IMG/VR virus record: IMGVR_UViG_3300042691_004653
Span: 1-30,278 of that record
Source: a virus
Direction: 5' to 3' (one strand)
DNA: 30,278 nucleotides
The notes under the pieces: generated by a model
Databases searched by the model: none
Told to the model about the DNA's origin: nothing
The model's input: the letters and a program-made list of their open reading frames with translations, nothing else
Translations under genes and position numbers: made by a program
In this document: piece after piece, positions 1 to 30,278 of the stretch
How the letters are laid out: each line of letters begins with the position of its first letter
Position numbering within the stretch: the first letter of the stretch is position 1

Positions 1-102
1 GAAATATTTAATAAATCCATATACATTTGTGTTGTACCACCAGGGAATGTTCCTGTCCTACTTACATAAACAGAATGATTATACACCTGGTTAAAAAATG
101 CC
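1..102. repeat. Terminal direct repeat, left copy
   Basis: Bases 1-102 recur at 30177-30278 with a single difference (C at 71, T at 30247). The repeat lies inside one reading frame that continues across the joint. This is what an assembler leaves at the ends of a circular or circularly permuted molecule, so the unit genome is about 30,176 bp. A true short terminal repeat of a linear phage genome is possible but less likely, because it would interrupt a gene. Confidence 0.93.
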
Positions 103-569
103 CTGGTATTTGATAAATATGTCAAAAATACACTACCTGTTCCTGTTACATATGTACCAAAAAATCTAACGGATAAACAGGGAATGTTATTGATTACATT
201 AATTCCTAATATCTCTCTTTGAAATGATGTGGGAATAGTAATTGATAATCCTGTTGGCAATGTACCAGGTATGCCATTAACTGCGCCAATGAAACGATTG
301 TTGGGAATCAGATTTTGGCCACCTGGTAAATATTCATAAACATCATAATTGTATTGGCCTGGATCTTTATCTTCAACGAATGCCTGAAATTTATTATACC
401 TGGTTGGATATAATGATAAATCATTGAACCATGGGAAATCTAAACTAAATGAATCATGCGTTGCCTTGTTTTTTAAATACATCCTATAATTGGGATATGC
501 ATTCAATTTGCGTTCCTGCCAGGACACATTTAATGATGTATCATCGCCATCATTCTGAAAATACAACAT
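1..569 (-). CDS. Fibre/receptor-binding-like protein, N-terminal part (continues at the other end of the window)
   Basis: Translation on the minus strand starts at the ATG at 569-567, 11 nt after the stop of the glycosyltransferase gene, and stays open to base 1. Joined at the circular seam to 30176-29279 it gives one frame of 489 codons (488 aa); the C-terminal half is described under 29279-30278. This part holds roughly residues 1-189. It starts MLYFQNDGDDTSLNVSWQ and has no signal peptide or membrane segment; it is rich in Asn, Thr, Tyr and aromatic residues, as beta-rich virion proteins usually are. The repeat mismatch changes a Val to Ile in YNHS(V/I)YVS, a conservative change that suggests strain variation. 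It sits between a glycosyltransferase and the portal gene. A virion appendage is my inference from composition and from the C-terminal domain. Confidence 0.8.
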   Translation of the reverse strand, partial: MLYFQNDGDDTSLNVSWQERKLNAYPNYRMYLKNKATHDSFSLDFPWFNDLSLYPTRYNKFQAFVEDKDPGQYNYDVYEYLPGGQNLIPNNRFIGAVNGIPGTLPTGLSITIPTSFQREILGINVINNIPCLSVRFFGTYVTGTGSVFLTYLSNTRAFFNQVYNHSVYVSRTGTFPGGTTQMYMDLLNI

Positions 570-580
570 GCCGTTTATCT

Positions 581-1651
581 TTAAATAGTGTTTTTCAAAC
601 TTTTGTACAATTCCAATCGTTTTTTACAGATATCATTAGGTTTGAACATTGACCTGATTTTGGTTTCCAATCGTTTGGCCATTTCCCTGGTCATATCTAC
701 ATCCAACATCATCCGTTTCATGTATTTGTGCCAATCACCTGGCCTCTTTGGATTTACCAAAAATCCATCCACACCATGTTCAATTACATCCCTGTACATG
801 GTAATATCTGTGGCAATGATGGTTTTACCCATCCATGCGGCCTCAACAACCTTTAATTCAGATTTCAACCCATTGAATTTATTAAAACGCAATGGTGCCA
901 ATCCTACATCCACAAAATTATATCCGCCAATGTATGAATACACATCCGTTCCTGCAATCCGGCAATAATTATCATTTTCATATCTACCGGAAAATATTTC
1001 CTCATACTGATGGCCAATTTTGTTCTGCTCATGATATCCTGCCATGTACAATTTGTATTTGCCATTTAACGATTTATCATGCGCCAACCTTTCAAATCCC
1101 AATGCAACAGATTGGATATCCTCCAAATGTTGGGATGCGCCAAAATATCCAAATCTAATTATATCAGATGGTTCCGGTTTCTTTTCAAATTGCTTATACA
1201 TATCCGTTGGCACATTTTCCAGGATGGTGCAATTTGAATTGATTTTAACAATCTCATCCCTTAAATATTTGGTTGTGGTTGTGATATGATCTGCAATCTT
1301 TATATGTTCAATGATGCATGGTGACATTTGCCGTTTTTGGTAATCTTCATAAAATGCATGGCCTGGTTGCAATGTCCAATAATCATCCAAATCCAAAACG
1401 ATTTTGGCACCAAATTTCCGCAATACATCCGCAACAGGTTTCACATATTGAATCAATGATGACCATGACCGATTTATTATAATCAAATCCATGATTCTCA
1501 ATTGATCTTCTGTCATTTCATCAATTTTATCAATTGAGAAAAATTGTATTTCATCACCATACAATTCATGCATTTTGGCATGTGGCATTTCCAACCGATA
1601 CAAAGAACATCCATTTGGATGGCCATTGTTGTAAATCAAACATATGTTCAT
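581..1651 (-). CDS. GT4-like (GT-B fold) glycosyltransferase
   Basis: This 356-aa protein probably moves a sugar from a nucleotide-sugar donor to a glycan or protein acceptor in the cytoplasm. The N-terminus MNICLIYNNGHPNGCSLYRL is typical of GT-B enzymes, and the C-terminal half has the donor-site block KSELKVVEAAWMGK (about residues 262-276) followed by TIIATDITMYRDVIEHGVDG, as in family GT4. The frame is open up to 1708, but that stretch would translate a terminator hairpin (1668-1695), so I place the start at 1651, just after it. The next gene (fibre-like) begins 11 nt after the stop, so the two are likely co-translated. The acceptor is unknown: virion protein decoration or a change to the host surface are both possible. 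Family call is strong, substrate unknown. Confidence 0.85.
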   Translation of the reverse strand: MNICLIYNNGHPNGCSLYRLEMPHAKMHELYGDEIQFFSIDKIDEMTEDQLRIMDLIIINRSWSSLIQYVKPVADVLRKFGAKIVLDLDDYWTLQPGHAFYEDYQKRQMSPCIIEHIKIADHITTTTKYLRDEIVKINSNCTILENVPTDMYKQFEKKPEPSDIIRFGYFGASQHLEDIQSVALGFERLAHDKSLNGKYKLYMAGYHEQNKIGHQYEEIFSGRYENDNYCRIAGTDVYSYIGGYNFVDVGLAPLRFNKFNGLKSELKVVEAAWMGKTIIATDITMYRDVIEHGVDGFLVNPKRPGDWHKYMKRMMLDVDMTREMAKRLETKIRSMFKPNDICKKRLELYKSLKNTI

Positions 1652-1667
1652 GGCCACAAAATAAAGC

Positions 1668-1695
1668 AAAAAAAATAGCCAGGGATTACCCTGGC
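1668..1695 (-). terminator. Rho-independent terminator or attenuator ahead of the GT4 gene
   Basis: On the minus strand a perfect 7-bp stem GCCAGGG/CCCTGGC (1695-1689 with 1684-1678) closes a TAAT loop and is followed by TA and eight T (1675-1668). It lies 37 nt after the end of the 1732-2277 gene and only 16 nt before the glycosyltransferase start at 1651. It should end the capsid transcript at least partly; since no promoter fits between it and the next gene, readthrough is likely. Confidence 0.85.
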
Positions 1696-1731
1696 CATTC
1701 TCTTTCAAAAAACCTGATTCAAAAATACAAA

Positions 1732-2277
1732 TTATCCACCAATTATTTGTCCTGATGCCGTATTAATTGTTCCCGACCATTCAAACATTGGTTCTTCCTC
1801 CATGCCGGAAAATGTGACATCATACCCATTTCTATCACCCATTGCGGCACCTGTGCCATGCGTTCCTGCCGTTGCCTCCAATTGATTGTTGGCACCCAAA
1901 AACCAATTCGTTCCTGTTCGATCCGTTACAATGGCATACACTCTGCCCTGGCTCAACAACCGCAATTCATTACGAACCAATGTTTTCAATCGGTTCATTA
2001 TAATTTGCAATGTCACCGCATAAAATATGGTGCCATTTTCCTGTGAACCTGTCAATGTTTCTGTAAACTGCGCCCCTGCTTTTGGCATATCGTATTTATA
2101 CCATCCGGATACCAATGCACCTGAGAATGACACACCTGTTACAATTCCTGTACTACGATTCCCGGCACTAAATCCAATGCCGGTAATCGTTGATGCCTCT
2201 GCAAAATATATGGTTTTAATTCCTCCTACGGATTCCCGGCAACCTAACCGATATCCTGTTGTTAATGCACATGGCAT
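1732..2277 (-). CDS. Virion structural protein, possible major tail tube protein
   Basis: This 181-aa protein starts MPCALTTGYRLGCRESVGGI and has a central stretch (NGTIFYAVTLQIIMNRLKTL) and an end (NGYDVTFSGMEEEPMFEW) that resemble a small structural protein found next to the major capsid gene in many Bacteroidota phages. I recognise the pattern from memory and did not compare it with a database. Abundant Gly, Thr and beta-type sequence fit a tail tube or a capsid decoration protein. The gene follows the major capsid gene by 29 nt and is the last one before a strong terminator, which suits a highly expressed virion component. No other gene here is an obvious tail tube, which slightly favours that role. 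Confidence 0.6.
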   Translation of the reverse strand: MPCALTTGYRLGCRESVGGIKTIYFAEASTITGIGFSAGNRSTGIVTGVSFSGALVSGWYKYDMPKAGAQFTETLTGSQENGTIFYAVTLQIIMNRLKTLVRNELRLLSQGRVYAIVTDRTGTNWFLGANNQLEATAGTHGTGAAMGDRNGYDVTFSGMEEEPMFEWSGTINTASGQIIGG

Positions 2278-2306
2278 GATATATTATTTAAATTGTGAAA
2301 CAACAA

Positions 2307-3329
2307 TTATCGAACTTTTGGCCGTACTGCGTTATTACCCAAAACCACACAAATTTGGGATGGGAATGCATAGTTAATACCAAATTTCAATGCCGCCTGG
2401 AATTTGATATCATCTGCGCTATAATCCGCCCACATTCTAAATGTGTCCTCATCACTTAACAAATCACTACCTAAAAATAAATCCTGGCGGCTACATACAA
2501 ATATTCGTTGCGTGAAATTCAATCCATTTACTGCAATAACTTTCATATTGGTTCCTGGATAATACAATTCACCCACACCTGTCAAACCATTACCACCTGC
2601 CAAATCTCCCTGCCCTGAATGTAAATTGGTGTAACCTGTTTGGCGTATCAATTCACATACCAAAATGCGGAATGTATCCCAACCACAATATGCCGTTACA
2701 TCATCCCTGTTCAAAATGCTAATTGGTGTATTTTGATATGCAACTTCAAATCCGGATACAATATTGGTTGCGTTCAATGCACCACCAATGGTTAATTCAG
2801 TTATACCGGCACCTGTTGATTCGGCATACAACAACAATCCGGATGTACGAATCAAATTGGATTGGCCGGATGCATCTGCCGTTGCGCCTGTTGTCCATTG
2901 CCCTGAAATTGCGGATGCGCCAATTCCCTGCCATAATGCCACCTCAACTGCCTCTGCAATCCTTTTGGCCTTTTGTTCCATGAATTGTTGTTCAAATGGA
3001 ACACCTTCATAATTGGATCCCTGTTGCAATTGTGTTGCCAACCATGTGTTTTCCAATGTTCTTGGGCATAATGTTTCCTGAACCTTTACTGCACCTACAT
3101 GGATATTCCGTTGCGTAAATGATGTGGTGCCTGAATTGGTAAATCCACATGCCGTTCCTGCCTGGAATACCGCATCTGTATTGAACAGGTTAATGGCCTC
3201 CTGGAATTTAATTCCCACTCTTTTGTTTGGGATGGTGGATTGTGTTTTGGCATTAAAAACTGCCTGTGTTACCAATGGCAATTTGTTTTGCTCTGTGTAT
3301 GCGGCTAATGTGCCAACTGAATAAGACAT
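2307..3329 (-). CDS. Major capsid protein (HK97-fold type)
   Basis: This 340-aa protein has the size and features of a Bacteroidota-phage major capsid protein: an N-terminal arm (MSYSVGTLAAYTEQNKLPLV), a middle part with EQQFMEQKAKRIAEAVEVAL that looks like the long spine helix, and a C-terminal beta-rich part ending KFGINYAFPSQICVVLGNN. It follows the protease and scaffold genes, the standard order of a capsid cassette, with 6 nt between scaffold stop and its start. The leader TTAAATAAAAAAAT before the ATG is the A-rich type used by Bacteroidota for strong translation. The fold is inferred from context and sequence character, not from a comparison. Confidence 0.82.
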   Translation of the reverse strand: MSYSVGTLAAYTEQNKLPLVTQAVFNAKTQSTIPNKRVGIKFQEAINLFNTDAVFQAGTACGFTNSGTTSFTQRNIHVGAVKVQETLCPRTLENTWLATQLQQGSNYEGVPFEQQFMEQKAKRIAEAVEVALWQGIGASAISGQWTTGATADASGQSNLIRTSGLLLYAESTGAGITELTIGGALNATNIVSGFEVAYQNTPISILNRDDVTAYCGWDTFRILVCELIRQTGYTNLHSGQGDLAGGNGLTGVGELYYPGTNMKVIAVNGLNFTQRIFVCSRQDLFLGSDLLSDEDTFRMWADYSADDIKFQAALKFGINYAFPSQICVVLGNNAVRPKVR

Positions 3330-3335
3330 ATTTTT

Positions 3336-3977
3336 TTATTTAAGATTTTTAATTACTTGTGTTAATTGTTCAAATTTTTGTTTTTTCGCATCAATGGCAT
3401 TTTCTGCCAATGCATTTTTATTAATTTTCATGGCACCTGCCGTTGGCATCTGCGCCAATTTTGAAATTGAATCCTCAATGGCGGAAAATTTACCTGCATT
3501 TTTGGAACTTTCATTTTCAAATTCACCTGTCATTTTTGCCAACAGATCATATATGGCATTTAATTTCTCTGTTATGGCATCCATTTTTGCAACCATTGGA
3601 TCCACTTGTGGTTCCATTTCCGGTTCCATTCCTGGCATATAATCATTTGCCGCAACCGGAATATCCTGTTGTGTCACATCCGGTTTTGCCTCAATCAATT
3701 GAATTTCAGTAATGAACCCATTTTCCGTTTTAATAATGGCCGTATTGGGAATCTCATGTGAACCATCCGGTGCCGGAATGATATTATCACCATCCACAAC
3801 ATATACGGATGATCCTACTGCCATTTCTCCATCAATCCGGATGGTTGTGCCATCCGTTAATAAATAATCGCTGAAATTCATTTTTTTGGGCATTGCCGAA
3901 AATGCGGATTGTGATTGATTCACATTCTTCATTTGGCGCAATGTTTCTGCCAACTTGTTCAATTGCTCTGTAATCAT
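3336..3977 (-). CDS. Scaffold-like capsid assembly protein
   Basis: This 213-aa protein has an N-terminal helical segment, a small beta domain (about residues 34-92: DGTTIRIDGEMAVGSSVYVVDG and PAPDGSHEIPNTAIIKTENG), a Pro/Glu/Met-rich linker (PGMEPEMEPQVDP), and a C-terminal coiled-coil half (VAKMDAITEKLNAIYDLLAKM and EDSISKLAQ). A flexible, acidic middle and helical end are typical of phage scaffolds that guide capsid assembly and are then removed. It lies between the putative prohead protease and the major capsid gene, the usual place for a scaffold. The beta domain recurs in Bacteroidota phage scaffold genes as far as I recall. Cleavage by the upstream protease is inferred. Confidence 0.65.
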   Translation of the reverse strand: MITEQLNKLAETLRQMKNVNQSQSAFSAMPKKMNFSDYLLTDGTTIRIDGEMAVGSSVYVVDGDNIIPAPDGSHEIPNTAIIKTENGFITEIQLIEAKPDVTQQDIPVAANDYMPGMEPEMEPQVDPMVAKMDAITEKLNAIYDLLAKMTGEFENESSKNAGKFSAIEDSISKLAQMPTAGAMKINKNALAENAIDAKKQKFEQLTQVIKNLK

Positions 3978-4001
3978 TCTGATGGCTTTTATTGGTAAAT
4001 A

Positions 4002-4586
4002 TTAAATTGATTGATTTGTGGCCAAAAATTCATTCAATGCACTTAAAAAATTTTCAATGGCTTGTTCCTGGTTATCATCATCAACAGGTTCCAAACCAAA
4101 ATATCCTTCAATGCTGAATCCACCAAATTTATCCCTATTCTCCCAAACATCATCATTTTCAATTTTATATGAACCAAACCATGAACCATTTGGTATATCC
4201 GCAAATTCATTTGGCGCATTAATGCCCCTGGCCTGATTGGTTATCCATGATTCAAACATATAAACACCCTCAACATCCAATTTATGTTCAACATTTACAT
4301 TACGGATGTTGTTTTGCTTAAAAAATCGCATCACCATTTTTTCAATCACATCCGGTTCAAATATCACATAATATTTTCCCCTTTCTTTGTCCTGTCTTAA
4401 AATTGGTGTATTGGCGGCCATCAATAATCCTGTTAATATTCTTTTCTCTGCATTTTCTGAAAATAACATTTTGGATTTGCTAAATGCCAAATAATTGATT
4501 TCTGTGGCCGGATGCTCAACCAATGACACATATTGTACACCTTCATCATTCTCATCAATTCTCATTTTGTAAATTGGAAATTCCAT
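4002..4586 (-). CDS. XkdF-like prohead serine protease
   Basis: This 194-aa protein matches the XkdF-like phage serine protease type: it opens with MEFPIYKMRIDENDEGVQYVSLVEHPA, which looks like the family's start, and carries NVEHKLDVEGVYMFESW (about 98-115) and GGFSIEGYF (about 154-162). His in the VEHK block and Ser in GFSIEG are the likely catalytic residues. Such proteases mature the prohead by cutting scaffold and capsid N-termini. It is the first gene of the capsid block, 24 nt before the scaffold gene, and lies after the AT-rich spacer. Its leader is A-rich (CCAAAATAAAGATT then ATG). Confidence 0.75.
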   Translation of the reverse strand: MEFPIYKMRIDENDEGVQYVSLVEHPATEINYLAFSKSKMLFSENAEKRILTGLLMAANTPILRQDKERGKYYVIFEPDVIEKMVMRFFKQNNIRNVNVEHKLDVEGVYMFESWITNQARGINAPNEFADIPNGSWFGSYKIENDDVWENRDKFGGFSIEGYFGLEPVDDDNQEQAIENFLSALNEFLATNQSI

Positions 4587-4814
4587 AATCTTTATTTTGG
4601 TTTTATTTTGATTTTATTTTTTTTTGGGAAACATATATATTATAATTAATATATCTATTATATATATCTATTATATGTATATATTATATATATCTATTAT
4701 ATGTATCTATTATATGTATCTATTATATGTATCTATTATATGTATCTATTATATATATCTAATAATATTGTTTTTCTTTTTTTTGGTTCTTTTTTTTCTT
4801 TTATGATAAATGCA
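4587..4814. other. Non-coding AT-rich spacer between tape measure and capsid block
   Basis: These 228 bases hold no credible gene. From high to low coordinates they contain a pyrimidine-rich tract on the plus strand (4771-4804), eight 13-bp tandem repeats (4652-4755), an AT stretch, and an A-rich leader for the protease gene (4621-4590, minus strand). No hairpin terminator and no clear TAnnTTTG promoter were found. It may hold the start of capsid transcription or act as an mRNA boundary; that is inference from position. Confidence 0.75.
4652..4755. repeat. Array of eight 13-bp tandem repeats
   Basis: Plus-strand unit TATCTATTATATG is repeated in register eight times: five exact copies at 4665-4677, 4691-4703, 4704-4716, 4717-4729 and 4730-4742; copies at 4652 and 4743 end in A instead of G; the copy at 4678 is diverged (TATATATTATATA). 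The array is made only of A/T apart from one C and one G per unit. Iteron, promoter or protein-binding roles are all open. The nearest coding sequences are 60 nt (tape measure stop) and 66 nt (protease start) away. Confidence 0.92.
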
Positions 4815-7241
4815 TCATTGCAATGTGGCCTGTTGTGCAATCGTATTTAATCGTTTGGTGGACACCCTAATATCATTTTCAACTATATATGCCCTCATTG
4901 GTTGTGGTTGATTGCCACCATTAGATCCTGTGTTGATTGGCCGCCCATTGGCATCTAATTGTGTCATGTTGGGATTTGTGGCCATACCTGATGGTTGTGA
5001 TCCACTATTACCGCCACCACCTGTGGCCATGCCACCACCGCCACCTGTTGATCCACTACCGGATCCCTGGAATGTTTGTGCCTTAATCATTGCCACCCTG
5101 CCCAATCCTGCGGCTATGGCCGCCCCTGCCGCAATGGCCGCCCTAAATGGTGCCGTTGGATCACCCAATGCACCTGAACCAATCTGTGAATTATATGCCT
5201 TCTGTGCCGCCAAATATGTATCAATTAATGTCATGGCTATGTTTACTCTTTTTTGCCATTCAAATCTTTTCCTTTGTGATTCTTCATCCTGTTTGCCGAA
5301 TCCCTCCAACATTTGGAACAATCCTGTCATGGCCATATTCAATTGCTCTGCATACCATAATTGGGATTCTATTTGTTTTTTCTTTTCATCATATTTCATT
5401 AAAACCATGTCATTGGAAAATGCCTGTGACAATGTTTTTTCCCTGGTTCTATATGAATCAGATATGTTGCCTAATATTTCCGCCTTTTCCTGTTCCGTTG
5501 CGGATTGATATTCTTTCGATTGTATGGCCTCAAATAACTCATTCAATTTGGCATCCTTCAAATCCGCCAATTGATTGTCATATTCTGCTTTTCTTTTTTG
5601 CCTGGTGTCCTGGATTAAATTTACCTCCTCATCCCTGGCATCCTTATCTGCCTGTTTTTTCTGATTGTATGCCTTTAATCTCAAATCCAATATGGCATTT
5701 TGTAATGCTTTTTCCTGCTCTAATTCTGCATCACATTTTTCCTGGTTTGCCTGTGCCTCCTTATCATTAAACTCTTTGATTTTGGCCAACCTGGTTTTCC
5801 TTAATTCATCCAACAAAATTTGATACAAATCTTCATTTCCTTTGGCGGCCTCTAATCTTTGTTCAAACGATTGATCAATCTGTTCCAATTCTTTTGCCAG
5901 GCCATTCAAATCCATCAACAAAATGTTGTTCAATGATTCCTTTTTCATTTTTTCCCATTCCATCAATTGCCTTTTCTGTTCCTCCTGGTATTTATCACTT
6001 TTGTTTTTCCTGTCCTCCCTGGCTCTGATCTCAATTTCCGTAATGGCTATTTCTGCATTTAATTTTTCCGTTTCAATCTGCCGGTAAAATGCCTGATTTA
6101 TTTTTTTCTGCTCATCCAAATATTGGCCTGTCATGGCCTCCCTGTTGCGTAATTGTGCCTCCAATACTTTATCACCTTTGGCCTCTTGCATAATTCTATC
6201 TTCAACCTGTTTGGCCGTTTCTTTATTCAATTCATCCGTTTTCTCTTTGGTTTTTTTGATTATTTCATTTGCACCTTTGATTGTGGCATCATCCAATTCT
6301 TTTTGTGATGCGCCCTGTGATTTTAACCTTAAAATGGTAATATCAATGTTGGATTGGATTGGCTTTAATGAATCCTGTAATTTTTTGTTGGCCTCCTCCA
6401 ATGCATCAACAGAATCTTTGGCATCTGTGGCCGCCTCATCATATTCAAATAATTTGGATACCAAAAACCCAAATGCCACCACCAATGCACCAACACCTGT
6501 GGTCACTAATGTTGCCCGGAATGCCTTTGTGGCCAATGTGGCACCATTGGTAACATATGTATATGCCTGTGTTGCGTATGCCTGTAAATTGGTAATTAAT
6601 ATGCCCTCCTTTTGCAATGCATTAACAATCTGTTGAACAGATGCCACCAATGCCATGGCGGATTGTGCCTTTTGAAATGCTTGTTGTAATTTCTCTGAAT
6701 CTTTGGTAAAAATGGCCGTTACTGATTGTGCGGCCGCAAATGAATTGGCCAATAATCCAATGGTTTCAATGCCGGTGTCCAATGCCCTGGTGTCACTTGC
6801 TAATGCCCGGATCTGCCCACCTGTATCACCAATGGTATCTTCCAATTGTCCTGCCCTCATGGCCATTTCCCGAAAAACTGCGCTATCTGCCTCACCGGCA
6901 TCCGCCATTTCCGCCATTGCCGCTTTTAACTCCCTTAATTCTGCCTTTAATGATTTCTTTTTTTCTGTGGTTTTCTGTGCCTCATCTCCTGCCTTTTTTG
7001 TAGATTCCGTTTGTTTGTCCTGTGCCTTTGTCAATTCATCTGTGGCCTTACTCTGCTCTTTTAATGTCTGCCTTAACTCTGTGGCCTTTTTATTCAATTT
7101 ATCAAATTCATCCGTTCCCTCCTTACCGGCAATGGCCATTTCCGCCAATTCCTGTTGCGTTTTGGCCAATTCATTGTTCAACTCATTTAATTCTGATTCC
7201 GATAATACCCGGACAATTATATTTTGCGTTTCGTCTGCCAT
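4815..7241 (-). CDS. Tail tape measure protein
   Basis: This 808-aa protein sets tail length and helps DNA pass into the cell. The N-terminal 150 residues are long charged helices rich in Glu, Lys, Gln and Ala, predicted to form coiled coils (ELNELNNELAKTQQELAEM and further). A hydrophobic segment lies at about 243-264 (ATLVTTGVGALVVAFGFLV), more coiled coil follows to about 690, then an Ala/Gly hydrophobic patch (about 706-728) and a Gly/Ser-rich low-complexity region before a short C-terminus. That pattern is the usual one for siphovirus tape measures. By the common rule of about 1.5 Å per residue the tail would be roughly 120 nm. The start has the leader TTAAATAAAACAAC. It follows the two large tail genes. 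Confidence 0.87.
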   Translation of the reverse strand: MADETQNIIVRVLSESELNELNNELAKTQQELAEMAIAGKEGTDEFDKLNKKATELRQTLKEQSKATDELTKAQDKQTESTKKAGDEAQKTTEKKKSLKAELRELKAAMAEMADAGEADSAVFREMAMRAGQLEDTIGDTGGQIRALASDTRALDTGIETIGLLANSFAAAQSVTAIFTKDSEKLQQAFQKAQSAMALVASVQQIVNALQKEGILITNLQAYATQAYTYVTNGATLATKAFRATLVTTGVGALVVAFGFLVSKLFEYDEAATDAKDSVDALEEANKKLQDSLKPIQSNIDITILRLKSQGASQKELDDATIKGANEIIKKTKEKTDELNKETAKQVEDRIMQEAKGDKVLEAQLRNREAMTGQYLDEQKKINQAFYRQIETEKLNAEIAITEIEIRAREDRKNKSDKYQEEQKRQLMEWEKMKKESLNNILLMDLNGLAKELEQIDQSFEQRLEAAKGNEDLYQILLDELRKTRLAKIKEFNDKEAQANQEKCDAELEQEKALQNAILDLRLKAYNQKKQADKDARDEEVNLIQDTRQKRKAEYDNQLADLKDAKLNELFEAIQSKEYQSATEQEKAEILGNISDSYRTREKTLSQAFSNDMVLMKYDEKKKQIESQLWYAEQLNMAMTGLFQMLEGFGKQDEESQRKRFEWQKRVNIAMTLIDTYLAAQKAYNSQIGSGALGDPTAPFRAAIAAGAAIAAGLGRVAMIKAQTFQGSGSGSTGGGGGMATGGGGNSGSQPSGMATNPNMTQLDANGRPINTGSNGGNQPQPMRAYIVENDIRVSTKRLNTIAQQATLQ

Positions 7242-7274
7242 GTTGTTTTATTTAATATAGATCATAATGTTTAA

Positions 7275-9581
7275 TTATAGGCCAATAACAGGTGATGAAA
7301 ATATTGGTGTTGGCTCATTTTGTGCCGTTAAAACTACTGCGCTACTATTTAATGGATCTACTGATTCCGGCACAAACACATTTAAATTTAATATCCTTCG
7401 CAATTTGCATTTTACCAATTTGTTTTTGCCCACCTCATATTCTGATATTTCCAATAATCTCCATTTGATGCCGTTGAAATAAATGGGATTGCGGAAATCC
7501 AATTTGGCAATATCGGTTACATTAATCTGAAAATATGCATCAATGGTCATGGCCTCCTTTGATGTGATTTCTGTAATATACATCAACCAATATTTGTTAA
7601 ATAGATTGTTGGTTGTGTATTGTGTCCATGCCGGAACAGAAGGATTGAATAATTTCCAATACAATTTTTTGGGCATTCCAAATGCAATATCTTCCGTTGG
7701 ATTTATAGGATCATCAATATGTGCCGCAAATGGCCAATATGTTTGGACATTGGCGGAATTGATATCAATGGTGCCATCTGCATCCGGATACAACCACCAT
7801 TCATATCCACCCAAATCCATTTGAATGTAATTGTATTGTGCAATCCTATATCCAATTTTTCCTTCCTGGATAACACCATTCCCCTGCAATTGCCATGTTC
7901 TGCCCAAAACAATATTGGTTCTGTATTGTGACGGAATTAATGTGCCACATTTTGTTGTTACCACCTCATCACCAATACCATAAAAATTCTCTGTATCCCA
8001 AATCCGGGTACCATATTGTTCATTCTCATCTGCTTTATACTGCATGGCCTGTGCCTCATTAGTATTGGCATATTGAAAAATAAATCTCTTTCTGTTATCC
8101 GGATCACCGCATGTTATGTTGATATTCCTGGATCTGTCAATTTTTTGTGACCAATCCACAACATTATTGGTATAAAATGATTCAAATGGCTCAATAATAA
8201 TCACTTTTGGATTTTCCGGTAATGTCATAAAATACAGATTAAACATCTTCTGCAAATCAGATAATAAATCAACCTGTTTAATGGATGGCGGCAATCCTTT
8301 ATCCATTTGAACTAATACCCCTTCAAAACTTAATTTCCTGGCTAAATCAATTTTGATCCAATAATCATCTATACTACCCATAAAATATTCCTGGCCTGTA
8401 CTGCCTGGCGGCCTTATTGCCACAATTTTTAATGTGCCACTTGCCACAATGTTTATTTTCGCTGAAAATCTTATGGTTTGATATCCTGCCAATGTGCTGG
8501 AATAAGTATAAACACATGACACCCCATTTATATCTGTATATAAATTATCTGCGGCATCCCTAATTTCAAATGTAATTGACCAATTATCCGTTAATCCTCC
8601 TGCCCTACTAAAAAAACAAATCACATCATAAACACCTGAATATGATGAACAGGCCGTATATAATCCTGTGGTTGTATTGATTTTGCCACAATCTGAATTA
8701 TAATAATCCCAATCACCTGTTGTGTCTATGTCATAAACAACATCATGTTCATCTACAACAGGTTCACTATCAAAATAAAAATCTCTTTCACTACCAACAA
8801 AACATGTATCCTCTGTATCATCAAATATTACACTATCACCGGAATATGGTATAATTAATTTTTCAAAAATAGTCGAATTGAAAAAATTGGATTGATAGGT
8901 AAAACCATGTTGTGCAAAAATTAAATCAACCATTTTTTTTACATATACACATGGTTTAAATGCCTCCAATGGAATAATCCTATCCATAATGGCTTGTAAC
9001 CATGCAAACAAACCTGCGAATGTTCCGCCATTGCCATTGGAATCCAATTCCTTACAATGCCACAAACCTATATTATCAACCAATGCATATACATATCCAT
9101 CCGCATATGTATTTGAAAAAACACCCGGAAAATCTGCCCTGTTCCATGTGTGATTCATCAAATCAACATCCAATGTATTTACCAACAAAACATCATTGAT
9201 TTTTTTGAAAAATGATACCTCCTCTGCATAAATGGCACATTCATATATTGGTTTATCATCCATAACCTGGATGGATAATAACTGCATGGTACCGGTGAAT
9301 ATTTGCACACCATCATTATACAACCTGCATCTGATTTGTTTATTTGGTGTAAATCCTCCTAAAAATGCCTGTACATTATATGCATGTTTGAATGCCCTGT
9401 TGTTGGTTTCTGTTCCTGGTAATGATATGGTTTTTGAATAACTGCCCTGCCTTTTCGTAATATCGGCCATATCCTGGATGGTATATGTGATGGTGATAAT
9501 GGTTTCTTCTGCCACATCCAAATAATAGAAATCATTATCATTGCCAAATTCAGGCAAACAAATAAATACAATGTTGTTCAT
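7275..9581 (-). CDS. Large tail/baseplate protein (hub or distal tail type)
   Basis: This 768-aa protein has an N-terminal domain with TIQDMADITKRQGSYSKTIS and LPGTETNNRAFKHAYNV, a pattern I know from baseplate/tail proteins of Bacteroidota phages. A beta-rich middle follows (GDWDYYNSDCGKINTTTGLY; about 300-400) that looks like a carbohydrate-binding-like insertion, then a C-terminal part with WSQKIDRSRNINITCGDPDN and FNGIKWRLLEISEYEVGKNK. The latter resembles hub proteins that close the tail tip. The start ATG overlaps the stop of the 9578-10822 gene (ATGA), so they are translationally coupled. Exact role (distal tail, hub or tail-associated) cannot be decided from sequence alone. Confidence 0.7.
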   Translation of the reverse strand: MNNIVFICLPEFGNDNDFYYLDVAEETIITITYTIQDMADITKRQGSYSKTISLPGTETNNRAFKHAYNVQAFLGGFTPNKQIRCRLYNDGVQIFTGTMQLLSIQVMDDKPIYECAIYAEEVSFFKKINDVLLVNTLDVDLMNHTWNRADFPGVFSNTYADGYVYALVDNIGLWHCKELDSNGNGGTFAGLFAWLQAIMDRIIPLEAFKPCVYVKKMVDLIFAQHGFTYQSNFFNSTIFEKLIIPYSGDSVIFDDTEDTCFVGSERDFYFDSEPVVDEHDVVYDIDTTGDWDYYNSDCGKINTTTGLYTACSSYSGVYDVICFFSRAGGLTDNWSITFEIRDAADNLYTDINGVSCVYTYSSTLAGYQTIRFSAKINIVASGTLKIVAIRPPGSTGQEYFMGSIDDYWIKIDLARKLSFEGVLVQMDKGLPPSIKQVDLLSDLQKMFNLYFMTLPENPKVIIIEPFESFYTNNVVDWSQKIDRSRNINITCGDPDNRKRFIFQYANTNEAQAMQYKADENEQYGTRIWDTENFYGIGDEVVTTKCGTLIPSQYRTNIVLGRTWQLQGNGVIQEGKIGYRIAQYNYIQMDLGGYEWWLYPDADGTIDINSANVQTYWPFAAHIDDPINPTEDIAFGMPKKLYWKLFNPSVPAWTQYTTNNLFNKYWLMYITEITSKEAMTIDAYFQINVTDIAKLDFRNPIYFNGIKWRLLEISEYEVGKNKLVKCKLRRILNLNVFVPESVDPLNSSAVVLTAQNEPTPIFSSPVIGL

Positions 9582-10822
9582 ATGGTTCTTACCTTTTCGC
9601 CAAATGCATTAATCTGTAATTGCCGCAATCCATCATTTTTCCTGGTATGGATCGTGTATGAATTATTTTGCAAAATGACAGGTTGCCAGGAAATGGATGG
9701 AACATGAATATACACCTTTGGTGAAAATATTAATTCCTGCAACCAAACAAATTCATCATTACTCAACCAATCTGTATTCAATTCATATTTGATTTGATAT
9801 CTAACATCATTGTTTTCCATCTGTGCATTAAAACCATATACATCCTGGTTTCTTTTAAATCCATTGCGTTCAACATCCATACTGATCCTGCGTTTCATCA
9901 CAAATTCAAATGTATCCCATGATCCATGTTGATTTAAAAACAACAATACCATGTAATGGGCATTGGCCTGTTCATAGGTTGTGGCCAAACATGCTGAATT
10001 GATATTATTATTTGTTGATGTGGTTTTTAAACGGATGGTGAAATTCCTGGATCTCCTGCGACCTGTTACCACACCTGCATTATCCGCCACCAATTCATAA
10101 TCATAATATCCATTTTGGGAAGGAAAACTAATTGAACCAATTTGTGAATCTGATGTTTGCCCTGCCGTTAAATTAAATAATGCCTGGCCTCCAACATCAA
10201 TAATTTGGCTAATTGTGGTGGCATTCCTGTTGATATAAAATGTTCTTGCAATGGCACCTGTATCATCATAATATCTGATTCTAATTGATATGCCTGTTAC
10301 CAATGATGAATCCACAATGGCATGTACAAATTCAGGTGTTGTAAACAATAAATTCCTGGATGATGGCCTATTGGAAAAATGTATATCATTAACACTACCA
10401 ACATTTCCTGTTGTAATAAATCTGTAATTGTTGGCCAACCAATCACCAATGTAATCAATATAATCATTGGATGCCATGGCCGCAAATATTTTACCGGTTA
10501 ATACACCTGTTGCCAATGTTCCATTTGTTTCCTCCCGGAATGTCAAATTGGCCTGTACTGCCCATTGTCCTGTTTGCCATGCGCTTGTAATCTGTGGAAT
10601 TTGCGGAACAAATAATGTTTCAATGATTTTGTTTATTCCAAAAAATCCATATTTATTGCCTGGTGTTGGATCACATTTTAACCTGGCCGAACCAATGGCA
10701 CCCGAAACATCCAAAACATATCTGAAATTGGTGCCTGTCACTAAATTGGATGATACAATAACAGGATCATAATTATTCGTTGCGTTGATTACAGGTAAAT
10801 TCTCTAAAATGGTAATTGCCAT
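9578..10822 (-). CDS. Tail protein of unknown detail
   Basis: This 414-aa protein has no signal peptide or membrane segment and is rich in Asn, Thr, Ile and aromatics. The middle holds SNRPSSRNLLFTTPEFVHAI and beta-type repeats; the end has MKRRISMDVERNGFKRNQDV and SFPSQNGYYDYELVADN lies before it. It is encoded between the gp10-like gene and the large baseplate-like gene and overlaps the latter by an ATGA junction, so its product is very likely part of the tail tip or baseplate. I do not recognise a named family with certainty. Confidence 0.6.
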   Translation of the reverse strand: MAITILENLPVINATNNYDPVIVSSNLVTGTNFRYVLDVSGAIGSARLKCDPTPGNKYGFFGINKIIETLFVPQIPQITSAWQTGQWAVQANLTFREETNGTLATGVLTGKIFAAMASNDYIDYIGDWLANNYRFITTGNVGSVNDIHFSNRPSSRNLLFTTPEFVHAIVDSSLVTGISIRIRYYDDTGAIARTFYINRNATTISQIIDVGGQALFNLTAGQTSDSQIGSISFPSQNGYYDYELVADNAGVVTGRRRSRNFTIRLKTTSTNNNINSACLATTYEQANAHYMVLLFLNQHGSWDTFEFVMKRRISMDVERNGFKRNQDVYGFNAQMENNDVRYQIKYELNTDWLSNDEFVWLQELIFSPKVYIHVPSISWQPVILQNNSYTIHTRKNDGLRQLQINAFGEKVRTI

Positions 10823-10824
10823 GC

Positions 10825-11430
10825 TTATTTTTTTGTTGTGCTTACATTTGTCATTGCGCCAAAAAATCTCAATTTAATTTGTTTGTTATTGGCTAATGCT
10901 ATTTCATTAACCAATTCTTTAATCTTTGCCGGTGTCAATACAGGTTCCACAAATGGCCTGGCCGTTATCCCTCTTTTTTTTGTTCCTGTGGCAATGGCAT
11001 ATGCCGCATTTGTTTTACTGCGTTCTGCATCTGTATCATCAAAATCATTAATTGTAACCGGTTTATCCGTTATCCATTTTTTAATTGCCCTAATATGATT
11101 GGCGGATGGCCGTATATATCGGAATGAATATGGATATCCTCTTTTAAAATCAACACCATCAACACCATAATTCACATATTTCCAATAATAATCCCCTATA
11201 ATTTCAATTTTTACTTTGTCCTGTTCCGGTGCAAATTCTTTTGGTTTAATAGATTGCATTAGATTTAATGTGGCCTTTGAATCATTTTGATTCAACACCT
11301 GTTGCATTTCCTCAACTACATCCCGGCACCATCTCAAAATGGCATTATATGATTCATTGTAATTGGCCTGGTGTACATTGGTAACATTGGTGCCATAATT
11401 CTGTAATTCAGATAATATTTCAACCTTCAT
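10825..11430 (-). CDS. HK97 gp10-like neck/tail completion protein
   Basis: This 201-aa protein carries two features typical of the gp10-like family that joins head and tail: DYYWKYVNYGVDGVDF (about 81-96) and the late ITARPFVEPVLTPAKIKEL (about 154-172). The N-terminal part is helical (NESYNAILRWCRDVVEEMQQ). Members of this family act in the head-tail neck or in tail completion. It begins 2 nt after the stop of the upstream chaperone-like frame and ends 2 nt before the next tail gene, so the three are in one operon. Confidence 0.68.
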   Translation of the reverse strand: MKVEILSELQNYGTNVTNVHQANYNESYNAILRWCRDVVEEMQQVLNQNDSKATLNLMQSIKPKEFAPEQDKVKIEIIGDYYWKYVNYGVDGVDFKRGYPYSFRYIRPSANHIRAIKKWITDKPVTINDFDDTDAERSKTNAAYAIATGTKKRGITARPFVEPVLTPAKIKELVNEIALANNKQIKLRFFGAMTNVSTTKK

Positions 11431-11432
11431 GC

Positions 11433-11753
11433 CTATAAATAGGTTTTTTCAAATTGTTGTGCATTATTACCCCTGTCAATATCCCTCCATATCATAAATG
11501 CATTCAAAAACTCAATGGCCGATAATTTAAAATATGCATCCATCCTGATGTAATCATATCCTGCCATTTTATATGCCACACCCAACCAACCATATGTTGG
11601 CCGTTTTATTCCCTGTCCATTGTCCTGTTCCTCATCTCCCTCTGTAAAACATCCTTCAAACTCTTGTGTAAAATTTCTGAAAATCCCAAAAAAAAACCAA
11701 TGTATCCCATGACATCCACAATATTGGCATTTAAAAATTGTTCTGCCCTCCAT
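11433..11753 (-). CDS. Downstream frame of the tail assembly chaperone-like gene (probable -1 frameshift extension)
   Basis: The frame open from 11753 to 11433 overlaps the 185-aa gene by 148 nt and reads one base behind it. Used after a -1 slip at the T9 run (11696-11688, minus strand), it adds GIFRNFTQEFEGCFTEGD and on to RPTYGWLGVAYKMAGYDY and AIEFLNAFMIWRDI, giving a fused product of 243 aa. The ATG at 11753 sits inside the first gene with no leader of the local type, so independent translation is unlikely. The YGW...LA/MA...I...E..F pattern resembles the C-terminal part of tail-chaperone-like proteins of Bacteroidota phages as I remember them. A homopolymer error in assembly could produce the same picture. 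Confidence 0.62.
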   Translation of the reverse strand: MEGRTIFKCQYCGCHGIHWFFFGIFRNFTQEFEGCFTEGDEEQDNGQGIKRPTYGWLGVAYKMAGYDYIRMDAYFKLSAIEFLNAFMIWRDIDRGNNAQQFEKTYL

Positions 11754-12163
11754 TTGTGATCATTGGCATTGTATGATTCCGGATACCATTTTAGGAATAA
11801 ACATTTGAATGATAATGTGGCCAATATATTTTGCATATTCCTATTGATGTTGGCAAAATCATTCAAATCATAATTTAACACCTCTATCAATTGCCCTGCC
11901 GTACATTCATTAAAATCATGAACCATTTTGAATGTTAAATTGCCAATGGTGATATGGTTTTTTATTGGTGCCGTTTTTACCTGCTCATGCACTTGTGTTA
12001 CTTTATCAAATATATGATTTACATATTCCTGTTTCAATTTTAACACCTCTTCAAATGATATCCCCGAAATAATAGCCACACATGACAATTTTTTATGGTA
12101 ATCATCCAAATTATCATTATCCAAAATGGTCAATATGCGTTGGTATTGTTTTAATGTCATCAT
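11606..12163 (-). CDS. Tail assembly chaperone-like protein (upstream frame)
   Basis: This 185-aa, mostly helical protein starts MMTLKQYQRILTILDNDNLD and overlaps the stop of the glycosyltransferase upstream (ATGA). Near the C-terminus it has IVDVMGYIGFFLGFSEILHK, and the codons GGT TTT TTT TTG of that GFFL contain nine consecutive T. Tail assembly chaperones in siphoviruses are often made as a short form and a longer -1 frameshifted form, in lambda called G and G-T. Size, helical character, the slippery run and a second frame immediately behind fit this. In lambda the pair lies just before the tape measure; here four genes start between them, which is unusual. Assignment is by analogy. Confidence 0.6.
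   Translation of the reverse strand: MMTLKQYQRILTILDNDNLDDYHKKLSCVAIISGISFEEVLKLKQEYVNHIFDKVTQVHEQVKTAPIKNHITIGNLTFKMVHDFNECTAGQLIEVLNYDLNDFANINRNMQNILATLSFKCLFLKWYPESYNANDHKWRAEQFLNANIVDVMGYIGFFLGFSEILHKSLKDVLQREMRNRTMDRE
11688..11696 (-). other. T9 slippery site for -1 frameshift
   Basis: Nine T on the minus strand in the context GGT TTT TTT TTG of the upstream frame allow tandem slippage of two Phe codons by one base, after which the ribosome reads TTT GGG ATT in the downstream frame. The fusion reading from 12163 to 11433 with one base re-read gives a whole number of codons (244). Confidence 0.6.
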
Positions 12164-12861
12164 TTCAAACTATCTAAATATGACCATAATTTATTTGCAT
12201 CTGCAATCCGTTCCGGCCTTAAATTCATGTATTTCTGTTCCACCTGGTTATCCTTTGCCCTCTGTAATCTTTCCTCATGCGTTTGATCCAATGGATGTTT
12301 ACCTGCCGTAAAATGCATATGTTCTGTATAAATAGGAATGTGGTGAAATCTGCCAATCATTGTGGCCACCTCATTTATCCAGGTATCACAATAATCTGCC
12401 TCAAAATATGGCGGCAAAAAATAACCAACTACATCAATCCATCTTTTGTGCAAAAAACCATGCGTTCCAAATCTGCCTTTTGGATGTATGCCATCATATC
12501 CAAATGCAAATGAAATTTTATCCGGAATGGAATTAAAATGATCTCTTACCATTTCATCCCATCTGTTGGTTCTGATTCGTATATCATCCCCACATTGCAT
12601 AAAAATATCCGCATCCGATATCTCAACACATTTGTTCCACATATCCGACAAAACGATTCTTTGACCAATCACCCATTTAATCTGTGGCCATGTTTGATGT
12701 AAATGTTCCGCCATTTTTTTGGATTTCTCATCATCATCATCAATGTAAAATATTGGCTCAATGAATGTTGGTGCAATGGCATTGGCCATGGCCTCAACTA
12801 TACATTCCATCATTGATTTTGGCCGGTTCCTGGTTGGTATGCAAATGGCTATTTTTTCCAT
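12160..12861 (-). CDS. GT-A (GT2-like) glycosyltransferase
   Basis: This 233-aa protein starts MEKIAICIPTRNRPKSMMEC, the classic opening of a GT-A nucleotide-sugar transferase, and has GDD at about 91-93 (MQCGDDIRIRTNRWDEM) in the place of the metal-binding DxD. Later IHPKGRFGTHGFLHKRW and YFEADYCDTWINEVA resemble acceptor-side motifs. I use ATG 12861 rather than the TTG at 12876, because the ATG gives a normal GT2 N-terminus and lies 12 nt after the stop of the epimerase gene. It is the last gene of the four-gene sugar cassette, and its stop overlaps the start of the tail chaperone-like gene. Donor and acceptor are unknown. Confidence 0.78.
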   Translation of the reverse strand: MEKIAICIPTRNRPKSMMECIVEAMANAIAPTFIEPIFYIDDDDEKSKKMAEHLHQTWPQIKWVIGQRIVLSDMWNKCVEISDADIFMQCGDDIRIRTNRWDEMVRDHFNSIPDKISFAFGYDGIHPKGRFGTHGFLHKRWIDVVGYFLPPYFEADYCDTWINEVATMIGRFHHIPIYTEHMHFTAGKHPLDQTHEERLQRAKDNQVEQKYMNLRPERIADANKLWSYLDSLK

Positions 12862-12872
12862 ATCCAAAATCT

Positions 12873-13886
12873 TCAATTTGCGGCATTCATTTTAATCCAA
12901 TGGTATAAATCCCCTATGCCATCCCTTAAATTCATCTGTGCGTTCCATTTTAACAAATCCCCTGCCTTTTTGCAATCACCATACCTGGCAACATCTCCAA
13001 CCGGATCATCATTGTTGCCATAATTGATTTGGCATTCAACACCTGTTTGGGATTCTGATATTTCTTTTATGATTTCTGCCACATGGCGAATGGTTATTGG
13101 TGTTTCAGATCCAATCATTATTTCCTCATAATTCGACCATGTAAAATCAGGCACCATCAAAACATTATTATCCATGGCCTTTTCAATGGCATCCACCACA
13201 TCCCCAACATGGACAAAATCTCTCACCTGGTTTCCGTTGCCCCATACATCCAATTTTGTTGGATCCTGTATTGCCTTTGAAATCAATGCCGGAATCACCT
13301 GTGGTGCCTTGCTATAATCACAATACCGGCCATATACATTATGCAACATCAATGTAATGGTTTGTATGCCTGTCAATTCTGCCAACATTTGGAATCCAAT
13401 ATTGCCCATCAATTTTGACCAACCATATCCTGATTCCGGATGTGCCGGATACAAATCCGTTTCCACCAATGGCCATGGATTTACATCATTCTGCAAAAAT
13501 TTTGGGAATGAACATGCCGTTCCAACATATATGATTTTTTTTAACCTATGGTTGCCCATACTGATGGCATTGATGACATTGGTATTGATCAATAAATTTT
13601 GATTAAATACCGCCAACTGATTATCAAACACATAATTCACACCACCAACAACATCCGCCAAATGAATCAATATATCTGCCTCATTCAACCAATTATCCAA
13701 TGATCCTGGTTTGCTTAAATCCATGGTGATGAAATGATCAATAATACATTGGCCATCATCCATTATATGTTCCAATTTGCCCCTGGATAAATCATCAATT
13801 CCAATGACCTGGTGATTATCTGCCACCAATGACCGGATTAAATTTGAACCAATCATTCCACATGCCCCTGTTACAATTATTCTCAT
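12873..13886 (-). CDS. NAD(P)-dependent nucleotide-sugar epimerase/dehydratase (extended SDR)
   Basis: This 337-aa protein belongs to the extended short-chain dehydrogenase family acting on nucleotide sugars. It has GACGMIG (residues 7-13; GxxGxxG cofactor loop), HLADVVGGVNYV, GTACSFPKF, the catalytic Tyr154-x3-Lys158 in ESGYGWSKLMG, and LDVWGNGNQVRDFVHVGDVV near the C-terminus. The pattern GTACSFPK... HPESGYGWSK... LHNVYG is closest to GDP-mannose 3,5-epimerase and GDP-fucose synthase enzymes, which would make a GDP-linked sugar for the neighbouring transferases; this exact assignment is tentative. Its ATG overlaps the methyltransferase stop (ATGA). Confidence 0.82.
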   Translation of the reverse strand: MRIIVTGACGMIGSNLIRSLVADNHQVIGIDDLSRGKLEHIMDDGQCIIDHFITMDLSKPGSLDNWLNEADILIHLADVVGGVNYVFDNQLAVFNQNLLINTNVINAISMGNHRLKKIIYVGTACSFPKFLQNDVNPWPLVETDLYPAHPESGYGWSKLMGNIGFQMLAELTGIQTITLMLHNVYGRYCDYSKAPQVIPALISKAIQDPTKLDVWGNGNQVRDFVHVGDVVDAIEKAMDNNVLMVPDFTWSNYEEIMIGSETPITIRHVAEIIKEISESQTGVECQINYGNNDDPVGDVARYGDCKKAGDLLKWNAQMNLRDGIGDLYHWIKMNAAN

Positions 13887-14515
13887 TGCATTATTGATAA
13901 ATATGGTTTAACTAATAAAAAAGATTTTTTTGATTTACAGATTACACCCAATCCTGCTGAATGATCAAATGCAAATTTGTATGGCTCATCCAATTCATTA
14001 AAGAATCGGCCAACATCATCCGGAAATGAATGTGTATCATGGAACAAAATGGCACCATCACTATGGACAAATTTTGACCATTTCTCATAATCATTTTTGA
14101 CTGCCTCATATGTATGTAATCCATCTATGTGCAAAATGTCAATTGGTTTTGTCCATGTGGCGGCAACATCATCAAAATATCCTTTGATGATTTCAACTGA
14201 ATTGTTTTTATGTGCCTTTTTAATCTGTTGATGGATTTTTGTAACATGATCATATGCATCCGAATGGTACCCGGCATGGGCATCACCTTCAAATGCATCA
14301 ATACCATATACTTTTCCGATTTTCAACATTCCCCATATAAAGGTGCTGAATCCATAATCCACACCTAAATCAACAATGGTTTTTGGTTTTAATGCAAATT
14401 GCAATGACAATGCAAATTTGGCATGTCCAATCCATGCGGATGGTTTTTGCGTTATCAATTCATAATATGCCTTCATCTGCTTTTCGATCTGTTCCCTTTC
14501 TTTATTGTATCCCAT
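13883..14515 (-). CDS. Class I SAM-dependent methyltransferase, probably sugar O-methyltransferase
   Basis: This 210-aa protein has the SAM-binding motif TIVDLGVDYGFST (about 46-58), an acidic end of strand 2 at GKVYGIDAFEGDAH (about 67-80), and PIDILHIDGLHTYEAVKNDY (about 124-143) with ILFHDTHSF after it. That last pair is characteristic of methyltransferases of the Methyltransf_24 / cephalosporin-hydroxylase type, several of which methylate sugars. Its neighbours are two glycosyltransferases and an epimerase, so a sugar O-methyl capping role is a sensible inference. It starts 6 nt after the stop of the glycosyltransferase 14521-15297 and ends overlapping the epimerase start. Confidence 0.75.
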   Translation of the reverse strand: MGYNKEREQIEKQMKAYYELITQKPSAWIGHAKFALSLQFALKPKTIVDLGVDYGFSTFIWGMLKIGKVYGIDAFEGDAHAGYHSDAYDHVTKIHQQIKKAHKNNSVEIIKGYFDDVAATWTKPIDILHIDGLHTYEAVKNDYEKWSKFVHSDGAILFHDTHSFPDDVGRFFNELDEPYKFAFDHSAGLGVICKSKKSFLLVKPYLSIMQ

Positions 14516-14520
14516 AATTA

Positions 14521-15297
14521 TTATTTTGAAATGATTGTATCTGTGATCCCATCATATCGTTTTTTCAATGATGATGAATGGTTGCATGTTGCCAGGTAAT
14601 TTTTATATTCTTCATCCCTTTCCAATAATTCATCTGTGAAATAGTATGGAATATGGCGGCATTCATACGGATGTTGCATTCTAACACCACCAATGCCTGG
14701 ATTTGCGCCATTGTTTTGATCTGTTACATCATATAATGCAAATGTTGTATCCACCGGTGCCAATTGTACCCCATTGATTTTTGGTTGCTCATGGTACCTC
14801 AATTCCATGTTGGTAAAATATTTGGAATCCCAATTGACATCATCAACCCTAATGCCTAATCCAACTTTGGTTCTGTATCCAATTTTGGCACCTGTAAATG
14901 GATCACCATTCCTGCCCTGGTAATCATATTTTCCCCATGGCAATTTTTGGTATTCATCAACCATGGCATCCAATGTATCCTTTGGCAATCCTGCCAAATC
15001 TAAATCCGGATCAGTTACCACATAATACCTGCATTTTAATTCATTGATTATTTGTTTTGGCAATTCAATCATCCATGGTGCATAATGCCCCAAATTATAT
15101 TTCATCCGGATGACATTGACATTTTTTGATAATCTCAATGAATGATACCAATCCAACAAAGGGAAATAATCTGAATTGTTATCCACAATGAATATTTGCC
15201 CAACATTTTTCCACCTGGACAATATTTGAATCATGTGTTTTGGATAACTCAACAAATTGAAATTGTTGATTATAATGGGAATTTGCTTTGAATACAT
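14521..15297 (-). CDS. GT-A glycosyltransferase-like protein
   Basis: This 258-aa protein has a GT-A N-terminal half: IPIIINNFNLL at 7-15, VDNNSDY at 38-44, and the metal-binding style DPDLD at 96-100 (YVVTDPDLDLAGLP). The C-terminal half has LAPVDTTFALYDVT, which fits the second acidic site, and PYECRHIPYYF. It opens the four-gene sugar cassette directly after the large terminase gene, and a promoter-like TAAATTTG box (15318-15311) lies 13 nt before its ATG. Family-level assignment is good; the sugar and acceptor are not known. Confidence 0.72.
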   Translation of the reverse strand: MYSKQIPIIINNFNLLSYPKHMIQILSRWKNVGQIFIVDNNSDYFPLLDWYHSLRLSKNVNVIRMKYNLGHYAPWMIELPKQIINELKCRYYVVTDPDLDLAGLPKDTLDAMVDEYQKLPWGKYDYQGRNGDPFTGAKIGYRTKVGLGIRVDDVNWDSKYFTNMELRYHEQPKINGVQLAPVDTTFALYDVTDQNNGANPGIGGVRMQHPYECRHIPYYFTDELLERDEEYKNYLATCNHSSSLKKRYDGITDTIISK

Positions 15298-15310
15298 AAT
15301 AGGTTTTGCA

Positions 15311-15318
15311 CAAATTTA
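15311..15318 (-). promoter_or_regulatory. Promoter-like -7 box (TAAATTTG) before the sugar cassette
   Basis: On the minus strand TAAATTTG fits the Bacteroidota -7 consensus TAnnTTTG. It overlaps the terminase stop and ends 13 nt before the start codon at 15297. Downstream it reads TGCAAAAC, identical to the sequence after the box at 23187-23180. No -33 TTTG was found at the right distance, so this may be a weak or activator-dependent promoter. Confidence 0.4.
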
Positions 15319-16488
15319 CATAATAACATACTTGCCACCTGCGTTTTTTGACAATTTATTTAATGCTACATATCGGATGGCATCCATTGCATGGTTGTAT
15401 GAATCTATTGGCACATCCAGGGATTTGCCATTTTTATCTGTATCCCAAACATAATTCCGCAATTCCCTAATAATATTGATGGAATTTGTTGTGATCTCCA
15501 TTTCATACCGGTTCAATATGTCAATGCCATTGCGGATTGAATCTGCGCCCTTAATTGCCGGTTTAATGTTGAATCCAAATCTATAAATCTCCTCAATAGA
15601 TTTTGGTTCTGCGCTATCTGCTACGATTTCATGTGACCTGGTGATACCAAATTGTTTCAATCTGTTTACAATATCCAGGTTGGTCAATCCTGTTGTGTAC
15701 ATCATTTCATGGATTTGGATTTTGCCATCACATAAATACATGGCCACCATGGCCGTTGGATCTGATGAATAACCAAAATCCAATCCATATGCAATCAATT
15801 TGGCATTTGGATTTACCTGTGATATCTGTTTCCAATTTCCATATACTGCCCCTGTCAAATTGCCTATCTGCCCCAATCCCATTACCTGCCACCAATTCGC
15901 CCAAAACTCTGATGTTTTGGCCTTTTCCCTGGCCAATTCAATATCCTTTTTTATCCCTTCATCCAGGGCATCATTATCTTGATATGTTAATATTATCAAC
16001 TCTGCATCCGGTTCATTTAATACCTCCGTATGCGCCCAAAATTCTGATGTTGGATTGAAATCAATATAGATATCCCCGGATGTACGGATGGCCAATTGAT
16101 AATAAGAATTGAAATCAATGTTGTTGGCCTCATTGACATATAAAACATTCCTCCTGGCTCCTCTTAATTTGGCCTCTGATTCTGCACTAAAAAATTCAAT
16201 GGTTGATCCATTGGCAAATGTGTATATCAACAGGGATTTATTCCAATGGGCATCCCTCCATCTGTTTGTTGCCTCCATGATCTTTTGGAAATCTTTAATG
16301 CATCCTCTGCGTAAATGTGGGATGGTTTCCGACACAACAGAAATATCAGTTTTCTTCCTGGCGGCAATCGAAATCAAAACGGATAAAATGGCAATGGTTT
16401 TCCCGGCACTTGTGCCGCCCTGGATTATCTTTTTACGGCTTTTAAGCGCACGAATCCTATGGATGGCATTGGTGTACTTATATTCCAT
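15316..16488 (-). CDS. terL: Large terminase subunit
   Basis: This 390-aa protein is the DNA-packaging motor with nuclease. ATPase motifs: Walker A in IIQGGTSAGKT (about 21-31) and Walker B in NVLYVNEANNI (about 114-123). Nuclease acidic residues: Asp237 in AYGLDFGYSSD, Asp291 in VADSAEPK and Asp369 in NHAMDAIRYV. Order and spacing are those of the PBSX/XtmB-type large terminases. It follows the small terminase gene by 9 nt. The end of the protein overlaps the promoter-like box of the sugar cassette. Length is slightly short of the usual 400-450 aa but all key residues are present. Confidence 0.95.
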   Translation of the reverse strand: MEYKYTNAIHRIRALKSRKKIIQGGTSAGKTIAILSVLISIAARKKTDISVVSETIPHLRRGCIKDFQKIMEATNRWRDAHWNKSLLIYTFANGSTIEFFSAESEAKLRGARRNVLYVNEANNIDFNSYYQLAIRTSGDIYIDFNPTSEFWAHTEVLNEPDAELIILTYQDNDALDEGIKKDIELAREKAKTSEFWANWWQVMGLGQIGNLTGAVYGNWKQISQVNPNAKLIAYGLDFGYSSDPTAMVAMYLCDGKIQIHEMMYTTGLTNLDIVNRLKQFGITRSHEIVADSAEPKSIEEIYRFGFNIKPAIKGADSIRNGIDILNRYEMEITTNSINIIRELRNYVWDTDKNGKSLDVPIDSYNHAMDAIRYVALNKLSKNAGGKYVIM

Positions 16489-16497
16489 TTAATGGCC

Positions 16498-16860
16498 TTA
16501 TTTTTCATAATTCTCACCAAATAATGGTTGTTCTGCCATGATAGTGGTTTCAACCTCTTGTTTTGGCAATCCAAATGCCCTTGATAACAATGTTTCAATG
16601 GAATACAATGTTCCCTTCTGCATCCCTTTAATCATTGCCCCGGCAATGGTTTTTTCCAAAATGGTGGCCTGTGGATGTGTATTAACTGCATTCAATTCAT
16701 CCATTTTCATGGCCAACATGGTTTGGATCGTATCATTGATCTCCGATCTTGTGTAACCATATGCTTTTAATTGCGTTGTGAATTTTCGTGGTCTGCCTTT
16801 TCTGTTGATGTTTTGCGGATTTGATCTGAAATCTGATCCTGCCAAATTTGCTCTTGCCAT
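16498..16860 (-). CDS. terS: Small terminase subunit
   Basis: This 120-aa protein begins with a disordered Asn/Arg/Lys-rich segment (SNPQNINRKGRPRKFTTQ), followed by a helix-turn-helix-like part (AYGYTRSEINDTIQTMLAM) and an end with LSRAFGLPKQEVETT. That start, with NINxKGRPxK, is common in small terminases of Bacteroidota phages, which recognise packaging sites and feed DNA to the large subunit. It lies 9 nt before the large terminase gene, the normal position. Confidence 0.85.
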   Translation of the reverse strand: MARANLAGSDFRSNPQNINRKGRPRKFTTQLKAYGYTRSEINDTIQTMLAMKMDELNAVNTHPQATILEKTIAGAMIKGMQKGTLYSIETLLSRAFGLPKQEVETTIMAEQPLFGENYEK

Positions 16861-16870
16861 AATTATATAA

Positions 16871-17101
16871 TTATTTTTTTTGTGTATTTAAATGGTTCTG
16901 CGCCAATGCCACAATTTGTATGATTCTATCAATGGCGCATGTGGCACAATACCAATTTGTGTTCACCTTCATTTCCTCCATTACAACCTTATCCAAAAAA
17001 GATATTTCTCCTTGTGAAATGTTAAATACTCTTTGGGAATTGTATTGTTGAACTTTCCAGGAATATCCATCCACAATCATCTGTGCCGTTTCTTTGGTCA
17101 T
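16871..17101 (-). CDS. Small protein of unknown function with CxxC
   Basis: This 76-aa protein (MTKETAQMIVDGYSWKVQQY...) has CATC within WYCATCAIDRIIQIVALAQN near the C-terminus. Its ATG overlaps the stop of the membrane protein before it (ATGA), and it ends 10 nt before the small terminase gene, so it belongs to the same transcript. No further family signal is seen. A single CxxC could bind metal in a dimer or form a disulphide; both are guesses. Confidence 0.6.
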   Translation of the reverse strand: MTKETAQMIVDGYSWKVQQYNSQRVFNISQGEISFLDKVVMEEMKVNTNWYCATCAIDRIIQIVALAQNHLNTQKK

Positions 17102-17346
17102 TTTTCAGTTAATTTTATAATATTAATGGACAAACCAACAGATGCCAGGGCAATCATTGGTGCCATGTAGTAATGCCCGGCAATTAATGATGCTATTAAT
17201 GCCATCCAAAAATTTGAACAGGTTAAACAATTGAATGGTTTAAATTTCAAATGTTTATAATACCATGATGGCATTATGTAATATTGATTTATGGCCAATG
17301 CGGCCAAACTACAAATTAGAATTATTGAAATCATTTGATAATGCAT
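17098..17346 (-). CDS. Small membrane protein with CxxCxxFW motif
   Basis: This 82-aa protein has an N-terminal hydrophobic segment (ISIILICSLAALAINQYYI), a middle KPFNCLTCSNFWMALIASLI, and a third hydrophobic region (MIALASVGLSINII), giving two or three membrane helices. The FNCLTCxxFW pattern is seen in small phage membrane proteins of Bacteroidota as I recall, usually without known function. The first 38 nt overlap the end of the sigma-like gene. It is followed by the CATC protein, so two small Cys-bearing proteins are encoded together before terminase. Confidence 0.65.
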   Translation of the reverse strand: MHYQMISIILICSLAALAINQYYIMPSWYYKHLKFKPFNCLTCSNFWMALIASLIAGHYYMAPMIALASVGLSINIIKLTEK

Positions 17347-17839
17347 TTTTTAGTTTTTGTTTAGAATTTTCAATGGATCTGCGGATGGTTCGATATGGTA
17401 TGGTTGTTAATTTGGCTATGGTGGTCATGTTGTATATCTGTAAATACAACAAAAACAATTTTTTTTCAAACGGATATTGTCCCGGTTTTGCCCATGTATC
17501 CATGATATCCATTGCCTTTTTATACAGGTGATCAATTTGATGGTCATATTGATTATCTGAAATATTACATATTTCATCATTGATATTAATGTTTTCCTGG
17601 CCATGTCTGTATTTCTTTTGGAAATCGGATGTTGTTGATCTAAATAAATTCGTGGCAATCCCAATTATATAATATTTTAATTGGTTTTTGTTGAACAGAT
17701 CATTTATGATTGTTGGTTCTTTTTCCAATAAGATCAACACAATTTCATGTGCCAAATCATCTGCATAATCTTTCCCTGCAATGGTATTGCAAATCTTTTG
17801 AATGGTGCCATCCTCATATATTTTTAGAATGATGTTCAT
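17309..17839 (-). CDS. Sigma-factor-like transcription regulator
   Basis: This 176-aa protein resembles short sigma-70-family (ECF-like) factors. The N-terminal half has DYADDLAHEIVLILLEK (about 24-40) followed by NQLKYYIIGIATNLFRSTTS, which matches a region-2 helix pair. The C-terminal half has YNMTTIAKLTTIPYRTIRRS, a region-4 helix-turn-helix, with Arg-rich recognition helix. Such factors redirect RNA polymerase. It lies directly before the terminase and late genes, a sensible place for a switch to late expression. It overlaps the preceding gene by 26 nt and the next by 38 nt. Confidence 0.72.
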   Translation of the reverse strand: MNIILKIYEDGTIQKICNTIAGKDYADDLAHEIVLILLEKEPTIINDLFNKNQLKYYIIGIATNLFRSTTSDFQKKYRHGQENININDEICNISDNQYDHQIDHLYKKAMDIMDTWAKPGQYPFEKKLFLLYLQIYNMTTIAKLTTIPYRTIRRSIENSKQKLKNALSNDFNNSNL

Positions 17840-18182
17840 GGCCGCATTGTGGGCAAATATATGTTTCCAGGTGCCATGGCTTTATCTTGTAATAAAACCT
17901 ATATTGTTTGTGTTTGGAATCAACCAAAAATGTTGCCTCATTGATAGAATGAATGATTGTGGAATGGTGGCAATTTAATTGTGATGCAATGGTTTGTAAT
18001 TTGAATCCACAATTGCGTAAACACAATGCCAGGATTTGGCGGCATGTTTTCAAATCCGTTTTCCTGGATTTGCTTAATATCTCTGCCTTTGCCAAACCTG
18101 TTACCTGTTCTATTTGATCCATGTAGTAATCAAATATTTTGGTTTGATCGTTTGTCATGCGTTTGTGTGCAACCTGGTTCAT
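17814..18182 (-). CDS. DnaA domain IV-like DNA-binding protein with Cys/His tail
   Basis: This 122-aa protein has the pattern of the DNA-binding domain IV of DnaA (about residues 12-84): KAEILSKSRKTDLKTCRQIL, LALCLRNCGFKLQTIASQL and CHHSTIIHSINEA. The H-H-S-T-I-I-H block corresponds to the signature with which DnaA contacts its box. There is no ATPase domain. The C-terminus ends with CPQCGHEHHS, a possible half zinc ribbon. Its ATG overlaps the nuclease stop (ATGA). It may mark the phage origin, act as repressor, or compete with host DnaA; these are inferences. Confidence 0.75.
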   Translation of the reverse strand: MNQVAHKRMTNDQTKIFDYYMDQIEQVTGLAKAEILSKSRKTDLKTCRQILALCLRNCGFKLQTIASQLNCHHSTIIHSINEATFLVDSKHKQYRFYYKIKPWHLETYICPQCGHEHHSKNI

Positions 18183-18514
18183 AGTTTAATTCCAACTATT
18201 GTGCAAAAATCGGAAATTGATCTAACAATGTAGTATTGATATCCTGCCGCCACCACTTTTGATTGCCATTCCTTTTGGTTTTCAGATTGGCGGCCATCCT
18301 CTGTTTTCAATTCTAAAAAAACTGCCCCTTGTTCGGATAAATATGTGAGATCTGCCACACCTGGTATCAATCCCATCCGTTTCAAATTCCTTCCGGATAT
18401 GGCGGATTTTGGATTTTGATGGTTCATGTACAACAATCCATGTTCTTTTGGTTTCATCAAATTGAAAATGCGGATGCATTCCATTTGTAATATCATTTCT
18501 TTGGTCATTCCCAT
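18179..18514 (-). CDS. VRR-NUC domain nuclease
   Basis: This 111-aa protein is a stand-alone VRR-NUC (PD-(D/E)XK superfamily) nuclease. It has GLIPGVADLTYL (about 48-59) with the first acidic residue, VFLELKTEDGRQSENQKEWQ (about 65-84) with the E-x-K catalytic pair, and AAGYQYYIVRSISDF (about 88-102). Stand-alone VRR-NUC proteins are common near phage replication genes and are thought to process branched DNA. Two start codons lie close together (M1, M3); I give the first. The stop overlaps the start of the DnaA-like gene. Confidence 0.88.
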   Translation of the reverse strand: MGMTKEMILQMECIRIFNLMKPKEHGLLYMNHQNPKSAISGRNLKRMGLIPGVADLTYLSEQGAVFLELKTEDGRQSENQKEWQSKVVAAGYQYYIVRSISDFCTIVGIKL

Positions 18515-18549
18515 TTTTAATCAAATTTTAATCCGTTTTGCAACCATTG

Positions 18550-18648
18550 GTTTTGTTTTTTCTTTTTTTTCTTTTCTTTATTTCTTTTCTTTCTTTTGGT
18601 TCTTTTCTTTCTTTTCTTTTTTCTTTTCTTTTTGTTCTTTTTTATTTT
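18550..18648. repeat. Polypyrimidine/polypurine tract
   Basis: About 100 bases of the plus strand are nearly all T and C (TTTTC, TTTC units), so the transcript from the minus strand is A/G-rich here. Only a few G or A interrupt it, chiefly in TTTTGGTTCTTTT at 18594-18606. The same 13-mer occurs at 4781-4793. The tract forms most of the gap between the 54-aa gene (ends 18663) and the nuclease gene (starts 18514). Triplex-forming or protein-binding DNA, or an unstructured mRNA spacer, are possible; none is shown. Confidence 0.85.
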
Positions 18649-18662
18649 GGGCAAATGTCACA

Positions 18663-18827
18663 TTAATCAATCCATCCATCACCATGTGACCAATGCCACA
18701 ATCTGTTTTTTAGGATTGCCCATCCCAATCCCCAAAATGAATTGGCCATATAATACCCGGCCTCACATTCCATTCTATATTTTCTCCTGGTCATTTTCTG
18801 TTTATATGTTTTTTTGATGTGTACCAT
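18663..18827 (-). CDS. Small protein of unknown function (54 aa)
   Basis: An open frame of 54 codons starts at the ATG 18827-18825, one base after the stop of the gene at 18829, and ends with TAA at 18663. The product is basic at the start (MVHIKKTYKQKMTRRKYRME) and aromatic in the middle (AGYYMANSFWGLGWAILKN), with many Trp. The tight junction with the previous gene suggests real translation. No family is recognised. A membrane-touching or nucleic-acid-binding mini-protein would fit the composition. Confidence 0.6.
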   Translation of the reverse strand: MVHIKKTYKQKMTRRKYRMECEAGYYMANSFWGLGWAILKNRLWHWSHGDGWID

Positions 18828-18828
18828 G

Positions 18829-19092
18829 TCAATTGGTTTTAGTTTGTGTAATGGTTGGCATTTTAACAGGTGTTGATGATTTTTGGAATCTTATAAATCT
18901 GAACCAATCCCTGTGTTGGCTGATAAATAAATTATCTACCACATTTTTTCTCCTGGCTACATTGCCATTTGGTTTATGGTTGTAATCAATTTGCCTGTGA
19001 TAAAAACCATATTCATCCAAATAAATTTCTGCATTCAATAATTCTCCATCATCCATTGTGATGGTCAAATTTGTTATGATTTCTTTTTTCAT
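18829..19092 (-). CDS. Hypothetical protein in replication block
   Basis: This 87-aa protein (MKKEIITNLTITMDDGELLN...) is hydrophilic, has a beta-type first half (LTITMDDGELLNAEIYLDEY) and a basic second half (HKPNGNVARRKNVVDNLFIS). It starts 9 nt after the stop of the helicase gene with an A-rich leader (AAATAACAAAC then ATG). I see no recognised domain. Its place in the transcript suggests an accessory function in replication. Confidence 0.65.
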   Translation of the reverse strand: MKKEIITNLTITMDDGELLNAEIYLDEYGFYHRQIDYNHKPNGNVARRKNVVDNLFISQHRDWFRFIRFQKSSTPVKMPTITQTKTN

Positions 19093-19101
19093 GTTTGTTA
19101 T

Positions 19102-20460
19102 TTAAAATGGTGCCTGTTCATCATTATCTTTATATGGTTGGCGAACATCCATGTTGCCGGTGCCAATGGATTTAATCTTTGGTGATGCATTATCAAATTT
19201 GGTAAATACATCCATGAATTTCAAATCACATTTGCCCACCCTACCATTTCTGTTTTTTGCCACAATGATTTCCGCCAAATCAATTTCTGATTCTTTGTCA
19301 TAGTAATATGGCCGGTGAATGAACATAACTGAATCTGCATTCTGTTCAATTCCTCCGGATGATCGTAAATCCGCCAATATTGGCCGTTTGTCTGTCCTGG
19401 TTTCAACACCTCTGTTTAATTGGCTCAATAACAGGATGGTTGTGTTGTTTTCCTTTGCCGTTATTTTTAGATCCCTGGTTAAATCTTCATAGAATTTATT
19501 GGTGTCCTGGCCTTCCTTTGGATTGGTTGGTGATATGATTTGCAAATAGTCAATGATCACAAATTTTGGTTTGTGCCTGGCAATGTGCATTTTGATTTTT
19601 TGAACATTCATGTGGCCATCATCAATCAATTTGATATCCATTTTCTTAATTACATCTGATGCTTTGAATATCCTGGTGAACTCATCTGATTGTAATCTTT
19701 TCACATTTTTCAACACCAATGAATTTTGAACCATGCCAACTTGTGATATCATCCGGCCACATAACTCCATCGCACTCATTTCAATGGAAAAAAACATAAC
19801 GGAATGTTTTGCCTGTGCAATATTGATTGCCAGGGATAACGCAAATGCCGTTTTACCCATGGATGGCCTGGCCGCCAATACAGATAATGTGCCTGGCATG
19901 AATCGGCCATGTAATTCCTCCAAATCCTGGAATCCACTATTTATTCCAATTTCATCCAATGCATCATATCTGCTGATAATGTCTGTAATGGATTTTGTAA
20001 TCAATTTTTCAATGTCAATTTGTTGATTGAATGAAATGGATTCATTTATAGATTTCAATTCTTTATCCATTTGGGTTAATACAACCAATGGATGTACACC
20101 ATTTAACATTTGTGATTCAATAGTTAAATTCAACTTATGCAACTGCCTGTATAAATACTGCTCAACACCATTCAACATCAATGCATCAAATTCTGATGGA
20201 AATACAGATTCCGATTGCCATAAATCCACCACCAATACCATGGCATTGCCATCCAATCGTTTATCTGCCTTTATCTCCAATGCCAGGCCATTAATGGTGA
20301 TATTCCTGTTGGCCTCATGCATATGGCAAAGGATCTCATACAATACCTGGTTTTGATATTCTTTAAAAAATCCTTCCTTATCACCAATGAAAAAAATGGC
20401 ATCCGGAATCCTTTTGGGATTATTCATCAAATGGCTTAATATCAATTTCTCTATATTCAT
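19102..20460 (-). CDS. DnaB-type replicative helicase
   Basis: This 452-aa protein unwinds DNA at the phage replication fork. It has a DnaB N-terminal helical domain (about 1-100) and a RecA-like domain beginning GTLSVLAARPSMGKT (about 191-204; Walker A) with VIIDYLQII (about 301-309; Walker B) and LLLSQLNRGVETRTDKRP with the arginine-rich end typical of DnaB. EQNADSVMFIHRPYYYDKES also matches DnaB. Its start overlaps the stop of the AT-hook protein (ATGA), so the two are coupled. No primase domain is fused; the phage presumably uses host primase. Confidence 0.93.
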   Translation of the reverse strand: MNIEKLILSHLMNNPKRIPDAIFFIGDKEGFFKEYQNQVLYEILCHMHEANRNITINGLALEIKADKRLDGNAMVLVVDLWQSESVFPSEFDALMLNGVEQYLYRQLHKLNLTIESQMLNGVHPLVVLTQMDKELKSINESISFNQQIDIEKLITKSITDIISRYDALDEIGINSGFQDLEELHGRFMPGTLSVLAARPSMGKTAFALSLAINIAQAKHSVMFFSIEMSAMELCGRMISQVGMVQNSLVLKNVKRLQSDEFTRIFKASDVIKKMDIKLIDDGHMNVQKIKMHIARHKPKFVIIDYLQIISPTNPKEGQDTNKFYEDLTRDLKITAKENNTTILLLSQLNRGVETRTDKRPILADLRSSGGIEQNADSVMFIHRPYYYDKESEIDLAEIIVAKNRNGRVGKCDLKFMDVFTKFDNASPKIKSIGTGNMDVRQPYKDNDEQAPF

Positions 20461-20882
20461 TGTGATAATTTTGATATATAATCCATTGCCCTGGATGCAT
20501 CATTATCCACCATGCCAATCTGTTTTGTTGGTACCTGGCCATTCATTTTGCGCTTATTCATCCAATTGTTGAAATGACCATATGCGGATTTCCTGGTTTC
20601 ATGGATTTTACCTCCGGCCTGGCAAAATGATACAAACTCATCCAACAATGTTTGAAATTGATAATCATCCAAATTATAGATATGGCGGATGGTACCACCC
20701 CATTTTTCATCCTTCATCATTTCCGTACTTTCAAACAAAAATGGTTTTGGTTTCCTTCCTCTTTTTTTCGGCAATACTGCCTGTTCCTGGATCACCTGGC
20801 CATTGTCAAATGATACATGAAATTCAATCCGGATGGTCATAACACCACCACCTGTTTCAATCTTTAATTCTGTTTGATTCAT
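20457..20882 (-). CDS. AT-hook protein, possible helicase loader or origin-binding protein
   Basis: This 141-aa protein starts MNQTELKIETGGGVMTIRIE and contains LPKKRGRKPKPF (about 37-48), an AT-hook-like DNA-binding motif. Its second half has a helical domain ending KSAYGHFNNWMNKRKMNGQV. A C-terminal HFxNW pattern occurs in replication-associated proteins of Bacteroidota phages and plasmids, as I recall it. The frame is open further to 20921, but that would read through the terminator stem, so I use ATG 20882. It ends overlapping the helicase start, the usual place of a helicase loader. Confidence 0.6.
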   Translation of the reverse strand: MNQTELKIETGGGVMTIRIEFHVSFDNGQVIQEQAVLPKKRGRKPKPFLFESTEMMKDEKWGGTIRHIYNLDDYQFQTLLDEFVSFCQAGGKIHETRKSAYGHFNNWMNKRKMNGQVPTKQIGMVDNDASRAMDYISKLSQ

Positions 20883-20906
20883 ATTTAGGTTTTTTGATTG
20901 TTTTGA

Positions 20907-20970
20907 GAAAAAATAAGGCATCCAAAATGATTTTTGGTATTCTCATACCACCAACCAATTTGAATGCCTT
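20907..20970 (-). terminator. Terminator or attenuator hairpin before the AT-hook gene
   Basis: On the minus strand an outer stem AAGGCAT (20970-20964) pairs with ATGCCTT (20921-20915), extended inwards by CAAA/TTTG-type pairs; an inner hairpin GGTAT-GAGA-ATACC closes the loop. Six T in ATTTTTTC (20914-20907) follow. It lies 19 nt after the SSB-like stop and its T run ends 24 nt before the start codon at 20882. Stem and T run are convincing; full termination is doubtful because no promoter fits behind it. Confidence 0.78.
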
Positions 20971-20988
20971 AAAATTGATTTTTTGATA

Positions 20989-21288
20989 TTAGAATGGCAA
21001 ATCATCATCACCATCATTCATTACAAATGATGGCACCTGTTTTATTGGTGCTATTGGTGTATGTGGTGGCTCTGAATCTTTGCCCTGGTATTGGCCGCTA
21101 TTGTCCACCTGGATGTTACCTGTAATCATGTCCATCCCGGATTTTGATTTGCGTTGCCACATGCTAATTTTCATAATCCTCCCATCCACATTGATCTGCC
21201 CTGTAAATGTTGGTGATTTTGGATTTTTGGCCAATCCTCTGTGATTGTACCATGTAATGAAATTGTTGATTTCTAATGTATTTTCCAT
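20989..21288 (-). CDS. SSB-like single-stranded DNA-binding protein
   Basis: This 99-aa protein ends in an acidic tail DGDDDLPF, the signature C-terminus of bacterial and phage SSB proteins that docks partner proteins. The body (NHRGLAKNPKSPTFTGQINV then GRIMKISMWQRKSKSGMDMI) is a small beta-rich domain that could be an OB-like fold, shorter than normal SSB. The start at 21288 (MENTLEINNF) is preferred to 21327 because the leader AACCAAAAAAC is of the local type and there is no overlap with the gene before. It lies with helicase and ERF genes, so ssDNA binding is a good inference. Confidence 0.65.
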   Translation of the reverse strand: MENTLEINNFITWYNHRGLAKNPKSPTFTGQINVDGRIMKISMWQRKSKSGMDMITGNIQVDNSGQYQGKDSEPPHTPIAPIKQVPSFVMNDGDDDLPF

Positions 21289-21307
21289 GTTTTTTGGTTG
21301 TTTAGAT

Positions 21308-21769
21308 TTAAATGAATGTAATTGCAATGCCGGATTTTGTTGGTTTGGCCTTCATGATTGGTATTACCTCACCTGTATCCGGATGTACAATGGTCATGTT
21401 GTGCCGGTGTTTATAGGCCATTTTTAACAAATCTTCCCTATCCTTTACTTTTAATTTTAACTCCTTCAATTCCTCATCTTCGTTTGTATCCGGTGTATCA
21501 ATCCCATCCCTTTTGGTGATGTTGGCGGATCTGTATGTAAATGTTTTGCCAGGGAATTTATCTGATTGCAATATGGCCGTTTCCTCAATTTGGGATGTTA
21601 TGGCCTCCATGGCCTTAATGATGGCCTTTGCGTTGATGTAAACATCCAATGGATCCACCTGGCCATTTTCCACCTTCGACACACAATAACCAACAAAACG
21701 CATGATATCTAATTTGGATATGTTGGCCGGAATGGAAATGGGATTATCATTCAATTCAATGTTTTTCAT
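21308..21769 (-). CDS. Hypothetical protein in recombination block
   Basis: This 153-aa protein (MKNIELNDNPISIPANISKL...) has a helical first half (NAKAIIKAMEAITSQIEETA) and a lysine/glutamate-rich coiled-coil stretch (ELKELKLKVKDREDLLKMAY) before a short basic end (KPTKSGIAITFI). Its ATG overlaps the stop of the previous gene by one base (TAATG). I do not recognise the family; it sits between an unknown gene and the SSB-like gene, in a group with ERF, so a role in DNA recombination is likely but unproven. Confidence 0.65.
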   Translation of the reverse strand: MKNIELNDNPISIPANISKLDIMRFVGYCVSKVENGQVDPLDVYINAKAIIKAMEAITSQIEETAILQSDKFPGKTFTYRSANITKRDGIDTPDTNEDEELKELKLKVKDREDLLKMAYKHRHNMTIVHPDTGEVIPIMKAKPTKSGIAITFI

Positions 21770-22317
21770 TAAAGTAATTTTTTAAGGTTATCAATCAAAA
21801 ATAATACAACAGATTTGAGTGCATTGGAATCCACCTGTGGTTCCTGTGCCGGAAATTCAATCTGCGTTTGAACAGGTTTGCCATCCTTTGGTTCTGATGG
21901 TTGTGGTTGGCAAAACTCATCCATTGATGTTTGGATGTGTTCTTGTTCTTTGTACAATTGTTCCTGTTGATCTTCTTTGGCCTTCTTTTTAACTTTTGCT
22001 GATTGAACATAATTCATTTTCAAATCGGCCACCACATTAAATTGTTCAATGGTAAAAAATTCATTTGTGAATGAATAAATTACCGCCCATCTGTTTTTGC
22101 GAAAAACATTTTCTTTCACCATCAATCCGCCATCCACAAAATGTGTTGGCATCATGTTAGACATCCCTAATGATTTACAAATCATCCGCATCTGTGCCGC
22201 ATTAATGGAATTGGTTTTGTGATATTCCATGTATTGCGCAACTGCATTGTAATAATGTTTACATGCCCCTAAATTTTGGGCAAATACTTTTTCTTTGTTA
22301 ATGTTTCTTTTAATCAT
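21769..22317 (-). CDS. Hypothetical protein, possible DNA-binding
   Basis: This 182-aa protein has an N-terminal part (about 1-100) with MRMICKSLGMSNMMPTHFVD and FRKNRWAVIYSFTNEFFTIE that could form a winged-helix-like fold, followed by a charged linker (VKKKAKEDQQEQLYKEQEHI), a Pro/Gln-rich stretch, and a hydrophobic helix at the end (ALKSVVLFLIDNLKKLL). It follows the ERF gene by 25 nt with the leader CAAAAAACC before ATG. No family is recognised with confidence. Confidence 0.62.
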   Translation of the reverse strand: MIKRNINKEKVFAQNLGACKHYYNAVAQYMEYHKTNSINAAQMRMICKSLGMSNMMPTHFVDGGLMVKENVFRKNRWAVIYSFTNEFFTIEQFNVVADLKMNYVQSAKVKKKAKEDQQEQLYKEQEHIQTSMDEFCQPQPSEPKDGKPVQTQIEFPAQEPQVDSNALKSVVLFLIDNLKKLL

Positions 22318-22342
22318 GGTTTTTTGAATTTAAGATTTTTGA

Positions 22343-23005
22343 TTAATTGGTTTTTTTAGAATTTAAATATTGAATGCCTTTGGCATATGTTTCATGTGTC
22401 CAATTTGATTTGGGCATCAATTTGGCCATCTCTGTTTTGTTAAATTGATCTTTCATATCATGTAACAATTCCAGGTATTGGGATTCAATGGTTAATGGTT
22501 CCAAATCTAATTTGGTTTCCAACTTTTTTGCGGCCTGTTGGATTAATGGTACATGGATCATTTCCGGTGAATCCTTTTCGGAATCCACCATATCAAATGG
22601 GATCAATAACATTTGTGCCAAACAATATTTTAATGCGGCCGATAATGCCTTATTGGTGGATTTGTCACCACTATCCATTGCCTCACCTGCTAATTCAGAT
22701 TCAACATATGAACCATCCTGTGCAAAGAATTTAAAGGATACCAATATGTTGGTGTAAATGTTGATTCCGCCCGACCTGGTTGGCCTTTCCTCCCTCTTTA
22801 CATCCTTAATGGTTGTACTAATGAAAATGCCATGTTTGGCAAATACCGGATGACAGGCATTTACAAAATCTTCTATGCCCCTATATTGATAATTTTGGGA
22901 TTGGTTCATTCTGTCCTTTTTTACCGCCCCAATCTCCCTCATGGCGGCAATTAATGATGTGTAAATTAAATCAGATTTTTGGTTCATTTGAATTGATGTT
23001 TTCAT
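22343..23005 (-). CDS. ERF-family single-strand annealing protein
   Basis: This 220-aa protein matches the ERF superfamily of phage recombinases. The signature lies in the N-terminal half: KSDLIYTSLIAAMREIGAVK (about 10-29), NYQYRGIEDFVNACHPVFAK (about 38-57) with the typical YxYRxxxD-like block, and a later ALKYCLAQMLLIPF (about 146-159). The protein anneals complementary single strands during phage recombination and end repair. The start codon at 23005 has the leader CCAATAAACC. It is next to SSB-like and DNA-handling genes; RecA-independent recombination would help replication or repair of packaged ends. Confidence 0.88.
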   Translation of the reverse strand: MKTSIQMNQKSDLIYTSLIAAMREIGAVKKDRMNQSQNYQYRGIEDFVNACHPVFAKHGIFISTTIKDVKREERPTRSGGINIYTNILVSFKFFAQDGSYVESELAGEAMDSGDKSTNKALSAALKYCLAQMLLIPFDMVDSEKDSPEMIHVPLIQQAAKKLETKLDLEPLTIESQYLELLHDMKDQFNKTEMAKLMPKSNWTHETYAKGIQYLNSKKTN

Positions 23006-23162
23006 GGTTTATTGGTGCATTGGTGGCCGCCCAATGCAATGCGGCACGAATGGTACCGAATCGTGATCGGCATATATTGAGAATTTCAATTTCACAATAA
23101 AGGGATGTCATGGTTTTTGTGTGTGGTGTAACAATAATTTTACGATTTGTTGGGATTCTCAT
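22971..23162 (-). CDS. Small hypothetical protein
   Basis: This 63-aa protein is basic (MRIPTNRKIIVTPHTKTMTS...), with RFGTIRAALHWAATNAPI in the middle that could be a small helix-turn-helix. Its last 35 nt overlap the ERF gene start. I take ATG 23162, since a promoter-like box ends at 23180 just before it. No family is recognised. It may be a small DNA-binding regulator for the recombination genes; that is a guess. Confidence 0.5.
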   Translation of the reverse strand: MRIPTNRKIIVTPHTKTMTSLYCEIEILNICRSRFGTIRAALHWAATNAPINHENINSNEPKI

Positions 23163-23179
23163 AGGTTTTAAGTTTTGCA

Positions 23180-23187
23180 CAAAAGTA
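23180..23187 (-). promoter_or_regulatory. Promoter-like -7 box (TACTTTTG)
   Basis: TACTTTTG on the minus strand fits TAnnTTTG. It is followed by TGCAAAAC, as is the box at 15318-15311, and a start codon follows 17 nt after the box. It would drive the small protein and the ERF to helicase block. The -33 element is not clear, so strength is uncertain. Confidence 0.45.
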
Positions 23188-23194
23188 CATATAA

Positions 23195-23428
23195 TTAAAT
23201 AGAAACGGATGTAATATTTTCATCCAATAGATCAAATTGTAATTTGATCATGTCATACGATAATGCAAACCTGGATGCCAAATATGATGCCTCCAATATT
23301 GTCAAATCACCATATGAATCATTTTCATTTAATATGCCCAAAACAATATTCCTGGATTCTGAATCCATCATGGCAATTTTATGGTGTATATGCGGATGCA
23401 CTCTTTCAATTAATTTTTTATAACTCAT
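23195..23428 (-). CDS. Small hypothetical protein (77 aa)
   Basis: This 77-aa acidic, mainly helical protein (MSYKKLIERVHPHIHHKIAM...) has VHPHIHHK near the N-terminus and ILEASYLASRFALSYDMIKL in the second half. Its start lies inside the end of the preceding 59-aa gene (11-nt overlap), a sign of coupled translation. No known domain is seen. It is in the early block, where small host-interaction proteins are common. Confidence 0.55.
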   Translation of the reverse strand: MSYKKLIERVHPHIHHKIAMMDSESRNIVLGILNENDSYGDLTILEASYLASRFALSYDMIKLQFDLLDENITSVSI

Positions 23429-23597
23429 GGCATCTCCTTTCCTCCATTTTGATGGCCATGATTTTACCCATCAATTGATAATTAATGTTGATGTTTCTGA
23501 TGTAATCAGAATGTGTGGGCATGGATCCTTTTACATTGTACATCCTTACCTTGTGTACAATCATCCGTTGCCACCTTTGAAATGATAATGTTTTCAT
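23418..23597 (-). CDS. Small basic hypothetical protein (59 aa)
   Basis: A 59-codon frame starts at ATG 23597-23595 with the leader AAAAAACCAATC, the same leader type as its neighbours, and ends with TAA at 23418. The product MKTLSFQRWQRMIVHKVRMY and on is strongly basic, with Met- and Lys/Arg-rich helices (KIMAIKMEERR). It fills what would otherwise be a 187-nt gap. Nucleic-acid or host-protein binding would fit, but no family is recognised. Confidence 0.62.
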   Translation of the reverse strand: MKTLSFQRWQRMIVHKVRMYNVKGSMPTHSDYIRNININYQLMGKIMAIKMEERRCHEL

Positions 23598-23615
23598 GAT
23601 TGGTTTTTTAAATGG

Positions 23616-23957
23616 TTAAATTTTATCATCATCCGGATGATATACCCGGTTCAATTCCTCATTAATTTGTTCCTCATGTTTGTTGGTGTAATCAATGATG
23701 TAATTAGATATTTCATCTGTCATCCATTCCGGATCATATACGAAATCCATCCATTGAATATCATATGCCACCTCTGATTTTGGATGATCATCTAAATATT
23801 CAACCTCTACATCCAAAATTAAAGTAACAGGAATTTCAAACATAGGATTGGGATCAAACAGATCTGCATTCCTCATGGCCTGTAAATAATTTGGCATGTA
23901 TGGTGTACACATGGACATTGGAAAAGCAATGGGATATTCTAATGTTTTTGTAATCAT
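23616..23957 (-). CDS. Acidic hypothetical protein (113 aa)
   Basis: This 113-aa protein (MITKTLEYPIAFPMSMCTPY...) is very acidic in its second half (EVEYLDDHPKSEVAYDIQW and DPEWMTDEISNYIIDY), with no membrane segment. Its start lies 21 nt after the T tract of a terminator hairpin (23979-24008). The leader contains two copies of TTTAAACCAT. No family is recognised. Acidic small early proteins can mimic DNA or bind host enzymes; that is inference only. Confidence 0.6.
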   Translation of the reverse strand: MITKTLEYPIAFPMSMCTPYMPNYLQAMRNADLFDPNPMFEIPVTLILDVEVEYLDDHPKSEVAYDIQWMDFVYDPEWMTDEISNYIIDYTNKHEEQINEELNRVYHPDDDKI

Positions 23958-23978
23958 GATAATGGTTTAAAATGGTTT

Positions 23979-24008
23979 AAAGAAATGCCAGGTGGTTGCC
24001 CACCTGGC
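23979..24008 (-). terminator. Terminator hairpin after the KOW-like gene
   Basis: Minus strand: 9-bp perfect stem GCCAGGTGG/CCACCTGGC (24008-24000 with 23995-23987) closed by a GCAA tetraloop of GNRA type, followed by ATTTCTTT. It starts 9 nt after the gene ending at 24018. Stem is strong but the T run is broken by a C, so termination may be partial. Confidence 0.75.
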
Positions 24009-24017
24009 CTGTTTGGT

Positions 24018-24281
24018 TTATGATAATTGTTTATAGGTTGGCCAAAACATTCTGCCTGTTCTTTTACATGTTGGTTTGGCCGGAACAATTTGATATGGTA
24101 TTGATGTTGATTCCAGGGAATCAAATTTTACCCATGTTTTGGTTTCGCCATACCATTGCACCTGCGCCCTGGATTTAACAGAATCAATGTTAATAATGGT
24201 GCCTTTGCGGCCAACTACATAATCTCCTTTGGATCGTACTACCTCTGCGCCAATGGTGAAATTTTTTGATGTGGTGTTCAT
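24018..24281 (-). CDS. KOW-like small protein, first gene after the early promoter
   Basis: This 87-aa protein has GAEVVRSKGDYVVGRKGTII (about 11-30) and IDSVKSRAQVQWYGETKTWV, resembling a KOW/SH3-like beta barrel as found in ribosomal and transcription factors and in small phage proteins. I start at ATG 24281 (MNTTSKNFTIGAEV), because the promoter box at 24330-24323 would otherwise lie inside the coding frame, and because its leader AAAACCAATCATT is of the local type. With promoter before it and hairpin behind it, it forms a nearly closed transcription unit. A role in RNA polymerase or ribosome interaction is possible. Confidence 0.66.
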   Translation of the reverse strand: MNTTSKNFTIGAEVVRSKGDYVVGRKGTIINIDSVKSRAQVQWYGETKTWVKFDSLESTSIPYQIVPAKPTCKRTGRMFWPTYKQLS

Positions 24282-24322
24282 AATGATTGGTTTTAAAAAG
24301 TTAATTGATAATTGATTATGTG

Positions 24323-24354
24323 CAAAGGTATATTTAATTATATATACCATCCAA
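24323..24354 (-). promoter_or_regulatory. Bacteroidota-type promoter for the early block
   Basis: On the minus strand TTGG at 24354-24351 (-33-like) is followed after exactly 20 nt by TACCTTTG at 24330-24323, fitting the Bacteroidota consensus TTTG-N19-21-TAnnTTTG. Transcription would start near 24315, about 30 nt before the start codon at 24281. It is the best promoter match in the window and sits between the lysis and replication blocks. Confidence 0.65.
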
Positions 24355-24667
24355 TAGTTTTGTAAAATTTTTTTTTGTGCCTTTCCAATGCGCTATGGCC
24401 GTTTTTGGCTTAAATCATACCAATGGCCGCCAATTGGGATTGTGCAAAAAGCGTGGATTTTGGCCTATTGCCCATCATCAACCAAAATCATTTTGTGTTT
24501 TCGTTTCAATACGCAAATAACATTGCGCTAATGTGCCGTAAACGCAACATTTTAAAATGCGGCACTTTCTCACCTATGGTGATATATATATATCACTCAA
24601 TGATTGATGGTCTGAAAATGGCTAAAAATGCCGTTAAATTGAATTTTGAAATTTTAGTTATGCACAA
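24351..24667. promoter_or_regulatory. Non-coding control region with palindromes
   Basis: No credible gene lies in these 317 bases; minus-strand frames are all short. Features: GTGCCG/CGGCAC inverted repeat (24533-24538 and 24560-24565) enclosing the perfect palindrome CATTTTAAAATG (24548-24559); the perfect 18-bp palindrome GTGATATATATATATCAC (24579-24596); a 5-bp stem CGCAA/TTGCG at about 24512-24527; and the promoter at the low end. The stretch has more GCG and CGC steps than the genes around it. It could hold operators, the replication origin, or both. Confidence 0.7.
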
Positions 24668-25117
24668 TTACCGCCATCTACTGATTATCACCACATATCC
24701 AACCACCAACAAAAACAGGTTCAATGCAATTGACCATTTCGCCCATCCTGGTGTTTTCGGCACCTCCTTTGTAATCACTTTGGCATCCTGTTCAATCCGG
24801 ATACTATCTTTCACCACCACAATTTGCCGGATGGTATCTCTTTTGATTCTTAACCGGATCACATCTCTATCTGTAAAAACATGGATCACATTGCCACCTG
24901 TTGAATCCTTAAAATTGAATTGCCGGATGATTCCGTTTGTGTCACATGGTTGTAAAATAAACTCAATATTTTTTGGCTCTGTAATAATGGTATTGGAATC
25001 CCTAATTAATGTTTCAACGGATTTGGATTCCTGTTCAACAGATTTGCGGCCACATCCCAATATCACCAATGCCAGGATGGCAATCCTAAATATGTTTGTA
25101 TTCACTTTTGGCATCAA
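24668..25117 (-). CDS. Unimolecular spanin-like lipoprotein (u-spanin)
   Basis: This 149-aa protein has a lipoprotein signal peptide with lipobox VILGC (Cys22), a periplasmic part of about 100 residues, and a C-terminal membrane helix (WSIALNLFLLVVGYVVIIS, about 128-146) with a short basic end RWR. That arrangement, outer-membrane lipid anchor at one end and inner-membrane helix at the other, is the architecture of u-spanins such as T1 gp11, which fuse the two membranes at the end of lysis. It is encoded right after the amidase (32-nt overlap) and holin, the place expected of a spanin. The sequence pattern of the periplasmic part (PCDTNGIIRQFNFKDSTGG) is recurrent in Bacteroidota phages, usually called hypothetical. 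Confidence 0.72.
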   Translation of the reverse strand: MMPKVNTNIFRIAILALVILGCGRKSVEQESKSVETLIRDSNTIITEPKNIEFILQPCDTNGIIRQFNFKDSTGGNVIHVFTDRDVIRLRIKRDTIRQIVVVKDSIRIEQDAKVITKEVPKTPGWAKWSIALNLFLLVVGYVVIISRWR

Positions 25118-25493
25118 AAGATGGACATGCTTTGTTCACATTTGGAAAATCCCTATGCCCCTGGATGATGGCATTTGGATATAACCTCCGCCATTCATGC
25201 AATACCTGGCTAATGGCATCCTTTTGGCCTTGTGTCCGGTTGTCCAATGGTTTTAACCTGGAATCAATACCACCAATATAGGAAACATGCAATGATTCAC
25301 TATTGTATCCCTTAACTCCATTTGTAATCACATCATCAGGTGCCAATGTCACCACCTCACCATTTGGTTTAACTATTTTATGATATCCCACCTGTTTCCA
25401 TCCAATGGTTTTCCAATGGTTTTTAATGGAATCAATGGTGGTTGTTTGTGGTGATGCCGTACAATGAACCACCAAATATTTAATCTTCCTCAT
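25086..25493 (-). CDS. N-acetylmuramoyl-L-alanine amidase (endolysin)
   Basis: This 135-aa enzyme cuts the amide bond between muramic acid and L-Ala in the cell wall. It is of the Amidase_2/T7 lysozyme type: YLVVHCTAS with His10, GYHKIVKPNG, GHRDFPNVNKACPSFD with His113 and Cys123, the three expected zinc ligands. No signal peptide and no extra binding domain are seen, so it depends on the holin for export. I start at ATG 25493, not 25544, since the longer version adds residues before the normal start of the domain. It overlaps the holin gene by 14 nt. Confidence 0.9.
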   Translation of the reverse strand: MRKIKYLVVHCTASPQTTTIDSIKNHWKTIGWKQVGYHKIVKPNGEVVTLAPDDVITNGVKGYNSESLHVSYIGGIDSRLKPLDNRTQGQKDAISQVLHEWRRLYPNAIIQGHRDFPNVNKACPSFDAKSEYKHI

Positions 25494-25779
25494 CCTTTTT
25501 AATTCTGAATTGATGTAAAATCCATGCCTCCAATCTTTCCGCAATCTTCAAACCACTTAATCCCACAATGAATGCCAGGCCATATGATGCATTTTGATTC
25601 GTGATGTTCAACAAATCTATAATCATTGCCGTTATGTAATTTGCACTCAATGTGCCTCCGGCAATAGTTATCAATTGATGCCGCCATGATTCCTTTTTCC
25701 TGGCCGTAATCAAACTGCCTGATAATCCGGAAATGATTAATCCAACATTAATCCCAATTTCGTTTAATATATCTTTCAT
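25480..25779 (-). CDS. Holin
   Basis: This 99-aa protein has three likely membrane helices: about 9-26 (GINVGLIISGLSGSLI), 38-60 (TIAGGTLSANYITAMIIDLL) and 68-84 (YGLAFIVGLSGLKIAERL), with a charged C-terminus RIKKDEED. Size, topology and position directly before the endolysin fit a class I holin that times lysis by opening the inner membrane. I start at ATG 25779, which shares one base with the stop before it (TAATG), rather than the longer frame at 25800. Confidence 0.75.
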   Translation of the reverse strand: MKDILNEIGINVGLIISGLSGSLITARKKESWRHQLITIAGGTLSANYITAMIIDLLNITNQNASYGLAFIVGLSGLKIAERLEAWILHQFRIKKDEED

Positions 25780-26303
25780 TAGATTGTAGGTATTTGACAA
25801 ACATTTCTACCAAATGGGAATACAAATCCCAATGTTCCCTGCCATCCGGCCAACTTATCATCTCTGCCCTCAATAAATCTGTTGATTGTTATATTTGGAT
25901 TCATAGAATATTCAACATCCGGATTATCTGTGAAATGGCTAATAAAATCCAAAAATATGGATTCCATGTCATTTAATATTTCATCCTCAACATCATTCCA
26001 TCTGTTGGCCAATAATCCTGTCACCTCAATGGCCGGTGTATCATAATTATTGATCTGTTTGGAATCCCTTACCTGATCCATTATCAAAATGGAACAATTT
26101 AATGTGGATGTACCCATACCAATGGTTGAACTTTGCAAATCGGCAAACAACAATGGGAACATTATTCTATCCCTGTCCGGTGTACGAATGTTAATCACAT
26201 TGTCTGTGCCAATGGCTAATGGATCCCCAAACCCAATTGAATTAATTTGTGGATGGCCTGTTGCAAATCTTATTATATCGTTTTTTAATGGTACCCAATT
26301 CAT
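25779..26303 (-). CDS. Neck or tail-terminator-like protein
   Basis: This 174-aa protein (MNWVPLKNDIIRFATGHPQI...) has mixed beta and helix character, with NRWNDVEDEILNDMESIFLD in the middle and GWQGTLGFVFPFGRNV near the end. It lies between the connector-like gene and the holin. Size and place suit a tail terminator or a head-tail joining protein. I do not recognise a named family. The stop shares one base with the holin start. Confidence 0.55.
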   Translation of the reverse strand: MNWVPLKNDIIRFATGHPQINSIGFGDPLAIGTDNVINIRTPDRDRIMFPLLFADLQSSTIGMGTSTLNCSILIMDQVRDSKQINNYDTPAIEVTGLLANRWNDVEDEILNDMESIFLDFISHFTDNPDVEYSMNPNITINRFIEGRDDKLAGWQGTLGFVFPFGRNVCQIPTI

Positions 26304-26406
26304 TTAATGATGTTTTTAAATTTTTACACATTACCTGGTTTTCCAAATTGTTTTGATGCATATCCAGGTATTTAGCCAATAATTTGATGTTTTTTTTATT
26401 CGCCAT
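26242..26406 (-). CDS. Possible small protein overlapping the neck gene (54 aa)
   Basis: A 54-codon frame runs from ATG 26406 to TAA at 26242. It overlaps the end of the 29-aa frame by 11 nt and the start of the 174-aa gene by 62 nt. Product MANKKNIKLLAKYLDMHQNN and on is basic and helical, ending NKICNRPSTN. The first half covers otherwise empty sequence, which favours a real gene; the long overlap with the next gene counts against it. Confidence 0.42.
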   Translation of the reverse strand: MANKKNIKLLAKYLDMHQNNLENQVMCKNLKTSLNELGTIKKRYNKICNRPSTN

Positions 26407-26485
26407 CCTTATCCAATGAATTTATTTGTTCATAACTAACTAAACAAATCAATAGAAATACGATAATTAAAAAAATTCCAATCAT
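26396..26485 (-). CDS. 29-aa single-helix membrane peptide
   Basis: The frame starts at ATG 26485 overlapping the TGA of the connector-like gene (ATGA), codes MIGIFLIIVFLLICLVSYEQ plus nine polar residues, and stops at 26396. It has one strong membrane helix at the N-terminus. The perfect stop-start overlap supports translation. It may be a small holin accessory or antiholin-like peptide, as it is upstream of the lysis genes, but that is speculation. Confidence 0.55.
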   Translation of the reverse strand: MIGIFLIIVFLLICLVSYEQINSLDKDGE

Positions 26486-27048
26486 GTTAAATCCTTTCTG
26501 TTTTCCGGATATCCAAATGGATCATATGTCCTCCTGCGTTGTAATACCATGCCTGTTTGATAATTTGAACCTGCCGGTAATATCGTATCAATATTGGTTG
26601 ATGGATTTTGGAACAATGGGAACAAATCATCATTCTCTTGCAAATACTTTGTGATGCGTTCTGAATACCATTCCGCATCATTTTTGGTTTTATCCATAAA
26701 ATATTTCAATTCATCCATATTCATTGATTGGCTTTCCGTACTATTGCGCCTCACCATGTTTTTATTCATGTATTTGAATGCCAGGACATTGGGCAATTCA
26801 TATTGGATCCATTGGATTAATGCCGGTTGTATTTTATCCTCCAACAAAATTTGATTGTTGCCGGTTATGGTTCCTGCAATTATTTTGGTTGCCAGGTCAT
26901 TATATAAATCTGATCCCAAAATTGGTTGAATATACATATCCTGGCATTTGATGATTGTTGGCCGTATCTGTGTATAACTGATATTCTCATTCAAAATGGA
27001 ATTATCAATCAACACCTGTTCTGATATAAATAATGCTTTCTGTGCCAT
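26482..27048 (-). CDS. Head-tail connector/adaptor-like protein
   Basis: This 188-aa protein is mostly helical (QIRPTIIKCQDMYIQPILGS, LYNDLATKIIAG, IQPALIQWIQYELPNVLAFK) with an end GMVLQRRRTYDPFGYPENRK. Position immediately after the portal gene and the helical early part, with QPILG in the helix pair, resemble adaptor (connector) proteins that extend the portal channel, a family known from Bacteroidota phages under DUF names. It starts 11 nt after the portal stop. Confidence 0.62.
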   Translation of the reverse strand: MAQKALFISEQVLIDNSILNENISYTQIRPTIIKCQDMYIQPILGSDLYNDLATKIIAGTITGNNQILLEDKIQPALIQWIQYELPNVLAFKYMNKNMVRRNSTESQSMNMDELKYFMDKTKNDAEWYSERITKYLQENDDLFPLFQNPSTNIDTILPAGSNYQTGMVLQRRRTYDPFGYPENRKDLT

Positions 27049-27059
27049 CTGTGTTTAAT

Positions 27060-29273
27060 TTAAACTACTCTTGAAATTTGCCCATCCTTTTTAACCACCA
27101 ATTGTTGTTGCCACATATGTCTGCATGATGGCCTATGGCGGCCATCCGGCAATGTTAGCCATCCACCTCTTTGTTCCCAAACATTAATGCCCACCAATTT
27201 GGAAATGGCATCAATATCATTTTTGGTGTATAATTTAGTTTCTGCCAAATCCATCATGGTTTTACAAAAATCCCTGGATTTATCATATCCTTCATCTTTA
27301 CTCAAATTCCTGTATTCAAATCTCCATTCATACCTGTACATCACATACACCATTGGTTCCTCTGTTTCCTTTGCCTTTTTATCAATGGCCTCTTTGATTG
27401 GATATTTCCCATTGTCCAATAAATATTGGATCCTTTCTTTCACTTTGGCCAATGGAATGTTCAATTCATCCGCCATTTCTTTGGCCGTTGCATCCGGATT
27501 CTTTTTTCTGTATTTGATGATGGATTCATCCCATTTTTTTTCCTCATCCGACAATGCCGCAAAATGCCATTGCCTAAACTCTAATTCATTTGCCTCTAAA
27601 TCATCAAATAGCGCATCACATGGCCTCTGATTTATAATTTGGCATTCCGATACATTGTGGCCAAATTGTTGGCCTACAATGGCTAAATATGCGTAATCTG
27701 TGGATGCATCAATTTGGGAAAATTCCTGTTGATTAATTCCCAACAACATATTGATTTGTGGTGTATCCAAACCAAATCCGGATTGGATCATCATCGTTGC
27801 CTGTTCCGTTGTAATCTTGCCCTGGTTGTGATGCCTCACAATCCGCATCAGATTTTGGTATTGGCGGCCTGTCAATCCTTTAATGGATTCATTAACTTGT
27901 GATGCCGCAACCGGTGTTTCATCTGTTGGAATGGTTGGATCCATATTTGGTATGATTTCACCATCTGCATGGTTTGGTAATGATGCCAATGCCCTGATCT
28001 CATTTGGTGTCATGTTTTCCAAAACCTTATTGGCCACCAATGGTGATAATGTGTTTAATGCATTTAAAACATCCTCATCTGTTGGTTTCTTTTTAATTTT
28101 CGATAATCCGGCTTTATCACGCAATTCATCAGGTGTCATGATCTGCAACATAGTTTGTTCATTGAATGCCTGTGAAATCGGTTCCAATGGTTTTAATTCC
28201 ATTTCGGGAACATCATTAAATGATGCCAGGTAATTAAACGATTGTTCCAAAATATGTTGCCGGTGATTAATGTATGTGGATTTAAATAATTCATATGCAT
28301 CCACCATCTCATTCCTGCCACCTAATTGCCCCTCCGTTCTAATACCAAACAACATTGGTGATGTAACATTGTGTGCAACAAATATTTCCTGTTGAATCTG
28401 TTTATTTAACAGATCAAATTGTTTATCCAGGTCATTGGTGGTTAATGGCTCAATTGTTGGCGCATTTTCTTTACCGGTGCTGAATGTCACTACAAATCTA
28501 CCTGCATTTTTGGTACCGCTAAATTTGTTTTTAATCTCCCTTTCAATTTCATATTTTTCTTCCTCTGTTGGTATTCCATCATTAAAATTAATCATCATCC
28601 CTCCCCAAAATTGGTTCCGGATATTATTGATATGGAATTTGGCAATTTCGGCATCACATTCAATATATGGTATTGCGGCCTCATATGTTGGCAATGGATA
28701 TGTTTTCACACCCGGCATGTAATTCCGGTGATAATACATTTGTTTGCCTGTCCTTTTCTTTGGATTGAATTTGGGCATTTTCTCAATGGCACCTGCTGAT
28801 TGTGATTTGCGGATCATGGATTCATCATACCAATCACAAATCAAATAATCACCATCTGTGTTCAATCGTATCTTTTCAAATGGCACATGCTCAATCATGG
28901 CAATGGTACCACCTTTTGCCCATGTCACCGCCAATCCAAAACCATTATACAATTCCATGTCCAAAATCACCTTTTGTGTTAATTCATTTAAATCATCATC
29001 CACATTGGGATTTAATATGAATTGATCTAATTTGGCCTCCGCCAATAGTGTTTTGGTGCCTTTAATTCCCCATCCATTGCCATAAATGTATTGGCATTTG
29101 GAATTAATGATGGCCATGTGTTTTGCTGATTTTTTGTATAAAAACAACAACATATATGGATATTCATTGGCATATCCATATTGGATCAAATTACCTGATT
29201 TATTTTCAACCAAAACAGGATATTGGTAATCATCATTTGGCACCAATGAAAATGCCACCTTTGTTTTTTCCAT
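27060..29273 (-). CDS. Portal protein with long C-terminal extension
   Basis: This 737-aa protein is a portal, the ring through which DNA enters the capsid. Portal-like segments are AIINSKCQYIYGNGWGIKGT (about 54-73), NGFGLAVTWAKGGTIAMIEH (about 110-129) and NVTSPMLFGIRTEGQLGGRN (about 304-323), of the SPP1/HK97 portal style. From about 400 onward there are added modules: Pro/Asn-rich spacers, a helix-turn-helix-like segment (about 592-624, DATAKEMADELNIPLAKVKE), and a C-terminal part with WEQRGGWLTLPDGRHRPSCR (about 699-718) followed by MWQQQLVV. Portal genes of about 450-500 aa are usual, so some 230 residues are extra. The C-terminal part resembles minor head (MuF-like) fusions; tentative. 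Confidence 0.8.
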   Translation of the reverse strand: MEKTKVAFSLVPNDDYQYPVLVENKSGNLIQYGYANEYPYMLLFLYKKSAKHMAIINSKCQYIYGNGWGIKGTKTLLAEAKLDQFILNPNVDDDLNELTQKVILDMELYNGFGLAVTWAKGGTIAMIEHVPFEKIRLNTDGDYLICDWYDESMIRKSQSAGAIEKMPKFNPKKRTGKQMYYHRNYMPGVKTYPLPTYEAAIPYIECDAEIAKFHINNIRNQFWGGMMINFNDGIPTEEEKYEIEREIKNKFSGTKNAGRFVVTFSTGKENAPTIEPLTTNDLDKQFDLLNKQIQQEIFVAHNVTSPMLFGIRTEGQLGGRNEMVDAYELFKSTYINHRQHILEQSFNYLASFNDVPEMELKPLEPISQAFNEQTMLQIMTPDELRDKAGLSKIKKKPTDEDVLNALNTLSPLVANKVLENMTPNEIRALASLPNHADGEIIPNMDPTIPTDETPVAASQVNESIKGLTGRQYQNLMRIVRHHNQGKITTEQATMMIQSGFGLDTPQINMLLGINQQEFSQIDASTDYAYLAIVGQQFGHNVSECQIINQRPCDALFDDLEANELEFRQWHFAALSDEEKKWDESIIKYRKKNPDATAKEMADELNIPLAKVKERIQYLLDNGKYPIKEAIDKKAKETEEPMVYVMYRYEWRFEYRNLSKDEGYDKSRDFCKTMMDLAETKLYTKNDIDAISKLVGINVWEQRGGWLTLPDGRHRPSCRHMWQQQLVVKKDGQISRVV

Positions 29274-29278
29274 TTTAA

Positions 29279-30278
29279 TTAATATTGAACATATGTTGTT
29301 TCCTCATCATAATCATATACAGGTGATTCCGCCATGGCCACCAATGCATTTCCATTTTCAATGATAGCCACATGATTATCCGGGAAAAACCTGGCGGCCA
29401 CCACACCTGTTGTGTCTATATATTCCGTTGCAACTGCCCCAAATTCCAATTGTGGTGCCGCACTTAAAAATGATGAATTAATAGGTAATGCATTATCCAT
29501 TTGCATTAAATAAAAAACTGAAATCGCACCTGATGGTGTTGTTCCAACATTAATAGTTACCGCCACCCGATACCAACCATTGCCCTCATTGGTTACGGAT
29601 GCTGAACAACTTGTTACCGATATAATTGTAACACCTGTGGATGTTATATTAAATCTACATCTCCAATTTATATTGCCCCATTGGGAAATATTATTGAATT
29701 CCATTGATGTGGCAAAATCCACCCCATTATATTTAAAATATCGGCTAATAGTGTATGTGGTGGAACCAATCGGCAATTGTTGTAAACATTGTTGAACTGC
29801 GGCATATCCACTACCTGCCAATGATTTGGTGATTAATGTGGATTGAATACCGGCAATTGGTGTATCCGCATTGTTGGCCGTTGTAACACCTGTGGATGCA
29901 ATAAATGATAATCCATTGGGAACAAAATTAATGGCCTGTGCATTCCTGGCCGTTCCTGTGGTTTGTATTGGTGCATTTAATGTATTGCCCAAACTCACCT
30001 GTGGCAATCCTACATTCAAAACAAAATCATAAACATTACCATTAATGAAATTAGTGATGAAAATATATGCGCTTATTAATCCTACGCTTGAATTGTTTAA
30101 TGTAGTATTGTAATTAAATCTATTTAATCCACTTGATAATGTTATTGTGTTGATTGATGTGGATAAATATCCGCCCGAAATATTTAATAAATCCATATAC
30201 ATTTGTGTTGTACCACCAGGGAATGTTCCTGTCCTACTTACATAAATAGAATGATTATACACCTGGTTAAAAAATGCC
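29279..30278 (-). CDS. Fibre/receptor-binding-like protein, C-terminal part (starts across the joint)
   Basis: This is the rest of the 488-aa protein whose start is at 569. It holds a beta-rich region and a late block with TYTISRYFKYNGVDFATSME, NEGNGWYRVAVTINV and QLEFGAVATEYIDTTGVV (about residues 432-449). The pattern YTxSxYxK...GWYRV...AQLExGAxATxYIxT is typical of carbohydrate-binding jelly-roll domains in phage fibres and head spikes, so it probably binds host surface sugars. The C-terminus is short and acidic (YDYDEETTYVQY). It lies 5 nt before the portal start. The first 102 bases of this part duplicate the left end of the window. Confidence 0.75.
   Translation of the reverse strand, partial: AFFNQVYNHSIYVSRTGTFPGGTTQMYMDLLNISGGYLSTSINTITLSSGLNRFNYNTTLNNSSVGLISAYIFITNFINGNVYDFVLNVGLPQVSLGNTLNAPIQTTGTARNAQAINFVPNGLSFIASTGVTTANNADTPIAGIQSTLITKSLAGSGYAAVQQCLQQLPIGSTTYTISRYFKYNGVDFATSMEFNNISQWGNINWRCRFNITSTGVTIISVTSCSASVTNEGNGWYRVAVTINVGTTPSGAISVFYLMQMDNALPINSSFLSAAPQLEFGAVATEYIDTTGVVAARFFPDNHVAIIENGNALVAMAESPVYDYDEETTYVQY
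30177..30278. repeat. Terminal direct repeat, right copy
   Basis: Identical to bases 1-102 except T at 30247 in place of C at 71. The difference changes one codon from Val to Ile in the fibre-like protein. Confidence 0.93.

Follow-up and report, generated by a model that had tools for sequence, protein, structure and literature searches.

The locus raises the question of what is served by a block of four sugar genes placed between the terminase and tail genes of a small phage, and by a fifth such gene beside its fibre gene. The window, i.e., the whole stretch of DNA that was analysed, is the IMG/VR virus contig IMGVR_UViG_3300042691_004653 (30,278 bp), whose features are listed in Table 1. 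Positions 1–102 and 30177–30278 form a terminal repeat of 102 bases with one mismatch, and this overlap of the contig ends indicates that the genome, of ~30.2 kb, is essentially complete and that the fibre gene is divided by the ends. All recognisable genes are carried on the minus strand. The terminase large subunit (TerL) shares 67% identity with a short contig from a Chitinophagaceae MAG, 50% with Flavobacterium psychrophilum phages, and 46% with a Salinimicrobium sequence; based on these matches, Bacteroidota is the most likely host group. None of the window proteins scanned matched an integrase, the Rfam and tRNA scans gave no matches, the scan for capsid candidates gave no result, and the promoter search revealed no full Bacteroidota-type promoter, with short motifs at chance frequency or below. 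The portal protein (27060–29273) is long, at 737 aa, with a winged-helix-like HTH_24 match at residues 585–622, after the portal domain, and a 122-aa protein (17814–18182) consists mostly of a DnaA DNA-binding domain (Bac_DnaA_C). Simple AT-rich repeats (4587–4814) lie between the tape-measure and protease-like genes, where the plus-strand frame reads as Ile/Tyr repeats.

Table 1. Positions of the sugar genes, the slot, and the bordering genes in the window.
Feature	Position	Strand	Basis
Fibre gene, 5' part (488 aa whole)	1..569	-	frame joined across the overlapping ends
GT4, core glycosyltransferase immediately preceding the fibre gene	581..1651	-	Pfam, PHROG
g185, bordering the slot downstream; probable tail assembly chaperone	11606..12163	-	place kept in 51 relatives
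Variable glycan slot between TerL and g185	12160..15315	-	52/52 loci filled, 15 gene sets
GTA1, GT2-type glycosyltransferase	12160..12861 (ATG), or to 12876 (TTG)	-	phrog_14945
EPI, extended-SDR nucleotide-sugar epimerase or reductase	12873..13886	-	Pfam Epimerase, E 2.2e-44
MT, SAM methyltransferase, Methyltransf_24	13883..14515	-	Pfam, E 5.7e-20
GTA2, predicted GT-A-fold glycosyltransferase, first slot gene	14521..15297	-	fold model; relatives in other slots
TerL, terminase large subunit, bordering the slot upstream	15316..16488	-	Terminase_3C, phrog_2
Fibre gene, 3' part	29279..30278	-	phrog_5939, tail protein, E 2.2e-10

In the order of transcription, the region reads TerL, GTA2, MT, EPI, GTA1, and g185, with junctions of +18, +5, −4, −4 (with the TTG start of GTA1), and −4 bases. 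The initial annotation had described an uninterrupted, overlapping set between terminase and tail genes; the set is indeed uninterrupted, with gaps of only 18 and 5 bp and overlaps at the remaining junctions, while its overlapping nature applies to three junctions of 4 bp each, provided that GTA1 starts at TTG, the other two being gaps. Gene order also bears out the co-linearity of the sugar genes with the virion genes. At 35–39%, the GC content of the block resembles that of the genome (36.5%), and thus its base composition gives no sign of recent import; a DNA search with the block against phage isolates gave no match. The role of g185 as a probable tail assembly chaperone is suggested by its position. 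Additionally, g185 and g106 (11433–12163) share a 148-base overlap in the −1 frame, with a T run around 11690–11696; the overlap recurs in relatives and, together with the T run, resembles tail assembly chaperones made via a programmed frameshift.

All five sugar genes proved to be real, and the families originally assigned to them were confirmed, by Pfam for MT, EPI, and GT4, by PHROG for GTA1, and by fold for GTA2. Structure prediction and family searches placed none of the proteins in an unrelated family, GTA2 being family-less with a GT-A-like model. MT clears the cut-off of Methyltransf_24 (72.6 vs 26.3 bits), and its closest solved structure is 6g7d (MeT1, a sugar 1-O-methyltransferase of mycobacteria); judged by these matches, MT is probably a sugar O-methyltransferase. 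The link between methyltransferase and glycosyltransferase drawn in the initial annotation is corroborated by Synechococcus phage S-SRM01, in which the C-terminal domain of a GT2–MT fusion protein is 49% identical to MT, thus tying the MT type to glycosyl transfer. The fusion gene clusters with a sulfotransferase, an epimerase, and a tail-fibre-like gene. A common inheritance of this cluster and the window block as one set was rejected, the S-SRM01 epimerase being only weakly similar to EPI.

The best PHROG match of MT is labelled a DNA methyltransferase, and DNA glycosylation by phage glycosyltransferases is known (PMC12619734), both of which would suit a reading in which the glycosyltransferases modify phage DNA bases against restriction, as in T4-like or hypermodified phages. 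However, the Methyltransf_24 assignment, with 6g7d as the closest solved structure, was preferred to this label, and the UDP-galactopyranose mutase and acyltransferase genes found at the same place in relatives fit poorly with such a function. Since no base hydroxylase, hydroxymethylase, or thymidylate-synthase-like enzyme was recognised among the scanned window proteins, several of which are family-less, DNA modification is considered very improbable.

The closest solved relative of EPI is GDP-mannose 3,5-epimerase (E 1.6e-29), and alignment to 2c5e/8sg0 indicates that EPI retains the cofactor motif, the YxxxK motif, and the catalytic Cys. The Lys of the REK motif, which is present in GDP-mannose 3,5-epimerase and in the relative on contig L082, is aligned with Val or Gln in EPI, and therefore no sugar is assigned to this enzyme. 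With this catalytic Lys replaced, EPI was not assigned as a GDP-mannose 3,5-epimerase, nor as a GDP-L-fucose synthase, for which it scores 102 bits against an NCBIfam equivalog cut-off of 500. The earlier label of a GDP-sugar-like epimerase is thus retained as to the extended-SDR sugar epimerase family, while its GDP-sugar part comes down to distant similarity only. The sole close viral relative of EPI (L082:3785-6951) is preceded by a B12-binding radical SAM gene.

GTA1 matches the glycosyltransferase family phrog_14945 (E 2.7e-31) and misses the Pfam Glycos_transf_2 cut-off (20.7 vs 23.3 bits, E 4.4e-4); on these profile scores it is described as GT2-type and is not counted as a member of the GT2 family. 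A relative of GTA1 with 51% identity ends a sugar cluster (L083:1619-6702) on a 67.6-kb virus contig, and the other genes of this cluster, i.e., a methyltransferase, an epimerase, a GDP-mannose 4,6-dehydratase-like gene, and a DegT aminotransferase, represent a fuller sugar pathway. GTA2 has no glycosyltransferase family match in Pfam, PHROG, or NCBIfam. According to its AlphaFold model, built from 13 aligned sequences (mean pLDDT 80), GTA2 has a GT-A fold with a DxD-type motif; the motif TDPDLDL is invariant in 13 relatives. The VIA Z score of the model is at most 12.8, over 175 residues, and is best to a mannosyltransferase, with other GT-A enzymes similar. Neither the Foldseek nor the VIA lists single out one family for GTA2, and therefore no donor is named. 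A single-sequence search of IMG/VR and phage records with GTA2 gave no relatives; these were reached via TerL and, at 41–48% identity, occupy the slots of other phages.

The place of these genes was followed in relatives by a TerL search of IMG/VR, which gave 80 loci with 64–67% identity, 51 of which contain both TerL and g185 and, with the window, make up 52 slots. None is empty, and their lengths range from 548 to 3152 bp, the longest being that of the window. The initial annotation had proposed a comparison of related genomes for presence or absence of the block, and the outcome is that the slot is filled in 51/51 relatives with varying contents. Fifteen distinct gene sets are found, including a hexapeptide acyltransferase with a GT4-type transferase (14 loci), an MT-type gene alone (eight loci, 57–60% identity), a GT-A-like protein with MT and GTA2 (six loci), a GT-A-like protein with GTA2 and an FkbM methyltransferase (five loci), a GT-A-like protein with MT and two unannotated genes (five loci), a UDP-galactopyranose mutase with a second gene (three loci), and nine others. 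Every slot includes one or more genes that profile matches, or BLASTP similarity to genes so assigned, place among the glycosyltransferases, methyltransferases, acyltransferases, or UDP-galactopyranose mutases. The accompanying families without annotation include cl8, cl9, cl11, cl14, and cl16, and for the commonest unannotated family (22 loci) the predicted fold is GT-A or nucleotidyltransferase-like. EPI and GTA1 are absent from the slots of all 51 relatives. In addition, the window slot combines GTA2, otherwise confined to one half of the TerL tree, with an MT type whose other carriers lie in the opposite half.

The borders of the slot are far more stable than its contents. In the pairs L010/L013 and L005/L013, TerL and g185 are 97% and 96% alike in DNA, respectively, with no detectable DNA similarity between the slots, and L028/L030 and many further pairs likewise have similar flanks around unrelated slots. 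The TerL tree requires the gene set to have changed at least 22 times. The genomes G001 and G004 share twelve proteins, from TerL to the fibre, that are 81–99% identical (GT4 99%, fibre 92%), and their slots hold the acyltransferase and GT4-type pair in one and MT alone in the other. These near-identical cores with different content at one site correspond to a flexible phage gene island. As judged from these alignments, recombination replaces the slot contents and leaves the flanking virion genes almost unchanged, and the four-gene block is almost certainly one filling of a variable slot, that is, an exchangeable glycan cassette.

Terminase genes are often located in variable islands of environmental phages (PMC7468147), and the slot might accordingly be a mere recombination-tolerant site between modules, collecting passing genes that act on sugars in no common role. 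This is considered extremely improbable given that 0/52 slots are empty, that the contents are limited in kind, co-directional, and near gapless, and that purifying selection is strong. The dN/dS values of ~0.02–0.30 in the slot families tested indicate working genes under such selection and, together with the position, gene class, and strand that recur in the 51 relatives, mark the block as more than chance.

The fifth gene behaves differently. GT4 was said to encode a GT4 transferase beside the fibre gene, and it does match the family, with Glyco_trans_1_4 (E 1.8e-9, 38.4 bits vs a cut-off of 27), Glycos_transf_1 (34.6 vs 26.4 bits), and phrog_7162 (E 1.2e-36); the fibre gene starts 11 bp after it and crosses the overlapping contig ends. 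GT4 is present in all 10 relatives that cover its region (of 17 longer relatives), with 43–53% identity, and lies in these between g181 and the fibre–portal genes. By this recurrence across aligned genomes, GT4 is a conserved core gene, unlike the contents of the slot. In L093 and L094 (G011:C1:19187-20250), an in-frame stop splits the gene, owing either to decay of the gene or to misassembly. A syntenic outgroup, a Bacteroidetes MAG contig with the same late-gene order, is without both parts: TerL is followed after 32 bp by a g201-like gene in place of the slot, and g181, one 131-aa gene, and the portal gene come in succession, with no GT4. No sugar gene was recognised behind TerL in the Salinimicrobium sequence, nor by annotation, which is mostly 'hypothetical', in Flavobacterium phage FPSV-S2. 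Among the few outgroups, one of them with full synteny, the slot and GT4 thus appear to be both present in the group and both absent in the best outgroup.

The initial annotation had proposed a self-contained pathway in which a GDP-sugar is made, transferred, and methyl-capped. This is not borne out by the relatives, most of whose slots are without a nucleotide-sugar enzyme, eight holding MT alone. With so few nucleotide-sugar enzymes and with MT-only slots, the contents are better seen as interchangeable decoration genes, which have to draw on nucleotide sugars of the host and perhaps on what GT4 makes; an MT-only slot depends on a sugar from another enzyme, for which the core GT4 is the obvious candidate. 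Hydropathy revealed no membrane segments in the five proteins (top 19-residue value ≤1.51), and, given their place in the morphogenesis cluster, the enzymes are presumably cytoplasmic and synthesised together with the virion proteins.

We propose a model in which the slot enzymes would be soluble, cytoplasmic, and produced alongside the other late products, and would act on a virion protein, possibly the fibre, the capsid, or a neighbouring structural protein. GT4 would start the glycan with a sugar taken from a nucleotide sugar of the host; GTA1 and GTA2 would lengthen it, EPI would provide an altered donor sugar, and MT would methylate the glycan. A swap of the cassette would then yield another exposed glycan type, comparable to a change of serotype. 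The model as a whole, with GT4 priming, the cassette extending or capping the glycan, and a virion protein as the target, is put forward at about even chances. No acceptor site was recognised, and position in the late cluster would not on its own prove the virion to be the target.

The main rival, and a serious alternative, is that the slot enzymes alter the surface glycans of the infected cell, i.e., lipopolysaccharide or capsule precursors, to block superinfection or to keep released particles from attaching to debris, with the cassettes differing as the surface sugars of the hosts do. Loci for surface polysaccharides typically encode hexapeptide acyltransferases, UDP-galactopyranose mutase, and FkbM methyltransferases, all three of which are found among the slots; the repeated swaps would fit matching to host surface types as well. 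However, no membrane-bound transferase, flippase, or integrase is seen in the window, the genes lie among late morphogenesis genes, when little time is left for a change of the surface, and GT4 is linked to the fibre gene in every relative covering the region. Modification of the host envelope is accordingly rated as rather unlikely. Returning to the virion as the target, the group may tentatively, at a little under even chances, represent a serotype-like particle system of small Bacteroidota phages, in which a conserved GT4 beside the fibre gene primes a virion protein, exchangeable cassettes in one obligatory slot add and cap the outer sugars, and recombination switches the glycan type of the particle separately from the fibre.

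Few systems of phage virion glycosylation are known, and their natural use away from animal antibodies is obscure. A slot that is always filled, under selection, and often swapped suggests that a change of glycan matters in the wild, and its variants form a natural near-isogenic set for asking which purpose is served, be it attachment, superinfection, or avoidance of traps or grazers. Should the target be the host envelope, the slot would instead record the range of ways in which these phages alter the cell surface.

Taken singly, the components (phage glycosyltransferases, virion glycans, and flexible phage islands) have been described before; a description of a fixed, never-empty slot limited to glycan-type genes, with at least 22 swaps in one phage group and paired with a conserved fibre-side GT4, was not found in the open-access papers searched. 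Bacterial capsule and O-antigen loci likewise have conserved flanks around swappable sugar genes, which give rise to serotypes, whereas the slot is viral, contains no recognised flippase or polymerase, and measures only 0.55–3.2 kb. The serotype-converting gtr clusters of temperate phages also consist of phage glycosyltransferase genes; however, no GtrA flippase, membrane-bound transferase, or integrase was found here. In mycobacteriophages (Che8, Corndog, and Myrna; Freeman 2023), glycans are reported to be carried on the capsid and tail tube (as described in PMC12363180 and PMC12619734). The likeness lies in phage-encoded glycosyltransferases and in a virion protein as the target, which here is a proposed one; the mycobacteriophage glycans have been detected and the enzymes are few, whereas here glycans are predicted from a multi-enzyme, exchangeable cassette in one fixed slot. 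The cytoplasmic capsid glycosylation of chlorovirus PBCV-1 resembles the present case in its soluble viral glycosyltransferases and nucleotide-sugar enzymes, and antigenic variants of chloroviruses differ in their capsid glycans (PMC7019647). Variants of the PBCV-1 enzymes alter the glycan type, as would be expected in the proposed model; however, PBCV-1 is a eukaryotic virus, and its unrelated genes are dispersed in a large genome instead of being gathered in one slot (PMC7019647). Finally, the flexible modules of cryoconite phages (metagenomic islands) share with the slot the pattern of near-identical cores with swapped modules, but these are mostly DNA methyltransferases, homing endonucleases, and tail fibres exchanged as homologous variants (PMC7468147), whereas the slot exchanges non-homologous gene sets of one functional class.
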